From assembly GCF_006838285.1 (NCBI RefSeq), contig NZ_CP038228.1, positions 3,658,001 to 3,722,000 of the forward strand: a DNA stretch of 64,000 nt, given 5' to 3'. Source of the DNA: Xanthomonas translucens pv. cerealis. Its GTDB lineage: Bacteria > Pseudomonadota > Gammaproteobacteria > Xanthomonadales > Xanthomonadaceae. A model generated the notes under the pieces. That model saw nothing but the letters and a program-made list of their open reading frames with translations, did not search any database and was not told where the DNA came from. The translations under genes were made by a program, and so were the position numbers. The stretch's first letter is position 1. Each line of letters starts with the position of its first letter. Shown here piece by piece: positions 1-64,000 of the stretch.

Positions 1-977
1 TCGGCGCCGGCAGCAGGGTGGATGCCAAGGGCAACCTGATCGGCGGCAGCTATCTGGTACAGGGCACGCGCTATAGCGGCATCGGCGCGGCGATGGGCGC
101 GTTCGACACGGCGCTGACCGGATTGGACACCCGCATCGACGCCATCGCCAATTCTGGCGGCGGCCAGGGAGTCAGCATCGGCGGCGGCGACGTAGCGCCC
201 CCCAGCACCGGCACCGGTACCAACGCGGTCGCAGTGGGCTCCGGCGCCACCGCCAATGGCGACAACGGCCTGGCGCTGGGTGCCGAATCGCTGGCCTACG
301 GCCCCAACGACACCGCGATCGGCGCCAACGCCAAGGTCAACGCCGACGGCAGCACCGCGGTCGGCGCCAACGTCCGCATCGCCGCGGTCGCGACCAATGC
401 GGTGGCGGTCGGCGAGAGCGCCAGCGCCTCCGCCGCGTCCGCCACCGCGCTCGGCCAGGGCGCCTCGGCCACCGCCGCCAACGCTGTCGCACTGGGCCAG
501 GGTTCGCTCGCCGACCGCGCCAACACGGTCTCGGTCGGCAGCAGCGGCAACGAGCGCCAGATCGCCAACGTCGCCGCCGGCAGCGCCGGCACCGACGCGG
601 CCAACGTGGCGCAGATGCGTTCTGGCGACAGCGCCACGCTCAGCAGCGCCAACGCCTACACCGACACCCGCGTCACCGCGCTCGACGACAGCTTCAACCA
701 GCTGCGTACCGACACCGAGCATCGCCTGGACGGCATGGACCGGCGCATGGACAAGCTGGGCGCGATGAGCGCGGCGATGCTGAACATGGCGGTCAACGCC
801 GCCGGCACGCAAAGTCCGCGCGGCCGCGTGTCGGCCGGCGCGGGCTTCCAGGGCGGCGAGCAGGCGCTGTCGATCGGCTACGCCAGGAAGATCGGCGCGC
901 GCGCCTCGTTCAGCCTGGGCGGCGCGTTCAGCGGCGGCGAATCCTCTGCCGGCATCGGCGTGGGCGTGGACCTGTGA
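1..977 (+). CDS. Trimeric autotransporter adhesin (XadA/YadA-like), 3' part only
   Basis: This is the C-terminal part of a surface adhesin of the YadA/XadA type, which trimerises in the outer membrane and displays a head and stalk for attachment. The frame is open from the first bases of the window, so the real start lies upstream; the GTG at 18 is only an internal codon. Visible parts are YadA-head-like repeats with recurring AVAVG, ALG and AVGE motifs, a neck-like stretch (NVAAGSAGTDAANVAQM), a short coiled coil around residues 205-245 and a C-terminal anchor of alternating small and hydrophobic residues. The anchor ends in GIGVGVDL, consistent with the four beta-strands per monomer of the type V secretion pore. 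The family assignment is firm. Which of the several XadA paralogues this is cannot be told from a fragment. Confidence 0.9.
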   Translation, partial: GAGSRVDAKGNLIGGSYLVQGTRYSGIGAAMGAFDTALTGLDTRIDAIANSGGGQGVSIGGGDVAPPSTGTGTNAVAVGSGATANGDNGLALGAESLAYGPNDTAIGANAKVNADGSTAVGANVRIAAVATNAVAVGESASASAASATALGQGASATAANAVALGQGSLADRANTVSVGSSGNERQIANVAAGSAGTDAANVAQMRSGDSATLSSANAYTDTRVTALDDSFNQLRTDTEHRLDGMDRRMDKLGAMSAAMLNMAVNAAGTQSPRGRVSAGAGFQGGEQALSIGYARKIGARASFSLGGAFSGGESSAGIGVGVDL

Positions 978-1041
978 TCGCACGCGGCGCGCAACGCGCC
1001 GTGGGTTTCCTCTCTTCCTTCTCCTTTTCCAGGACCTGCCG

Positions 1042-2928
1042 ATGATTTCCTCCGACAAACTCGCCGCTGCCCTTGCCGCCGTCCTTGCCGCCGGCTGCGC
1101 CCACGCCGCCACGCCGGTCATCGGCATGGGTGGCGTGCATGACGCGGTTGCGCAATCCGCGCAGACCGCGAGGCTGGGCCAGCGCTTCATCGTCAAGACC
1201 CGCGACAGCAGCACTCAGGCGCGGCGCCTGCTCGACGGCTCCCTGTCCAGCGCGGTATCGCGCAGCAGCATGCAGCAGGCCAGAACGGCCAGCAACGACC
1301 TGCCGGCGCGCGGTGCGCTCAGCGCCAGGGTGCTGCGCGAGATGGCGGTGCCGGGCTGGCACGTGGTGCAGACCTCGCGCGCCCTCAGCGATAGCGAACG
1401 CGCCGCGTTCATTGCCGAACTCAAGGCCGATCCGTCGGTGCTGTCGGTAGAGGCCGACCGCCTGTACCAAATCCTGGACGACGCCAGCGTGGCCGTGCCG
1501 CAGGCCGCCGCGACGGCGACGGCGACCGCGCCGAACGATCCGGGCTACGCCCAGCTGCAGTGGAACTTCCACAACCCGGTCGGCGGCGTCAACGCCGAGC
1601 AGGCCTGGACCCGCTCCACCGGCAAGGGCGTGGTGGTGGCGGTGATCGACACCGGCGTAGTCAAGGACAACCCGGACCTGGCCGCCAATGTGCTGCCCGG
1701 CTACGACATGATCACCGACCATCGCGTCTCGCGCCGCGACCAGGACGGACGCGCACCGGGCGGTTTCGACCTGGGCGACTGGGTGGACGCCGACTACTGC
1801 GCCGCCCTCGGCGCGCCAGGCAATGCGGCGCGAAGCAGCTCCTGGCACGGCAGCCACGTCTCCGGCACCATCGCCCAGGTCACCAACAACAACCTGGCCA
1901 CCTCCGGCCTGGCCCACGACGCCAAGATCCTGCCGGTACGCGTGCTCGGCGCGTGCGGCGGCTTCGGCAGCGACATCGCCGACGGCATGCTGTGGGCGGC
2001 AGGGCTGCCGGTGGATGGGCTACCAGCCAACCCCAATCCGGCCGAGGTGATCAACATGAGCCTGGGCAGCGGCGGACCGGTAAGCTGCCCGCAGCTGTAC
2101 CAGGACGCGATCGACAAGATCAACGCCGCCGGCAGCATCATCGTGGTCGCCGCCGGCAACGCCAACGCCGATGCCGGCACCTACACCATGTCCTCCTGCA
2201 ACGGCGTGATCAGCGTCGGCGCCACGCGCATCAACGGCGGCCGCGCCAGCTACTCCAGCTACGGCACGCGCGTGGACATCGCTGCGCCGGGCGGCGGCGG
2301 CGAGATCGACGGCAATCCGAACGGCTACATCTTCCAGGTGGTCAATGCCAGTACGCAGGGTCCGACCGGCGACTGGAAGATCGGCGGCATGGCCGGCACC
2401 TCGATGGCCTCGCCGCACGTAGCCGCGGCGGTGGCGATGGTGCAGAGCGTGGCCAAGACCCCGTTCACCTGGAGTGGCATGCGCGACCTGCTGCGCGTCA
2501 GCGCGCGTCCGTTCCCGGTGGCGATCCCGACCAGCACGCCGATCGGCGCCGGCATCCTGGACGTCGACATGCTGTTGCAGATGGCGACGACACCGCCGTG
2601 CGACCCGTCGGACAGCAGCTGCGTTCCGCCGACCAAAACCCTCAGCAACAAGGTCGAACTGCGCAACCTCGGCAGCCAGGGCGGCGACAGGCTGTACAGC
2701 TTCCAGGCCGAAGCCGGCAAGGCGGTGAGCTTCATGACCTTCGGCGGTACCGGCAACGTCGCGCTCTACGCCACGGCCGGCAAGACGCCGACCAGCAGCA
2801 GCTACGACGCGCGCTCGGTGCGTGCCGGCACCACCCAGACGATCCGCATCACTCCGTCCAGCGCAGGCACGTACTACCTGCGCCTGTCCGGCAGCTACAG
2901 CGGCCTGACCCTGGTGGCGCGGCAGTAA
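1042..2928 (+). CDS. Secreted subtilisin-like serine protease (S8 family)
   Basis: A 628-residue extracellular protease. The N-terminus has a signal peptide with a possible lipobox (LAAGC, residues 15-19), then a propeptide of about 140 residues. The S8 catalytic triad is visible: Asp203 in VAVIDTG, His269 in WHGSHVSGT and Ser454 in GTSMASPHVAA. After the catalytic domain (to about residue 515) come a Cys-containing linker and a C-terminal beta domain like the PPC domains of secreted proteases, usually removed on maturation. The start at 1042 follows a purine-rich leader and puts the signal peptide first. The gene is monocistronic and closed by two terminators. Its likely role is extracellular protein degradation; type II export is inferred from the family, not shown. 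Confidence 0.93.
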   Translation: MISSDKLAAALAAVLAAGCAHAATPVIGMGGVHDAVAQSAQTARLGQRFIVKTRDSSTQARRLLDGSLSSAVSRSSMQQARTASNDLPARGALSARVLREMAVPGWHVVQTSRALSDSERAAFIAELKADPSVLSVEADRLYQILDDASVAVPQAAATATATAPNDPGYAQLQWNFHNPVGGVNAEQAWTRSTGKGVVVAVIDTGVVKDNPDLAANVLPGYDMITDHRVSRRDQDGRAPGGFDLGDWVDADYCAALGAPGNAARSSSWHGSHVSGTIAQVTNNNLATSGLAHDAKILPVRVLGACGGFGSDIADGMLWAAGLPVDGLPANPNPAEVINMSLGSGGPVSCPQLYQDAIDKINAAGSIIVVAAGNANADAGTYTMSSCNGVISVGATRINGGRASYSSYGTRVDIAAPGGGGEIDGNPNGYIFQVVNASTQGPTGDWKIGGMAGTSMASPHVAAAVAMVQSVAKTPFTWSGMRDLLRVSARPFPVAIPTSTPIGAGILDVDMLLQMATTPPCDPSDSSCVPPTKTLSNKVELRNLGSQGGDRLYSFQAEAGKAVSFMTFGGTGNVALYATAGKTPTSSSYDARSVRAGTTQTIRITPSSAGTYYLRLSGSYSGLTLVARQ

Positions 2929-2962
2929 GGCAAGCGGCGGCGCCGTTCGCCGCCGCGCCGGC

Positions 2963-2997
2963 GGGCGCGGGAGGGGAATCCTCCCGCGCCCGTTTTC
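2963..2997 (+). terminator. Rho-independent terminator after the S8 protease
   Basis: A perfect 12-bp stem (GGGCGCGGGAGG, 2963-2974, pairing with 2980-2991) with a five-base loop is followed by GTTTTCG. It lies 35 bp past the protease stop codon. Confidence 0.8.
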
Positions 2998-3011
2998 GTG
3001 AGGATCGACCG

Positions 3012-3038
3012 GCCCGCCATACGGCGGGCTGTTTTTTT
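3012..3038 (+). terminator. Second tandem terminator after the S8 protease
   Basis: A stem GCCCGCC/GGCGGGC with a four-base loop is followed by TG and seven T residues. It is a stronger canonical terminator than the one 15 bp upstream and separates the protease from the convergent ankyrin gene. Confidence 0.85.
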
Positions 3039-3097
3039 GACGGGGTGGCGAAAGCGAGCGACGCCATGCGATCACGGCAACGCGCAGACAGCCGCCG

Positions 3098-6000
3098 TCA
3101 GCGGCCTTCGCGCAGGAACCGAGCCATCGACGACACGCCCGGCAGCGCCGGCTGGAACTGCCCGGCGACATCGACGAAGCCGCGCATCACCGCGATCTCG
3201 CGCGGCGGGCGGTTCAAGGTGTCGCGCAGGTCCGGATCGGCACCGGCGCGCAGCAGGCGCTGCACCAGCAGCGGCAGGCCATGCAGCGCGGCCAGGTGCA
3301 GCGGGCCGAAGCCGCGCGGGTCCTGCACATCCACGCTCACGTCTTCGTCAAGCAGCCGCTCCACCCCGGCCAGCACCACCGGCTCTTCGCAGGCGGTACC
3401 CGGCTCGGCGCGCGCGCCGAGCAGCAATAGCAGCGGAGTCACCCCGCCGGCGGCGCTACGGTCGGCTTCGGCGCCGGCCAGCAGCAAGGTGTCCAGCAGC
3501 GCCAGCAGGCGCGACTTGTCGCGCGCAGTGAAGCCATACAGTGCGGCGCAGTGCAGCGGCGCCAGCTGTTGCGCGTCGCCGGCATGCACGTCGGCGCCGG
3601 CCGCCAGCAGGCGTGCGGCGATGTCCGGCAGGCCCAGCGCACAAGCCAGCATCAGCACGGTGACGCTGCCGGGCAGGCGGTGTTCGATCTGCGCGCCGGC
3701 GGCCAGCAGCGCGGCGACGATGTCGGTCTGGCGCATGCTCACCGCCGCCGACAACGGCGTGGCGCCGCTGCCCGCGGCGTGCTGCAGGTTGGCGCCGCGC
3801 GCCAGCAGCAGGTCCACCGCCGCGGCATGGCCTCCCCCGGCGGCGCGCAACAGCGCGGTGCAGCCCTGCGCATCGATCGCGTCCACCGGCAAGCCGAGGT
3901 CGATCAGGCGGCGGATCGCGTCGGCGTCGCCGACCATCGCCGCGGCCGGCAGGTCGGCCTCGCGCAGCGCGCGCCGCGGCAACGGCCAGATCCGCCAGTC
4001 CAGCAAGTCGGCCAGGTCGCGGCGGCCGCTGGCCAGGGCCACGCCCAGGGGGGTCTGGCCGTCGGCCGCGCGCGCCTCCGGCGAGGCGCCCTGCTGAATC
4101 AGCAGCTTCAGCGAGGCCTCGCGGCCCAGCGCGGCAGCCAAGTGCAACGCGGTCATGCCGTGGCTGTCGCGCGCCTCGCGGTCGGCGCCGCGTTCCAGCA
4201 GTTGCAATTGCAGGCGCAGCCAGCCCAGGCGCACCGCCAGCGATAGCGGCGGATCACCGGCCGGCGACGGCGCGAACGGGTCGGCGCCGCGTTCGAGCAG
4301 TTCCAGCGCGAACTGCTCCAGCGCGCGCGAGGCGTGGTCGTGCTGCGCGCAGGCGGCGAGCAGCCGGGTCAGGCCGCCGCGCCCGGCCGGCGACACGCCC
4401 TGGCGCAGCATCGCCTGCAGGCTGGGCACCGCTTCCACGCCGCGCGACAACAGCGCGAACATCGGCGTATCGCCGCAGGCGTCGAGCACTTCCGGCGCGG
4501 CGCCATGCGCCAGCAGCCACTCCACCGCCTGCGGGTTCAGCGCCAGAGGCGGATCGTGCAGCAGCGCGCCCAGTTCCTCGGCCGCGCACAGCCGCGCCAA
4601 CGCCGCCAGGCCATCGCGCTGGCCCAGTTGCAGGCCTTCGCGCAGCAGTTCCAGTGGCGGCCGATCCGGCAGGCTGGCGCTGCCGACCTCGCCCTGGCCG
4701 TCGCTGACCGCGGCCGGCAGCGGGTAGTCCGGGTCCAGCGCGGACACGATCGCCCAGCGCCCGGCCTCGGCGGCCAGATCGACCGCGCGGCGTCCGCTCT
4801 GGTCCGGCTGCGCGGCCGCGATACCCAGTTCCAGCAGGCGCCGGATCAGCCCCGGCGAGACCTGGTCGGCGGTGCAGGCCAGCAGCACCGCGTTGCGGCC
4901 GTCGCCATCGACGGCGGTGAGGTCGGGCTTGTGCGGCAGCAGGTGTTCCAGCACCGCAACGCGGCCATGCCGCGCGGCTTCCAGCCACGGCGTGCGGCCC
5001 AAGGCATCGCGCGCTTCCAGGTTGGCGCCGGCGCCGAGCAGCGCATCGACGATCTGCACATGCCCGGCCTGCGCCGCCTCGTGCAAGGCGCTGCGGCGCT
5101 GGCGATCGCGCGCATCGACCCGCGCCTTGTGCTTGAGCAGCATCTGCACGCCGGCTGGATCGTCTTCCTCGGTACCGGCCGCGGCCAGCAGCACCGGGCT
5201 GCCCTCGGCCGGCTCGGGCTTGGCGCCGCGCTCGAGCAGGAACTTGCCCATACGCCAGTTGCCGACGTGGCAGGCCACCGCCAGCGGGGTCAGGCCGTCG
5301 CGGTTCAGCGCGTCCAGCTCGGCCGCGGCATCGCGCAGCAAGGCCGCCACGCCCGGATCGGAACTGCGCGCGGCGTGGTGCAGCGGCGTGTTGCCGTCGC
5401 TGTCGCTGGCGCGCGGATCGGCGCCGTTGGCGAGCAGGGTCATCACCGCCTCGGGGCGGCCGTGCCAGCTGTCGCGGGTGGCGGCCAGCAGCGGGGTCAT
5501 GCCCAGGTGCGGCTGGTTGACGTCCACCCCGCGCACGATCAGCTCGCGCAGCAAGCGCAGGTCCGGCAACACCGCGGCCAGCACCGGCAGGCTGCGCTGG
5601 TCGCGCCACTCCGGTGCCGGCAGTGCATGCGGGTCGGCACCGGACTGCAGCAGCTGCAGGGCGCGATCGACGCGGCCGCCGCGCGCGGCGGCGTACAGCG
5701 CCGCATGCAGTTCGTCCGCGGCCGGCGGCACTTCATCCGCACGCGGCGCGGAGGCCGCGCTCAGTTCGGCGAACAAGTCCGCAGAGGTGGCCCGCACCGG
5801 CAGCGGCAGCGCCTGCGGCGGCGCCACGCGCTGCAGCAGGGCATGCAGCAACGGCGACAGCAGCGCATAGGCCAGCGCCAGCGGCCAGCGCGCCGCTGCG
5901 GCCAGCAGCCCGGGCCAGGCCAGCAGCACGCCGACCCCGGCCAGCAGCAACACCAGCGCCGCCACTGCCAGGCCGCGCCAGGCCTGCACGTCCTGCTGCG

Positions 6001-6418
6001 CCAGCGCCTGCCAGCGCGCGCCCAGCGCGCCGCCCTCGCATTCGCCTCCGTGCCACAGCGGCCAGGTCCGCCACAGCCCGAGCAGCGCCGCGCTGGCGGC
6101 CACGCTCAACGCCAGCGCCGCGGCCAGGCTGCCGCTGTCGTGCAGCGCCGCCAGCGGCCACGCCACCAGCAGCGCGACCAGGCCCAGTCCGCCGGCCCAC
6201 AACGCCAGCAACGGCAACAGTTCGCGGCCCAGCGCCTGCACGCTGGCCGGCCGCGGCCGGTTGCCGCGGGACCAGGACAGCGCCAGCGCGAACGCCGGTT
6301 GCGCCAGCCACGCGCCCAGCGCCGCGGCCAGCGGGCCGAACCCGGCGAGCAGCGCCAGCAGCACGCCCAGCGCCGCGGCGATCCAGGGAGCGCGCGCGCG
6401 GAAGGGGGATTCAGTCAT
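3098..6418 (-). CDS. Membrane-anchored ankyrin-repeat protein
   Basis: A 1106-residue protein with two parts. The first ~190 residues contain about five or six strongly hydrophobic segments, enough to place it in the inner membrane. From about residue 225 to 1090 there is a long run of ankyrin repeats with the GxTPLhxAA and LLxxGAdp signatures recurring (for example [33 protein letters not shown]). Ankyrin solenoids bind proteins, so a cytoplasmic scaffold or regulatory role is plausible, but no partner is evident. The start codon lies inside the last codons of the ycgL-like gene upstream (8-bp overlap), so the two are probably translationally coupled. No enzymatic domain is seen. Confidence 0.88.
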
Positions 6419-6671
6419 CGTGTCGATCGGTCCGGCCGTCGGGCAGCGGCGGCAATTGCAGGTGGAAGCCGCAGCCGACCAGGTTCGCGCGGACCGCCGC
6501 AGGGTCGGTCCGGGCCAGGGTGCGCTCGGCGGTCAACGCCACTTCCAGAACGAACAGCAGCGGCTGCAACGACGCCAGCAGCGACTGCGGCAGACAGGCG
6601 AAGTCGTCGCGCGCAGCGAGGTACAGATAGGTATCCGGCTTGCGTTGGCTTTTGTAGACGTAGGCTTGCAT
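6411..6671 (-). CDS. YcgL domain-containing protein
   Basis: An 86-residue protein of the YcgL family, recognised from its start ([19 protein letters not shown]) and the GFHLQLPP motif near the end. YcgL proteins are small, widespread in gammaproteobacteria and of unknown biochemical function. The ATG at 6671 is chosen because family members begin exactly with MQAYVYKS; a longer reading to 6755 adds 28 unrelated residues. The stop codon overlaps the start of the downstream ankyrin gene. Confidence 0.88.
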
Positions 6672-6890
6672 GCGCGTGGCGTGCGCCTGGCGTGGAAAGG
6701 CAAGCGATTGTGGAGGAAATGCGCCAGCGGCGAAAGCGCGCGCGCTGCACGGCATTTACAAATTTACGCGCCGTGCCTGTTCACGTTCAGCGTGGGCGCG
6801 CGCTTCACGGTAGTGCGGAGCGCATCGATATACTCCTGCGACCGATCCTTTCCGGAATATCGCGTGACCGCAGCGTCCCCGTCGCCCCGC

Positions 6891-8090
6891 ATGGCCCCCG
6901 TCGCAATTCGTGCGTATACCGCGACCACCGCGCTTGGCAGCGGATTGCAGGCGCAGGCCACGGCCTTGCGCGACAACCGCAGCGGCCTGCGCCGCAACGA
7001 CTTCGGCGCGCAGCCGCTGCCCTGCTGGATCGGCCGCGTGGACGCGCTGGAGACGTTGCCGCTGCCGCCGGCGCTGGCCGCATGGGAATGCCGCAACAAC
7101 CGCCTGGCCTGGCTGGCGCTGCAGCAGGACGGCATGTTCGCGGCGGTGGCCGCTGCCGCGCAGCGCCACGGCGCCGAGCGCGTGGCGGTGGTGATCGGCA
7201 CGTCCACCGCCAGCATCGGCGCCAGCGAAGAGGCCTATGCCCGGCTCGAACAACACGCCGAGGGCATGCGTTTTCCTGCCGACCTGAACCGTCCGATCGT
7301 GCATACGCCGCATTCGCCGGGCTATTTCGTGCGCCGTGCTACCGGCCTGCGCGGCCCGTGCGTCACCGTCGCCACCGCCTGCTCGTCCAGCGCCAAGGTG
7401 TTCGCGCAGGCGGCGCGGTTGATCGCCGCCGGGGTGGTGGATGCGGCCCTGGTCGGCGGCGTGGACACGCTGTGCGGCAGCGTGCTGTTCGGCTTCAATT
7501 CGCTGCAAGTGGTGTCGCCGGAGCCGTGCCGGCCGTTCGACGTGCGCCGGATCGGGTTGTCGCTGGGCGAAGCCGGCGGCTACGCGCTGCTGGAGCGCGC
7601 CGATGTGGACGCCGCGCCGCCGGCGCTGGCCCTGCTGTGCGGCTACGGCGAATCCAGCGACGCGCACCACATGTCCACACCGCACCCGCAGGGCCTGGGC
7701 GCGCGCCTGGCGATGGACGGGGCGTTGCGCCGCGCAGGCGTGGACGCTGCCGAGGTCGGCTACCTGAACCTGCACGGCACCGCCACCCCGGCCAACGACA
7801 GCGTCGAGGCCGGCGCGGTCGCCGCACTGTTCCCGGCCACCCTGCATGCCAGTTCGACCAAGGCCTGGACCGGGCATACGCTGGGTGCGGCAGGCATCGT
7901 CGATTCGGTGTTCGCACTGCTGGCGCTGCGCGACGGCCTGCTCCCCGGCACCCTCAACAGCGAACAACCCGATCCCGAATGCGGCCCGCAGATCCGCTTC
8001 GCCACTGCCCACGCACAGGTCCGTTACGCGATGAACAATTCCTTCGGCTTCGGCGGCAACAATTGCTCGCTGCTGTTCGGCCGCGCATGA
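6891..8090 (+). CDS. Beta-ketoacyl-ACP synthase of the xanthomonadin cluster
   Basis: A FabF/ApeO-like condensing enzyme of 399 residues that should elongate the ACP-bound polyene chain. The thiolase-fold Cys-His-His triad is intact: Cys164 in ATACSSS, His295 in NLHGTATPAND and His329 in WTGHTLGAAG, with a glycine-rich NNSFGFGGNN near the C-terminus. It is the first gene of a rightward operon in which every following gene overlaps its predecessor by ATGA, which implies coupled translation. The ATG at 6891 is used; an in-frame GTG at 6864 with a GGA-type Shine-Dalgarno is a fair alternative. Assignment to pigment synthesis rests on the surrounding aryl polyene gene set. Confidence 0.9.
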   Translation: MAPVAIRAYTATTALGSGLQAQATALRDNRSGLRRNDFGAQPLPCWIGRVDALETLPLPPALAAWECRNNRLAWLALQQDGMFAAVAAAAQRHGAERVAVVIGTSTASIGASEEAYARLEQHAEGMRFPADLNRPIVHTPHSPGYFVRRATGLRGPCVTVATACSSSAKVFAQAARLIAAGVVDAALVGGVDTLCGSVLFGFNSLQVVSPEPCRPFDVRRIGLSLGEAGGYALLERADVDAAPPALALLCGYGESSDAHHMSTPHPQGLGARLAMDGALRRAGVDAAEVGYLNLHGTATPANDSVEAGAVAALFPATLHASSTKAWTGHTLGAAGIVDSVFALLALRDGLLPGTLNSEQPDPECGPQIRFATAHAQVRYAMNNSFGFGGNNCSLLFGRA

Positions 8091-8875
8091 GCACGCCGAT
8101 GTTGACCGCGACCATCGAAGGCATCGGTTTCTGGGCCGCCGGCCTGCCCAATTGGGCCGCCGCGCACGCCTTCGCCACCGGCCGCGGCGGCATCGTGGAT
8201 ACCCCGCCGCGGCCGGCCTCGCAACTGCTGGCCCCCAACGAGCGGCGGCGCGCGCCGGACACGGTGGCGGTGTCGCTGGAAGTGGCGCTGGCCGCGTGCC
8301 AGGACGCCGGCCGCGATCCGGCCACGCTGCCATCCGTGTTCACCTCCACCCACGGCGACGTGGCGATCACCGACTACATGTGCACCACCCTGGCCAGCGA
8401 TCCGCTGGCCATCTCGCCGACCAAGTTCCACAACTCGGTGCACAACGCCGCCGCCGGCTACTGGACCATCGGCGCCGGCGCCACCGCGGCGGCGACCGCG
8501 ATCAGCGCGCACCGCGCCAGCTTCGCGCAGGGCCTGCTGGAAGCGCTGTCGCAACTGGCCGCCGGCGAGGCGGCGGTGCTGCTGGCTGCCTACGACAGCC
8601 GCTCGACCGGTCCGCTCGCACGCGTTTCGCAAAGCGACAGCCTGCTCGGCGCCGCGCTGGTGCTCGGCGCCGCGGCGCTGCCCGGCAAGCCGCGCCTGCG
8701 CGTGCGCCTGGCCGACGGCGACGCGGCCGCCGGCGACGGCGCGCTGGCGCGGCATGCCGCCGGCAACGCAATGGCGCCGATGCTGGTGCTGTTCGACGCA
8801 CTGGCCGCCGGCGCCGCCGGCTGCACCCTGGACGCCGGCGGCGGCCGCTGCCTGCACGTGGACCTGCAGGCATGA
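8087..8875 (+). CDS. Chain-length-factor-like beta-ketoacyl synthase
   Basis: A 262-residue protein with the N-terminal beta-ketoacyl synthase fold. It lacks the active-site cysteine: the corresponding region reads HNSVHNAAAGYWTIG. In aryl polyene systems such proteins (ApeC type) form a heterodimer with the active ketosynthase and influence chain length. Its position directly after the active ketosynthase, overlapping it by four bases, supports that pairing. It is shorter than a full ketosynthase, as usual for this family. Confidence 0.85.
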   Translation: MSTPMLTATIEGIGFWAAGLPNWAAAHAFATGRGGIVDTPPRPASQLLAPNERRRAPDTVAVSLEVALAACQDAGRDPATLPSVFTSTHGDVAITDYMCTTLASDPLAISPTKFHNSVHNAAAGYWTIGAGATAAATAISAHRASFAQGLLEALSQLAAGEAAVLLAAYDSRSTGPLARVSQSDSLLGAALVLGAAALPGKPRLRVRLADGDAAAGDGALARHAAGNAMAPMLVLFDALAAGAAGCTLDAGGGRCLHVDLQA

Positions 8876-9693
8876 GCCGGATCGCGCTGAGCGCCGCCGA
8901 TGCCGCAATCCTGATCCCGGCGCTGAACGAATCGCTGCGCATCCGCGAGGTGGTCAGCGACGCGCTGGCGCACTGCCCGCGGGTGATCGTGGTCGACGAC
9001 GGCTCCGACGACGGCACCAGCGACTGCATCGCCGACTTGCCGTTGACCCTGATCCGCCATCCGCAGCGGCGCGGCAAGGGCGCCGCGCTGCGCAGCGGCT
9101 TCGCCGAGGCGCAGCGCCAGGGCGCACGCGCGGTGATGACCATGGACGGCGACGGCCAGCACAGCGCCGCCGATTTTCCGCGCCTGCTGGCCGCGGCCAA
9201 TCGCCACCCCGGCTGCGTGATCGTCGGCGCACGCCTGCGCAAGCGCGCCATCCAGCCGACCATCCGCCGCATCGGCAACGACTTCGGCGACTGGGGCATC
9301 GCCTGGGCCTGCGGCTTCCGCCTGATCGACAGCCAGAGCGGGCAGCGCCTGTATCCGCAGGCGGTGTACACCCTGCCCGACGTGCCCGGGGAAGGCTTCG
9401 TGTTCGAGGCGCAGCTGCTGATCTCCGCCGCGCGCCAGGCCGGCGCGCGCGTGGTCGCGGTACCGATCCAGACGCGCTACGCCAATCAGACGCCCGGCAG
9501 TTTCCGCAAGAGCCATTTCCGCCTGGTGCGCGATCTGTGGAAAATCACCTCGCACGTCATCGCGCAGGTCTGGCAGTACGGCCATGTGCTGCGCGAATAC
9601 CGCCGCGCCCGCGCCAACCCGGTGCTGATCGACGACAGCGCCGGCGAGTTCACGGCGCGGCCCACCCCTTTCGACAAGCAAGAGACGACATGA
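8872..9693 (+). CDS. Family 2 glycosyltransferase of the pigment cluster
   Basis: A 273-residue GT2 enzyme with the nucleotide-sugar site IPALNES...VIVVDDGSDDGT and the metal-binding DGDGQH motif. There is no clear membrane anchor, unlike dolichyl-phosphate mannose synthases with C-terminal helices. Within the pigment operon it probably modifies the polyene or its lipid carrier; the sugar donor and acceptor cannot be read from the sequence. ATGA overlaps with both neighbours indicate one polycistronic unit. Confidence 0.85.
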   Translation: MSRIALSAADAAILIPALNESLRIREVVSDALAHCPRVIVVDDGSDDGTSDCIADLPLTLIRHPQRRGKGAALRSGFAEAQRQGARAVMTMDGDGQHSAADFPRLLAAANRHPGCVIVGARLRKRAIQPTIRRIGNDFGDWGIAWACGFRLIDSQSGQRLYPQAVYTLPDVPGEGFVFEAQLLISAARQAGARVVAVPIQTRYANQTPGSFRKSHFRLVRDLWKITSHVIAQVWQYGHVLREYRRARANPVLIDDSAGEFTARPTPFDKQETT

Positions 9694-11315
9694 ACGAACG
9701 GCATGCGGATGTGGTGATCACCGGCGGCGGCCTGGCCGGGCTGACCCTGGCTTTGCAGTTGCGCCAGCAAGATCCGCACCTGCGCATCAGCGTGCTGGAA
9801 CGGCGCGCGCACCCGGTGCGGGAGGCCGCGTTCAAGGTCGGCGAATCCTCGGTGGAGATCGGTGCGCACTATTTCGCAGAGGTGCTCGGCCTGCGCGAGC
9901 ACCTGGACAGCGAACAGATCCGCAAGTTCGGCTTCCGCTTCTTCTTCTCCGACGGGCGCGAAGACATCGACCGCTGCACCGAACTGGGCGTGAGCCAGCT
10001 GCTGCCGACGCCGTCGTGGCAGATCGACCGCGGCCGTTTCGAGAATTTCCTCGGCGAACGCGCACGCGCGCTGGACATTGCGTTCATCGACGGCTGCACG
10101 GTGCGCGGCATCGACCTGGCCCAGGACGATGCCGACCATCAGGTCCGCTACGAGCGCGACGGCGAAGCGGCGACGCTGCGCGCGCGCTGGGTGGTGGACG
10201 CCAGCGGCCGCGCCGGCCTGCTCAAGCGCAAGCTGGACCTGGCTCAGGACAACGCGCACCACGCCAATGCCGTGTGGTGGCGGGTGGACGGGGTGGTGGA
10301 TCCCAATGCCTGGTCGCAGGACGGCGGCTGGCTGCAGCGCTGCACGCCGCCGGACCGCTGGCGCTCGACCAACCACATGTGCGGCCCTGGCTACTGGTTC
10401 TGGCTGATCCCGTTGTCCTCCGGCGCGCATTCGCTGGGCATCGTCTGCGACGCGGCCATGCACCCGCTGGAGACGATGAACACGCACGAAAAAGCGATGG
10501 CCTGGCTGCACCAGCACCAGCCGCAAGTCGCGCGCACGCTTGCGCACAGCCAGCATGCGCTGCAGGACTTCATGTTCCTGCGCAAATTCTCCTATGGCTG
10601 CAAGCAGGTGTTCTCGGCGCAGCGCTGGGCGCTGACCGGCGAGGCCGGCGTGTTCCTGGATCCGTTCTATTCGCCGGGCAGTGACTTCATCGCCATCTCC
10701 AACACCTACATCTGCGAACTGATCGGACGCGACCGCGCCGGGCGCGACATCGCGCCCTACGCCGAGCTGTACCAGCAGTTGTACTTCTCGTTCTACGAGA
10801 ACACCCTGACCCTGTACCAGGACCAGTACCCGCTGTTCGGCGACGCGCAAGTGATGCCGATCAAGGTGATCTGGGACTACACCTACTACTGGTCGTTGCT
10901 GGCGCCGCTGTATTTCTCCGAACGCATCGCCGACTTGCACACGCTGGGCCGGCTGCGGCACGAGTTCACCCGCGCGCGCGAACTGAACCTGGGCATGCAG
11001 GCGCTGCTGCGCGACTGGGGCCGCCACAACGACGCGCAGGGCCGTCCCGAAACCGATGCGCGGCTGCTCGACCAGTACTTGATCGGCTGGTTCCACCAGC
11101 TCAACGGGGCGTTGCGCGAAGTGCTGGACGACGCGGCCTTCGTCGCGCGCCTGTGCGGCAACGTCGCGCGGATGAGCTGGCTGGCACGCGAAGTGCTGGA
11201 CCAGGCGCGCGCGCAGCATCCGCAGATCGCCGACCACGGCCTGGACGCGCTGCTCGCCGACACGCTGCAGGGCGAGCGCTCGCTGGCCAGCACCTGGTAC
11301 GCGCGCGCCGCGTGA
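9690..11315 (+). CDS. Flavin-dependent halogenase-fold oxidoreductase 1 (pigment cluster)
   Basis: A 541-residue flavoprotein with an N-terminal Rossmann motif (TGGGLAG, residues 11-17), a VGESS segment near residue 50 and GYWFWLIP, which resembles the WxWxIP signature of flavin-dependent halogenases. Lys79 in IRKFGFRF lies where halogenases carry the lysine that binds hypohalous acid; this is an alignment by eye. Xanthomonadins are known to be brominated, so ring halogenation is a reasonable role. A related gene lies at 18923. It ends the rightward operon. Confidence 0.8.
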   Translation: MNERHADVVITGGGLAGLTLALQLRQQDPHLRISVLERRAHPVREAAFKVGESSVEIGAHYFAEVLGLREHLDSEQIRKFGFRFFFSDGREDIDRCTELGVSQLLPTPSWQIDRGRFENFLGERARALDIAFIDGCTVRGIDLAQDDADHQVRYERDGEAATLRARWVVDASGRAGLLKRKLDLAQDNAHHANAVWWRVDGVVDPNAWSQDGGWLQRCTPPDRWRSTNHMCGPGYWFWLIPLSSGAHSLGIVCDAAMHPLETMNTHEKAMAWLHQHQPQVARTLAHSQHALQDFMFLRKFSYGCKQVFSAQRWALTGEAGVFLDPFYSPGSDFIAISNTYICELIGRDRAGRDIAPYAELYQQLYFSFYENTLTLYQDQYPLFGDAQVMPIKVIWDYTYYWSLLAPLYFSERIADLHTLGRLRHEFTRARELNLGMQALLRDWGRHNDAQGRPETDARLLDQYLIGWFHQLNGALREVLDDAAFVARLCGNVARMSWLAREVLDQARAQHPQIADHGLDALLADTLQGERSLASTWYARAA

Positions 11316-11336
11316 GCGCAGGCCGCAGCGCGAGCC

Positions 11337-12074
11337 TCAGCCCATGCCGCCGTTGATACCGATCACCTGGCCATTGATGTAGCCGGCCGCGTCCGAGCAC
11401 AGAAACCCGACCAGCGCGGCGACCTCATCCGCCTTGCCGGGGCGGCCGGCCGGCACCATCTGCTTGATCGCCTCCGGCGCGAACGCCTCGCTGGCCATCG
11501 CGCCTTCGATCACCCCGGGCGCGACCACGTTGACGCTGATCCCGCGGCTGGCCATCTCCCGCGCCAGCGACTTGCTGGCGCCGTGCAGCGCAGCCTTGGC
11601 CGCGGCGTAGTTGGTCTGCCCGCGGTTGCCGAGCACCCCCGACACCGACGACACGCTGACGATGCGGCCCCAGCGCGTGCGCGCCATCGGCAGCAGCAGC
11701 GGCTGGGTCACGTTGAAGAAACCGTGCAGCGACACGTCGATGACGCGGTGCCATTGCGCCGCGCTCATCCCGGCCATCGGCGCGTCGTCGTGGATGCCGG
11801 CGTTGTTGACCACCACCTGGATCGGCCCGACCTCCAGCAGCGTCGCCAGCGCCGCGCTGCTGGCATCGGCATCGGCCACGTCGAACGCCACCGCCTCGGC
11901 GCTGCCGCCGGCGGAGGCGATGTCCTGCACCACCGCGGCGGCGCGCGCCACATTGCCGTTGGCGTGGACGATCACATGCAGTCCCTGCGCTGCCAGCTGC
12001 CGGCAGATCGCACCGCCGAGATCGCCGCTACCGCCGGTGACCAGGGCGCGGCGTGGGGAAGAAGGCTGTGACAT
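11337..12074 (-). CDS. 3-oxoacyl-ACP reductase, FabG-like SDR (pigment cluster)
   Basis: A 245-residue short-chain dehydrogenase/reductase. The cofactor site TGGSGDLG (residues 13-20), the NNAG motif (90-93), the catalytic serine region SVSS (140-143) and the Tyr156-x3-Lys160 pair (NYAAAK) are all present. It should reduce the beta-keto group of the growing polyene on ACP, before one of the two cluster dehydratases acts. It is the last gene of the leftward operon and is separated from the preceding gene by an inverted REP pair. Confidence 0.92.
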   Translation of the reverse strand: MSQPSSPRRALVTGGSGDLGGAICRQLAAQGLHVIVHANGNVARAAAVVQDIASAGGSAEAVAFDVADADASSAALATLLEVGPIQVVVNNAGIHDDAPMAGMSAAQWHRVIDVSLHGFFNVTQPLLLPMARTRWGRIVSVSSVSGVLGNRGQTNYAAAKAALHGASKSLAREMASRGISVNVVAPGVIEGAMASEAFAPEAIKQMVPAGRPGKADEVAALVGFLCSDAAGYINGQVIGINGGMG

Positions 12075-12153
12075 CGGGATTTCCTCGGGCGGAATGGGGG
12101 CGGGTCGCCATCCTAACGATTCGCAGGCTGTGCGCCAAAGCGCGCGCCCGCTC

Positions 12154-12217
12154 TATAGGAACGGCTTCAGCCGCGACAGGCACTGTCAGTAAAGCGACGC
12201 GGCTAAAGCCTCCTACA
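12154..12217. repeat. Inverted pair of REP-like palindromes
   Basis: Two imperfect copies of the Xanthomonas-type REP core (AACGGCTTCAGCCGCGAC, and the opposite copy GCGACGCGGCTAAAGCC) face each other across a short spacer. They sit between the hotdog gene and the ketoreductase of the leftward pigment operon, where they could stabilise or partly terminate the transcript. Confidence 0.7.
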
Positions 12218-12222
12218 AAAAG

Positions 12223-12705
12223 CTACGCCGCCCGTAGCATCACCGTGGCGCGACCTTCGGCCAGCAGCTGCGCGCGGTGCACCAGGCGGAAGCTGTATTG
12301 CTGGCTGTCCTCGGCCTGCAGCAGTACCTCGGCTTCGCACTCGATCGCATCCGGCAGATCCTGCAGATCGGCCACATGCAATTGCACGCCACGCAGCGCG
12401 ACCAGCATGCCCAGGCGCGCCGGTGTGCCGCTGGCGCGGTCGAGCAGGTCGCCGTGCACCGCCACGCCGCTGGCACGAGCGAGCAGACCGCCATGCACTG
12501 CCATCGCCTGCGCGCCGTATTCGCACAGGTGCAGCGCGCGCAGGCGGCCGTCGCTGCGCAGCGGATGCTCGGCGGCACGATGGGTCTGGCTGCGCAGCAC
12601 GATGCGCTGCGCATCCCAGGCGATCACCTGTTCCCACAGGCACATCAGGCCCTGGTGCGGCACCAGCGCCGCGATCGCATCGCGTCCGCGCGGAAGCTCG
12701 GTCAT
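12223..12705 (-). CDS. Hotdog-fold 3-hydroxyacyl-ACP dehydratase-like protein (ApeP type)
   Basis: A 160-residue protein resembling the ApeP-type dehydratases of aryl polyene clusters. It starts with a PHQGLMCLWEQV segment like the PHR-x-x-x-LLD opening of FabZ/FabA hotdogs and continues through LCEYGAQAMAVHGGLLA, which forms the central hotdog helix. It should dehydrate 3-hydroxyacyl-ACP to the trans-enoyl form, building the conjugated chain. Ten bases separate it from the exporter gene upstream. The catalytic residues are less clear than in FabZ. Confidence 0.75.
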   Translation of the reverse strand: MTELPRGRDAIAALVPHQGLMCLWEQVIAWDAQRIVLRSQTHRAAEHPLRSDGRLRALHLCEYGAQAMAVHGGLLARASGVAVHGDLLDRASGTPARLGMLVALRGVQLHVADLQDLPDAIECEAEVLLQAEDSQQYSFRLVHRAQLLAEGRATVMLRAA

Positions 12706-12715
12706 GCCATGTCTC

Positions 12716-15082
12716 CTAATGCGCCGCGATCGCCGGCGTGTCGCTGGCCGTCTGGCGCGAAATCAGCAACGCCAGCACGAAGTTGAACAGCACGCCCAAC
12801 GCCACCGTGCTGCCGATCGCGCGCAGCACCGGGATGCTGGAGGCGGCCAGCAGCGCGAACACCAGCAGCGTCATCAGGCTACACACGATCAGCGCGTGCA
12901 GGGTGCGCAGCTGGTCGGCGCGGTCGTCGCCGGCGTGGTCGAAGAACAGCGCGTAGTCCAGGCCCAGGCCGGCGGCCAGGATCAGCGCGATCAGGTGGAA
13001 CAGGTTCAGTTCGACCCCGCAGCCGCGCAGGAGCGCCAGGATCAGCAGCGTGGTCAGCGCCATCGGCAGCAGCACGCGCACGATCCGGCGCGGCGTACGC
13101 AGCGCGATCGCCACGGTCAACGCCAGCAGCAGCGCGGCGATGCCGAGCGCGCCGAGCACGCGCCCGCGGTAGGCGGCCACCAGCGATTCGGAGGCCTCCT
13201 TCAGATCCATCAATTGCGCGCCGCTGCCCTGTACCGCGGCGGCCAGCAGTGCCGGGTCGCGCAGGCCGGTCAGCGATACCAGCGCGGTGGCGTGATCGGC
13301 ACGGTCCAGCAGCAGGCCATCGACGGTGGTCGCCAGCGGCGTGCCGTGCAGGTCGCGCGCGGTCAGCGGCGGCGCGCGGCGGGCGCGCTCCAGGTCGGCC
13401 AGGAACGGGGCGAAGGCGTCGGCACGGAACGGCGTGGCCGCCACCGCGGTAGCGGTCAGCGTGCGCGCCTGCGCCGCGTCGGGCAACGCCGCCTGGCGCC
13501 GCTGCTGGGTCGCCGCGCTGGGCAGGTAGCGCGCGGCCATGTCGTAACCGGCCAGCTCGCCGCGTGCGACCAGCGCGTCCAGCCGCGGGCGCAGCCGCTC
13601 CGAGGCGGCCAGCGCGGCATCGGCGGAGGCCGCCGGCACGGCCAGCACATAGCGCACGTCCGGCGCGCCCAGTTCCTTGCGCAAATGCGCGTCGCGGGCA
13701 AGGCCGTCGGCCGGTACCGGGGTCAGCTTGGACAGGTCGTTCTGCCAGAACGGGCCAGGTGCGAACGCGATCGCCGCGGCCGCGGCCAGCGCCAGCGGCA
13801 GCAGCGACCAGCGCGGCCGCGGCAGCCGCGCGATGCCGCGCCACAGCCGCGCCAGCGCGGGCGAATCGGCGTGGTCGCGCGGCGAGGGGTCGATCAGCGC
13901 CGGCAGCAGCAGGCGCGTGGTCAGCGCCGCCACCAGCAGCCCGGCGATGGTGAACACCGCCAGCTGGCGCAGGCCGTCCACCCCGGAGAACAGGAAGGTG
14001 ACGTAGGCGATGCAGGTGGAGACCACGCCGGTGGCCAGGGTCGGCCACAGGTGGCGCGCGTTGGCGCGCGGATCCAGGCCCGGACGCTGATGGCTGAACA
14101 GGTGGATCGGATAGTCCTGGACCACGCCGATCAGGGTGAAGCCGAACGCCACGGTGATGCCGTGCACGCCGTCGAACAGCAGCGCCACCGCGCCCAGCCC
14201 GGCCAGGCCGGCGCTGGCCAGCGGCAGCACGCCGAGCACCGGGATCTTCCAGCTGCGGTAGGCGACCAGCAGCAGCACGATCAGGCCCAGCGTATCCAGC
14301 ATGCCGATCCACTGCGCCTCGTTCTGGGTGCGCCCGCCGATCTCCACCGAGAACGCGCCCGGCCCGGTCAGGGTCAGGCGGCTGCGGCTGCGGCTGCCGC
14401 TGCCGGCGCTGGCCTTGGCGAAGGCGGCATGGATCGCGTCCACCGCCTGCTGCTGCCCGGTGGGATCGAAGCCGGCGGCGCGGGTCTGCGCGACCAGCAG
14501 CGCGTCCTTGCCGGCACGGTCGAACCAGACCCCGTCGCGCTGCTGCGGGCCGCCGGCCGGCTGCAGGCTCTCGGCCAGGTGCAGCACTTCCAGGGTCGGA
14601 TCGCGCGGCAGCAGCGGCTCGACCATCGCCGCGGCCGGCGAGCCCAGGTCCTGCAGCCGCGCCTGCAGCGCGTCGGCCAGCGTCGCCGCATCCAGCGGGT
14701 GGGCGTCGAAGCTGTCGCTGAGCAGGTAGCGGTAGGCCAGCAGCCGCTCGGGGATCGCGTCCAGGCCGGCATCGGCGCCGTTGGCGACCAGTTCGAAAGT
14801 GTCGCGCTGCGCGGCCAGCTGCGCGCGTATCGCCTGCGACTGCCGCGCCAGCGTCGCCGGGTCGGCGCCGGACAGCGAGAACAGCAGCAGCCGCGAGCCC
14901 GGGCCTTCGCCGAGTTCGTCGAGCAGCAGTTTTTGCGCGGGGGTCTGGGCTTCCGGCATGAACTTGCGCAAGTCGCCCGATACCTGCAGCACGTTGCCCA
15001 GCCAGATGCCGGCCACGGTCAACAGCGCCAGCCACAGCAGCGCCAGCGAGATGCGCGCCTTCGAACTCAATCCGCGTTTCAT
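12716..15082 (-). CDS. MMPL/RND-family exporter of the pigment cluster
   Basis: A 788-residue inner-membrane protein with the MMPL layout: an N-terminal helix (residues 10-32), a periplasmic loop to about residue 245, five or six helices, a second periplasmic loop, and a final helical bundle (LIALILAAGLGLDYALFF and following). This subfamily of hydrophobe exporters is standard in aryl polyene clusters, where it is thought to move the polyene lipid across or out of the inner membrane. The LolA-like gene immediately upstream supports a transport route to the outer membrane, where xanthomonadins reside. Confidence 0.88.
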   Translation of the reverse strand: MKRGLSSKARISLALLWLALLTVAGIWLGNVLQVSGDLRKFMPEAQTPAQKLLLDELGEGPGSRLLLFSLSGADPATLARQSQAIRAQLAAQRDTFELVANGADAGLDAIPERLLAYRYLLSDSFDAHPLDAATLADALQARLQDLGSPAAAMVEPLLPRDPTLEVLHLAESLQPAGGPQQRDGVWFDRAGKDALLVAQTRAAGFDPTGQQQAVDAIHAAFAKASAGSGSRSRSRLTLTGPGAFSVEIGGRTQNEAQWIGMLDTLGLIVLLLVAYRSWKIPVLGVLPLASAGLAGLGAVALLFDGVHGITVAFGFTLIGVVQDYPIHLFSHQRPGLDPRANARHLWPTLATGVVSTCIAYVTFLFSGVDGLRQLAVFTIAGLLVAALTTRLLLPALIDPSPRDHADSPALARLWRGIARLPRPRWSLLPLALAAAAAIAFAPGPFWQNDLSKLTPVPADGLARDAHLRKELGAPDVRYVLAVPAASADAALAASERLRPRLDALVARGELAGYDMAARYLPSAATQQRRQAALPDAAQARTLTATAVAATPFRADAFAPFLADLERARRAPPLTARDLHGTPLATTVDGLLLDRADHATALVSLTGLRDPALLAAAVQGSGAQLMDLKEASESLVAAYRGRVLGALGIAALLLALTVAIALRTPRRIVRVLLPMALTTLLILALLRGCGVELNLFHLIALILAAGLGLDYALFFDHAGDDRADQLRTLHALIVCSLMTLLVFALLAASSIPVLRAIGSTVALGVLFNFVLALLISRQTASDTPAIAAH

Positions 15083-15167
15083 CGCTGCGACCCGGCACAG
15101 GCCCGCAGGACCGCGCGCGCAGCGGCGGACGGCGCGGGCCGCCGCGCGTTATCGCACACGGGCGGCA

Positions 15168-15815
15168 TCAGCGCGCGTCGCCGTGGCACAGCGCGGTCAG
15201 CGCCTCGGTCTCGGCCAGGCTGGCCGCGTCGCGCGCGGCGCCGGCCAGCAAGGTGCGCTGCACGTCGCCCTTGGCCGGGGTGGTCTCGATGCAGCGCAGT
15301 TCGGCGCCGCGGCCGTACAGGCGCAGGCTGCGCACCTGCGCGGCCAGCGCCGGATCCTTGGGCTGCAGTTGCAGCTGCCAGCGTTCGCGGGTGCCGCTGC
15401 TGCTCAGCGTGTAGTGCTGCTGCAACTGCGCGCGGTCGCCGGACAGCAGTGCGCCGAAGCCGTTCTGCAGGCCGGTCAGTTCCGGCACCCGCGCCAGCGA
15501 GAAACGCCGCGGCGCCTTGTCGGCACGCTCCAGCGTCGCTTCGCCGCCGCGCAAGGTAGTGGTTTCGTGGTATGGCGCGGTGACTTCGCGCACCAGCGTG
15601 TCGGTGTCCGGGCGCCGGTACTGACCCTGCACGCGCAAAGGCGCCTTCAGCAACGCCGAGCCGCGCAGTTCGACGAACTCGGTGCTGACCGGGACCGGCC
15701 GCGCCAGCTTCTGCAGGATCCAGCCGGGGTCGAGCGGCTCAGGCGACGCGGCGCACAGCGGTGCGGCGCTGCACAGCAGTATCAGCATCCACGGCAAGGT
15801 GCGGCGCATCGGCAT
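15168..15815 (-). CDS. LolA-like periplasmic carrier (pigment cluster)
   Basis: A 215-residue secreted protein with a clear signal peptide (MPMRRTLPWMLILLCSAAPLCA). The mature part resembles outer-membrane lipoprotein carrier LolA, including the opening WILQKLARPVPVSTEFVELRGSALL-type strand pattern of such cluster proteins. It probably accepts the polyene lipid in the periplasm. The start at 15815 is preferred because it places the signal peptide first; it lies 77 bp inside the end of the upstream acyltransferase gene. Confidence 0.78.
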   Translation of the reverse strand: MPMRRTLPWMLILLCSAAPLCAASPEPLDPGWILQKLARPVPVSTEFVELRGSALLKAPLRVQGQYRRPDTDTLVREVTAPYHETTTLRGGEATLERADKAPRRFSLARVPELTGLQNGFGALLSGDRAQLQQHYTLSSSGTRERWQLQLQPKDPALAAQVRSLRLYGRGAELRCIETTPAKGDVQRTLLAGAARDAASLAETEALTALCHGDAR

Positions 15816-16713
15816 GGCGGTTGTTCCAGAAATCGTAAAAGTTGAACCAGTTGTACGGCGCGGAGCGCGTGTAATGTTCCAGCCTGGCGGCGTAATCGCG
15901 GATGAGCGCGGCCAATGCCGGCGCACGCTGCCGGCGCGGCAGGTCCAGGCCTTCGCTGAAGGTCTCGAATACCAGCTGGTAGCGGTTGCCGCCGCGATAC
16001 AGGCCGAACGCCAGCACCACCGGCACCTTCAGCGCCGCGGCGATCAGCCACGGCGAGGTCGGGAACAGCGCGCCCTGGCCGATGAACGCAGCCGGCAGCG
16101 CCGGGTCTTCCGGGCGCGGGCGATCGACCAGCAGCGCGACCAGCGCGCCTTCATCGGTGGCCTGCTTGATCGCCATGACGATCGAGGTACTGTCCATGCC
16201 GGCGTCGATGATGTTGGCCGCCAGCTGCGGGTTCAGCGCGCCCAGCAGTTCGGTCATCGCCGGGTTGTGGGCCTTGTCCAGCAGCACCTTGACCTGCACG
16301 TCCGGGCGCTCGGTGGCCAGCACCCGCAGCGCGTCGAAGCTGCCCAGGTGCGAGCCGAAGATCAGCACGCCGCGACCGCGGTCCATCTGCGCATGCAGCT
16401 GTTCCAGGCCCTGGATGTCGACCCGGAAGCGCTGCATCTGCCCGCACAGCATGAACACCCGGTCCAGGATGGTGGAGGCGAAGGTATGGATGTGCCGGGC
16501 CACGTCCAGCAGCGTGGCCGGGCGGTCCAGCACGCGCCCCAGGTAGTCGCGCGAATCGCGCCGCTCCGGGCCGCGCACCAACAGAAAATATAGGGTGATC
16601 GGATACAGCAGCAGGCGCCCGAGCGCGCGGCCGCCGTATCGGGCGATGCTGCGGATCAGCCACAGCGCGAAGCGGCCGCCGCCTTCGGGGCGGTGTTTCC
16701 AGCTGGCGCTCAT
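15739..16713 (-). CDS. LpxL/HtrB-like acyltransferase (pigment cluster)
   Basis: A 324-residue member of the lipid A lauroyl/myristoyl acyltransferase family, with an N-terminal membrane segment (LLLYPITLYFLLV) and the catalytic HLGSFDAL (HX4D-type) motif in FGSHLGSFDALR. Within this operon it probably attaches an acyl or polyene-acyl group to a lipid or sugar-lipid head rather than making lipid A. Its ATG overlaps the stop of the dehydratase gene upstream by ATGA. Confidence 0.85.
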   Translation of the reverse strand: MSASWKHRPEGGGRFALWLIRSIARYGGRALGRLLLYPITLYFLLVRGPERRDSRDYLGRVLDRPATLLDVARHIHTFASTILDRVFMLCGQMQRFRVDIQGLEQLHAQMDRGRGVLIFGSHLGSFDALRVLATERPDVQVKVLLDKAHNPAMTELLGALNPQLAANIIDAGMDSTSIVMAIKQATDEGALVALLVDRPRPEDPALPAAFIGQGALFPTSPWLIAAALKVPVVLAFGLYRGGNRYQLVFETFSEGLDLPRRQRAPALAALIRDYAARLEHYTRSAPYNWFNFYDFWNNRHADAPHLAVDADTAVQRRTAVRRVA

Positions 16714-16997
16714 GGCGCCGCCTCGGCGACCAGCTCGCCGCTGACCAGCAGGTCCTCGCCGCGACGCACGCGGAACCGCCAGCGCGGCGCGGCGCCGTCC
16801 AGTTCCACCCGCGCCGGCTGCCCGGGCAGCAGCGGCTGCAGGAACTTCACCTGCGGCAGGCGCAGCGGCCCGCAGGCGCCGTGCACGGCCTCGACGGCCT
16901 GCAGCACGTGGTCCAGCACCACCACGCCGGGCACCACCGGGTGGCCCGGGAAATGCCCTGGCAGGCTGGGATGATCATGCGGTACGACGAAATCCAT
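16710..16997 (-). CDS. FabZ/ApeI-like 3-hydroxyacyl-ACP dehydratase
   Basis: A 95-residue hotdog protein with the dehydratase signature H-PSL-PGHFPGHPVVPG followed by LDHVLQAVEAV. It is the second dehydratase of the leftward pigment operon; aryl polyene systems usually have two. The ATG at 16997 (MDFVVPHDHP) is preferred because it avoids overlap with the acyltransferase gene ending at 17011; an upstream ATG at 17036 would add 13 residues. Confidence 0.83.
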   Translation of the reverse strand: MDFVVPHDHPSLPGHFPGHPVVPGVVVLDHVLQAVEAVHGACGPLRLPQVKFLQPLLPGQPARVELDGAAPRWRFRVRRGEDLLVSGELVAEAAP

Positions 16998-17010
16998 AAG
17001 GCTTGGCGAC

Positions 17011-17811
17011 TCAGATCCTGGGTTCGAGCATGGCACGGACGGCCTGCTGTGCGCGCTGGGTCAGCTGTTGCCGGTCCAGCGGGCCATCGGCGCCATTCAC
17101 GTTGATCGGCGAGCCGATCCGCACCCGGATCACCCCGGGCCGGACCCGGAACAGGCTGGTCGACGGCAGCACCTTGCCCGCCCCGTCCAACGCCACCGGC
17201 ACCACGTCAATGCCAGCATCGATAGCGGCCTGCAACAACCCGGCCTTGAATGCGGCCAGTTCGCCGTTGCGGCTGCGGGTGCCTTCCGGGAACAGGCACA
17301 GGTCCTGACCCTGGCGCAGCAGCGCCGCGGCCTGGCGCCGCACCATGGCCCCGGCGCGGCGGCTGTCGCGGTCCAGGAAGAGCATGCCGGTGGCGCGCGC
17401 ATACCAGCTCACTAACGGCACCTGCAGCATCTCGTCCTTGAGCAGGAAGCGTAGCGGCACCGGCAGCGCCGCGAACAGCGCGCAGATGTCGATGATCGAC
17501 TGGTGGTTGCTGACGAACAGGTGGTTGCGCGACCAGTCGACCCGTTCCTGGCCTTCAACGTGGAAACGCACGCCGGCGCCGAAGAACAGCACCGGCGCCC
17601 ACACCCGCGCGCCCATGCGCAGCGGCAGCCGCGGCCCGAACAGCAGCAACAGGCCCAGCGCCACGACGATGCCGACCCCGGTGAAGCTCAGGGTGAACAG
17701 CAACTGCAAAGTATTCCACACGGCCCAGGCCATGCGCGACGGCATCCCTGCCCGCGGCATCTTCAGTTTGTCCTTGATGATCTGCACAAGCCTCTGCATC
17801 CCCCGATGCAC
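17011..17811 (-). CDS. PlsC-like 1-acyl-glycerol-3-phosphate acyltransferase (pigment cluster)
   Basis: A 266-residue acyltransferase with a hydrophobic N-terminal segment (residues 30-60), the catalytic NHQSIID (HX4D) motif and the phosphate-binding FPEGTRSR block. PlsC enzymes acylate lysophosphatidate. Here, in an operon with ACP and dehydratases, it likely joins the polyene acyl chain to a glycerolipid. It lies three bases after the upstream membrane protein gene. An alternative ATG lies four codons downstream. Confidence 0.88.
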   Translation of the reverse strand: MHRGMQRLVQIIKDKLKMPRAGMPSRMAWAVWNTLQLLFTLSFTGVGIVVALGLLLLFGPRLPLRMGARVWAPVLFFGAGVRFHVEGQERVDWSRNHLFVSNHQSIIDICALFAALPVPLRFLLKDEMLQVPLVSWYARATGMLFLDRDSRRAGAMVRRQAAALLRQGQDLCLFPEGTRSRNGELAAFKAGLLQAAIDAGIDVVPVALDGAGKVLPSTSLFRVRPGVIRVRIGSPINVNGADGPLDRQQLTQRAQQAVRAMLEPRI

Positions 17812-17814
17812 GCG

Positions 17815-18549
17815 TCAACGCAATAGATCGCGCCAAAAACCCGGCCCCAGCCGCGCCAGCTGGTGCAGGAAGTCAGGCAGATTACGGTAGGGACGCTGCG
17901 GAAACCAGCGCCCGCGCAGGAAATACTCGCCGACGAAGAAGCCACCGATGACCCCGTAGCCCAGCAGATTGGCGATCAGCGAGGCACGCGCGTCGCCGAT
18001 CGGCAACGGCGAGGCCCGCCCCAGCTGCGCCAGCACCCCGCTGGGCACGGCGCACAGCGCCAGCACCAGGTTCAGCAAGGTCATGGCGGCCAGCAGCAGG
18101 CTCCACGCCAGGGTCAGCCGGCGCGTATAGCGCAGCTGCGCAGGGGTCAGCGGCAACCCGGCCTGACGGTACAGCGCCTCGACGATGCGCGAGATCAGCG
18201 GCGTGCGCCCGCGCTGCAGGCTGCGCCCGAAGAACCAGGCCACCCAGGCGGTGAACAGCACCGGCGGCGCGGCCAGCAACAGCAGCGCGTGCGGCGAGCG
18301 CCACAGCGGCAGCAACCCGGCCAGCGCCAGCAGCACCAGCGCCCAGGCCCACAGCCGCAGCCGTGCCATCGGCTCCACCAGCAGCATCAGCACCAGCGCC
18401 GCGCCGGCCAGCACGGCCAGGTCGGAACGGTGCGTGGCGTTGGCCCAGTGCGCCAGCGGCGAATACGCCAGCGCCAGCAACACCCCCAGCGCCAGCGCCC
18501 ACGGCGCGGCGGCAGCGGGCGGATCAGCTGGTCTTGTTGGCTTCGACAT
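17815..18549 (-). CDS. Multi-pass membrane protein of the aryl polyene cluster (COG4648-like)
   Basis: A 244-residue inner-membrane protein with about six hydrophobic segments, including [18 protein letters not shown] near the start and YGVIGGFFVGEYFL near the end, and an Arg-rich C-terminus (RGRWFPQRPYRNLPDFL). It resembles the COG4648 proteins regularly found beside ACP genes in aryl polyene clusters. No catalytic motif is visible and its role is unknown. Its start overlaps the ACP gene by 26 bp. Confidence 0.75.
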   Translation of the reverse strand: MSKPTRPADPPAAAAPWALALGVLLALAYSPLAHWANATHRSDLAVLAGAALVLMLLVEPMARLRLWAWALVLLALAGLLPLWRSPHALLLLAAPPVLFTAWVAWFFGRSLQRGRTPLISRIVEALYRQAGLPLTPAQLRYTRRLTLAWSLLLAAMTLLNLVLALCAVPSGVLAQLGRASPLPIGDARASLIANLLGYGVIGGFFVGEYFLRGRWFPQRPYRNLPDFLHQLARLGPGFWRDLLR

Positions 18550-18793
18550 GCGCCGACAGTGCGCGCAGCGAGGCGAAGATGCGGCGGTTCTCGTCGTTGT
18601 CCGAGCGCAGCTGGAAGCCGTAGCGCTTGCTGATCGCCAGCGCCAGCTCCAGCGCGTCGATCGAGTCCAGGCCCAGCCCGGTATTGAACAGCGGCGCTTC
18701 TGGATCGATGTCGCCGGGTTGCACGTCCTCCAGATTCAGGCTCTCGACCAGCAGCTCGGCCAGTTCACGTTCGGCGGCGGTTTGCGAAGACAT
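18524..18793 (-). CDS. Acyl carrier protein of the xanthomonadin cluster
   Basis: An 89-residue acidic ACP. Ser44 in the GLDSIDALEL motif is the site for the 4'-phosphopantetheine arm. The ATG at 18793 gives a normal ACP length; the longer open frame to 18901 adds a cysteine-rich extension not expected for an ACP. It is the first gene of the nine-gene leftward operon and is divergent from the flavoprotein gene at 18923, so the 129-bp gap between them should hold both promoters. It probably corresponds to xanC, but the symbol is left out because the match is from memory. Confidence 0.88.
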   Translation of the reverse strand: MSSQTAAERELAELLVESLNLEDVQPGDIDPEAPLFNTGLGLDSIDALELALAISKRYGFQLRSDNDENRRIFASLRALSAHVEANKTS

Positions 18794-18922
18794 CCAGGGG
18801 CTTCCAGGCGGTGAGGGCAGGAGCGACAAGATGGTGCATCGCGCGCAGCGACGCAACTGTCCGCCGCTTGCAGGCAAGCTATCATGGCATTTGTCTGACA
18901 TGTCTACCGCAGGTTTTTCAGG

Positions 18923-20290
18923 ATGAATTCCACCGCTCCCGTCCGCGCGCCCGCGCCCTCACCTGCCACGCCGCAGGCGCCCGCGGCGGAAACGCCGGAC
19001 GTGCTGGTGATCGGCGGCGGCCCGGCCGGCTGCGCCGCGGCGATCCTGCTGGCGCAACGGGGCTGGCAAGTGACCCTGCTGGAGAAGGACCACCATCCGC
19101 GCTTCCACATTGGCGAATCGCTCTTGCCGATGAACATCCCGATCCTGCAGCGGCTGGGGGTGCTGGAGCAGGTGCGCGCGATCGGCGTGCTCAAGCTCGG
19201 CGCCGACTTCCCCAACGACAGCGGCGGCTACAACACCTTCCGCTTCGCGCAGGCGCTGGGCGCGCAGTCCGACTACGCGTTCCAGGTGCCGCGCGCCGAC
19301 TTCGACCGGGTGCTGTTCGCCCACGCCCGCGCCGCCGGCGCCGACCTGCGCGAAGGCATCAAGGTCGAGAGCGTGCAGCTCGACGGCGCGCAGCCGCTGG
19401 TACATGCGCGCGACGCCGACGGGCTGCGCTGCTTTCGCCCGCGCTACCTGATCGACGCCAGCGGCCGCGACACCTTCCTCGGCAACAAGCTCAAGCTCAA
19501 GCGCGCCAACCCGCGGCACCAGTCGGCGGCGCTGTTCAGCCATTTCCGCGGGGTGGCGCGGCGCCCCGGCGAGGACGCCGGCAACATCAGCATCTACCGC
19601 CACCCGCACGGCTGGATGTGGCTGATCCCGCTGCCCGACGACGTGATGAGCGTCGGCGCGGTGTGCGATCCGGAGTACATGAAGACCCGCCAGGGCGACA
19701 GCGAGGCGTTCCTGCTGCGCACCCTGGCGCTCAATCCCGACGTGGCCGCGCGCATGCAAGGCGCGCAGCGCATGGCGCCGGTGCATGCCACCGGCAACTA
19801 CGCCTACGAATGCACGCGCATGAGCGGGCCGCGCTGGCTGATGCTCGGCGACGCCTACGCCTTCGTCGATCCGATGTTCTCCTCCGGCGTGTACCTGGCC
19901 ATGCACAGCGCCGAGCGCGGCGCGGCGATGGTGGATGCGGCGCTGCGCGATCCGGCCAGCGAAGCGCGCCTGCAGCGCGGCCTGGAGCGGCATCTGCGGC
20001 GCGGCCTGCACGAATTCAAGTGGTTCATCTACCGCTTCACCTCGCCCACCATGCGCGAACTGTTCGCGCAGCCGCGCAATGTGCTGCAGGTGGAACAGGC
20101 GGTGGTGGCGATGCTGGCCGGCGACGTGTTCGACAACCGCGCCGTGCTGCGCCGGCTGCGCGTGTTCCGCGCGATCTACGCCATGTCCGCGCTGGCGATG
20201 CTGCCGCGCGCATGGAGCGCCTGGCGCCATCGTCGCCGCCAGGCACGCGAACAGTTCCACGGCGACACCTTGCACGGAGACAAATCATGA
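18923..20290 (+). CDS. Flavin-dependent halogenase-fold oxidoreductase 2 (pigment cluster)
   Basis: A 455-residue flavoprotein with the FAD motif IGGGPAG (residues 30-36), the PRFHIGESLLP block, GWMWLIP (WxWxIP type) and a GDAYAFVDPMFSSG motif shared by halogenases and geranylgeranyl reductase-like enzymes. Lys91 (GVLKLGADF) is positioned like the halogenase catalytic lysine. It may act on the aryl head made by XanB2, whose gene overlaps its stop codon by ATGA. Reduction or hydroxylation instead of halogenation cannot be excluded. Confidence 0.8.
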   Translation: MNSTAPVRAPAPSPATPQAPAAETPDVLVIGGGPAGCAAAILLAQRGWQVTLLEKDHHPRFHIGESLLPMNIPILQRLGVLEQVRAIGVLKLGADFPNDSGGYNTFRFAQALGAQSDYAFQVPRADFDRVLFAHARAAGADLREGIKVESVQLDGAQPLVHARDADGLRCFRPRYLIDASGRDTFLGNKLKLKRANPRHQSAALFSHFRGVARRPGEDAGNISIYRHPHGWMWLIPLPDDVMSVGAVCDPEYMKTRQGDSEAFLLRTLALNPDVAARMQGAQRMAPVHATGNYAYECTRMSGPRWLMLGDAYAFVDPMFSSGVYLAMHSAERGAAMVDAALRDPASEARLQRGLERHLRRGLHEFKWFIYRFTSPTMRELFAQPRNVLQVEQAVVAMLAGDVFDNRAVLRRLRVFRAIYAMSALAMLPRAWSAWRHRRRQAREQFHGDTLHGDKS

Positions 20291-21297
20291 GCCGGCCGCA
20301 CCCGCCGTTCGCGCACCACGAGCAGCGGCATCCGCGGTTGCAGGTGGACTACGTCGCCGAAACCAACCTGGGCGACCTGCTGCGCGACGAACGGGTGTTG
20401 GCGGTGTTCGGCTTCGGCAACGACGCCCCGCGCCACCACGCCCCCCGCTACCTGCGCGTGCCGTTGCAACCGTACGGCCCGCGCATGCTCGAAGTGTGGC
20501 GCACCGACGCGCCGGTCAGCAGCGGCCGCGACGGCGACATCGCCTGGGCCAGCGACGGACACCTGCAGTTCGGCGTGATCGAGATCGACGAGCAGGCGCT
20601 GGCGATCGAAGATGCCTCGGCGCTGGCCTACGCGCAGATCACCGCCTTCGTCGCCAGCAGCGCCACGCCGCGCATGTTGCGCATCTGGAACTATCTCGAC
20701 GCCATCACCCTGGGCAATGGCGACCGCGAGCGCTACCGCCAGTTCTGCGTCGGCCGTGCGCGCGGGCTGGGCGATTTCGACGCCAGCCAGCTGCCGGCCG
20801 CCACCGCGGTCGGCCGCTGCGACGACGCCCGGGTAATGCAGATCTACTGGCTGGCCGCCGCGCAGGCCGGCACGCCGCTGGAGAACCCGCGCCAGGTTAG
20901 CGCCTACCGCTACCCGCGCCAGTACGGCCCGCAATCGCCGAGCTTCGCCCGCGCGATGCTGCCGCCGGCCGGCAGCGACATGCCGCTGCTGCTGTCCGGC
21001 ACCGCCAGCGTGGTCGGCCACGCCTCGATGCATAGCGGCCAGCTGCTGGCGCAGCTGGAGGAAACCTTCGCCAACTTCGACGCACTGCTGGCCGCCGCCC
21101 GCACCCACCGCCCGGACCTGCCTGCACAGTTCGGCGATGGCACCCGGCTCAAGGTCTATGTGCGCGAAGCCGCCGACCTGCCGCTGGTCGCCGCCGCCCT
21201 CGACGCCCGCTTCGGCGCGCGCGTCCCGCGCCTGCTGCTGCACGCGGTGATCTGCCGCAACGAACTGGCGGTGGAGATCGATGGCGTGCATGGTTGA
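20287..21297 (+). CDS. xanB2: Chorismatase XanB2 (3-/4-hydroxybenzoate synthase)
   Basis: A 336-residue protein of the chorismatase family (FkbO/Hyg5/XanB2), often annotated as pteridine-dependent deoxygenase. It has two tandem YjgF/RidA-like halves, including LRIWNYLDAITLGNGDRERYRQFCVGRA and the LLLSGTASVVGH segment in the second half. XanB2 of Xanthomonas cleaves chorismate to 3-hydroxybenzoate, the starter for xanthomonadin, and 4-hydroxybenzoate, which feeds ubiquinone. Length and location in the pigment locus fit. In other xanthomonads the xanA2 ligase is close by; here about 3.3 kb of accessory DNA lies between. Confidence 0.9.
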   Translation: MSRPHPPFAHHEQRHPRLQVDYVAETNLGDLLRDERVLAVFGFGNDAPRHHAPRYLRVPLQPYGPRMLEVWRTDAPVSSGRDGDIAWASDGHLQFGVIEIDEQALAIEDASALAYAQITAFVASSATPRMLRIWNYLDAITLGNGDRERYRQFCVGRARGLGDFDASQLPAATAVGRCDDARVMQIYWLAAAQAGTPLENPRQVSAYRYPRQYGPQSPSFARAMLPPAGSDMPLLLSGTASVVGHASMHSGQLLAQLEETFANFDALLAAARTHRPDLPAQFGDGTRLKVYVREAADLPLVAAALDARFGARVPRLLLHAVICRNELAVEIDGVHG

Positions 21298-22147
21298 GCG
21301 TGCGGGCCTACGCCGAAACGCACAGCGCCCTCGCTCGTAATGCGGCTGGCCTGAAATACAACTCATGAACGAGGCGCCGATCATGCCGGGCTGGTGACGT
21401 TGGTTCCAGCGGCTGCTGATCTGCGCGTCGGTCGAGATCACACCCGAGCCGTTGCGATCGCTGCCGCAGCTGCGCGGCAATGGCTTGCGCCTCGGCTAGT
21501 CCCTGCTGGTCACGAGCCTGGCCAGTGCGACCGCGTTGCTTCCAAAGCGAGACACTCTGACGGGGCAAGTAGCCCGGCGCCTCGGGATGGACTGAGAGCA
21601 TGAAAATTTTCAGGAATCCGCTATCCAAGCAGGAACGACCGGAATCCAACCGCGTCCGTTGCCGGAGATCCCGGACACCTTAGAAGTCGGCGGTGGATGG
21701 GCATGCGGCGATCACCGGCGGTCCAACGGCAATGGTGAAAGATAGCGTGCCGTGGATGTGGTGGATTTTGGCGGAGATGATGTCGCTCGCCCTGCCGGGC
21801 CAGCAAGCTGTCGGCCGGCGTTGCGTCCTCGGCCCGACGATGGCTGATGCGAGCCGGACTCGCCTCGGCTAGGTCATTTGCGTCGGCACGCCCTTGTTGT
21901 GCTCGAAAGCGGACGTGCGCGTAGTTGATGCCTTCCTCTGTCAGCGAGCGATGCTGCCGAACGACGACTGCGCGCGCAGTCAGTTGGTCATCGTCCGCCA
22001 GGTGAGGGCCGCAATCTCGGCGCCGCCGCCCGAAAAGCGACAGCCCGCACGGTTAGGGCTGTGAGCCCTAGGTAGAGTTGGATCGCTGTTCAGTTGACCG
22101 CCCCGCAGTCAGCGTCTTATCACTCGCCTGCACACTGGAACGTTGCT
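21298..22147 (+). other. 850-bp region without a supportable gene
   Basis: No open frame here has a convincing protein character. Short frames on both strands are broken by stops, and base composition is less biased at third positions than in the flanking pigment genes. It is probably decayed accessory DNA; no intact insertion sequence ends were found. Confidence 0.5.
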
Positions 22148-22417
22148 ATGTCGCATTTTTCTATAGGATATCTCTCCTTAGTTGCTGCCTTTGCGTTTCC
22201 AGCCCTGTACCTTTTGGGATACGGCGTGCGTTATGTACACACGTGGAGCAAACGCTTGGACCCGCCCAAGGATCGCATCAAGTTTTTCCTAATCGTGTCG
22301 TTGGTCTTCGGCTTGCTGGCCGGTTCGGTCGCCCAACCGCTATGGGATAAAGCAGCCGCGTGCAAAGCATCACATCAACCTCTAGGCGTCTGTCTCTTCT
22401 TCTCAGGTCAGAACTGA
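22148..22417 (+). CDS. Small two-helix membrane protein, unknown function
   Basis: An 89-residue protein starting MSHFSIGYLSLVAAF. It has two hydrophobic segments (about residues 7-25 and 43-62) joined by a charged loop (KRLDPPKDRIK), then a tail with two cysteines (CKASHQPLGVC). The GC content is lower than in the neighbours. An upstream in-frame start at 22094 would add 18 polar residues and is less likely. It stands alone between decayed DNA and an IS3 remnant, about 600 bp before the effector-like M23 gene. A role as a partner of that gene is possible but unproven. Confidence 0.55.
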   Translation: MSHFSIGYLSLVAAFAFPALYLLGYGVRYVHTWSKRLDPPKDRIKFFLIVSLVFGLLAGSVAQPLWDKAAACKASHQPLGVCLFFSGQN

Positions 22418-22435
22418 CAGCAATAAAACGACTGG

Positions 22436-22640
22436 GCATGCGTGACCCGTGTGCTGAATCGGTTGGCGCACAATCACGGCATGCAGTAGATGATTCGTAC
22501 CAATAATGGCACGGGGTTCCGCTGCAAGGCATCGGTCGTCTAGGCTCCAACCCGCTCATCCAGCAAGGCAAGCCGAACCAAAGTGTTTACGTCGAATCGT
22601 TCCGGTCGGCTGCCCGAGGAACATCCGCCAGCCGAAGCAG
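22436..22640 (+). pseudogene. Decayed IS3-family transposase (OrfB) fragment
   Basis: Two adjacent frames encode recognisable pieces of an IS3 integrase core: VTRVLNRLAHNHGMQ, stop, MIRTNNGTGF (compare IRTDNGPEF) from 22442, then in another frame PLIQQGKPNQSVYVESF (compare GKPNQNAYIESF) from about 22552. A stop codon and a frameshift separate them, and the rest of the transposase is missing. The remnant shows that mobile DNA entered between xanB2 and xanA2. Confidence 0.7.
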
Positions 22641-23018
22641 AAGCGATCTACTATCAGTTCGTGCGCTCGCCATGGCGGCGTGACTCACACCAAAAAGACA
22701 CGACCGTCCAGTAGCCGCAGTCGCTATTCAACGCAGTGGGGGCATCGCCTCCCGTTGCCAGTGAGCCATTGCCATGAAAGCGGAGTGCGAATAATCGGAA
22801 ATTCCAAACTTGACAAGGTCTGAAATAGAAGACTAACTTTGTCTACCCAGCGCTGCTGACACCGTTACCGCTTGCGGCAATATGGGGCTTGGACGCATTC
22901 GCCCCACATGGGGCAATCGCCTGCACCATGATCGCTTAACAAGCTCACACACAAGCCTCTGGAGCCAGACCGCATGCTCGATTTCTCGGGCTGATTCATC
23001 TACAAGGAAGACATCTTC
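22641..23018 (+). other. Leader region of the effector-like gene, no other gene seen
   Basis: This stretch has several frames with stops and lower GC than the flanks. The last bases contain the Shine-Dalgarno AAGGAAG nine bases before the ATG at 23019. No promoter elements could be assigned with confidence. Confidence 0.4.
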
Positions 23019-24587
23019 ATGGCCGATACCGAGCAGAAGAAACTGGCGAAGATCAGCAAGTTGGTCTATCCGTTCCAGAAAAGCGCAGAAGCAGGCAAGG
23101 CCGGGGCCAAGCCGACCGACATCGACGATCCGCAGGTCTATTTCGATGCGCTGTCCAACGCGCAGGACGGGTTCTACCCCATCGGCGCCAATGGGCAATG
23201 GCACGGCGGCATCCATTTCGATACGCAAACCGGCAACACCCTGGCGCAGGAAGACGGCATCCGCTGCATCGGCGATGGCGAGGTCGTCGCTTATCGCATC
23301 GACTCGAAATACCCGAACGTCGACTTCAGCGCCGGCAAGGCCACCTACTCGCGCGGCTTCGTGTTGGTCCGCCACTGCCTGGAGCTTCCGCCTGCGCCCA
23401 AGCAGACCGCGCAGCCTGCCCCTGCTGGACCGGGCGCGGCCAACACGGCACCGTCCACGCCACAGCCGGCAGCCCAGCCTGCGGCAACACCCGATCAGAA
23501 GGCGAAAGAGCCTTCGCTGATCTTCTACAGCGTCTATCTCCACCTGCTCGACTGGGCCGGCTACCAAGCCGATCCGAAGAAGCCGCGCCCGGCGTTCTGG
23601 AAGAGCGTGGCCTATGTGGTCGGCGACAAGGCCAAGGACCGCGACAGGGCCTCCAATCCTTCCATCCCGGAGGCAGGCGTAGGCCTTAACCTGCGCGACG
23701 CGCAGCATCAGAAGGTCGGCTATGCGCCACGCGGCGCCAAGCTGCGGCTGGGTGCCGAAAATCCCAACAAAAAGGGGTATTTCGTCATCTCCGAGGTCGT
23801 CAGCGGGCAGACCGTTCCTGCCGACGCAAAAGGACTGTATGCCTACAAAGCCGAGCTGACCGCCGCCGGCGCCGAGCCCGACCGCCAGGACGCGGTCTAT
23901 GTGTTGCCAACCCCTGCCCCGATCAAAGCCGGCGACTTGATCGGCTATCTCGGTCACTACCAGCGCTTTGCCGATCTCGAGCCATTGGCGGCAACCGGCC
24001 CCGCGCAGAATGGCGTGCGGCCACTGGTCCAGTTGGACGTATTCACCGCAGAAGATCTCAAGACCTTCATCGCCAAGAGCCGTGAGCGGGCGAAGCTGCT
24101 GGATGCCAAGCAAAAGACGCTGCTCAAGATCGACGTGGGCGCCAAACTTGTGCTGCCAAGCGAACCGGACCAGCAGATCGGCACCGAGGAGGCCGCCGCC
24201 GTGGTCCCCGGCGGCAAGGACGGAGCCTGGGTTCAGGTGCGCAAAGGCACCTTGCAGATCATGGACAAGGGCAGCCTGAGCGGCTTCAACAGCACCACGC
24301 ACGCCTACGGCGGCGGCCAGATCCTGCATCGCGTGCTCGGTGCCAGCGATAGCGACAGCATCACCGAAGCGGCCTACAACGCGCTGAAGACCAAGGAAGA
24401 AAAAGACAAGTATCCGCGCCGCCAGGTACTCGTTCCCAGCGGCCCGCCGGTGTGGGTGCAAAAGGCGCTGATGGGCGCCGACACCAGCGTCGCCGGCCGC
24501 TCGCTCAAGGCGTGGAGCACGTTCCCGCTACAGGCCAGCCAGGCCAACGGGCCGGAGGCGGGCTTCATCCGCGTCGTCGCGATCTGA
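23019..24587 (+). CDS. M23-like cell-wall hydrolase-type protein, possible interbacterial effector
   Basis: A 522-residue soluble protein with no signal peptide. The N-terminal half looks like an M23 (LytM) peptidase domain: GQWHGGIHFDTQTG (His62, His66, Asp68), GIRCIGDGEVVAYR, a Pro/Ala/Gln-rich insert (about residues 128-165) and FYSVYLHLLDW. The third M23 motif, normally HxH, reads VQLDVF here, and the HxxxD motif reads HGGIH, so catalysis is uncertain. The C-terminal half has no recognised domain. Leaderless M23-like proteins of this kind are often type VI secretion cargo, but no secretion genes are nearby. The ATG at 23019 follows a strong AAGGAAG. It is convergent with xanA2. Confidence 0.6.
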   Translation: MADTEQKKLAKISKLVYPFQKSAEAGKAGAKPTDIDDPQVYFDALSNAQDGFYPIGANGQWHGGIHFDTQTGNTLAQEDGIRCIGDGEVVAYRIDSKYPNVDFSAGKATYSRGFVLVRHCLELPPAPKQTAQPAPAGPGAANTAPSTPQPAAQPAATPDQKAKEPSLIFYSVYLHLLDWAGYQADPKKPRPAFWKSVAYVVGDKAKDRDRASNPSIPEAGVGLNLRDAQHQKVGYAPRGAKLRLGAENPNKKGYFVISEVVSGQTVPADAKGLYAYKAELTAAGAEPDRQDAVYVLPTPAPIKAGDLIGYLGHYQRFADLEPLAATGPAQNGVRPLVQLDVFTAEDLKTFIAKSRERAKLLDAKQKTLLKIDVGAKLVLPSEPDQQIGTEEAAAVVPGGKDGAWVQVRKGTLQIMDKGSLSGFNSTTHAYGGGQILHRVLGASDSDSITEAAYNALKTKEEKDKYPRRQVLVPSGPPVWVQKALMGADTSVAGRSLKAWSTFPLQASQANGPEAGFIRVVAI

Positions 24588-24588
24588 C

Positions 24589-25950
24589 TCAGCCCTCGCA
24601 CTCCCCCGCCAACAACGCCAGCAAGCGATCGCGCGGCAGCTTGCCGGTTTCGTTGCGCGGCAAGGCGTCGAGCTTGCGCAGGCGGCGCGGCAGGAACACC
24701 GGGTCCAGTTCGCGGCGCAGTGCTGCCAGGATCGCGGCTTCGTCCAGGCTCGGTGCGACAACCACGGCGGCGATGCGGCCGACCGCGCGGCCAGGTTCCG
24801 GCTCCAGTTGCAGGATCGCGCCGTCGACCACGCCCGGCACGGCCAGCAGGCACCGGGTCAGGTCGGCCATTGAGGCGCGCTTGCCGGCAATCTCCAGCAG
24901 GTCGGCCTGGCGTCCGCGAACCTGGAAGCGGCCGTCGGCGTCCACCTCCATGAGGTCGGCCAGCAGTACAGGCTGCGGCAGGTGCGGTGCGTGCACCAAC
25001 GTGCCGTCGGGTTGCGGCGACACGCGCACGCCGGGCAGCGGCGTCCACGGCGCTTCGCAGGCGGTGCGGCGGCTGGCGAATACGCAGGTCTCGGTGGAAC
25101 CGAACATCTCGCGCACTTCGCCGCCGAAGCGCGCCTCGGCGGCCGCAGCCAGTTCCTGCGCCAGCGGCGCGGTGGCCGAGACGATGCCGGCCAACGGCGG
25201 CAAGGCGACGCCGGAATCGACCAGCGCGCGCAGGTGCACCGGGGTGGTCACCAGCAGCCGCGGCGCCGGCACCTGCGCCAGCGCGCGCGCCACGTCATCG
25301 GGGAAGAACGGCCGCCCGGCGTGCACCGCCAGCGGCGTCACCAGCGGCATCAGCACCGACAGCTCCATGCCGTACATGTGCTGCGGCGGCACCGTGGCCA
25401 CCACCTGCGGCACCGCGTCCGCGTCCCACAGTCCGACCAGCGCCAACAGATCCTGGCGGGTGCTGGTCAGGAAGCTGCCCCAGGTCTTGGGATTGGGTTT
25501 CGGCGCGCCGGTGCTGCCGGAGGTGAAGCCGATCGCGACCAGCGTGTCGTCCGCCAACTGCGGCATGGCGCCATCCAGGCTGGGCAACGGTTCGGGCAGC
25601 TGCCAGTAGCGCGGCGGCGGTTCGGGCAACAGCAGGTCGCCCAGGCAATAGCTGTCGGCGTGGCTGCGCTGCACCTCGACCACCACCGCCGGCGCGCGCG
25701 AGGACGGCAAGAGCGAGGTTTGCCCGCGCAGCGCCACCGCGCAGAACGCGACCATGAACCGGTAGCGGTCCTCGCACAGGTTCAGCGCATGCCGGCCCGG
25801 CGGCAGCACCGCGGCCAGCCCGCGCACATGGCCGAGGAAAGTGGCCAGGTCGATGTGCTGGCCGCCAGCGTAGGCGAGCGGACGGTGCAGGTCGCCGACC
25901 GCAAGCGGATGCAGCAATGGCGTGGAAACAGCAGAAGAGGCGGCAGGCAT
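24589..25950 (-). CDS. AMP-binding acyl-CoA/ACP ligase of the pigment cluster (XanA2-like)
   Basis: A 453-residue adenylate-forming enzyme. The phosphate-binding loop FTSGSTGAPKPNPKTW, the MFGSTET motif and the C-terminal lysine segment NETGKLPRD are all present. It is short for this superfamily, as expected for the ligases that activate the aryl starter in aryl polyene clusters. It should activate 3-hydroxybenzoate from XanB2 and load it on CoA or on the cluster ACP. It is transcribed toward the effector-like gene; the two stop codons are one base apart. Confidence 0.85.
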   Translation of the reverse strand: MPAASSAVSTPLLHPLAVGDLHRPLAYAGGQHIDLATFLGHVRGLAAVLPPGRHALNLCEDRYRFMVAFCAVALRGQTSLLPSSRAPAVVVEVQRSHADSYCLGDLLLPEPPPRYWQLPEPLPSLDGAMPQLADDTLVAIGFTSGSTGAPKPNPKTWGSFLTSTRQDLLALVGLWDADAVPQVVATVPPQHMYGMELSVLMPLVTPLAVHAGRPFFPDDVARALAQVPAPRLLVTTPVHLRALVDSGVALPPLAGIVSATAPLAQELAAAAEARFGGEVREMFGSTETCVFASRRTACEAPWTPLPGVRVSPQPDGTLVHAPHLPQPVLLADLMEVDADGRFQVRGRQADLLEIAGKRASMADLTRCLLAVPGVVDGAILQLEPEPGRAVGRIAAVVVAPSLDEAAILAALRRELDPVFLPRRLRKLDALPRNETGKLPRDRLLALLAGECEG

Positions 25951-26086
25951 GCGTGGCGACGGCTCGGCGGGCGACTGGCCCGCAACGGGCGGCGCGAGTC
26001 CGTAGCTTGGCCGCCGCCGCCGCCGCTGGCAAGCAGGGCGTGCCGCTCACGCGCTCGCGGCAAGCGCCGCGCCGACGCTACGGCAC

Positions 26087-27103
26087 TCAGTGGTGATAGC
26101 CGCTGTCGGCGGTGATCTTGCCGCGGAACACCCGGTACGACCAAGCCGTGTAGCCCAGGATCACCGGCAGCAGCACCGCCAGCCCGGCCAGCACGAAGCC
26201 CTGCGAGGACGGCGGCGAGGCCGCTTCCCAGATGGTCAGCCCCGGCGGCACGATGTTCGGCCAGATGCCCAGCACCAGGCCGAAGAACCCGAGCACGAAA
26301 AAGCACAGCGTCAGCAGGAACGGGCGCGCATCGCGGCCCTGCGCCATCGCCGCGCGCCACAGCGCGAACGCGTTGACCAGCACCAGCAGCGGCACCGGCG
26401 ACAGCCACCAGAAATTGCCGCCGTGGAACCAGCGCGCCATGATCCGCGAATCCAGGAACGGCAGCCAGGCGCTGACCAGGCCCATGAACACCACCACCAC
26501 CAGCACCAGCGGCCGGGTCAGCGAACGCGCCACGCGCTGCATCGGCCCCTCTGTCTTCAGGATCATCCAGCTGCCGCCGAGCAGCGCATAGCCGAACACC
26601 ACCGCCGCGCCGGTCAGCATCGAGAACGGGCTGAACCAGCCGAGCACGCCGCCCAGGTACTTGCCGCCCTGCAGCGGCATGCCCTCGACCAGCGCGCCGA
26701 GGATCACGCCCTGCCAGAACGCCGCGCACAGCGAACCCAGCGCGAACGCCCAGCCCCACAGGTACTTGGAGCGATGCGCCTTGAAGCGGAACTCGAACGC
26801 CACGCCGCGGAACACCAGCGCGACCAGCATCAGCAGCACCGGCAGGTACAGCGCCGACAGGATCAGCGCATAGGCCTTGGGGAACGCCGCCAGCAGGCCG
26901 GCGCCGCCGAGTACCAGCCAGGTCTCGTTGCCGTCCCAAATCGGCGCGGCGGTGTTCATCATCAGGTCCAGCTGCGCTTCGTCCTCGGCGAACGGGGCGA
27001 GGATGCCCAGGCCGAGCACGAAGCCGTCCAGCAGCACGTACATCAGCACGCCGAAGCCGATCACCCCGAACCAGATCACCGGCAGCACGGTGGGCATGTC
27101 CAT
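26087..27103 (-). CDS. cydB: Cytochrome bd-type ubiquinol oxidase subunit II
   Basis: A 338-residue membrane protein with eight or nine helices, starting MDMPTVLPVIWFGVIGFGVLMYVLLDGFVLGLGIL, typical of CydB. The DGFVLG motif and APIWDGNETWLVLGG are family signatures. It forms the heterodimeric bd oxidase with CydA, which oxidises ubiquinol and reduces oxygen without pumping protons. Its ATG overlaps the cydA stop codon by ATGA. Confidence 0.95.
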   Translation of the reverse strand: MDMPTVLPVIWFGVIGFGVLMYVLLDGFVLGLGILAPFAEDEAQLDLMMNTAAPIWDGNETWLVLGGAGLLAAFPKAYALILSALYLPVLLMLVALVFRGVAFEFRFKAHRSKYLWGWAFALGSLCAAFWQGVILGALVEGMPLQGGKYLGGVLGWFSPFSMLTGAAVVFGYALLGGSWMILKTEGPMQRVARSLTRPLVLVVVVFMGLVSAWLPFLDSRIMARWFHGGNFWWLSPVPLLVLVNAFALWRAAMAQGRDARPFLLTLCFFVLGFFGLVLGIWPNIVPPGLTIWEAASPPSSQGFVLAGLAVLLPVILGYTAWSYRVFRGKITADSGYHH

Positions 27104-28503
27104 CAGCGCGTCTCCTCGAGGTCGTCGTCGGCCGCCGAAAGCGGCCGCGCCGGGGTCTTGTCGCCATCCTGCAGGTGCGGCCCGGGCTCGTGCGGCAGCG
27201 GCCCCTTGCGCAGCATCTTCAGGATGTACCAGCCGCCGAAGCCGAATACGAAGGCATACGCCGCCACGTACACGCCCAGCGACACCCACACCATCGCCGG
27301 ACTGATCGCGCTGACCGCATCGCGGGTGCGCAGCAGGCCGTAGATCACGTACGGCTGGCGCCCGATCTCGGTGACGAACCAGCCGGCCAGCAAGGCCACG
27401 AACCCGGCCGGCAGCATCGCGTTCCAGGCCGCGTGCAGCCAGCGCCGCCGCAACAGCGTGCCGCGCCACCAGAACCACAGCGACACGAACGCCAGCAGCA
27501 GCATGGCCATGCCCAGCCCGACCATGATCCGGAACGCGTAGAACACCGGCATCACCGGCGGCCGCTCGTCGGCCGGCACCGAGGTCAGCGGCGCGATCTC
27601 GCCGTCCAGGGTGTGGGTCAGGATCAGGCTGCCCACGCGCGGAATCTTGACTTCGTAGTCGTTGCGCTCGGCCTGCTCGTTGGGCACCGCGAACAGCACC
27701 AGCGGCACGCCGGCACCGGGCGCCTCGCCATGCCAGTGCGCCTCCATCGCCGCCACCTTCATCGGCTGGTGCTCGAGCGTGTTCAGGCCATGCGCGTCGC
27801 CGGCGGCGATCTGCAGCGGCACCGCGATCGCGGCGAACGCCACCGCCAGCTTCAGCATCCGCCCCGCCACGTCCACATGCACGCCGCGCCGCAGGTAGCA
27901 GCCGCTGACCCCGCCGATCACGAAGCAGGTGGTGATGAACGCGGCCAGCACCATGTGCGTCAGCCGGTACGGGAACGACGGATTGAAGATCACTTCGCGC
28001 CAGTGCGCTGGCTGGAACACGCCATCGACGATGGCGTAGCCGGCCGGCGTGTGCAGCCAGCTGTTGGCCGACAGGATCCAGAAGGTGGAGATCAGCGTCC
28101 CCAGCGCGACCAGGCAGGTGGCCAGGAAATGCAGTTTCTCCGGCACCTTGCGCCAGCCGAACAGCATCACCCCCAGGAACGAGGCCTCCAGGAAGAACGC
28201 GGTCAGCACCTCGTAGCTGAGCAGCGGGCCGAGGATGTTGCCGGCGCGCTCGCTGAGCACCGACCAGTTGGTGCCGAACTGGAAACTCATCACGATGCCG
28301 CTGACCACGCCCATGCCGAACGACACCGCGAAGATCTTCAGCCAGAAGAAATACAGATCGCGCCACAGCGTGTCGCGGGTGCGCAGCCAGCGCCATTCCA
28401 GGAACGCCAGCCAGCTCGACAGGCCGATGGTGAAGGCCGGGAACAACACGTGGAAACTGATGACGAATCCGAACTGGATGCGCGAGAGCAGCACTGCGTC
28501 CAT
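27103..28503 (-). CDS. cydA: Cytochrome bd-type ubiquinol oxidase subunit I (short Q-loop type)
   Basis: A 466-residue CydA. The haem b595 ligand is His18 in ISFHVLFPAFTIG, and the EIGRQPYVIYGLLRT segment follows the quinol loop. The loop is much shorter than in E. coli CydA (522 residues), so this belongs to the cyanide-insensitive (CIO-like) subgroup. It should give respiration at low oxygen or under respiratory inhibitors. The 370-bp gap upstream, shared with the divergent S9 peptidase gene, carries a 70-bp tandem repeat 85 bp from this start. Confidence 0.94.
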   Translation of the reverse strand: MDAVLLSRIQFGFVISFHVLFPAFTIGLSSWLAFLEWRWLRTRDTLWRDLYFFWLKIFAVSFGMGVVSGIVMSFQFGTNWSVLSERAGNILGPLLSYEVLTAFFLEASFLGVMLFGWRKVPEKLHFLATCLVALGTLISTFWILSANSWLHTPAGYAIVDGVFQPAHWREVIFNPSFPYRLTHMVLAAFITTCFVIGGVSGCYLRRGVHVDVAGRMLKLAVAFAAIAVPLQIAAGDAHGLNTLEHQPMKVAAMEAHWHGEAPGAGVPLVLFAVPNEQAERNDYEVKIPRVGSLILTHTLDGEIAPLTSVPADERPPVMPVFYAFRIMVGLGMAMLLLAFVSLWFWWRGTLLRRRWLHAAWNAMLPAGFVALLAGWFVTEIGRQPYVIYGLLRTRDAVSAISPAMVWVSLGVYVAAYAFVFGFGGWYILKMLRKGPLPHEPGPHLQDGDKTPARPLSAADDDLEETR

Positions 28504-28875
28504 CGACGTCGCTCATGAAACCGAAACCGAGCGTCATTGTTAGCCCCTGGTCGTGAAATTGCGTGTGACGGGTTGTCGCAGGGGTAGCGGGGACCGGGGA
28601 CCGGGGACCGGGGACCGGGGACCGGGGACCGGGGACCGGGGACCGGGGACCGGGGACCGCAGGAGCGTGCCGGAGCAGGAAGCATGGTCAAGCGGCTCGA
28701 TGAAAGAGTGCCGATTTTCCTTGAACAAGAAACAGCCTCTCTCCTAAAGCAAAGCAAGAATGCAGCGCACTCGCGCACACCCCCGGGTCCCCGGTCCCGA
28801 CCCCATGACCAACGGCGCAGTCGCCGCCGCGCCGCGACTGCTACCCTCGCCGCTTCCCGTTCGTCCGGAATCCAG
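28504..28875 (+). other. Divergent promoter region of cydA and the S9 peptidase
   Basis: This 372-bp gap must contain the promoters of both flanking genes. Apart from the 7-bp repeat array and the GGGTCCCC-rich patch no gene or standard operator was recognised. Open frames through the array only encode repeats of GPRSPVP. Confidence 0.5.
28588..28657. repeat. Ten-copy 7-bp tandem repeat (CGGGGAC)n
   Basis: Ten perfect head-to-tail copies of CGGGGAC occupy 70 bp between cydA and the divergent peptidase gene. A related CCCCGGGTCCCCGGTCCC stretch lies at about 28782-28799. Seven-base units in a promoter region can change copy number by slipped-strand pairing. Confidence 0.95.
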
Positions 28876-31257
28876 ATGCGTCGCGTAACCCTGTGCGTTG
28901 TGTTGCTGTCCCTGTCCTGCCTGGCGCCGCTGGCCGTCGCGCAGGACGCCGCTGCCCCGTTGACGATCGAGCAGGCGATGGCCGATCCGGACTGGATCGG
29001 ACCGCCGGTCGAAGCGGCCTGGTGGGCCTGGGACGGACGCCAGGTGCAGTACCAGCTCAAGCGCGCCGGCAGCCCTGTGCGCGACACCTACCGCCAGGAC
29101 GTCGATGGCGCCGCCGCGCAGCGCGTCGAGGACACCCAGCGCAGCGCGCTGGATGCGGCCGATCCGGTCTACGACGCGACGCGCCAGCGCATGCTGTTCG
29201 TGCGCAACGGCGACGTGTTCCTGCGCGACCTGCGCAGCGGCGCGCTGACCCAGCTGACCCGCAGCAACGAGGCCGCAGCGCGCCCGCAGTTCGGCACCGA
29301 CGGCGGCGCGCTGTGGCGCGTCGGTAACGACTGGTACCGCTGGAGCGCCGGCGGCGGCACGCTGCAGGCCGCGGTGCTCAAGGCCGAGCGCGATCCCGAC
29401 GCCGCGCCCAAGCCCGACGCACTGCGCGAGCAGCAACTGCGTACCCTGGAAACCCTGGCCCGCGATCGCGCGCAGCGCGAGCTGGCGCGGCAGCAGGAGC
29501 AGGCCTGGCGCCGCGCCGACGCCAGCCGCGCGCCGGCGCCGGTGTACCTGGGCGAGGACGTGGCCATCGACGACAGTGCGCTGTCGCCGGACGGCCGCCA
29601 CCTGCTGGTGGTCACCCACGCCAAGGACGGCGACGAAGGCCGCGACGGCAAGATGCCCAGGTACGTGACCGAATCGGGCTACGAGGAATTCCAGGAAGCG
29701 CGCACCCGCGTCGGCCGCAATCCGCCGCTGGCGCAGACCCTGTGGCTGGTGGACGTGGTCTCCGGCAGCGCGCGCAAGCTCGACGTGGCGGGCCTGCCCG
29801 GCATCGACGCCGATCCGCTGGCGGCGCTGCGCAAGGCGGCCAAGCAGGAACCGCTGCAGGGGCCGCGCGCGATCCGCGTGGAGACCGACGGCGATGGCGC
29901 CGGTCCGGCGCTGCACTGGAGCGCCGACGGCCGCAATGCTGCGGTGATGCTGCGCGCGGTGGACAACAAGGACCGCTGGATCGCCAGCGTCGACCTGGAC
30001 AAGGCCACGTTGCAGAGCCGCCACCGTCTCAGCGACGCGGCCTGGATCAACTGGAGCTTCAACGACTTCGGCTGGCTGTCCGACAACCAGACGCTGTGGC
30101 TGCTGTCCGAGCAATCCGGCTATGCGCACCTGTACACCCAGCGCGGCAACGACACGCCGCGGCAACGCACCTCGGGCAAGTGGGAAGTCTCCGCGCCGGT
30201 CGCCACGGCCGACGGCCAGGGCTTCCTGTTCCTGTGCAACCGCAAATGGCCGGGCGACTACGAGGTCTGCAAGCTCGATCTGCGCGACGACCGCATCAGT
30301 GAGCTGACCGCGCTCGACGGCGTGGAAGACTTCGCGCTGTCGCCGGACGGCCAGCAGTTGCTGGTGCGCTATTCGGGCAGCTACCTGCCGCCGCAACTGG
30401 CGGTATTGCCGGTGACCGGCGGCAGCGCGCGCACCCTCACCGACACCCGCAGCGCGGCGTTCAAGGCGCGCGCCTGGATCCAGCCGCAGTACGTGCAGGT
30501 GCCATCCATGCACGGCGCCGGCGTGGTCTGGGGCAAGTACTACGGCCCGCAGCATCCCGAACCCGGCAAGCGCTACCCGATCGTGATGTTCGTGCACGGC
30601 GCCGGTTACCTGCAGAACGTCTCGGCGCGCTACACCCCGTACTTCCGCGAGCAGATGTTCCACAACCTGCTGGTGCAAAAGGGCTACGTGGTGCTCGACC
30701 TGGACTACCGCGCCAGCGCCGGCTACGGCCGCGACTGGCGCACCGCGATCTACCGCAACATGGGCCATCCGGAACTGGACGATTACCTGGACGGCCTGGA
30801 CTGGCTGGTCGCCGACAAGCAGGGCGACCGCGACCGCGCCGGCATCTACGGCGGCTCCTACGGCGGCTTCCTGACCTACATGGCGCTGTTCCGCAGCCCC
30901 GGCACCTTCAAGGCCGGCGCCGCGCTGCGCGCGGTCGGCGACTGGACCCAGTACAACCACGAGTACACCGCCAACATCCTCAACACCCCGGAGCTGGACC
31001 CGCAGGCCTACCGCGCCTCCTCGCCGATCGAATACGCCGCCGGCCTGCGCGACCACCTGCTGATCGCCCACGGCATGATCGACGACAACGTGTTCTTCCG
31101 CGATTCGGTGAGCATGAGCCAGAAGCTGATCGAGCTGCACAAGGACAACTGGGAGATCGCCCCGTACCCGCTGGAAAAGCATGGCTTCACCCGCGCCGAT
31201 TCGTGGCTGGACGAATACAAGCGGGTGCTGAAACTGTTCGAGCAGCAGTTGAGGTAA
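28876..31257 (+). CDS. S9 prolyl oligopeptidase / dipeptidyl peptidase IV-like
   Basis: A 793-residue exported peptidase. A signal peptide (MRRVTLCVVLLSLSCLAPLAVAQ) is followed by a beta-propeller (about residues 80-530) and a C-terminal alpha/beta-hydrolase domain. The catalytic residues are Ser661 in GGSYGG, Asp736 or Asp737 in GMIDDNVFF and His769 in EKHGFTRAD. DPP IV-like enzymes release N-terminal dipeptides after proline or alanine; the periplasm is the likely site. The ATG at 28876 is chosen because the signal peptide begins there, although the frame is open further upstream. Confidence 0.92.
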   Translation: MRRVTLCVVLLSLSCLAPLAVAQDAAAPLTIEQAMADPDWIGPPVEAAWWAWDGRQVQYQLKRAGSPVRDTYRQDVDGAAAQRVEDTQRSALDAADPVYDATRQRMLFVRNGDVFLRDLRSGALTQLTRSNEAAARPQFGTDGGALWRVGNDWYRWSAGGGTLQAAVLKAERDPDAAPKPDALREQQLRTLETLARDRAQRELARQQEQAWRRADASRAPAPVYLGEDVAIDDSALSPDGRHLLVVTHAKDGDEGRDGKMPRYVTESGYEEFQEARTRVGRNPPLAQTLWLVDVVSGSARKLDVAGLPGIDADPLAALRKAAKQEPLQGPRAIRVETDGDGAGPALHWSADGRNAAVMLRAVDNKDRWIASVDLDKATLQSRHRLSDAAWINWSFNDFGWLSDNQTLWLLSEQSGYAHLYTQRGNDTPRQRTSGKWEVSAPVATADGQGFLFLCNRKWPGDYEVCKLDLRDDRISELTALDGVEDFALSPDGQQLLVRYSGSYLPPQLAVLPVTGGSARTLTDTRSAAFKARAWIQPQYVQVPSMHGAGVVWGKYYGPQHPEPGKRYPIVMFVHGAGYLQNVSARYTPYFREQMFHNLLVQKGYVVLDLDYRASAGYGRDWRTAIYRNMGHPELDDYLDGLDWLVADKQGDRDRAGIYGGSYGGFLTYMALFRSPGTFKAGAALRAVGDWTQYNHEYTANILNTPELDPQAYRASSPIEYAAGLRDHLLIAHGMIDDNVFFRDSVSMSQKLIELHKDNWEIAPYPLEKHGFTRADSWLDEYKRVLKLFEQQLR

Positions 31258-31277
31258 GGCCCTGCCTGTGGCAAGCG

Positions 31278-31297
31278 GTCGCGGCTGAAGCCGCGAC
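31278..31297. repeat. REP-like palindrome
   Basis: A single 20-bp near-palindrome, GTCGCGGCTGAAGCCGCGAC, lies 20 bp after the S9 peptidase stop. It has the same core as the other REP elements of this window. Confidence 0.7.
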
Positions 31298-31415
31298 GAG
31301 CGACACGCCGGCTTCCCGATAGGGACGCAGCTCGCTTGCGCCGGCAGCGACCCGCCCTATCCTTGCCGAACGCTTCGCGACGCCCCCGCTGCGCCACTCC
31401 ACCGAAGGACCGCCG

Positions 31416-31979
31416 ATGCTGCCACCGCCCCTGCCCGCCGCGCGCAACCCGATCATCGACACGATGGCGCAGATCTCGCTGGTGGTCGGCGTGGTCTGGC
31501 TGCTGTACGCGCTGGGCCAATTGGCGGTGCTGGCGCTGCTGCCCGATGGCGCGCTGCAAGCAGTGGTGCTGCGCATTGGCATGCCCCTGCCGGCGCTGCT
31601 GCAATGGTGCCTGGACCACATGTTGGCCCTGTCGCTGCTGTCGGCACTGTTGGCGCTGCTGTTCAGCGCCGCCGCCTGGGGACTGCTGCAACGGCGCGAA
31701 TGGGCGCGGCTGGGCTTCGTGGCCTTCCTGGTCGTCACCGCCCTGGCCAACTTCGCCAGCCTGCCGCTGCTGTGGCAATTCTTCGGTGCGATGCAGCAGA
31801 TGCCGCCCGAGGCAATGCGGCATAGCGCCGACGGCACGCAGTTGCTTGATCAGCTGCAGGCCGGGCGCATGATCAGCATGGCCACCGCCACGGTAACCTC
31901 CCTGGTCTTCGCCGTGCTGCATGGCTGGATCGTCTACCAGTTGTACCGGCCAACGATCCGCGCCGAATTCCGCCGCTGA
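31416..31979 (+). CDS. Four-helix membrane protein, unknown function
   Basis: A 187-residue protein with hydrophobic segments at about residues 17-45, 68-92, 96-120 and 150-175. The loop between the third and fourth is polar (MQQMPPEAMRHSADGTQ) and the C-terminus is basic. No family is recognised. It stands alone downstream of the S9 peptidase with its own leader. Confidence 0.7.
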   Translation: MLPPPLPAARNPIIDTMAQISLVVGVVWLLYALGQLAVLALLPDGALQAVVLRIGMPLPALLQWCLDHMLALSLLSALLALLFSAAAWGLLQRREWARLGFVAFLVVTALANFASLPLLWQFFGAMQQMPPEAMRHSADGTQLLDQLQAGRMISMATATVTSLVFAVLHGWIVYQLYRPTIRAEFRR

Positions 31980-32474
31980 GCGCACGTCACCGCCACTGCA
32001 GGCAGCATCGAGTCCGCGGTGATGCTGCAACGGATTTGCGCCTGATCGCGGGCAATCGGCTGCGTTCGACGGCGGCATGAGTCCTCTCTGGCCGATCCCA
32101 CGCGGCTCGGCGCAGCCAGGCCACCTGCATGGCGCATCTTCCTGCAGATTGCGTGCGCTCCTGGCGACCAGCCCCGATTGGCCAAAACGCCGTGTCGATA
32201 CGCCACGGCGAGCGCGCGCAGCAGCCGCTGGCGCATGCGGCGCCGTCGTAATAACGAGACAAGTCCGACTACGCGAGCTATGTGTGACTTATAGCGCCCC
32301 GCTGGCGCCGCGCCGCGTGCAAAGTAACGGCTCCATTGAAAACGTGCCGCGCTCCCCTCGCCCGCTGGCGCTTCGTCCACTCGAAGAGTTTTGGCAGCCG
32401 CAAGCCTTCGCCACGCGGCAAGGGGCAATCTTGCGTGCGGTCTTCATGACCGTTCTCCTTCCGTAAAGGCGTGC
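31980..32474 (+). other. 495-bp intergenic region, no gene supported
   Basis: Frames on both strands are open for up to 165 codons but look like shadows of GC-rich DNA: arginine- and alanine-rich, without domain signatures. GC content drops near 32240-32340, where a promoter for the monooxygenase gene may lie. Confidence 0.4.
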
Positions 32475-33449
32475 ATGATCAAGTCATGGATTTTCGAACA
32501 ACTGAACATCTCTTCCGACGAGAACCCCCTGCATTTCGATGCCTCGTTATGCAGCGACGAATACGCATGGCGCAGCGAGACGTGGACACAGGCCGAATCG
32601 CAAGGCTTCCACGGCATCTTCTTCAGCGAACACCACTTCAGCGGCGCGCGCGCCTGCCCTGCGCCGGGACTGCTGGCGGCCAGCGTCGCGGCGCGCACCC
32701 GTCGCCTGCGCATCGGCGTGCTGGGCTGGGTATTGCCGATGTGGCACCCATGGCGTTTGCTCGAGGAAATCGGCGTCCTCGACCAACTCAGCCAGGGCCG
32801 TTTGGAGATCGGAGTGGCCCGCGGCTCCAATCCGCGCGAGGCAGTTGCGGTCGGCATCGGCGAGGACGATATCGCGCCGATGTACCGCGAAGCCCTGGAT
32901 ATCATCGAGCAAGCGCTGCACAGCCCGGGCCTGTCGCATCGGGGGCGGTACTGGTCGTTCGACAACCTGCTCATCGTGCCACGCCCGCTGCAACAGCCGG
33001 CTCCCCCCATCTGGGCCACGGTGCGCAGCCCTGACGCGGCGGCGGAGGCGGCCCGCCGCGGCCACAAGGTCTGCACCGGCTTCCTGCCCACCGCGCAGAT
33101 CGTACAGCTGTTCGATGCCTACCGGCAGGCGGCGCAACGGGCCGGGCGAGCGGAAAGCCCCGAGCAGCTGGCGATCCGCCGCTGCATCTTCGTCGCCGAC
33201 AGCCGCGCACATGCCCTGGCGCACGCGAAGGCCGCACAGGCGCAGATGCCGTCGATCCTGGACGAGGACATCATCTCCGGCAGCCCAGGCGACGTCGGCG
33301 AGCAGATCATGGCCCAGCTGTATGCCACCGGTGCCGGCAACATCGTCGGCTTCTTCGCCGGCCATCGCCAAGACCGCGACGCGGTACAGACCTCCTACCG
33401 CCTGTTCGGAGAACAGGTGATACCGGCACTGAACGCCGCCCCTGCCTGA
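32475..33449 (+). CDS. Luciferase-like (LLM class) flavin-dependent monooxygenase
   Basis: A 324-residue bacterial luciferase-family protein. Typical features are FFSEHHFSG after the first strands, VLDQLSQGRLEIGVARGSNP and the REALDIIEQAL helix. The fold is a TIM barrel binding reduced FMN supplied by a separate reductase. The substrate is unknown. The adjacent remnant of a histidinol-phosphate-type aminotransferase suggests it once belonged to a small biosynthetic cassette. The ATG at 32475 is preferred over the longer frame from 32391. Confidence 0.85.
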   Translation: MIKSWIFEQLNISSDENPLHFDASLCSDEYAWRSETWTQAESQGFHGIFFSEHHFSGARACPAPGLLAASVAARTRRLRIGVLGWVLPMWHPWRLLEEIGVLDQLSQGRLEIGVARGSNPREAVAVGIGEDDIAPMYREALDIIEQALHSPGLSHRGRYWSFDNLLIVPRPLQQPAPPIWATVRSPDAAAEAARRGHKVCTGFLPTAQIVQLFDAYRQAAQRAGRAESPEQLAIRRCIFVADSRAHALAHAKAAQAQMPSILDEDIISGSPGDVGEQIMAQLYATGAGNIVGFFAGHRQDRDAVQTSYRLFGEQVIPALNAAPA

Positions 33450-33483
33450 CCGCCAAGCGCCTCCTTAACAGGATTGCCCCACG

Positions 33484-33803
33484 GTGTCGCCCACCGGCCC
33501 CTTGGTCGACGACAACGGCGGCTTCGCCGCAGGCGAGCAGCTGCTGCGCCTGCAGCTGAACGAATCGTCCTACGGTCCGCCCCCGGCATCACCACACTGT
33601 TGCAACAGGAACTGGAAGCCCATTCCGGGCGCTATCCGAAAAGCAACTGCGCCGCGCCATGGCGCGAGCTTGGTCGTGGACGAAGCCTCCGTGGACGACG
33701 TGGAGGACGCGTGCGCGCCGGCCGGCGCCCGGTGCTGCTGGACACGTTCTCCAAGGCATTAGGCATGGCCGCGCTGCGCGCATGCCGCGGTGCGGCAGCG
33801 TGA
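33484..33803 (+). pseudogene. Decayed histidinol-phosphate-type aminotransferase
   Basis: Pieces of a HisC-like class I/II aminotransferase lie in two frames. LRLQLNESSYGPPP (33550 region) is the usual N-terminal substrate motif and continues after a shift as GITTLLQQELEAHSGRYPKSN. It is followed by LVVDEASVDD (compare VVDEAYVDF) and, shifted again, VLLDTFSKALGMAALRACRG, which contains the pyridoxal phosphate lysine segment TFSKA. About 100 residues between these blocks and the C-terminal third are missing, so the gene is dead. Confidence 0.75.
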
Positions 33804-33882
33804 TGGTCGCGTCCGGCGCGGCCGCCCATGCACAGCATCACGGCGTGCAGACGCCACGGTGGCGACCGCTTAGAATGCGCCC

Positions 33883-34782
33883 ATGCACGATTTCGACAGA
33901 GTCCGCGACTATCTCACCGGATTGCAGGACCGCATCTGCGCCGCCATCGAGGCCGCCGACGGCCGCGCCCGTTTCGCCGAAGACCTGTGGCAACGGGCGG
34001 AGGGCGGCGGCGGACGCACCCGCATCTTGCGCGACGGCGCGCTGTTCGAGCAGGCCGGGATCGGCTTCTCCGACGTGTCCGGCACGCGCCTGCCGCCTTC
34101 GGCCAGCGCCAACCGCCCGGAACTGGCCGGCGCCTCGTGGCGCGCCACCGGCGTGTCGCTGGTGTTCCACCCGCACAGCCCCTACCTGCCCACCACCCAC
34201 ACCAACGTGCGCTTCTTCCACGCCGAGCGCGACGGCCAGACCGTGGCCTGGTGGTTCGGCGGCGGTTTCGACCTGACCCCGTACTACCCGTTCGACGAGG
34301 ACGTGCGCCACTGGCACCGCACCGCGCAGGCGCTGTGCGCGCCGTTCGGCGAGGACCGCTATGCCGCGCACAAGCGCTGGTGCGACGAGTACTTCTTCCT
34401 CAAGCACCGCAACGAGACCCGCGGCGTGGGTGGGTTGTTCTTCGACGACCTGCATGCCGACTTCGAGCGCGACTTCGCCTACCAGCGCGCGGTCGGCGAC
34501 GGTTTCCTGGACGCCTATCTGCCGATCGTCGAGCGCCGCCGCACGCTGCCGTGGGGCGAGCGCGAACGCGAGTTCCAGTTGTACCGGCGCGGACGCTACG
34601 TCGAGTTCAACCTGGTCTACGACCGCGGCACCCTGTTCGGCCTGCAGAGCGGCGGCCGCAGCGAGAGCATCCTGATGAGCCTGCCGCCGCGGGTGCGCTG
34701 GGAATACGGCTTCCAGCCCGAGCCCGGCAGTGCCGAGGCACGCCTGGCCGACTACTTGGTACCACGCGACTGGCTGGCATGA
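33883..34782 (+). CDS. hemF: Aerobic coproporphyrinogen III oxidase
   Basis: A 299-residue HemF. It converts coproporphyrinogen III to protoporphyrinogen IX with oxygen. Signatures are [72 protein letters not shown] and the C-terminal [33 protein letters not shown]. The gene overlaps the next one by ATGA. A TTAGAAT box 15 bases before the ATG may be part of its promoter. Confidence 0.96.
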
Positions 34783-35054
34783 GCGCGCTGTTGCCGTCGC
34801 GCGTATTGGGGCGCGAGGACAAGGCACGCATCGCCGAGCAGCTGCAACGCTATCTGCGCGAGGAGCTGCAGCAGGAGATCGGCGGCTTCGAGGCGCAATT
34901 CCTGCTCGATTTCGTCGCCGAGCGCATCGGCGCGCATTTCTATAACCGCGGCTTGCAGGACGCGCGTACCCAGCTGGTCACCCAGCTGGACGCGCTCGAC
35001 GACGCGCTCTACCAGCTCGAACAGCCGACCGAGCCGCGCCGCGAATCGCGATGA
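34779..35054 (+). CDS. DUF2164 family protein
   Basis: A 91-residue acidic, helical protein with the DUF2164 features [45 protein letters not shown]. The function of the family is unknown. ATGA overlap with hemF indicates coupled expression. Confidence 0.82.
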
Positions 35055-35068
35055 CGCCACTTCCTGTG

Positions 35069-35131
35069 GAGCGGCTTCAGCCGCGACCGGGCGTTACCGG
35101 AAAAGCCCGGTCGCGGCTGAGCCGCTCGCGG
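35069..35131. repeat. Inverted pair of REP-like palindromes
   Basis: GAGCGGCTTCAGCCGCGACC and its inverse copy GGTCGCGGCTGAGCCGCTC flank a short spacer between two converging genes, giving a long hairpin that may act as a transcript end on either strand. Confidence 0.75.
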
Positions 35132-35164
35132 CCAATCGCCTGGGCGCTGCCGAAAGCCCTGCGC

Positions 35165-35644
35165 TCAGCCGTCCTTGTTGGTCAGGATGGTGATGTGGCC
35201 ATTGGTCTCCAGCAGCGCCAGGCGCACGTTGTCCAGGCCCAGGCAGCCCTGCTGGCGCATCGCCGCCTCGAAGTCGGCGTTGCTGACCAGTTCGCGGCGC
35301 AGCACCTGGCGGAACACGTGGCCGTCGCGCGCCAGCACTACCGGCTCGCCTTCGATGAAGCGTTCGGCGCGATCGCTGCGCGAGGTGATCAGGCCGACGC
35401 CGAAGTTCAGTGCGATCAGCGTGGCCGCCAGCAACAGGCCGCCACCGAGCGAGGTGTCCTGGCCCAACAAGGCGTTCTGCACCGCATTGCCGAGCAGCAC
35501 GATCAGCAGCATGTCGAACGGGGTCAATTGCCCCATCGCACGCTTGCCCGACACCCGCACCATGGTCAGCACCGCCATATACACCACCACCGCGCGGAAA
35601 ATGAATTCCCACCACGGCATCGACAGATGGAAAAGATCGGGCAT
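35165..35644 (-). CDS. DUF421 (YetF-like) membrane protein
   Basis: A 159-residue protein with two or three N-terminal helices (FIFRAVVVYMAVLTMVRVSGKR, FDMLLIVLLGNAVQNALL, GGGLLLAATLIALNFGVGLI) and a cytoplasmic domain containing EGEPVVLARDGHVFRQVLRRELVSNADFEAAMRQQG. This is the DUF421/YetF layout; the function is unknown. The ATG at 35644 is preferred because the longer frame adds 76 residues read through the sRNA region. Confidence 0.82.
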   Translation of the reverse strand: MPDLFHLSMPWWEFIFRAVVVYMAVLTMVRVSGKRAMGQLTPFDMLLIVLLGNAVQNALLGQDTSLGGGLLLAATLIALNFGVGLITSRSDRAERFIEGEPVVLARDGHVFRQVLRRELVSNADFEAAMRQQGCLGLDNVRLALLETNGHITILTNKDG

Positions 35645-35724
35645 CGCACGGCTCGCAGGGTTGGGTGGAGCGGCGACCTTACGCCGCTGGCGATGGCAGT
35701 GCACTGGATTTTCCAGGGTCCAAT

Positions 35725-35850
35725 AAAAAAGCCCCGCGGACCAGGGGGAGGTCGGCGGGGCCAGGGAACGGAGACTTGGGGAGGAGTCGCCGTTCCTGGA
35801 TCTGCTCCAGGGGATGGGAGGAGATCCGCGACAGGTATTGCGCCTGTCGA
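35725..35850 (-). ncRNA. sX13-like small RNA
   Basis: A roughly 120-nt RNA gene on the minus strand. Reading 5' to 3' it folds into four hairpins: CGACAGG/CCTGTCG (35849-35829), GGATCT/AGATCC with an inner CTCC/GGAG stem (35827-35798), GGAACGG/CCGTTCC with inner GACT/AGTC (35796-35765), and the terminator GCCCCGC/GCGGGGC (35761-35731) followed by six T residues. Three loops expose CCCC or CCCCC. A TATATC box at 35858-35853 is a fitting -10 element. sX13 of Xanthomonas, an Hfq-independent virulence regulator with C-rich loops, is, as I recall, encoded downstream of polA; structure, size and location agree. Confidence 0.8.
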
Positions 35851-36283
35851 GGGATATAAAAACACTTTGCACCTTGCTAGTTCGTGAAGATTTCAGTTAA
35901 AAATTCATCGAATTAAGGACCGATTCATTCGTGAAATCCAGCGCAACGCAGGGTTCCAGAAACAATTGATTTTTATAGGATCTGGATCCATGCACGGGAA
36001 CGCGGCGACCGATCGTTTGTAATGCCGATTGGATCGCGAACCGGTGCGTTGTTAGGCCTTGTCGCGTCGATGCTGCAGCATCGATGCGGTCCCGCTCCGC
36101 AGTCGCGCGACGACGGCGATCCAGGCGCAAATGCCTCCGCGCGAATACCTGCCTTCGCCGCGAGCGATTCTTCTGCCAGAGCATGCATCGCGGCGCATAA
36201 AGACGTTCAGGCCCACCGCCCGGCGCCCCAGCCGCGCAGCACCCATCCCGTTAGCAGTAACTGTCCCGAATCCCCGGTAAAGA
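35851..36283 (-). other. Region between the sRNA and polA
   Basis: The part next to the sRNA (35851-36000) is AT-rich and contains its promoter. The rest holds no supportable gene; the open frames lack protein character. Confidence 0.5.
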
Positions 36284-39052
36284 CTAGTGCGCCTCGTCCC
36301 AGTTGTCGCCGACGCCGCTGTCCACCACCAGCGGCACCTTCAGCGCGGCGGCGCCGGCCATCAGCCGGGTCACTTCCGGCAGCAGGGTGTCGACGAAGTC
36401 GGCATCGGCCTCGAACACCAGTTCGTCGTGCACCTGCAGGATCATCAGCGCGCGCTCGCGGTGCTGTTCCAGCCAGGCGTCCACGGTAACCATGGCGCGC
36501 TTGATGATGTCCGCGGCGGTGCCCTGCATCGGCGCGTTGATCGCCGCGCGCTCGGCGCCGGCGCGCAGGCCCTGCTGCTTGGCGTTGATGTCGTTCAGGT
36601 ACAAGCGGCGGCCGAACAGGGTCTCCACGTAGCCCTGGCTGCGCGCCTGCTCGCGCATGCGTTCCATGAAGTCGCGCACCGCCGGGTAGCGGCTGAAGTA
36701 CAGCGCCACGTAGTCCTGGGCCTCGCCGCGGCCGATGCCCAGGTTGCGGGCCAGGCCGAACGCGCTCATGCCGTACATCAGGCCGAAGTTGATCGCCTTG
36801 GCGGCGCGGCGCTCGTTGCCGGTGACGTCCTCGAGCTTGCGCCCGAACACTTCGGCGGCGGTGGCGCGGTGCACGTCCACGCCGGCGCCGAAGGCGCGCA
36901 GCAGGCCCGGGTCCTCGGACAGGTGCGCCATGATCCGCAGTTCGATCTGCGAGTAGTCGCAGGCGATCAGCTTGCGCCCGGGCGGGGCGACGAAGGCGCG
37001 GCGGATGCGGCGGCCGTCGTCGGTGCGGATCGGGATGTTCTGCAGGTTCGGATCGGCCGAGGACAACCGCCCGGTGGCGGCGCCGGCCTGGTGGTAGCTG
37101 GTGTGTACGCGGCCGGTGTCTGGATTGATCATCTCCGGCAGCTTGTCGGTGTAGGTGCTGCGCAGCTTGGCCAGGCCGCGGTAGTCCAGGATCACCCGCG
37201 GCAGTTCGTGCTGCTCGGCGATCGCCTCCAGCGCCTCTTCGTTGGTGCTGGGCTGGCCCTTGGGGGTCTTGAGCAGCGCGGGCAGTTTCAGTTCGTCGAA
37301 CAGCAGCGCCTGCAGCTGCTTGGGCGAGTCCAGGTTGAAGGTGCGCCCGGCCAGCGCGGTGGCCTTCTGCTGCGCGGCGAGCATGCGCTGGCTCAGGTCC
37401 TGGCTCTGCCTGCGCAGTTCGGCCATGTCCACGCTCACGCCGTTGGCCTCGATCCGCGCCAGCACCGGCACCAGCGGCATCTCGATCTCGCGGTAGACCC
37501 GCGCCAGCGCCGGCTCGGCGTCCAGCTGCGCGGACAGCGCGCGGTGCAGGCGCAGGGTGATGTCGGCGTCCTCGGCGGCGTAGCCGGTGGCGTCGTCGAT
37601 GGCCACCTGCGAGAACGCGATCTGCTTGGCGCCCTTGCCGGCCACGTCCTCGTACTTGACCGTCTCGTAGCCCAGGTAGCGCCGCGCCAGCGAATCCATG
37701 TCGTGGCGGCTGGCGGTGGAATTGAGCACGAAGCTCTCCAGCATGGTGTCGTCGGCATAGCCGCGCACGTCCACGCCGTGGCGGCGCAGCACGTGCAGGT
37801 CATACTTGCCGTGCTGGCCGACCTTCGGCTTGGCCGGGTCCTCCAGCAGCGGCTTCAGCGCCGCCAGTGCCAGGGTCCGGTCCAGTTGCGCCGGCGCGCC
37901 GGGGTAGTCGTGGCCCAGCGGCAGGTAGTCGGCGCGGCCGTGCTCGATCGCGAAGCTGAGCCCGACCAGGTTGGCGCGCATCGCGTCCAGCGCGTCGGTC
38001 TCGGTATCGAAGGCGAAGCCGTCGGCCGCGCGCAGGCGCGCAAGCAGGTCCTCGAACTGCTCCTGGGTCAGGATCGTCGCGTATTCGCCCTTGGCGGCCA
38101 GCGCCGGGTCCAGTGTGGCGTCGATCGGCGCGGCAGCGCGGGCATAGCCGGCGGCGGTGCCGCGCAGGCTGGGGGTGACCTCGGCGGCGCCGGCCGGGGC
38201 CGCCACCCCGCCGTCCAGGTCGCGTAGCGCCTGGGTGAAGCCGTAGCGCTGGTACAGGCCGCGCAGCTGCTCCGGGTCCTGCTCGCGCAGGCCCAGCGTG
38301 CGCGGGCCGCCAGGCAGGGCCACGTCGGTCTTGATCGTGACCAGTTCGCGGTTCAGCGGCAGCCGCGCCAGCGCCGCGCGCAGGTTCTCGCCGATCTTGC
38401 CCTTGATCGCATCGGCATTGGCCATGACCCCGTCCAGCGAGCCGTATTCGGCCAGCCACTTGGCCGCGGTCTTGGGTCCGCACTTGTCCACGCCGGGCAC
38501 GTTGTCGATGGCGTCGCCCATCAGCGCCAGCAGGTCGACGATCTGGCTCGGCCACACGCCGAACTTCTCCATCACCGCCGCATCGGAGTCCATGCGGCTG
38601 CCGCTCATGGTGTTGACCAGTTGCACGCCGGGGCGCACCAGCTGGGCGAAGTCCTTGTCGCCGGTGGAGATGGTCACATCCAGGCCATCGCCGGCGCCCT
38701 GCAGGGCCAGCGTGCCGATCACATCGTCGGCCTCCACCCCGCCCTCGCGCAGGATAGTGATGCCCAGCGCATGCACGATCTGGCACATCGGCTCGACCTG
38801 TGTGCGCAGTTCGTCGGGCATCGGCGGGCGGTTGGCCTTGTACTGCGCGTACAGGTCGTCGCGGAAGGTCTTGCCCGGCGCATCGACCACGAAGGCCACG
38901 TACTCCGGGCGTTCCTTCAAGGTGGCGCGCAGCATGTTGACCACGCCGAACAACGCGCCGGTGGGCTCGCCGGCGGGGTTGGTCAGCGGGGGAAGCGCGT
39001 GGAACGCGCGATACAGGTAACTGGACCCGTCGATCAGGACTAATCGGCTCAT
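36284..39052 (-). CDS. polA: DNA polymerase I
   Basis: A 922-residue PolA with all three domains: 5'-3' exonuclease (residues 1-290), 3'-5' proofreading exonuclease (about 320-520, with the acidic FAFDTETDALDAM motif) and the polymerase (about 530-922), containing CDYSQIELRIMAHLSEDP (motif A), RRAAKAINFGLMYGMSAFGLARNL (motif B) and LQVHDELVFEA (motif C). It fills gaps in repair and replaces RNA primers. The gene is alone; its transcript runs toward the sRNA. Confidence 0.98.
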   Translation of the reverse strand: MSRLVLIDGSSYLYRAFHALPPLTNPAGEPTGALFGVVNMLRATLKERPEYVAFVVDAPGKTFRDDLYAQYKANRPPMPDELRTQVEPMCQIVHALGITILREGGVEADDVIGTLALQGAGDGLDVTISTGDKDFAQLVRPGVQLVNTMSGSRMDSDAAVMEKFGVWPSQIVDLLALMGDAIDNVPGVDKCGPKTAAKWLAEYGSLDGVMANADAIKGKIGENLRAALARLPLNRELVTIKTDVALPGGPRTLGLREQDPEQLRGLYQRYGFTQALRDLDGGVAAPAGAAEVTPSLRGTAAGYARAAAPIDATLDPALAAKGEYATILTQEQFEDLLARLRAADGFAFDTETDALDAMRANLVGLSFAIEHGRADYLPLGHDYPGAPAQLDRTLALAALKPLLEDPAKPKVGQHGKYDLHVLRRHGVDVRGYADDTMLESFVLNSTASRHDMDSLARRYLGYETVKYEDVAGKGAKQIAFSQVAIDDATGYAAEDADITLRLHRALSAQLDAEPALARVYREIEMPLVPVLARIEANGVSVDMAELRRQSQDLSQRMLAAQQKATALAGRTFNLDSPKQLQALLFDELKLPALLKTPKGQPSTNEEALEAIAEQHELPRVILDYRGLAKLRSTYTDKLPEMINPDTGRVHTSYHQAGAATGRLSSADPNLQNIPIRTDDGRRIRRAFVAPPGRKLIACDYSQIELRIMAHLSEDPGLLRAFGAGVDVHRATAAEVFGRKLEDVTGNERRAAKAINFGLMYGMSAFGLARNLGIGRGEAQDYVALYFSRYPAVRDFMERMREQARSQGYVETLFGRRLYLNDINAKQQGLRAGAERAAINAPMQGTAADIIKRAMVTVDAWLEQHRERALMILQVHDELVFEADADFVDTLLPEVTRLMAGAAALKVPLVVDSGVGDNWDEAH

Positions 39053-39099
39053 CGAGCAATTCTACGCTGGGTGGAACGCGGGACCGGGAAGCGCCTGAG

Positions 39100-39123
39100 C
39101 CCCTCTCCCCCCCGGGAGAGGGG
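39100..39123. repeat. C-rich hairpin repeat
   Basis: CCCCTCTCCC and GGGAGAGGGG form a 10-bp stem with a four-C loop, followed by TTGGGGTGAGGG. This type of repeat recurs in Xanthomonas intergenic regions; a related hairpin lies at 52816-52850. Confidence 0.7.
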
Positions 39124-39310
39124 TTGGGGTGAGGGTGCGGCGCGAAAGCGTCTCGCGGAGTTGGGTGCGCGAGGCTGCGCCCGGACCCTCATCCGCCCCT
39201 GCGGGGCACCTTCCGCAAAAAGGGGGCCATGGTCCGGGACATCGCGCGCCGAATGCGGCGGCGCGGCGCATAATCGGCGGCGACGACTTTAGGCTGTGGA
39301 GAACGCTGCG

Positions 39311-39598
39311 ATGAAAGCCCTGATGCTGGTTCCGCTGTTGCTGCTGGCCGGCTGCGCCTCGACCGGTACCGGCCCCGACGGCCCGCCGGTGGATGTCCGC
39401 GGCGCGGACGTGGCCCACCGCAAAATGGACAACGGCGACACCGTGGACGAATACCGTGTTTCCGGCCAGCTGCGCATGGTCAAGGTGACCCCGGCCAGCG
39501 CCCCGGCCTATTACCTGTACGACCAGAACGGCGACGGGCACATGGACGGCAACAAGGACAATGTGTCGCCGGTGTATTGGAAGTTGTATAGCTGGTAA
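39311..39598 (+). CDS. Small lipoprotein, DUF2782-like
   Basis: A 95-residue protein with a lipoprotein signal (MKALMLVPLLLLAGCAS, lipobox LAGC). The mature part contains NGDTVDEYRVSGQLRMVKVTP and YYLYDQNGDGHMDG, matching DUF2782 proteins, which often sit next to polA in gammaproteobacteria. The function is unknown; outer-membrane or periplasmic anchoring is expected. Confidence 0.83.
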   Translation: MKALMLVPLLLLAGCASTGTGPDGPPVDVRGADVAHRKMDNGDTVDEYRVSGQLRMVKVTPASAPAYYLYDQNGDGHMDGNKDNVSPVYWKLYSW

Positions 39599-39682
39599 GG
39601 CGGGGATCGGGGATTGGCGCTCCGTCTCCAGTTCCCGAGCGCGCGCCTGTGTCGGGCTTTAGCCCATCCCATTACACACATC

Positions 39683-40135
39683 TCACGCCATTTTCCGAGC
39701 GAACCGCAGCCCCTGCACGAACACGGCGACGTCTCGCAACCCCAGCCACAGCGTCTTGGCGCCCGGCTCACCATCGCCCTTGCGCCCCAGAAAGCCACCC
39801 AACTGTGCCACTAACCGCACCACCGTGTTCAACGTGGGCACCTGCTTGGGCGGCTTCTTCTTGTTGAGCACATAGGCCGCCTGCCATTCGTCAGCCTCGA
39901 ACAGCAGGTCTGCGGGTAGGTCCGGCAGCGATCGCCCCAGCCGCATCAGCCGGTTGATCCGCCAGGCCACCACCAGGTACAGCGCCAGTGCCGTCTCGAT
40001 GCGCTCGACATCTCCCAATTGCAGGGCCTCGATGCGGCAACCCTGCTTGAGGATCAGGAAGAACAACTCAATCTCCCAACGCGCTCGGTACCAGTCGATC
40101 AACTCCACCGCTTGCTCCAGCGTCTCCACGTTCAA
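39683..40135 (-). pseudogene. IS4-family transposase, C-terminal fragment
   Basis: About 150 residues of a DDE transposase. The fragment has the IS4 YREK signature: ELIDWYRARWEIELFFLILKQGC with Tyr, Arg, Glu and Lys at the usual spacing. The full protein would be some 400 residues; everything N-terminal to LNVETLEQ is missing, and a stop codon appears about 15 codons upstream. It cannot be active. Confidence 0.85.
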
Positions 40136-40297
40136 CTGGCGACCTGCCCCTGTAGAGTTTGAACGGCGCTACGCGCAACGAGGGCCTTGAGTGTCTACGG
40201 AACCCTGGGCGTATCAAATTCAGGAAATTTTTTAAATTTAAATTGGCTGATCCGGATCCACCTTTTTTAACTTTATTTTCAAAAAATAGGATTGCAA

Positions 40298-40780
40298 TCA
40301 AAGCGATTTGGCAAAGTCCAAATCAGATGAATTTCCATCTCGGCGTTTAAGCGAATTAACCAACTCATTGAAAGATATGACCGGTAATCCGCCAGCATAC
40401 TCAATATTTTCCAAGCTACCAAAGCGCCCTCCAGCTTGTAAGACATCGAAGATTTGTCTAGAAGGCCGATGAATGACCCAGCCGTTATCTTCCGCGACCG
40501 ATATGTTCGACGCGTCAAATATCGCGCTCTGCTCCAGATTGGCCTTGAGCTCGGCCAGATTGGCGACAACAAAATCAATGTCATTGATTGGGCGATGGAA
40601 GGGTCTTCCGGCATGAAGCTGGAGCGCGAAACTACCCGTAATTGCCAGAGTCATGCCTGCGGAGCTTCGGAAATCATTTGCAATCTCATGAAGCTGAGAA
40701 TAAGTAATATTCCCTGCGTTCAGCTTCATTTGCATCTCGGCTTTCGAGATGTGCTTTGGCACACTCATTCTAACAGACAT
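40298..40780 (-). CDS. Nucleotidyltransferase-like protein in the IS4-like element
   Basis: A 160-residue protein of clearly lower GC than the chromosome. LAITGSFALQLHAGRPFHRPINDIDFVV contains the G-S and D-x-D elements of the DNA polymerase beta-like nucleotidyltransferase fold, as in AbiEii or MNT-type antitoxin/toxin proteins. The rest (GRFGSLENIEYAGGLPVISFNELVNSLKRR) resembles the C-terminal part of small NTase proteins that act on genes or tRNAs. There is no recognisable HEPN or AbiEi partner nearby. The start could be at 40780 or at the internal ATG that begins MQMKLNAGN. It lies inside the IS ends, so it may be a passenger gene. Confidence 0.6.
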   Translation of the reverse strand: MSVRMSVPKHISKAEMQMKLNAGNITYSQLHEIANDFRSSAGMTLAITGSFALQLHAGRPFHRPINDIDFVVANLAELKANLEQSAIFDASNISVAEDNGWVIHRPSRQIFDVLQAGGRFGSLENIEYAGGLPVISFNELVNSLKRRDGNSSDLDFAKSL

Positions 40781-41443
40781 TCCGGGGGGCGCTTCAGTCC
40801 AGATAAAGAGCCAGATGGCGTTGTCGATTGACCCGACTCGTTTGCGGTCGAACTTTTATCGCCACAAGCCTCAGAGGAGCCGTAAACACTGTTTGATCCT
40901 GACGACATTCCGCCACGTATTTTATTAAACATCTTATTGACTAAAAATTAAATAAAAACCACTCGGATTTTAGGCCTGCGGATTGCACTCAACGACCAGA
41001 TGGTGTGGGTTGCATAATGCTCGGGTGAACCTGCCACGCTCGGCCTTGAAGCGCATAGACCCATCTTGATCTCCTGTAGTGACCGTAGAATTAAGTCTGG
41101 CGCAGAGCTCTCCGATTCACGTTGTGGCTGGCCGAAGTTATGGCTGGGACGACGAAGCATTGACGCGGGGGATTCACGAGCCTTCACCAAACGCCAGATC
41201 ATCGGCTTCTTGGCGTTGCACCGGCTGAGATGGCCTTTTCGTGTTCGCCAACGGCGCGCGGCGGACGCAGCTGCTCCAGTAGCTGTTCCAACGCATCCTA
41301 TTACACGAAAGTCAAAAAGTACCTTTAAAATCAGTTGGTTGCAGTAAGTCTCGCTCCGCAGCCAAGAAGTGTTCGGATGACTTTGGCAAGCTATGAGAAT
41401 CAATCACTTGCAAGCGCCGAAACCCGTCGCCAACCGTTTTGGC
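40781..41443. other. Interior of the IS4-like element without a supportable gene
   Basis: This 660-bp stretch is of mixed composition. A short AT-rich segment lies at about 40910-40970. A minus-strand frame of 151 codons and a plus-strand frame of 93 codons have no domain match. One minus-strand stretch near 41065-40975 reads like protein (MRFKAERGRFTRALCNP) but is only about 30 codons long. It is probably decayed. Confidence 0.4.
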
Positions 41444-41469
41444 GAGATGTGTGTAATGGGATGGGCTTT

Positions 41470-41611
41470 CCTGATTAGCACGCTACTTCAGCCAGTCGCA
41501 GGCCCTGAGCCTGTGCACCTGCACATTGACGGCAAGCCACTCGTGCAGGAGTCAGATCATGGCAATGAACCGCGTGCAGTTTTTTCGGCTGAAGTAGCGT
41601 GCTAATCAGGT
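41470..41611. mobile_element. 142-bp MITE with 24-bp inverted ends and 8-bp target duplication
   Basis: The 24-base ends (41470-41493 and 41588-41611, starting CCTGATTAGCACGCTACTTC) are exact inverted copies. The same 8 bases, TGGGCTTT, occur on both sides at 41462-41469 and 41612-41619, a perfect target duplication. Inside, ATG at 41559 begins MAMNRVQFF, matching the usual N-terminus of IS1595-family transposases (MAMNRVQF...), and 8-bp duplications are typical of IS1595. So it is probably an internally deleted IS1595 relative moved by a transposase supplied elsewhere. Confidence 0.85.
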
Positions 41612-41679
41612 GGGCTTTAGCCGGGCTCGGGCAATCGGCCGCGAGCGCAGGCATGTTTGGTGTGCGGATGCTCCGCGCC

Positions 41680-41792
41680 GTCGGGGCTGAAGCGCCTCCT
41701 ACAGTGCACCCAGCCAGCACACCGCGCGCCCTGTAGGAGCGGCTTCAGCCGCCGGAAACGCCCCGGTCGCGGCTGAAGACGGTATCTACAGG
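41680..41792. repeat. Cluster of three REP-like palindromes
   Basis: Three copies of the REP core lie in a row: TCGGGGCTGAAGCGCCTCCTAC, CTGTAGGAGCGGCTTCAGCC and GGTCGCGGCTGAAGACGG, in alternating orientation. They lie next to the MITE and downstream of the universal stress protein gene. Confidence 0.7.
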
Positions 41793-41830
41793 ACGCATCG
41801 TCGGACGCGCGCCCAACGCGGCCCTGGTCC

Positions 41831-42277
41831 TCAGCGAATCACCAGCACCGGCACGTGGCTGTGCGCCAGCACCTCGGCGGTCTGGCTGCCGAGCAGCACC
41901 CGGCTCATGCCGCGGCGACCATGCGAGGTCATCACGATCAGGTCACACTGGTGCGCGGTGGCGATGTCGATGATGCCCTCGGCCGCGTAACGGTCAAGCA
42001 CGTGGCAGCCATGTGCGGTGACGCCGGCCGCGGCAGCCGCGTCGAGCGCCGGTGCCAGGATCTTCTGCGCCCCGTCCTCGCGGTCCTGACGGTACTCGGG
42101 CGTGGCCTCGTAGCCCACGCTCCAGCCCATCGCGTCGTACATGCCCATGGCCCAGGGCTCGGAGACGGTGACGATGTCCACGTGCGCGCCGAGCCGGGCG
42201 GCCAGCGCCAACCCCTGCTGCAAGCCCTTGTCGGACAACTCGGAACCATCGATCGCAATCAGAATGCGCTGGTACAT
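41831..42277 (-). CDS. Universal stress protein (UspA family)
   Basis: A 148-residue UspA-fold protein. It starts MYQRILIAIDGSELSDKGLQQGLALA and ends CDLIVMTSHGRRGMSRVLLGSQTAEVLAHSHVPVLVIR, with the glycine-rich nucleotide-binding loop (GRRGMSRVLLGS) of ATP-binding members. It should act in the cytoplasm in stress survival. The ATG at 42277 matches the family start; the frame is open 58 codons further upstream. Confidence 0.92.
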   Translation of the reverse strand: MYQRILIAIDGSELSDKGLQQGLALAARLGAHVDIVTVSEPWAMGMYDAMGWSVGYEATPEYRQDREDGAQKILAPALDAAAAAGVTAHGCHVLDRYAAEGIIDIATAHQCDLIVMTSHGRRGMSRVLLGSQTAEVLAHSHVPVLVIR

Positions 42278-42356
42278 ATGCGTGCTCCGGTAACGCCGCT
42301 CGCAGCGGCATGGGCAGCATTGGACACCCGGCGCGAACGCCGCGCCTTGACCCGGA

Positions 42357-42923
42357 TCAATTTCCGGGCGATCGCGCCGCCAGCGCGCGTGCCGGATTGC
42401 CGGCCACGCGTGCGCCGGCAGGCACGTCGCCGGTGACCACGCTGCCCGCACCGATCACCGCGTCGTCGCCGATCGTCACCCCGGGCAACACGATCGCCCC
42501 GCCGCCGATCCAGACATTGCGGCCGACCGTCAGCGGCCGGCCGAACTCGAGCCCGGCCGCACGTTGCGCCGCATCGCGTGGATGGTCGGCCGCATACAGC
42601 TGCGCCGCCGGCCCGATCTGCGTGCCATCGCCGATGCTGACCTTGCAGACATCCAGGATCACGCAATTGAAGTTGAGGAACACGTCCTCGCCGAGGAAGA
42701 CGTTGTAGCCGTAGTCGCAATGGAACGGCGGCCGCACCACCGCCCCGCGCCCGACTGCGCCCAACCGCTCGCCAAGCAATGCGCGCCGGAGCGCAGGCGC
42801 TTCGGCGAGCGCCGCGTTATAACGCAGCATCCACGCCTTGGCCGCGGCCTGGTCGGCCTGCAACTGCGCATCGCCGGGGCGATACAGCGCGCCGGCTAGC
42901 ATCTTGTCTTTCTCGCTAAGCAT
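42357..42923 (-). CDS. Sugar O-acetyltransferase (maltose acetyltransferase family)
   Basis: A 188-residue left-handed beta-helix enzyme with an N-terminal Mac domain ([19 protein letters not shown]), the hexapeptide repeats [45 protein letters not shown] and the ending VAGNPARAL. The active-site histidine is probably in AADHPRD. It transfers an acetyl group from acetyl-CoA to a sugar; the acceptor is unknown. Confidence 0.92.
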
Positions 42924-43289
42924 CCTGCCCTCCCAGGCGATGTGGAGGTTGCATCATCGCATCGCGGCGTGACGGGCCTACCCGGTAGACCTTGCCGGTC
43001 GCGTTACACCCGCCGCATTTGGCGTGCTTCCTGGCGAGAATCGTAGCGGTGCTGATCCGCGCTGCAATGCGAGCGCAGCGATCATCGTCCCTCGCGACCA
43101 CGACTTCGACGCTCCGTGCAGCGGCGCGCAACGTAGCGACCGGTACATCGCCCAGGCGCGACATCCCCCAGACCACGCAAAGACGTGACCACGGCGCAAC
43201 CGCACTCCCGGCAGCCGCACCAAGCGCGCCCCGCAGGTGCTAACGTCGCGCGCTCGCCCTTCCCACTTCCAAGCCGCCGGAGCGCCCGC
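42924..43289 (+). other. 366-bp gap before the M61 peptidase
   Basis: No gene was recognised. It separates divergent genes and must contain the promoters of the acetyltransferase and the peptidase. The longer frames here are extensions of the peptidase frame without a signal peptide. Confidence 0.45.
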
Positions 43290-45227
43290 ATGTACGTCGC
43301 CGCCATTCCTACTCCCCGCCGCGCCTGCTCGGCCCTGGCCCTGGGCGTTTGCCTGGCAATCGCAGGCACGGCCGGCGCGCAGATCCTGCGCATGCCGGAT
43401 GTGCCGGCGCCGCAGGACACGCCCTACCCCGGCAGCATCGCGCTGCAGGTGGATGCCGGCGACGTGCGCCAGGGCATCTACCGGGTGCGCGAAACCATCC
43501 CGGTCGCGCCCGGGCGGCTGACGCTGCAGTATCCGCAGTGGATCCCCGGCGACCATTCGCCGAGCGGGCCGGTGGCAATGCTGGCCGGGCTGACGCTCAC
43601 CGCCAACGGCGCGCCGCTGGCGTGGCGCCGCGACACCTTCGATGTCTACACCTTCCATGTGGACGTGCCGCCGGGCGTGTCCGCGATCGAGGCCCGTTTC
43701 CAGTATCTGTCGCCACGCGACGACGGCTTCGAGATGACCGACAGGATGCTGCAGCTGGAATGGAACAAGCTGGCGCTGTATCCGGCCGGGCACTACACGC
43801 ACGGCATCAGCGTGCTGCCCAGCGTGACCCTGCCGGCGGGATGGCAGTTCGGCACCGCGCTGGAGACCGCCACGCAGTCCGGCGCCAGCACCACGTTCAA
43901 GCCGGTGGACTTCGAAACGCTGGTCGATTCGCCGATCTACGCCGGGCGCTATTTCAAGCGCGTGGATCTCACCCCGCCGGGCAGCGCGCCGGTGCATCTG
44001 GACGTCGTCGCCGATACCCCGGCGTCGCTGGAGATCACGCCCGCGCAGTTGCAGGCGCACCGCAACCTTGCCGTGCAGGCGCTGAAGCTGTTCGGCTCGC
44101 ATCACTACGACCACTACGATTTCCTGTTCTCGCTGTCCGACGTGCTCGGCGGCAACGGCCTGGAACACCACCAGTCCAGCGAGAACGGGCTGGAGGCGGA
44201 CTACTTCAGCGCCTGGGCCGACAACGCGCCCGACCGCGATCTGCTGGCACACGAGTACACGCACTCGTGGAACGGCAAGTTCCGGCGTCCGGCCGATCTG
44301 TGGACGCCCACCTTCAACGTGCCGATGGGCGATTCGCTGCTGTGGGTCTACGAAGGGCAGACCCAGTATTGGGGCTATGTGCTCACTGCGCGCGCCGGGA
44401 TGTGGACGCCGGAACAGTTCCGCGATGCGCTGGCGATGACCGCGGCCAACTACGACCGCAACCGCGAAGGCTTCCAATGGCGTTCGCTGGAGGACACCAC
44501 CAACGATCCCACCGCCGCGCATCGCGCGCCGCTGCCGTACCGCAGCTGGCAGATGAGCGAGGACTACTACAGCGGCGGGCAGATGCTGTGGCTGGCGGTG
44601 GATGCCAAGCTGCGCGCGCTCAGCCACGGCCGCAAGTCGCTGGACGATTTCGCCAAGGCCTTCTTCGGCGTGGACGATGGCAGCCACACGGTCAGGACCT
44701 ACACCTTCGACGACGTGGTGGCCGCGCTCAATGGCGTGGCCGTGTTCGACTGGGCCGGCTACCTCGCGCCGCGCGTGGATGCGGTGAACCCGCCGCTGCT
44801 GGAAGGGCTGCAGGCCAGCGGCTGGAAGCTGGTCTATACCGACCAGCCCAGCGCGTTCGAGAAGCAATACGACAGCCGCCACCAGTCGGCGCGCCACCGC
44901 TACAACTTCGCCTGGTCGCTGGGCCTGGTGATGAACGACGATGCCAGCATCAACGACGTGGTCTGGGACGGCCCCGCGTTCAAGGCCGGCATCAGCAGCG
45001 GCGCCACGCTGCTGGCGGTCAACGGCCAGGAGTACACGCGCGAGGTGCTCAAGCAGGCCATCGCCGAGGCCAAGGGCGGCACCGCGCCGATCGTGCTGAC
45101 GCTGAAGTTCCAGGGCGGCGTGCGCGACGTGCCAGTGAACTACCACGACGGCCTGCAGTACCCGCATCTGGTGCGGGTGGACGGTACGCCGGACAGCTTG
45201 AGCCAGATCATCGCCGCGCGCCGCTGA
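43290..45227 (+). CDS. M61 family metallopeptidase (glycyl aminopeptidase-like) with PDZ domain
   Basis: A 645-residue exported zinc peptidase. The signal peptide is MYVAAIPTPRRACSALALGVCLAIAGTAGAQ. The zinc site is His321-Glu322-x2-His325 (HEYTH) with Glu355 in VYEGQTQYWG as third ligand. A C-terminal PDZ-like domain (about residues 540-630, GPAFKAGISSGATLLAVNG) follows. Family members cleave N-terminal residues from peptides. The ATG at 43290 places the signal peptide first. Confidence 0.92.
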   Translation: MYVAAIPTPRRACSALALGVCLAIAGTAGAQILRMPDVPAPQDTPYPGSIALQVDAGDVRQGIYRVRETIPVAPGRLTLQYPQWIPGDHSPSGPVAMLAGLTLTANGAPLAWRRDTFDVYTFHVDVPPGVSAIEARFQYLSPRDDGFEMTDRMLQLEWNKLALYPAGHYTHGISVLPSVTLPAGWQFGTALETATQSGASTTFKPVDFETLVDSPIYAGRYFKRVDLTPPGSAPVHLDVVADTPASLEITPAQLQAHRNLAVQALKLFGSHHYDHYDFLFSLSDVLGGNGLEHHQSSENGLEADYFSAWADNAPDRDLLAHEYTHSWNGKFRRPADLWTPTFNVPMGDSLLWVYEGQTQYWGYVLTARAGMWTPEQFRDALAMTAANYDRNREGFQWRSLEDTTNDPTAAHRAPLPYRSWQMSEDYYSGGQMLWLAVDAKLRALSHGRKSLDDFAKAFFGVDDGSHTVRTYTFDDVVAALNGVAVFDWAGYLAPRVDAVNPPLLEGLQASGWKLVYTDQPSAFEKQYDSRHQSARHRYNFAWSLGLVMNDDASINDVVWDGPAFKAGISSGATLLAVNGQEYTREVLKQAIAEAKGGTAPIVLTLKFQGGVRDVPVNYHDGLQYPHLVRVDGTPDSLSQIIAARR

Positions 45228-45680
45228 CGCGACGGGCTGCCGGGTCGGTACCGGCAGCCACTGCGCGGGCAGGCCGCCCGAGGGCAAAGCGGGCCTGGCG
45301 CCACCATTGTGAAACGCTGTGCATCGGGCGCCCGGGCGCGGCGGCGGCGGCGAACCGCTGGCGCTGGCGCGCAAGTACAGCTTCTGGGAATGAACGCGCT
45401 CCCCTGACCCGGCCGTGTTTGTAGGCAGACGCGCGGGAATGCAGGCGTCGCGGCGCCTGCGGCCACGAGAAGAGGCCAAAAACGCACGCAGGGATTGCGC
45501 CGCTTTCGGGTTGACTGGGTGCACTGCAGGAGGGACATCAGTCCCGACTGCTTCCGAAGCAGGATGGCTGCGAGGCTGCGTTCGCCACGCGATGCCGCAC
45601 TTCACCGGCGCCATGCGCTCGGCGCGCTCTGCACAGTCGCCACTCTGGCGCCCACACAAAGCGTCACAGCACCCCGCCCG
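45228..45680 (+). other. 453-bp gap between the M61 peptidase and uvrD, containing a REP
   Basis: A palindrome GGAGGGACATCAGTCCCGAC at about 45528-45548 matches the REP variant found beside the RAYT gene (55600 region). Otherwise no gene was recognised. Confidence 0.5.
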
Positions 45681-47882
45681 TCAGAGCACCGTCAGGTTCG
45701 CGTACGCCATCACCAGCCACTTCGCGCCGACCTCGTCGAACTGCACCTGCACGCGCGCATGCGCGCCGTTGCCTTCGTAGTCGATGACCACGCCGCCACC
45801 GAACTTGGGATGCTGCACGTTGGCGCCGAGCCGGATCGCCGGCGCTTCGATGGCGCTGTGGCCGAGGTTGCGTGGCGCGCCCAGCGAGGCGTTGCGCGAC
45901 ACCTGCACCTTCGGCCGCACTTCGTGCAGCAGCTCACGCGGGATTTCGCGCAGGAAGCGCGAGGGCACGTTGTAGTTGTCCTGGCCGTGGATGCGCCGCG
46001 ACTCAGCGTAGCTCAGCACCAGCTTGTGGCGGGCGCGGGTGATGCCGACGTAGGCCAGGCGCCGCTCTTCTTCCAGCCGCCCGCTCTCTTCCAGCGAACG
46101 CGCGCTGGGGAACAGGCCATCTTCCATGCCGACCAGGAATACCAGCGGGAACTCCAGGCCCTTGGCCGAATGCAGGGTCATCAGCTGCACGCCCTCTTCG
46201 CCGGCCTGGGCCTGGCCTTCGCCGGCCTCCAGCGAGGCGTAAGCCAGGAACGCGACCAACTCGGTCATCGCCTGGCGGCCCTCGTCGGCGTCGGCGTCGT
46301 TGTCGGCGCGCACGAAGCGCGAGGCGACCGAGACCAGTTCGTCGAGATTGTCGGTGCGCGATTCCGAATCCAGGCCGCCGCGGCTTTCCTTGCTCCAATG
46401 CTCGCGCAGCGCCGAGCGCGCCAGCACCTGGTCGATCTGCTCGGGCAGCGGCAGGCCGGCCACTTCGGCGGACAACTGCTCGATCAGCCCCAGGAACTGC
46501 GCCAGTGCGTTACGCGCGCGCGCGGCCAGTTCGCCGCCCTGCTGCGCGGCCTGTTGCGCAGCGGCCCACAGCGACAGCGACTGCGCGCGCGCCAGGCGCC
46601 GCACTTCGTCCAGGGTGCGGTCGCCGATGCCGCGCGTGGGCGTGTTCACCGCGCGCTCGAACGCCGCATCGTCGGCGCGGTTGGCGACCAGGCGCAGGTA
46701 GGCCAGGGTGTCCTTGATTTCGGCGCGCTCGAAGAAGCGCATGCCGCCGTAGACGCGATACGGCACCTGCTCGGCGATCAGCGATTCTTCGAACGCGCGC
46801 GACTGCGCGTTGCTGCGATAGAGCACTGCCGCCTCGCTGTAGCTGCCGCCGTCGCGCACCCATTGGCGCACGCGCTCGACCACGTAGCGCGCTTCGTCGA
46901 TCTCGTTGTAGGACGCGTACAGATCGATCGGATCGCCGTCGCCCGAATCGGTCCACAGCTGCTTGCCGATGCGGTCGGGGTTGTGCGCGATCACCGCGTT
47001 GGCGGCATTGAGGATATTGGCGCTGGAGCGGTAGTTCTGTTCCAGGCGGATGGTCTGCGCGTTCGGGAAATCCTTCAGGAAGCGCTGCACGTTCTCGACC
47101 TTGGCGCCGCGCCAGCCGTAGATCGCCTGGTCGTCGTCGCCGACCACGAACACGCGCCCGCTGTCGCCGGCGAGCACGCGCACGAACGCGTACTGGATCG
47201 CGTTGGTGTCCTGGAACTCGTCCACCAGGATCTCGCTGAAGCGGCTGCGGTAATGCGCCAGCAATGCCGGGTTGTCGCGCAGCAGTTCGTGCGCGCGCAG
47301 CAGCAGCTCGGCGAAATCGACCAGGCCGGCGCGATCGCAGCGTTCCTGGTACAGCGCGTAGGCGCTGCGCAAGGTGGTGGTCCACTCGTCGCGCGGCTCG
47401 GGCTGGATGTGCTGCGCGCGCCGGCCCTCGTCCTTCTGCTGGTTGATCCACCACACGATCTGCTTGGGCGGGAACTTGCCCTCGTCCAGTTCCAGCTGCT
47501 GCACGACACGCTTGACCAGGCGCAGCTGGTCGTCCGAATCCAGCACCTGGAAGCTTTCCGGCAGCTTGGCGTCGGGCCAGTGCAGGCGCAGCAGGCGGTG
47601 CGCCAGGCCGTGGAAGGTGCCGATCCACATGCCGCGGCTGCCGTTGCGCAGTTGCAGGTCGGTGCGGTGGCGCATCTCGCCGGCCGCCTTGTTGGTGAAG
47701 GTGACCGCGAAGATGCCATGCACCGGCACGCCGTGGACTTCGTTGAGCCAGGCGATGCGGTGGGTGAGCACGCGCGTCTTGCCGGATCCGGCGCCGGCCA
47801 GAACCAGGTAATGGCCGGACGGAGCGGAGACGGCCTCGCGCTGGGCGGGGTTCAGATCATCGAGCAAATGGGAGACATCCAC
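45681..47882 (-). CDS. uvrD: DNA helicase II (UvrD)
   Basis: A 733-residue superfamily 1A helicase that unwinds DNA 3'-5' in nucleotide excision and mismatch repair. The Walker A motif is AGAGSGKTRVLTHR, motif Ia is FTNKAAGEM, motif II is LVDEFQDTN, motif III is GDDDQAIYGWRGA, motif IV is QNYRSS, and motifs V and VI are TLHSAKGLEFPLVF and AYVGITRARH. The C-terminus binds a UvrD tail fold (FGGGVVIDYEGNG). Length and start (MDVSHLLDDLNPAQREAV) fit UvrD of Xanthomonas. Confidence 0.97.
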   Translation of the reverse strand: MDVSHLLDDLNPAQREAVSAPSGHYLVLAGAGSGKTRVLTHRIAWLNEVHGVPVHGIFAVTFTNKAAGEMRHRTDLQLRNGSRGMWIGTFHGLAHRLLRLHWPDAKLPESFQVLDSDDQLRLVKRVVQQLELDEGKFPPKQIVWWINQQKDEGRRAQHIQPEPRDEWTTTLRSAYALYQERCDRAGLVDFAELLLRAHELLRDNPALLAHYRSRFSEILVDEFQDTNAIQYAFVRVLAGDSGRVFVVGDDDQAIYGWRGAKVENVQRFLKDFPNAQTIRLEQNYRSSANILNAANAVIAHNPDRIGKQLWTDSGDGDPIDLYASYNEIDEARYVVERVRQWVRDGGSYSEAAVLYRSNAQSRAFEESLIAEQVPYRVYGGMRFFERAEIKDTLAYLRLVANRADDAAFERAVNTPTRGIGDRTLDEVRRLARAQSLSLWAAAQQAAQQGGELAARARNALAQFLGLIEQLSAEVAGLPLPEQIDQVLARSALREHWSKESRGGLDSESRTDNLDELVSVASRFVRADNDADADEGRQAMTELVAFLAYASLEAGEGQAQAGEEGVQLMTLHSAKGLEFPLVFLVGMEDGLFPSARSLEESGRLEEERRLAYVGITRARHKLVLSYAESRRIHGQDNYNVPSRFLREIPRELLHEVRPKVQVSRNASLGAPRNLGHSAIEAPAIRLGANVQHPKFGGGVVIDYEGNGAHARVQVQFDEVGAKWLVMAYANLTVL

Positions 47883-47929
47883 CCGCGCATTTTACGCCAT
47901 GTGCGGGAGCCGGGACCGGCCCGCGTCCC

Positions 47930-49336
47930 CTACAACGCCAGCAACGCCTGCGCCTGCTGCTGTGCCTGCACCCGTAACTCCGGGATCGCCAGGCTTTCCC
48001 ACAGGCTGCCGATGCGCAGGCTGCCGAGCACGCGGAGGCGCGGATCGGCGCGGCCGTCGGCGTCGAGCAGCGCGCCGTCGGCATCGGTGGCGACGCCGAT
48101 GCCATGCGCGCCGGGCACGGCGTGGCCGCAGCCCAGCAGTTGGAGCAGTAGCGGGTTGCGCATGGTCTGCGCGCGCAACTCAACGCCGGTGGCGTTGATC
48201 ACGCAGTGCGCGTCCAGTTGCAGCGCCAGTCCGTCGGGACCGACCGCGTTGACCTGCACGCAGGCGCCGACCGGGAATACCGTGTCCAGCCGCGCGCGGT
48301 GCACGCGCAGCTGGCCGACCCGGCGCATCGCCTGCAGTTGCGCGAACACCGGCGCAGCGATGCGGTGCCGGTGCGCGTCCCAGTGACGCACGGCATGGCG
48401 CAGGAAACGCCGCTGTTCGGTGGCCGACAGCGACTGCCACAGCGCCTGGTCCAACGGCCGCAGCCGCTCCATCACGCTCTGCCACGGCAGGCCACGCGCC
48501 TGCGCCGCGGCGGCGTGCCGGCGCAGCGCGTGCAGGCGCTGGCGCAACGGCAAGGCCAGCAACGGCTGCGGGTCGAAGTCGGCCGCGGCGTGGCCGGCAT
48601 GCTCGGCATGCGGCAACGGCAGCAATGCGTGCCGCGAGATCACGTGTACCGGGCCGCGGTGCGCATTGGCGAGCAGGGTCAACACGCTGTCGGCCATGCT
48701 CTGGCCGGCGCCGACGATGCACACCGTGGATTCGCGCGGGATCGCGCGCAGCTGCTCGTAGTTCCAGGCGTCCACGCGCACGTGCGCCGGCAGGCTACCA
48801 GCGCCGCGTGCCGGCAGTGGGCGCAGGCTGTTGCCTAACGCCAGCACCGTCGCGCATGCGCGCAGCGCCGTGCCGCCCTGCAGTTGCAGCGTCTGGCCGC
48901 GCTCGCTGCGGTCCAGCGCCAGCACCCGTTGCTGACGCCACTGCAGCTGCGCCGGGCTTGCGGCCAGCGCCTGCGCCAGCCGCGCGCGCAGGTAGCCGGC
49001 GTAGTGGCGGCGCTGCACATAGGCCTGCGCCAGCGCGGCGCGCTGCAGCGCCGGATACAAGGCTTGCTGCTGCAGCCAGTCGAGAAAGTCGTCGGGCACC
49101 TCAGCAAAGGCGCTCATGCGCCCGGCCGGCACGTTCAACACGTGCTCCGCGCAGGGCGTCGCATAGGCCACGCCCTGCGCCAGCGCGGCCTGCGGTTCGA
49201 TCAGCTGCAGCCGCAGCGCGCGCGTGGTCCGCTGCAGCAGATGCAGCGCCACCAGCGTGCCGGCCGCGCCGCCGCCGACGATGGCGATATCGCAGTCGCC
49301 GTCGTCATCGGAGGCATGTGGCAGCAGTTCGCTCAT
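47930..49336 (-). CDS. FAD/NAD(P)-binding protein (COG4529-like)
   Basis: A 468-residue protein with an N-terminal dinucleotide fold (IAIVGGGAAGTLVALHLLQR), the HVLNVPAGRMSAF block characteristic of COG4529 proteins, and a second Rossmann motif (VCIVGAGQSMADSVLTLL). The substrate and pathway are unknown; it is probably an oxidoreductase or a flavin-binding protein. No operon partner is evident. Confidence 0.82.
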   Translation of the reverse strand: MSELLPHASDDDGDCDIAIVGGGAAGTLVALHLLQRTTRALRLQLIEPQAALAQGVAYATPCAEHVLNVPAGRMSAFAEVPDDFLDWLQQQALYPALQRAALAQAYVQRRHYAGYLRARLAQALAASPAQLQWRQQRVLALDRSERGQTLQLQGGTALRACATVLALGNSLRPLPARGAGSLPAHVRVDAWNYEQLRAIPRESTVCIVGAGQSMADSVLTLLANAHRGPVHVISRHALLPLPHAEHAGHAAADFDPQPLLALPLRQRLHALRRHAAAAQARGLPWQSVMERLRPLDQALWQSLSATEQRRFLRHAVRHWDAHRHRIAAPVFAQLQAMRRVGQLRVHRARLDTVFPVGACVQVNAVGPDGLALQLDAHCVINATGVELRAQTMRNPLLLQLLGCGHAVPGAHGIGVATDADGALLDADGRADPRLRVLGSLRIGSLWESLAIPELRVQAQQQAQALLAL

Positions 49337-49451
49337 GCCGACGATTGTAAGGGATGCCCTCGCCGGCTCGGCCCGCGGCTAAGAACCATCGCTCATGTCG
49401 GCGCACAGATCGCGCATGGCGGCGACATCATGCTGTCATGCGCGTGCGTTT

Positions 49452-50870
49452 TCACATCAGCGCATCGGCCAGGCGGGCGATGCCTTCGCGGCTACGTCGC
49501 CAGGTCGGCCGCTTGCGCCATTGCTGCAGCGACAGCACGCGCGCATCGGTCAGGTAGTCGGCCTCCACCGCCCGCAGCCGCCGCACCACCTCGGCGCAGT
49601 AGCACAGCACGCCGATCTCCGCGTTCAGCGCGAAGGAGCGGATGTCCAGGTTGATCGAGCCGACCAGGGCGATGCCCTCGTCCACGCTCAGGTGCTTGGC
49701 ATGCAGGAAGCACGGCCGGTACAGCGCGATCTTGACCCCGCTGCGCAACAGTTCGTCGTAGTAGGCCTCCTGCGCCCAGGCGGTGAGCCGCTGGTTGCTG
49801 CTCTCCGACAGGATCAGCTGCACGTCCACCCCGGACAGCGCGGCGATGCGCAGCGCGCTGAGCGTGGCTTCGTCGGGCACGAAGTACGGCGTGACCATCA
49901 CGATCCGCCGCCGCGCCAGATGGATCAGCGCGTTGACCGCATCGCGCGCGTTCTCGAACGGGTAGGCCGGGCCGCTGGGCAGCAGTTGCGTGGCGGTATC
50001 GGCACCGTGCACCGCGGTGCCGTCGGCCACGCGCAGGCGCTGCCCGGTCTCGATGAACCAGTCGCTGGCGAACACCGCCTCCAGGTGCCCGACCACCGGC
50101 CCTTGCAGACGCACCACCAGTTCGCGGTTGGGATGGCCGCGCACGAACTCGGCCGCGGCCAGGTTCTGCGAACCGGTGTAGCCGACGCGGTTGTCGATGA
50201 CCGCGATCTTGCGATGGTTGCGCAGGTCCATGCGCCCGCTGCGGCGCCAGCGCAAGCCGCCCGGCAGCAGCGCCTGCACCTCGATCCCGGCCGCGCGCAG
50301 GCGCTTGCGGTAGCGGCGCAGCCCGCGCTTGCCGCCACGCGCATCGAGCAGCAGGCGGCAGCGCACGCCGCGCGCGGCGGCGCGCAGCAGTGCGGCCACC
50401 ACCGCGTCGCCGACCGCATCGTCGAACATCAAGTAGTACAGCAGATGCACGCGCTCCACCGCCGCGTCGATGTCGTCGATCAGCGCCTGCAGCGAATCCG
50501 CATAGCGATCGAGCAATTCCACCGTGTTGCCATGGGTGGGCATGAAGTCGCCCTGGCGCTCGATCAGCGGCACCACTTCGGCGATCGCGGTGTCGGCGGG
50601 CGGGGTCCAGCGCAGCGCGGTCATCGGCACCTGCTGCTCGCGGATCACCTGCGAAGCCTGCGCCTGGCGCTGGATGCGCTCGCGCGACAGCCAAGGGTGG
50701 CCCAGCAGCAGGTACAGCGGCAGGCCAAGCACCGGCACGAACCCGACCAGCAGCAGCCAGCTGCGCGCCGCGCCGGGCGTGGTGCGCGCCGGGATCCACA
50801 GCAACGCCACCAGCCGGATCAGCCAATCCAGCGCCAGCAACCAGGTGCCTTCCAACCATAACGGCAGCAT
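49452..50870 (-). CDS. cls: Cardiolipin synthase (phospholipase D family)
   Basis: A 472-residue membrane enzyme with two N-terminal helices (LLALDWLIRLVALLWI and WLLLVGFVPVLGLPLYLLLG) and two HKD motifs: HRKIAVID (His219) and HAKHLSVD (His390). It joins two phosphatidylglycerols to cardiolipin. The ATG at 50870 (MLPLWLEGTWLLALDW) is preferred, because further upstream the frame has a cysteine-rich sequence unlike the family. Confidence 0.93.
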   Translation of the reverse strand: MLPLWLEGTWLLALDWLIRLVALLWIPARTTPGAARSWLLLVGFVPVLGLPLYLLLGHPWLSRERIQRQAQASQVIREQQVPMTALRWTPPADTAIAEVVPLIERQGDFMPTHGNTVELLDRYADSLQALIDDIDAAVERVHLLYYLMFDDAVGDAVVAALLRAAARGVRCRLLLDARGGKRGLRRYRKRLRAAGIEVQALLPGGLRWRRSGRMDLRNHRKIAVIDNRVGYTGSQNLAAAEFVRGHPNRELVVRLQGPVVGHLEAVFASDWFIETGQRLRVADGTAVHGADTATQLLPSGPAYPFENARDAVNALIHLARRRIVMVTPYFVPDEATLSALRIAALSGVDVQLILSESSNQRLTAWAQEAYYDELLRSGVKIALYRPCFLHAKHLSVDEGIALVGSINLDIRSFALNAEIGVLCYCAEVVRRLRAVEADYLTDARVLSLQQWRKRPTWRRSREGIARLADALM

Positions 50871-51030
50871 CGCGACCCTTTCGCACGCCAAGTCGCCCGA
50901 TTCTGCGGGCTGCGGCGGCAAACGCAACCATTGCGTGCCTTGCCACGGCTGGCGGCACGCGCTGGGCGCCTGCCTCGCGCAGCGGCGACGGCCTGTCGCC
51001 AGCACACAACATGCGGACCCCAGACGCACG

Positions 51031-51052
51031 AAACCCGCCTTACGGCGGGTTC
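51031..51052 (-). terminator. Terminator of the rpmB-rpmG operon
   Basis: On the minus strand AACCCGCC, a four-base loop and GGCGGGTT form an 8-bp stem continuing into TTCG. It lies about 46 bases beyond the rpmG stop. Confidence 0.7.
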
Positions 51053-51097
51053 GGTGTCGAGCTGGAAACGCGATCCGGCGATCCGGCGATCAGTCGA

Positions 51098-51262
51098 TCA
51101 CTTGATCTTGCCTTCCTTGTACAGCACGTGCTTACGCACGACCGGGTCGTACTTCATCATTTCCATCTTCCCCGGAGTGTTCTTCTTGTTCTTGTCCGTG
51201 GTGTAGAAGTGGCCGGTGGCGGCCGAGGAAATCATACGGATCTTGTCACGCTTGCCTGCCAT
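51098..51262 (-). CDS. rpmG: 50S ribosomal protein L33
   Basis: A 54-residue basic protein, [20 protein letters not shown] at the start and [18 protein letters not shown] at the end, which is the standard L33 without the four zinc-binding cysteines. It is 13 bases after rpmB, in the usual rpmB-rpmG operon. Confidence 0.97.
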
Positions 51263-51275
51263 GATTGTTTACTCC

Positions 51276-51512
51276 TCAGACCTTTTCGCCGCGCGCGCGC
51301 AGCTCTTTCAGAACGGCATCGATCCCGTTCTTGTCGATGGTGCGCAACGCATGCGCGGAGACACGGAGCTTGATCCAGCGGTTCTCGCTGGCGACCCAGA
51401 AGCGGCGCTCGTGCAGGTTGGGCAGGAAGCGGCGACGGGTTCTGTTGTTGGCGTGGGAGACGTTGTTACCCGTCTGCACACGCTTGCCGGACACTTGGCA
51501 TACGCGGGACAT
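51276..51512 (-). CDS. rpmB: 50S ribosomal protein L28
   Basis: A 78-residue ribosomal protein starting [29 protein letters not shown], which is exactly the L28 signature, and ending in the basic [11 protein letters not shown]. The start at 51512 agrees with the family; upstream frame extension is spurious. Confidence 0.97.
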
Positions 51513-51812
51513 TACGCACCTCGATAAGTTAGTTTGAGTCGCCCATAGCCTGGGAGACGGCGGCCCCGGCAGCCTTGTGGGCCGCCACGCGACGTGGGAA
51601 ATCAAACGGTTACGCTGGGAGAGGCCGGCCGGAGATCGCGCATCCGGCCGCCGTTCCGACCGGAGCCGGGCACAGCGAGCCGCGCATTATGCATGCCTTT
51701 CCCTTGTGCCGCAAGCATTTACCAGAGAGGCGTACGCAAGCGGCGGGCGGACCGCACATGCCGCGCTCATCACGTCAAGCACGCCTCACACCGCCGCCCG
51801 TACATGGCGTAG
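51513..51812 (-). other. 300-bp gap upstream of rpmB
   Basis: It should carry the rpmB promoter. No gene or other element was identified. Confidence 0.4.
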
Positions 51813-52295
51813 CTAATTTCCGCTCGGCGCTGCGTCGGTGCGCTCGCTTTCGCCGCTGAATTCGATGCGTTGCCCAAATACGTCGCGGAACAACCTCGTC
51901 TTTACCCCTTCGAAGAAGTCATTGGTCGCGGTGAATCCCGTTCCCTGTATTGGCAGCGCAGAGGGTTGGTACTGCTTCCTCCACCACCAGCGGTCGATCA
52001 TATCCAGATGCCGCTGGGTGTCGGAAAACTGTTCTGGCAACGCCAATGCCATGAGCGAAAGAATCCTACGCCGCAAGCGCTGCCGTTCATGGCGTTTCTC
52101 CTCATTGTCATGGCGATAAGCAATATGCACGAAGGAGTCGATCGCTTCTATCAGCTCTTTCGATGTCTCCTGCCTCACCTTCTCCCGCTCAACCTGCAAG
52201 GAGGCTTGGATCTGCCTGCTCGCCACACCAGCGGCCACCCAACCACCGATCGCGGCGGCGGCTAGAGTGGCGAGGATGTTGGGCCAATCGATCAT
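51813..52295 (-). CDS. Hypothetical protein with N-terminal membrane anchor
   Basis: A 160-residue protein. Residues 8-24 (LATLAAAAIGGWVAAGV) form one helix, followed by a long amphipathic helical region (QIQASLQVEREKVRQETSKELIEAI). The middle is rich in Arg and Trp (IDRWWWRKQYQP). GC content is lower than average. No family is recognised. Confidence 0.55.
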   Translation of the reverse strand: MIDWPNILATLAAAAIGGWVAAGVASRQIQASLQVEREKVRQETSKELIEAIDSFVHIAYRHDNEEKRHERQRLRRRILSLMALALPEQFSDTQRHLDMIDRWWWRKQYQPSALPIQGTGFTATNDFFEGVKTRLFRDVFGQRIEFSGESERTDAAPSGN

Positions 52296-52405
52296 GTGCG
52301 CCGTCCTTTATCGCTCGTTCGCAAACTGCAGTCGTCCTGCTCGGATCCAGCAAGACGCTGCCAGAAAGATAGCGAACCACCCAACGCGGCGACCGGACCG
52401 GAATC

Positions 52406-52690
<285 letters not shown>

Positions 52691-52815
52691 CGGCGTCGAT
52701 GGTCGTCGCCTGAGCGGGTGCTGGCGGTCGCCGTCTCGTTTGCGCTCGCGCACTGGCGGGTTCACCGCACTGGGTAGCGGTCGCACCCTGGCGGTCGCCC
52801 CCTCATCCGGCGCCG

Positions 52816-52850
52816 CGCGCTCCCTTCTCCCGGCGGGAGAAGGGAGCGCG
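52816..52850. repeat. Perfect 16-bp hairpin repeat
   Basis: CGCGCTCCCTTCTCCC and its exact complement GGGAGAAGGGAGCGCG with a three-base loop lie six bases past the stop of the DUF885 gene. The location suggests a transcript end for that gene, although no T tract follows on the minus strand. The CCTCATCCGG beside it is a common Xanthomonas repeat. Confidence 0.75.
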
Positions 52851-52856
52851 TGACGG

Positions 52857-54686
52857 TTATTCGGGCTTGGTTGCGGCGGGTTTGCGTGCGGCGGCCTGCT
52901 GCTTGCTCTCGGCGATGAACGCGCGCACCTGCTGCTGCAAGACCGGCAGCGGCACCGAGCCCTGTTGCAGCACCGCGTCGTGGAAGGCCTTGATGTCGAA
53001 GTCCGCGCCCAGTGCCTGCTCGGCCTCGGCGCGCAGCTTGACGATGGCGATCTCGCCGAGCTTGTAGCTCAGCGCCTGCCCCGGCCAGGAGATGTAGCGA
53101 TCGACCTCGGTGGTGACCTCGTGCTCGCTGAGCGCGGTGTGTTCGCGCAGGTAGCCCAGCGCCTGCTCGCGGGTCCAACCCTTGTGGTGCACGCCGGTGT
53201 CGATCACCAGCCGACAGGCGCGCCACATTTCGTAACTGAGGCGGCCGAAATCCTCATACGGGGTTTCGTAGATGCCCATCTCCTTGCCCAGCTTCTCGGT
53301 GTACAGCGCCCAGCCTTCACCGTAGGCGGAGATGTAGTTCTCGCGGCGGAACGCCGGCTGCGCACCCTGCTCTTCGGCCAGCGCGCCCTGCAGCGAGTGG
53401 CCCGGCGAGCATTCATGCAGGGTCAGCGCCGGCAGGTTGTACAGCGGGCGCGACGGCAGGTTGTAGGTATTGAGCCAATAGGTGCCGACGCCGCCACGGC
53501 CGGCGGTCCAGAACGGCGCGATCTCCGGCGGCACCGGCACGATGGTGAAGCGCCCGCGCGGCAGCGTGCCGATGAACTTGCCGACTTCGCCATCCACGCG
53601 CTTGGCGATCCACGCCGCGCGGTCGAGCAGTTCCTGCGGCGTCTTGACGTAGAACTGCGGGTCGCTGCGCAAGAACTGCAGGAATGCCGGGAACGTCTGC
53701 TGCCCGGCCGGCGGCTTGAAGCCGACCTGCCGGATGATCGCGTCCATCTCCTTCTGGATCCGCGCCACTTCCTGCTGGCCCAATTGGTGGATCTGCTCCG
53801 GGCGCATCTCCAGCGTGGTGTATTCGCGGATCTGCTGCTGGTAGTAGGCCTTGCCATCGGGCAGCGCTTCGGCGGCGAGCGTGATGCGCGCCTGCGGCAC
53901 GTACTCTTCGCGATAGAAGCGCAGCAGCTGGGCGTACGCCGGGGTCACCTTGTCGCGGATCGCCGCCTGCGCCTGTTCGCGCAATGCCTGCTGCTCGGCG
54001 GCCGGGATCTGCGCCGGCAGTTGCTTGAACGGCGCGTACAGCGCCGCGGCGGTGGGGTCCTTGAGCTCGGCGACGTTGGCGATGGAACCATCGCGCCCTT
54101 CCAGCACCGCGCGCGGCACGCTGAAGCCGCGCTTGAGGCCGGCACGCATGTTGTCGGTCTGCTGTGCGAAGTAACGCGGCACGTCGTCGAGCCGCGCGAT
54201 GTAGGCGCGGTACTCGGCCGGGGTGCGCAGCGTGCGCCGCGCCATGAAGCCCAGGTCGGACCAGAACGCGCTGTCGGAATTGAACGGCATTTCGTAGGCG
54301 CGCAGGCGCACGGCGGCGGCGAGGTTCTCGATCTGCGGGCGGTACACCGCCAGATTGACCTGGTTGTCGGCCGACAGCTGCGCCGGGTCGATCGCATCCA
54401 GCTGGCGCAGCACGTCGTCCCACAGCTTCAGCCGCGCCGCCTGCGCCGCCGTGCCGACGTCGGGCAGCTGCTGGTTGTCGCCGCTACTGTCGCTGTCCTC
54501 GTCGGCCTGCCCGACCTGCGCCTGCCGCCACTTCCACTCCTTTTCGTAGATGGCCTGGAAGCGCGCATCGGCAGCAGAGGCAGTGGCCGCCGCCGGCGGT
54601 ACGGCCGGCGCTGCAGCAAGCGCCGGCGTGGCGAGTGCGAGCGCGAGCAACAGGGAAGCGGCCAGCGGGGCCTTGGCGATCGGCAT
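52857..54686 (-). CDS. DUF885 family exported hydrolase (putative metallopeptidase)
   Basis: A 609-residue protein with a signal peptide (MPIAKAPLAASLLLALALATPALAA). DUF885 proteins carry a zinc site HExxxGH, present here as HECSPGHSLQ, and a second glutamate in YGEGWALYTEKLG. They are related to M32-like carboxypeptidases, and secreted members may cleave dipeptides. The ATG at 54686 is the start of the signal peptide. The frame runs 44 codons further upstream without leader character. Confidence 0.88.
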   Translation of the reverse strand: MPIAKAPLAASLLLALALATPALAAAPAVPPAAATASAADARFQAIYEKEWKWRQAQVGQADEDSDSSGDNQQLPDVGTAAQAARLKLWDDVLRQLDAIDPAQLSADNQVNLAVYRPQIENLAAAVRLRAYEMPFNSDSAFWSDLGFMARRTLRTPAEYRAYIARLDDVPRYFAQQTDNMRAGLKRGFSVPRAVLEGRDGSIANVAELKDPTAAALYAPFKQLPAQIPAAEQQALREQAQAAIRDKVTPAYAQLLRFYREEYVPQARITLAAEALPDGKAYYQQQIREYTTLEMRPEQIHQLGQQEVARIQKEMDAIIRQVGFKPPAGQQTFPAFLQFLRSDPQFYVKTPQELLDRAAWIAKRVDGEVGKFIGTLPRGRFTIVPVPPEIAPFWTAGRGGVGTYWLNTYNLPSRPLYNLPALTLHECSPGHSLQGALAEEQGAQPAFRRENYISAYGEGWALYTEKLGKEMGIYETPYEDFGRLSYEMWRACRLVIDTGVHHKGWTREQALGYLREHTALSEHEVTTEVDRYISWPGQALSYKLGEIAIVKLRAEAEQALGADFDIKAFHDAVLQQGSVPLPVLQQQVRAFIAESKQQAAARKPAATKPE

Positions 54687-54886
54687 AGGCAGCGACAGAC
54701 AGTGGGAACGAGATCCCGATGATCGCATCCCCGGCGCAGCGGCGGGGTGGGCAGGAAGTCCTGGCACTGCACTGATCGGAGACTGACAACAACGACGCGC
54801 TACGTTTTGCCGAATCAATCGGGCCGAACATCTATACCCTGTAGCGGCCGTTGGCGCTGAAGCTCCTCACACAGTGCCCTCACGCG

Positions 54887-55498
54887 CTACCGGCGAGTCA
54901 TTTTGGGAGCGACTTCAGTCGCGACGAGCGGAGCACGACGCGCTCCGAATTCACCCACGTCTTCTGTGCGCCATCCTGTGTGCGTCATCCGGATTAGGCT
55001 GTCGGGACGAGCACTGCGATCCTTCGCCACATCCAACCAGACCGCATCCCAATACGGATACGTGCCAAGCCTGTCCACCAAGCCCGCACGCAACGGATTG
55101 GCGACCATATAGCGCGCACTGGGCAGGATGTCTCGCTTATGGCGCAGCGCATGATCGTGGAAGCCCGGCATCCACACGGTCCCGCCGCGGCCACGTGCCA
55201 GATTTACCGCCCTGGCCGCCCTGCCTTTGGCGTTCTGCATGACACTCGCCAATGAGCCGCTACCTTCGAGTTGAAGCAATCCATGCCAGTGATCGGGCAT
55301 CAACACCCAACACAGCAACCGCGCATCGTGCCATGTCGCGGAATCGGCAAGGCAGGCCGCGGCGGCCCAGGCGCAGCGCCAGTCCTCGAACAAGCGCTGG
55401 CGTTCGCAGGTCACCGTGGTCACCAGGTAGATGCGGCCCGATTCGGTGCAGCGCCCGGTGCGCAGCGCGCGATAGCCTTTGGCAGGTTGCATTTGCAT
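54887..55498 (-). CDS. REP-associated tyrosine transposase (RAYT, TnpA_REP)
   Basis: A 203-residue single-strand DNA transposase of the Y1/HUH class. The HUH motif is His70-Trp-His72 in MPDHWHGLLQL. The catalytic tyrosine is probably Tyr130 in SARYMVANPLRAGLV, with HDHALR before it. REP palindromes of its own type flank the gene: one at 54904-54929, overlapping the last codons, and one at 55598-55620. RAYTs are stable domesticated transposases thought to spread REP elements; this window has at least nine other REP copies. The ATG at 55498 is chosen as the typical start; 55492 is also possible. Confidence 0.88.
   Translation of the reverse strand: MQMQPAKGYRALRTGRCTESGRIYLVTTVTCERQRLFEDWRCAWAAAACLADSATWHDARLLCWVLMPDHWHGLLQLEGSGSLASVMQNAKGRAARAVNLARGRGGTVWMPGFHDHALRHKRDILPSARYMVANPLRAGLVDRLGTYPYWDAVWLDVAKDRSARPDSLIRMTHTGWRTEDVGEFGARRAPLVATEVAPKMTRR
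54904..54929. repeat. REP flanking the RAYT gene (3' side)
   Basis: TGGGAGCGACTTCAGTCGCGACGAG is a REP palindrome located within the last codons of the RAYT gene. Confidence 0.75.
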
Positions 55499-55597
55499 GC
55501 CACCAGCGTCGCAATAGAGCCATGGCGATGCCATCGGGAATCGCCTCGAAGATCTATCGGAAAATGCTCAAAAGCGCGATGGCGGAAACGTTAAGGC

Positions 55598-55620
55598 GTC
55601 GGGACTGAAGTCCCTCCCAC
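55598..55620. repeat. REP flanking the RAYT gene (5' side)
   Basis: GTCGGGACTGAAGTCCCTCCCAC is the inverse-oriented REP palindrome 100 bp upstream of the RAYT start. Confidence 0.75.
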
Positions 55621-55722
55621 AAGATGCAACAGCCAAGCGGCCTCCGGGGGAGCAGGAGCCGCTACAGGACTGCTGCTGATCACGAGAACAGCAGCAGAAC
55701 TAACCTCGCTTCGGCACCAGCC

Positions 55723-56064
55723 TCAATGCGACGCACGATCCCGATGCCAGCCGCGGTGCTTGATGTCCAGGTACAGGCTGTAGAACGCGGTGAAGGCGGG
55801 GAACAGGTTCTGCAGCACGCCGACCGAGTCCTGCTTGGCCGAGAACAGGAAGTAGCTCAGCGTCATCAGGCTGCCGACCACGCTCATGTACCAGAACAGG
55901 CGCGGGATCACCGGCTTGCCGGCGCGCTTGGAGGCGACGAACTGCACCAGCCAGCGGCCGCCGAACATCAGCGCACCGACGTAGCCGATCAGCTTCCAGC
56001 CGGTGACGTGCAGGCCGGTCCAGTACAGCGCCTGGATCGGTTCGTTGAGGAAATTCGCCTCCAT
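55723..56064 (-). CDS. Lipid A biosynthesis N-terminal domain (LAB_N) membrane protein
   Basis: A 113-residue protein with three helices and the LAB_N motif GWKLIGYVGALMFGGRWLVQFVASKRAGKPVIPRLFWYMSVVGSLM. Such proteins accompany glycosyltransferases that modify undecaprenyl-linked sugars or lipid A. It follows the glycosyltransferase gene directly, in one leftward operon with the epimerase. Confidence 0.88.
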   Translation of the reverse strand: MEANFLNEPIQALYWTGLHVTGWKLIGYVGALMFGGRWLVQFVASKRAGKPVIPRLFWYMSVVGSLMTLSYFLFSAKQDSVGVLQNLFPAFTAFYSLYLDIKHRGWHRDRASH

Positions 56065-56065
56065 C

Positions 56066-56788
56066 TCAGCGCTCCTGCACCACGGTGCGGCGGCTGCGCG
56101 CGATCAGCCAGGCCACGCCGCGCAGATCGCGGATGCCGACCAGGGCTCGGTTGAGGTTGTTGTATTTGGACACGCCCGAGGTGCGGTGGCGATGGTTCAC
56201 CGGCACGCTCAGGGTCCGCCAGCCGGCGCGTTGCATCAGCGCCGGCAGATAGCGGTGCATGTGGTCGAAGTACGGCAGGTCGAGGAACGCGTCGCGCTCG
56301 AACAGCTTGATGCCGCAGCCGGTGTCGGGGGTGTCGTCGCGCAGCATGCGCGCGCGGATCGCGTTGGCCCACTTCGAGGCCCAGCGCTTGCTGCCCGAGT
56401 CCTGCCGCGACACGCGCCAGCCGGCGAACAGCTTGACCTGCGCGTCCGTCGCGGCGCGCGCGGCGAGCAGCTTGGGAATGTCGGCCGGGTCGTTCTGGCC
56501 GTCGCCGTCGAGGGTGGCGATCCACGCGCCGCGCGCGGCCTTGACCCCGTTGCGTACCGCGGTGCTCTGCCCGCTCTGGCTGACGTGGTGCAGCACCCGC
56601 AGCTGCGGCGTGCTCGCCTTCAACCCCTCCAGCACCGCCAGAGTGTCGTCGCGCGAATGGTCGTCGACATAGACGATCTCGAAGTCGGTCACCCCGCGCA
56701 GCGCGGCGACGATCTCGGCCACCAGCGGCGGCACGTTGTCGCGCTCGTTGAACACCGGGACGACGACGGAAAGGGAAGGCTGGTTCAT
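56066..56788 (-). CDS. Family 2 glycosyltransferase (ArnC/dolichyl-phosphate mannose synthase-like)
   Basis: A 240-residue GT2 enzyme. It starts SVVVPVFNERDNVPPLVAEI, has the VDDHSRDDT and DGDGQNDP motifs and ends after HRHRTSGVSKYNNLNRALVGIRDLRGVAWL. No C-terminal helices are present; the LAB_N partner next to it may provide the membrane part. It probably transfers a sugar to a polyprenyl phosphate. The ATG at 56788 fits the family start. Confidence 0.9.
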   Translation of the reverse strand: MNQPSLSVVVPVFNERDNVPPLVAEIVAALRGVTDFEIVYVDDHSRDDTLAVLEGLKASTPQLRVLHHVSQSGQSTAVRNGVKAARGAWIATLDGDGQNDPADIPKLLAARAATDAQVKLFAGWRVSRQDSGSKRWASKWANAIRARMLRDDTPDTGCGIKLFERDAFLDLPYFDHMHRYLPALMQRAGWRTLSVPVNHRHRTSGVSKYNNLNRALVGIRDLRGVAWLIARSRRTVVQER

Positions 56789-56896
56789 GGCTCGATTAGG
56801 CTCGACGGCAACGCAATGGAAAAATGCGGGAAACGGCGGCAACGACGCAAAAAGACCGCGCATTTTGCCCTGGGCCGGTGACCCGGGGCTACAGTG

Positions 56897-57862
56897 TCAG
56901 ACCGCGGCACCGAAATAATCACGGCACCACTGCACCACCTGCGGCAGCCCGACCTCGATCGGGGTGCTCGGATCGAAGCCGAACGCGGCGTGGGCGCGCG
57001 CAGTATCGGCCATCGTCTCGACCATGTCGCCGGGCTGCATCGGCGTGTAAACCTTCTCGGCGGTGCGGCCGGCGGCCGCCTCGATCACGCCGATGAAGCG
57101 CTCCAGTTCCACCGGGATGTGGTTGCCAAGGTTGAACACGCGGTGCGGCACGGCCTCAACGGACGGATGGTCGAGCGCGCCGAGCACGCCGGCGACGATG
57201 TCGGCGACGAAGGTGAAGTCGCGGCGCATGCGCCCGTGGTTGAACACCTCGATCGGGCGCCCGGCCAGCACCGCGCGGCTGAACAGCAGCGGCGCCATGT
57301 CCGGCCGGCCCCACGGGCCGTACACGGTGAAGAAGCGCAGGCCGGTGGCGCGCAGGCCGTACAGCTGCGCATAGGTATAGGCCATCAGCTCGTTGGCGGC
57401 CTTGGTCGCCGCGTACAGCGAGCGCGGCTGGTCGATGCGCTGGTCTTCGGAGAACGGCGGCGTGGCCGAATCGCCATACACCGAGCTGCTCGACGCGTAG
57501 GCCAGGTGCTGCACGCCGCGGTGCCGGCACAGTTCCAGCACGTTGACGAAGCCGACCAGATTGCTGTCGACGTAGGCGTACGGATTCTGCAGCGAATAGC
57601 GCACGCCCGCCTGCGCGGCCAGGTGCACCACGCGCGCGGGGCGGATCTCGTCGAACAGGGCGCTCAGGCCATCGCGGTCGGTGAGGTCGAGCCGGCGGAT
57701 ATCGACCTGCGGGCACAGCGCGGCCACGCGGTCGCGCTTGAGCTGCGGGTCGTAGTAGTCGTTGTAGTTGTCCAGCCCCACCACCGTCTCGCCGCGCGCG
57801 GCCAGCGCACGGCAGGTGTAGGCGCCGACGAAGCCGGCCGCGCCGGTGACCAGGACCGTCAT
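56897..57862 (-). CDS. NAD-dependent sugar epimerase (UDP-glucuronate 4-epimerase-like)
   Basis: A 321-residue extended SDR. The motifs are VTGAAGFVGAYTCRAL (NAD site), GLDNYNDYYDPQLKRDR (typical of UDP-glucuronate epimerases), Ser-x24-Tyr-x3-Lys in SSSSVYG and SLYAATKAANE, and RFFTVYGPWGRPDMA. It probably supplies a sugar nucleotide for the glycosyltransferase that follows about 110 bp downstream in the same direction. Confidence 0.9.
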   Translation of the reverse strand: MTVLVTGAAGFVGAYTCRALAARGETVVGLDNYNDYYDPQLKRDRVAALCPQVDIRRLDLTDRDGLSALFDEIRPARVVHLAAQAGVRYSLQNPYAYVDSNLVGFVNVLELCRHRGVQHLAYASSSSVYGDSATPPFSEDQRIDQPRSLYAATKAANELMAYTYAQLYGLRATGLRFFTVYGPWGRPDMAPLLFSRAVLAGRPIEVFNHGRMRRDFTFVADIVAGVLGALDHPSVEAVPHRVFNLGNHIPVELERFIGVIEAAAGRTAEKVYTPMQPGDMVETMADTARAHAAFGFDPSTPIEVGLPQVVQWCRDYFGAAV

Positions 57863-57926
57863 CGGCGTGCGCCTCGCGCGATGGCGGGGACCAGGGCGGA
57901 GGTCATGCGCGGATCGACATGGCGGC

Positions 57927-58850
57927 TCAGCCGGCCTTGCCGCGCAGCCGCTCCAGCACGCCGTCGAGCGTGTCCAGGTCGGTGTAGTGGATCACCAGCT
58001 TGCCCTTGCCGCCGCGGCCGTGGGCGATGGCGACCTTGGTGCCCAGCGATTCGGACAGTTCGGTCTCCAGCGAGGCGATGTCGGCCTGCGGGGCAACGCG
58101 GCCGGGCTTGGCCTTGCGGTTGCTGGGCACCTTGCCGGCGGCGAACTGCTGCGCGCGGTGCTCGACCTCGCGCACCGACCACCCCTGGTCGGCGGCGTCG
58201 GAGGCCAGGCGGCTGGCCAGGTCCGGCGACAGCGTCAGCAGCGCGCGCGCATGGCCCATTTCCAGGCGCCCGGCCTCGAGCAGCGCGCGGATCGCCGGCG
58301 GCAGCTCGAGCAGGCGCAGCAGGTTGGACACCGAGGCGCGCGAGCGGCCCACCGCTTCGGCGGCCTCGGCGTGGGTCAGCGCGAATTCGTCGATCAGACG
58401 CTGCAGCGCCTGCGCTTCCTCCAGCGGGTTGAGGTCCTCGCGCTGGATGTTCTCGATCAGCGCCATGGCGATGACGGTGCGGTCGTCGAGTTCGCGCACC
58501 ACCACCGGCACGTCGCTCAGCCCGGCCAGCTGCGAGGCGCGCCAGCGGCGTTCGCCGGCGACGATCTCGAACCTGCCCGGCGCCAGTTCGCGGGCGACGA
58601 TCGGCTGGATCACGCCCTGCGCCTTGATCGACTCGGCCAGCTCCTGCAGCTTGCCCTCGTCCATCTCCTGGCGCGGCTGGTACTTGCCCGGCTGCAGTTG
58701 CCCGACCGGCAGCTGGCGCAGGCTCTCGCCGGGCTGCGCTGCGTCGTTGGGCGCCGGCGCGGCCGGGCCGCCCTTCGGTCCCAGCAACGCTTCCAGGCCG
58801 CGGCCCAGGCCGCGCTTCTTCGCGCCGAGGGCGGGGGGCTTGGCGCTCAT
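57927..58850 (-). CDS. parB: Chromosome partitioning protein ParB
   Basis: A 307-residue ParB/Spo0J. The N-terminal basic KKRGLGRGLEALLG is the ParA-interaction segment, GERRWRAS is the CTP-binding arginine patch, then the helix-turn-helix LTHAEAAEAVGRSRASVSNLLRLLELP binds parS. The C-terminus dimerises. ATGA overlap with parA indicates a translationally coupled pair. Confidence 0.96.
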   Translation of the reverse strand: MSAKPPALGAKKRGLGRGLEALLGPKGGPAAPAPNDAAQPGESLRQLPVGQLQPGKYQPRQEMDEGKLQELAESIKAQGVIQPIVARELAPGRFEIVAGERRWRASQLAGLSDVPVVVRELDDRTVIAMALIENIQREDLNPLEEAQALQRLIDEFALTHAEAAEAVGRSRASVSNLLRLLELPPAIRALLEAGRLEMGHARALLTLSPDLASRLASDAADQGWSVREVEHRAQQFAAGKVPSNRKAKPGRVAPQADIASLETELSESLGTKVAIAHGRGGKGKLVIHYTDLDTLDGVLERLRGKAG

Positions 58851-59647
58851 CAGTAACTCTCCATGGCCGGGACGGGCCGGTTGCGTTCCTCGCAACGGCG
58901 CACGATCTCGCCGGCCAGGCCCAGGTAGGCCACGCCGCCGCGCGAGGTGCGGTCGTAGCCGACGATGCTCTGGCCGTGGCTGGGCGCCTCGGCCAGGCGC
59001 ACGTTGCGCGGCACGATGGTGCGGAACACCTTGTCGCCGAAATGGTTGGTCAGCTCCGCCGACACCGCATTGGCCAGGTTGTTGCGCACGTCGAACATGG
59101 TGCGCAGCACGCCTTCGATCTCCAGCGTCGGATTGAGGTCGGCGCGCAGCGCCTCGATGGTCTCCAGCAGCGCGGTCAGCCCTTCCAGCGCGTAGTACTC
59201 GCACTGCATCGGTACGATGATCGAGTCGGCGGCGGTCAGCGCGTTCAGGGTCAGCAGCGACAGCGCCGGCGGGCAGTCGATCAGGATGAAGTCGTACTCG
59301 GCGCGCAGCGGCGCCAGCGCGGTCTTCAGCCGCTGCTCGCGCGCCGGCTGGTCCATCAGCTGGATCTCGGCGGCGGTCAGGTCGATGTTGCCGGGCAGCA
59401 GGTCGAAGCCTTCCGGCGCGGTCACCCGGATCTGCGCGGCGCTGCTTTCGCCCAGCAGCACATCGCAGGTGGACGCCGCCACCTCGCGCTTGTCGATGCC
59501 GCTGCCCATCGTCGCGTTGCCCTGCGAATCCAGGTCCACCAGCAGCACGCGCTGCGGCTGGCGCGCGAGCGCCGCCGCCAGGTTGACCGCCGTAGTGGTC
59601 TTGCCGACGCCGCCTTTCTGGTTGGCGATGGCGATGATGCGGGCCAT
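58850..59647 (-). CDS. parA: Chromosome partitioning ATPase ParA
   Basis: A 265-residue deviant-Walker ATPase (KGGVGKTTTAVNL) with the conserved DLDSQGNAT and IDCPPALSLLTLNAL. With ParB it moves the origin region. The ATG at 59647 (MARIIAIANQKGGVGKTT) is the standard Soj/ParA start; the frame is open 12 codons upstream. Confidence 0.97.
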   Translation of the reverse strand: MARIIAIANQKGGVGKTTTAVNLAAALARQPQRVLLVDLDSQGNATMGSGIDKREVAASTCDVLLGESSAAQIRVTAPEGFDLLPGNIDLTAAEIQLMDQPAREQRLKTALAPLRAEYDFILIDCPPALSLLTLNALTAADSIIVPMQCEYYALEGLTALLETIEALRADLNPTLEIEGVLRTMFDVRNNLANAVSAELTNHFGDKVFRTIVPRNVRLAEAPSHGQSIVGYDRTSRGGVAYLGLAGEIVRRCEERNRPVPAMESY

Positions 59648-59735
59648 GCGGGAGCCTCGTCGGCGATGGGTGGGACCGGGCATTATGCGGTCACACCCCC
59701 CCGGGGCGGAAATCGGCGTCGGCGCGCCCGGCGGC

Positions 59736-60377
59736 TCAGCCGCGCTCGACCACCACCAGGTGGCGGTCCGCGCCCAGCCCCGGCACCTGCAGCCGGTGCA
59801 CCGCCTGCGCCACCCAGCCCGGCGGCAGCGCGGCGATCTCCTCGTCCGGGCGCACGCCCTTCATCGCCAGCAGCCGCCCGCCCGGGCGCAGCAGGTGGCC
59901 GCCGACGGCGACGATGCCGGCCAGCGTGTCCAGCGCGCGCGCGGTCAGGATATCGTAGGCATCGGGTTCGTCCACCGCCTCGGCGCGCGCTTCGGCCACG
60001 CGCGCATTGTCCAGGCGCAGCTGGCGCACCGCCTCGCGCAGGAACCGCGCCTTCTTGCCGTTGCTCTCGACCAGGGTCACCCGCAGCTGCGGCCGCGCGA
60101 TCGCCAGCGGGATGCCGGGCAGCCCCGGGCCGGTGCCCAGGTCGGCCAGCGTGCCTGCTTCCACGAACGGCTGCATCGCCAGCGAATCGAGCAGGTGCCG
60201 GGTCACCATCTCGTGCGGGTCGCGGACCGCGGTGAGGTTGTAGGTGCGGTTCCAGCGCGCCAGCAGCGCCAGGTAGGCCAGCAGCGGCGGCGCCAGCGCG
60301 GCGGCATCCAGGGCTTGCGCGCGCAGGCCCTGGTCGAGCGCGGCACGGACGGAGTCGGGAAGGGAGGCATCGTTCAT
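59736..60377 (-). CDS. rsmG: 16S rRNA (guanine527-N7)-methyltransferase
   Basis: A 213-residue GidB/RsmG. The SAM-binding motif [16 protein letters not shown] and the preceding [27 protein letters not shown] are diagnostic. It is upstream of parA on the same strand, the standard order rsmG-parA-parB near the chromosome origin. Confidence 0.96.
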
Positions 60378-60476
60378 CGCCCGATTATCGCAGGTGCCGC
60401 CACCGTCACCGCCATGTAGCCGACATCATCGCGGCCGATCATGTGCAGCGGTTTATTGCAGTCGTGGTGCAGCGGT

Positions 60477-62087
60477 ATGTCGAATCTCCAGGCCCCCCCC
60501 TCCGCCACCAACGCCGCGCCACCCGATCATGGCCGGCGCCGGGTCCTGGCCGGGCTGGGCCTGCTGGCCGCCACGCCGCTGCTGGGTCCGTTCGCGCGGG
60601 CGCGCGGGTTCGACGATCCCTTCACGCTGGGCGTGGCCGCCGGCGATCCGCTGGCCGACGGCATGGTGCTGTGGACCCGGCTCGCCCCGCAGCCGCTGGC
60701 GGCCGACGGCCAGGGCGGCCTGCGCGAGGCGGTACCGGTGCGCTGGAGCGTGGCCACCGATCCGGGCATGGCGCAGGTGGTGCAGCGCGGCGTGGCGACG
60801 GCGCATCCGCAATGGGGCCACGCGGTGCACGTGGAGGTGAGCGGACTGCAACCCGGCCGGCCGTACTGGTACCGGTTCGAAGCGCTGGGCGCGCAGAGTC
60901 CGCTCGGCTGCGCACGCACCGCCCCGGCACCAGGCAGCCTGACCGAGGCGCGCTTCGGCTTCGTCTCCTGCTCGCACTGGGAACAGGGCTATTTCAGCGC
61001 CTACCGGCACCTGGCCGCCGAGCGGCCGGACCTGGTGTTCTTCCTCGGCGATTACATCTACGAGTACAGCAGCCACGGCGAGGCCGCCGCGCAGATCGTG
61101 CGCCCGCACGGCAGCGGCGAATGCCTGGACCTGGCCGGCTACCGCAACCGCTATGCGCTGTACCGCACCGACCCGGACCTGCAGGCGCTGCACGCGGCCG
61201 CCGCCTGCGTGGCGACCTGGGACGACCACGAGGTGCAGAACGACTACGCCAACCGCTGGTCGCAGGATCCGAAGATCCCCACCGCGCAGTTCCTGCGCCG
61301 CCGCGCGGCCGCCTACCAGGCGATGTACGAGCACTTCCCGCTGCGTGCGCAACACCGCCCGCGCGGCGCGAACATGCACCTGTACCGCGCGCTGGACTAC
61401 GGCGCGCTGGCACGCTTCTTCGTGCTCGACGGCCGCCAGTACCGCAACGAACAGCCCTGCATCCTGCCCAACGGCTGGCGCGGCGGGCATGTGGCCGCGA
61501 GCGGCTGTACCGATATCGACGATCCCGCGCGCAGCATGCTCGGCGCGGCGCAGGAGCGCTGGCTGCACGACGGCTTCGCCCGTTCGGGCGCGCGCTGGAA
61601 TGTGATTGCGCAGGATCTGCTGGTCGCGCCGATGCTGCAGCGCGACCCCAAGGACGGCCACCTCGGCCACTGGACCGATGGCTGGGACGGCTATCCGGCC
61701 ACGCGCGAGCGCATGCTGCGCGCGATCGCCGACAGCAAGCTTCGCAACCCGGTGTTCTGGGGCGGCGACATCCATTCGTACTGGGTCACCGACCTGAAGG
61801 CCGATGCCGCCGATCCGCAGTCGCGGACCCTGGCCACCGAATTCGTCGGCACCTCGGTGACCTCCAACGGCCCGCCATATGAGGCGATCGCGCAGATCCT
61901 GCCGCGCAACCCGCACGTGCGCTACTTCGAGAGCCGCCAGCGCGGCTACGTGTCGGTGTCGCTGAGCCAGGCACGGATGGAGACCCGGCTGCAAGCCATT
62001 TCCGAGCGCAGCGACCGCCTGGCCACGGTGTCCACGCTGAAGCGCTTCGTGGTCGAGGACGGCCGCGCCGGTGCAGTGGAGGCGTGA
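60477..62087 (+). CDS. PhoD-type alkaline phosphatase/phosphodiesterase
   Basis: A 536-residue PhoD. The twin-arginine leader GRRRVLAGLGLLAATPLL directs Tat export. The metal site motifs are FVSCSHWEQGYF, VFFLGDYIYEY, WDDHEVQNDYAN and VFWGGDIHSYWVTD. It should hydrolyse phosphate mono- and diesters in the periplasm. The ATG at 60477 is chosen over the frame start at 60441 because it matches the twin-arginine leader length. Confidence 0.92.
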   Translation: MSNLQAPPSATNAAPPDHGRRRVLAGLGLLAATPLLGPFARARGFDDPFTLGVAAGDPLADGMVLWTRLAPQPLAADGQGGLREAVPVRWSVATDPGMAQVVQRGVATAHPQWGHAVHVEVSGLQPGRPYWYRFEALGAQSPLGCARTAPAPGSLTEARFGFVSCSHWEQGYFSAYRHLAAERPDLVFFLGDYIYEYSSHGEAAAQIVRPHGSGECLDLAGYRNRYALYRTDPDLQALHAAAACVATWDDHEVQNDYANRWSQDPKIPTAQFLRRRAAAYQAMYEHFPLRAQHRPRGANMHLYRALDYGALARFFVLDGRQYRNEQPCILPNGWRGGHVAASGCTDIDDPARSMLGAAQERWLHDGFARSGARWNVIAQDLLVAPMLQRDPKDGHLGHWTDGWDGYPATRERMLRAIADSKLRNPVFWGGDIHSYWVTDLKADAADPQSRTLATEFVGTSVTSNGPPYEAIAQILPRNPHVRYFESRQRGYVSVSLSQARMETRLQAISERSDRLATVSTLKRFVVEDGRAGAVEA

Positions 62088-62126
62088 ACCGCGGCGGCGG
62101 ATGCAAGCGCCTCGCTGTCGCTTCCT

Positions 62127-62203
62127 TGCAGGAGCGGCTTCAGCCGCGACCGGCACTCTCTGTCTTTGTAGAGCCTGTCACGGCTGAAGCCGCTCCTACA
62201 GGG
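62127..62203. repeat. Inverted pair of REP-like palindromes
   Basis: GCAGGAGCGGCTTCAGCCGC and its inverse GCGGCTTCAGCCGTGACAGG-type copy (read from the other strand) form an inverted pair between the converging PhoD and PPTase genes. Confidence 0.75.
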
Positions 62204-62214
62204 GGCCGGGCGCG

Positions 62215-62838
62215 CTATGTCGACTCGAGCGGATACCACGCCAGCGCAGCGCGATAGCCCGGCGCCGGCACCCACTCGTGCACCCGCCAGCGCGCGGCAA
62301 CACCCAGCGCCGGGTCGCACCAGGCCAGTTGCAGCACGCCGTCGGCATCTTCGCCGAAGCGCAGCCGGTGCAGCCCGAACGACAGCCCGTGCCCGTGCGC
62401 CTTCAGCAACGCTTCCTTCGCGCACCACAGGCGGAAGAACAACGCCTCGCGCGCCGGTTCGAGCAGCGCCTGCAACGTCGCGACCTCGTCGGGATGGAAG
62501 AAGCGCTGTGCCAGTTCCAGCAGCCGCGGCCGCGCGCGCTGGTGTTCGATATCCACGCCCAGCCGCGCGTGCGCGCCGATCGCCACCAATAGATAGTCGC
62601 CGCTGTGGCTCCAGCCGGTGCCGACATGCGCCAGCGGCGCGTGCAGCCACGGCCGGCCGCGTTCGTCGCGGCGCAACGGCAGTTGCGCCTCCGGCGTGGC
62701 CAGCTCGGCGGACAGCAGGCGCCGCGCCTGCGCCTCGCCAGGCGTGCGCGGCGGATGCGGGCGCAGCCACAGCGCCACCGGGCCGAACCGCCATTGCGGC
62801 GGGTCCGGGTGCAACGGCGCTTCGGCACACTCGCTCAC
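62215..62838 (-). CDS. 4'-phosphopantetheinyl transferase (Sfp type)
   Basis: A 207-residue PPTase with the substrate and metal motifs LGVDIEHQRAR and FFRLWCAKEALLKAHGHGL (W-C-x-KEA-x-x-K). It transfers the phosphopantetheine arm of CoA to carrier proteins, and may activate the pigment cluster ACP at 18524. The GTG at 62838 after TGTGGACG is preferred; an ATG at 62931 would add 31 residues with no domain character. Confidence 0.85.
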   Translation of the reverse strand: MSECAEAPLHPDPPQWRFGPVALWLRPHPPRTPGEAQARRLLSAELATPEAQLPLRRDERGRPWLHAPLAHVGTGWSHSGDYLLVAIGAHARLGVDIEHQRARPRLLELAQRFFHPDEVATLQALLEPAREALFFRLWCAKEALLKAHGHGLSFGLHRLRFGEDADGVLQLAWCDPALGVAARWRVHEWVPAPGYRAALAWYPLEST

Positions 62839-62967
62839 GCGGCGTCCACAAACCACAATGGCCACTGCGACAGGCCTGCCCGGGTACACGGGCGCTTCAC
62901 GGCAGCGCTCTTTAAATGGCGCACGCCACACCGCTCCCGGTGCGGACAGAATCTAGGAGTGTTACCC

Positions 62968-63219
62968 ATGGGCATCATCATCTGGTTGATCGTCGGCGGC
63001 ATCGTGGGCTGGCTGGCCAGCATCATCATGCGCCGTGACGCACAGCAGGGCATCATCCTGAATATCGTCGTCGGCATCGTCGGCGCGCTGATCGCCGGCT
63101 GGTTGTTCGGCGGCGGCATCAACCAGGCGATCACGCTGTGGACGTTCCTGTACTCGTTGATCGGCGCGGTGATCCTGCTGGCCATCGTCAACCTGTTCAC
63201 CCGCGGCCGCGCGCGCTAA
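62968..63219 (+). CDS. GlsB/YeaQ/YmgE family membrane protein
   Basis: An 83-residue protein, MGIIIWLIVGGIVGWLASIIM at the start and three helices in total, of the transglycosylase-associated YeaQ/YmgE family. The exact function is unknown; homologues are stress-induced. A clear Shine-Dalgarno (TAGGAGTG) lies eight bases before the ATG. Confidence 0.92.
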   Translation: MGIIIWLIVGGIVGWLASIIMRRDAQQGIILNIVVGIVGALIAGWLFGGGINQAITLWTFLYSLIGAVILLAIVNLFTRGRAR

Positions 63220-63243
63220 GCGCAAACGCCACTGCAGGTGTCT

Positions 63244-63271
63244 GCAAACGCCCGGCCCGCCGGGCGTTTGC
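63244..63271. terminator. Perfect hairpin between converging genes
   Basis: GCAAACGCCCGG and CCGGGCGTTTGC with the loop CCCG form a perfect 12-bp stem, 25 bases beyond the YeaQ-like gene. It is symmetric and may stop transcription from both sides. Confidence 0.65.
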
Positions 63272-63285
63272 GTTTGCGGCGCCGC

Positions 63286-63717
63286 TCACGAGGCGGCGCG
63301 GTCGAACGGATGCTGCACGCCGTCGTTGACCGGCACCGCGATGGCCAGCGCATACGGATCCACGCCGTCCAGGCAGCCGACGCTGTAGCCGTATTCGCCG
63401 GGATCGGAGCGGCGCTGGTGATGCGTGTAGATCCCGCACACGCCGCAGAAATAATGCTGCGCGGTATGGGTGTTGAAGCGGTACAGGCGCAGCGCCTCGG
63501 CCCCTTCGCGCACGTGCAGTGCGGCCAACGGCACCGAGGCGACGATCGCGCCGCGGCGGCGGCACAGCGAGCAGTTGCAGCGGCGCGGATCGACGATGCC
63601 GTGCGGCAGTTCCAGGTCGATCTGCACCGCCCCGCAGTGGCAGCTGAGCCGGTGCAGCGGCGCGATCGCGGTGTGGCCGACCTTGTCGATACAGCGGCGC
63701 GGATGACGTTCGCTCAT
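63286..63717 (-). CDS. GFA family zinc protein (glutathione-dependent formaldehyde-activating-like)
   Basis: A 143-residue protein with the GFA zinc-binding cysteines: SCHCGAVQ, CNCSLCRRRG and FCGVCGIYTHHQRR. Members include a formaldehyde-glutathione lyase, but most have no tested role. Its ATG overlaps the stop codon of the exonuclease gene upstream by ATGA. Confidence 0.87.
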   Translation of the reverse strand: MSERHPRRCIDKVGHTAIAPLHRLSCHCGAVQIDLELPHGIVDPRRCNCSLCRRRGAIVASVPLAALHVREGAEALRLYRFNTHTAQHYFCGVCGIYTHHQRRSDPGEYGYSVGCLDGVDPYALAIAVPVNDGVQHPFDRAAS

Positions 63718-64000
63718 GCGCTAGGTCCTTCGACGTCCAGTTCGATCCAGGCCGGCGCATGGTCGCTGGGGCGGTCCCAGGTTCGCGGTTCGCGATCGAT
63801 GCCGGCCGCGCGCGTGTGCGCCTTCAGCGCGTCTGAGACCAAGGTCAGGTCGATGCGCAGGCCGAGGTCGCGGCGGAAGCCGGCCTGGCGGTAATCCCAC
63901 CAGCTGAAGATGCCGCCGTCTTCGTGATGCAGGCGGAAGCCGTCGTGCAGGCCCAGCGCCTGCAGCTTGTGCAGCGCGCCGCGCTCGGCGCTGGAGGTGA
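63714..64000 (-). CDS. xthA: Exodeoxyribonuclease III, 3' end only
   Basis: The last 95 codons of an AP endonuclease/exonuclease III. Recognisable motifs are GIFSWWDYRQAGFRRDLGLRIDLTLVSDAL and the terminal RPSDHAPAWIEL, containing the catalytic histidine (SDHAP). The gene continues past the right edge of the window. Confidence 0.9.
   Translation of the reverse strand, partial: TSSAERGALHKLQALGLHDGFRLHHEDGGIFSWWDYRQAGFRRDLGLRIDLTLVSDALKAHTRAAGIDREPRTWDRPSDHAPAWIELDVEGPSA

Follow-up and report, generated by a model that had tools for sequence, protein, structure and literature searches.

The window analyzed here, a 64,000-nucleotide stretch of the Xanthomonas translucens pv. cerealis genome, carries on its minus strand the gene for DNA polymerase I (polA), a gene for a DUF421/YetF-like membrane protein and, between the two, a small RNA gene that is an ordinary sX13, filed under RF02232 (Table 1). 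That identity had been proposed from the letters alone, with a covariance search set beforehand as its test, and cmscan returned a match to the whole RF02232 model (positions 1–115) at 35839–35725 on the minus strand, at 116.1 bits, where the cut-off is 50, and an E value of 1.3e-21. It is the sole gathering-level match to Rfam release 15 across the 64-kb window, and a genome search of this strain found one sX13 copy. As the original prediction had it, the RNA lies beyond polA, which is upstream on the same strand at a spacing of about 434 bp from the first hairpin. The polA–sX13 distance is 359–542 bp in 9 of 10 loci of the same genus (and 196 bp in the remaining one, from a small genome); in two genera, those of loci L002–L031, it is shorter, at 153–179 bp. 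The spacer itself (35840–36283) contains small palindromes, for example at 36063–36088, and a repeat search of 35640–36283 found, besides the arms of the sRNA, only small palindromes and a single short direct repeat. The DUF421/YetF-like gene, whose start codon was taken from the sequence, is downstream of the sRNA and separate from it. Elsewhere in the window, a Tn5-type transposase C-terminal piece (Dimer_Tnp_Tn5) at 39683–40135 on the minus strand is probably the remnant of an insertion sequence.

Table 1. Features of the polA–sX13 region, in window coordinates.
Feature	Positions	Strand	Basis or detail
polA (DNA polymerase I)	36284–39052	minus	922-aa ORF; Pfam DNA_pol_A, 5_3_exonuc_N, DNA_pol_A_exo1
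Conserved upstream box CTTCACGAA	35881–35889	minus	about −42 to −35 from predicted start
TATATC, −10-like box	35853–35858	minus	sequence; ATA conserved at same offset in own family
Predicted transcription start (A)	35847	minus	from −10 spacing
Stem 0, 5′ hairpin	35829–35849	minus	fold and covariation; Rfam model has only the 3′ half
sX13 by RF02232, 115 nt	35725–35839	minus	cmscan
Stem-loop 1	35798–35827	minus	fold; loop CATCCCCT at 35816–35809; CCCC 35813–35810
Stem-loop 2	35765–35796	minus	fold; loop CCTCCCCA at 35784–35777; CCCC 35781–35778
Stem-loop 3 and T-run, intrinsic terminator	35725–35762	minus	loop TCCCCCT 35749–35743; CCCCC 35748–35744
DUF421/YetF-like membrane protein gene	35165–35644	minus	Pfam PF04239, 53.1 bits on 35165–35641

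Four hairpins follow one another on the minus strand from 35849 to 35730, closing with a GGGGC-TTTTTT end that a generic terminator scan also calls, and this series, with three loops exposing CCCC or CCCCC, is just what had been predicted. The minimum free energy of 35849–35725 is −66.3 kcal/mol, whereas 200 dinucleotide shuffles average −38.9 and none of them folded as well (z −8.08). In that structure the loop of the first hairpin is CGCAATA (35842–35836); the C-runs of the three loops that follow (CCCC, CCCC, and CCCCC) have a mean unpaired probability of 1.0 in the predicted fold, in which a fourth C-run, at 35760–35757, is paired inside the terminator stem. The element also agrees, as anticipated, with the sX13 described from Xanthomonas campestris pv. 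vesicatoria (Xcv), with which, on the passages of that report that bear on it, it shares its sequence, the three C-rich loops, the terminator, the position next to polA, and a conserved 4G site in hfq (PMC3771888). One expectation was too strong, namely that annotation pipelines would leave this gap blank: in Xylella, Bakta run with Rfam does annotate sX13, as passages of PMC12189769 record.

Where does this RNA begin? In the Rfam model, as in the published RNA, the 5′ end is the first A of GCAA (35839), which falls inside the loop of a hairpin that we call stem 0, 10 nt after its base; in the loci inspected, the bases immediately before the model are able to pair with its opening ones. The TATATC box (35858–35853) is 3 nt from the base of stem 0 and 13 nt from the Rfam 5′ end, which makes a start near 35847 the better reading, close to the 35848 originally claimed for it. 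A generic sigma-70 scan of 35600–36300 returned 0 promoters and did not call this box. The box CTTCACGAA farther upstream is strongly conserved across the 40 distinct upstream sequences compared within the own family; it is not conserved in the Rhodanobacteraceae-type genomes (f12), where an AACTT box lies near −35, and it may be a regulator site. Judged from the letters and their conservation, the primary start is probably near 35847 rather than at the published 35839; the published 5′ end, that is, is probably not the primary one, and comparison of the loci suggests that sX13 has an extra, unreported first hairpin.

In alignment A2, 36 distinct sequences from the own family were aligned with plain MAFFT and not fitted to any structure. 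There, 97.2% of the 324 cells of stem 0 are paired, and six of its nine pairs have changes on both sides; none of 500 shuffles of A2 reached the observed stem 0 values (12 of 500 did so for further pair types), and sliding the partner by one to three columns drops the pairing to 26–55%. Alignments A3 and A4 were fitted to the structure under test, and when 56 sequences of two families were aligned in a fitted way, 97.8% of stem 0 cells are paired, with double changes in eight of the nine pairs. When the arms of 46 distinct stem 0 pairs were swapped, 0 of 2,000 permutations reached the mean of the pairs as they stand. The loop is GCAA in 55 of the 56 sequences (TCAA in L046) and the arms are variable. 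Searches farther afield used a series of models: R1, the RNAalifold consensus of A2, in which stem-loop 1 was mispaired from a shift in the alignment; R2, with a hand-written structure, which replaced it; and R3, built from 56 sequences with stem 0 included and with no polA or engB sequence. Across 52 R3 matches, none of them in the training of R3, 90.7% of cells are paired compared with 59.2% when shuffled, and for stem 0 in the same matches the figure is 90.8%, the alignment having been made to follow the model. In distant families a 5′ hairpin is present again, its arms unrelated in sequence.

Two other accounts of these hairpins have to be weighed against this one. Might they belong to the 3′ end of polA or to the 5′ leader of the DUF421 gene, with no independent sRNA at all? 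They do sit between the two genes, all on the same strand, but the 5′ hairpin, the loops, and the terminator are kept as a unit while the distance to polA varies from 92 to 542 bp. We give the idea next to no weight. The harder question is whether stem 0 is a DNA palindrome at the promoter, the operator of some regulator, with transcription starting at 35839. A perfect dyad adjoining a −10 box is a usual layout for an operator, and the conserved box CTTCACGAA lies upstream of it; however, the arms co-vary while the loop stays fixed, which is the opposite of what an operator does and argues for RNA structure, a start at 35839 would put 13 nt after the −10 box, and the recurrence of the hairpin with unrelated arms in distant families also speaks against an operator. 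The published record enters on both questions, in the parts of PMC3771888 that describe the Xcv RNA: it is an sRNA reported with its own deletion phenotype, which counts against a mere leader or trailer, and its 115 nt begin at 35839 and lie 175 bp after polA, a start that an operator would accommodate. An Xcv sX13 without its first 14 nt was still active (PMC3771888), so stem 0 is dispensable for activity under that test. On balance an operator seems improbable to us, and we keep to the transcript that would open with stem 0.

Within the order, RF02232 at E ≤ 0.001 matches 238 of 398 genomes (143 of them over the cut-off), and R3 matches 281 of 398, losing one genome (G239) that RF02232 had. 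An exact 20-mer of the Rhodanobacteraceae stem 0 occurs in 65 contigs, 57 of which are labelled Rhodanobacter, Dyella, Frateuria, or Fulvimonas (Dyella and Rhodanobacter belong, by taxonomy, to the Rhodanobacteraceae); R2 finds a match (E ≤ 0.001) in 60 of the 65, with L081 and L087 having theirs beside the 20-mer, and in none of L095, L097, L113, L115, and L138. sX13 has been called exclusive to the Xanthomonadaceae, at least in the relevant passage of PMC3771888, whereas here sX13 or its relatives are found also in the Rhodanobacteraceae and outside the order. Of 71 loci taken from the own family and the Rhodanobacteraceae, 66 have an upstream polA on the same strand, the exceptions being L045, L046, L048 (at a contig end), L065, and L066; in the other families of the order, polA is within the 1.5-kb flank of 16 of 30 matched loci, always on the same strand, and there is none in that flank in the other 14. 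Two of the exceptions, L045 and L046, are two sX13 copies in one genome (G225), and polA is absent from the flank fetched for each. Many f12 genomes have a second R3 match, and 13 such further copies (L197, L198, and L200–L210) have no polA in the flank; in most of them, though not in L203 and L210, the 5′ hairpin resembles TCGCCGTGACGGCGA and the terminator loop contains TCCCCTGG, and these copies are apparently a paralogous C-rich sRNA.

Beyond the order, in a sample of the class, R3 matches 36 of 369 genomes; 31 of these do not belong to the order, and we fetched the loci of 20 of the 31, the better-scoring ones. polA lies upstream on the same strand, at 43–1384 bp, in 16 of the 20, and a convergent EngB motif lies 0.5–1.1 kb downstream in 12; 19 of the 20 have one or the other, and the exception, L219, is at a contig edge. 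Because R3 contains no polA or engB sequence, this synteny is independent evidence. In a 110-genome sample of the phylum, R3 matches four genomes, all of the own family and none beyond it. Two genomes of one gammaproteobacterial family (L211 and L212) each have four tandem sX13-like RNAs downstream of polA. A Campylobacter sRNA that had appeared to be polA-linked was rejected, a text match to “polar” having been taken for “polA.”

Which named RNAs do these loci recall? Many places matched by R3 also match anti-hemB or ar14 below the cut-off and, once each, ErsA and sar. The anti-hemB model (RF02837, Burkholderia RNA 7) matches 156 of 339 class genomes, 18 of them over the cut-off, and the ErsA model (RF01719, Pseudomon-1) matches 13 of 339, one of them over the cut-off. 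Among the matches listed (for RF02837, those of 339 of the 369 genomes), at least 22 of the 36 R3 places outside the order overlap RF02837 places, and of the 13 ErsA places at least 7 overlap an RF02837 place and at least 1 an R3 place. In L226, a place 61 bp behind polA that R3 matches also has an RF02837 match over the cut-off, and at the sole ErsA locus over the cut-off R3 matches the ErsA place with 29.3 bits (E 1.4e-4). Among the 32 anti-hemB-type loci fetched, 16 have a same-strand polA (17 when either strand is counted), and 23 have either a same-strand polA or a convergent EngB; for ErsA-type loci the corresponding count is 7 of 8.

ErsA occupies the same locus, the polA–engB intergenic region, and is described in the relevant section of PMC8575079 as three stem-loops with a U-rich unstructured targeting domain, which is absent from sX13; RF01719 gave no match in the window at the gathering level, none in 35600–36000 at E ≤ 0.1, and none in the own genome. 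The anti-hemB RNA shares the C-rich loops, the terminator, and the locus (23 of 32); the window scores 19.1 bits against RF02837, below its cut-off of 49.5, the own genome has one match (E 9.2e-4), and the passages on the RF02837 RNA in PMC5688073 give it no function. The ar14 RNAs (NfeR1 or cuckoo RNAs, RF02344) have, in the account excerpted from PMC10746234, three hairpins, loops with anti-Shine–Dalgarno motifs, and no dependence on Hfq; their loop motif is CCUCCUCCC, where sX13 has CCUCCCC, and the window scores 34.5 bits against a cut-off of 58.8. The ar14 link is without the synteny support of the ErsA and anti-hemB loci. Spot 42 (RF00021) shares the arrangement of polA, sRNA, and convergent yihA; RF00021 gave no match in the window at the gathering level and none in 35600–36000 at E ≤ 0.1, and the Spot 42 match to R3 is the best of 14 weak ones in 5 kb (11.6 bits, E 0.026). 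sX13 has been compared with Spot 42 and alpha-r7, and Spot 42 is Hfq-dependent, unlike sX13, according to the corresponding passages of PMC3771888. A link of sX13 to ErsA, anti-hemB, or ar14 was not found among the literature matches listed, which cover the literature in part, and a precedent in print is possible.

Perhaps all of this is convergence, and these models would give a score to any GC-rich sRNA that has a terminator and C-rich loops. Most of the cross-family scores are indeed below the gathering cut-offs, three of the 14 control genomes (those of E. coli, Caulobacter, and Deinobacterium) also give RF02837 matches below the cut-off, and the ar14 members of the Rhizobiales are described, in the passage at hand from PMC3927594, as paralogues with diverged stems. 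Chance likeness of this kind would nonetheless leave the neighborhood unexplained, the matches adjoining polA or engB in the R3, anti-hemB-type, and ErsA-type loci alike, and it fits poorly with a model that finds nothing beyond the own family in the phylum sample. We consider convergence unlikely. The common descent of sX13, ErsA, and anti-hemB is, on the sequences compared, likely rather than proven, and sX13 is probably the Xanthomonadales branch of a gammaproteobacterial polA–engB family to which ErsA and the anti-hemB RNA of Burkholderia would also belong; with scores mostly below the cut-offs, matches in the controls, a weak Spot 42, and phylum hits in the own family only, we keep the wider family as likely and go no further. 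To the fuller proposal, in which sX13, ErsA, anti-hemB, and perhaps Spot 42 would come from one ancestral gammaproteobacterial polA–engB sRNA with anti-Shine–Dalgarno-like loops and a covarying 5′ hairpin in its primary transcript, we lean modestly. For the element in the window—a genuine sX13 gene with its own promoter and terminator, a start at about 35847 with stem 0, C-rich loops, and a place in the Xanthomonadales branch of the polA–engB family—we would put the probability at about 85%.

What might such an RNA do? Each of the 56 aligned RNAs has CUCCC and no fewer than three C-runs of length four or more, and CCUCCC is present in 55 of them (counted over the whole RNA, not the loops alone). 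These motifs resemble the anti-Shine–Dalgarno tail of 16S rRNA. Parts of PMC10746234 and PMC3927594 describe the ar14 family in like terms, and the plainest mechanism, given these likenesses, is that preformed loops occlude G-rich ribosome-binding sites. Transcription would begin at about 35847, and the RNA would open with stem 0, a strong hairpin that may shield its end, followed by three hairpins with rigid C-loops. The loops (CCUCCCC here and CCUCCC in relatives) would imitate the anti-Shine–Dalgarno tail, and the RNA would, therefore, compete with the ribosome for strong Shine–Dalgarno sites. By extension from the Xcv case (PMC3771888, in part), the loops may pair with GGGG stretches in or close to ribosome-binding sites or start codons, with no need for Hfq, and thereby keep hfq, type IV pilus, and other mRNAs from being translated.

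In that case, as told in the passages of PMC3771888 on targets, sX13 activity did not need Hfq, and reporter fusions of XCV3927, hfq, and pilH were repressed only when the RNA had its C-rich loops and the message its GGGG motif near the start codon, loop 2 being the one that repressed hfq; compensatory mutants did not restore repression, and the authors assumed that sX13 acts indirectly on type III secretion genes. The hfq of the own genome, which starts ATGTCCAAGGGGCAA and reads ATGTCCAAGGGG, has the G-rich target site 9 nt after the AUG. Across the window, counting every ATG and not just the starts, GGGG-N9-ATG was found 2 times against 10.05 expected, which is no enrichment. The label of “virulence sRNA” carries over in part: the genome does have a type III secretin-like gene (TIGR02516, in two adjoining pieces with 535 bits together), but the Rhodanobacteraceae have sX13 too, and other gammaproteobacterial families have its relatives, and for that reason the basic job of sX13 is probably not virulence as such.

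In 2013 it was left open, in the discussion excerpted from PMC3771888, whether the polA loci of other bacteria harbor sRNAs with an sX13-like action. The comparison made here offers candidate loci for that question, together with a revised 5′ anatomy and a proposed, testable common mechanism for several sRNAs now kept in separate Rfam families. If the fuller proposal of one ancestral sRNA is true, the published sX13 would be the product of processing within the stem 0 loop, and the “virulence regulator” would be a late use of a general competitor in translation initiation.
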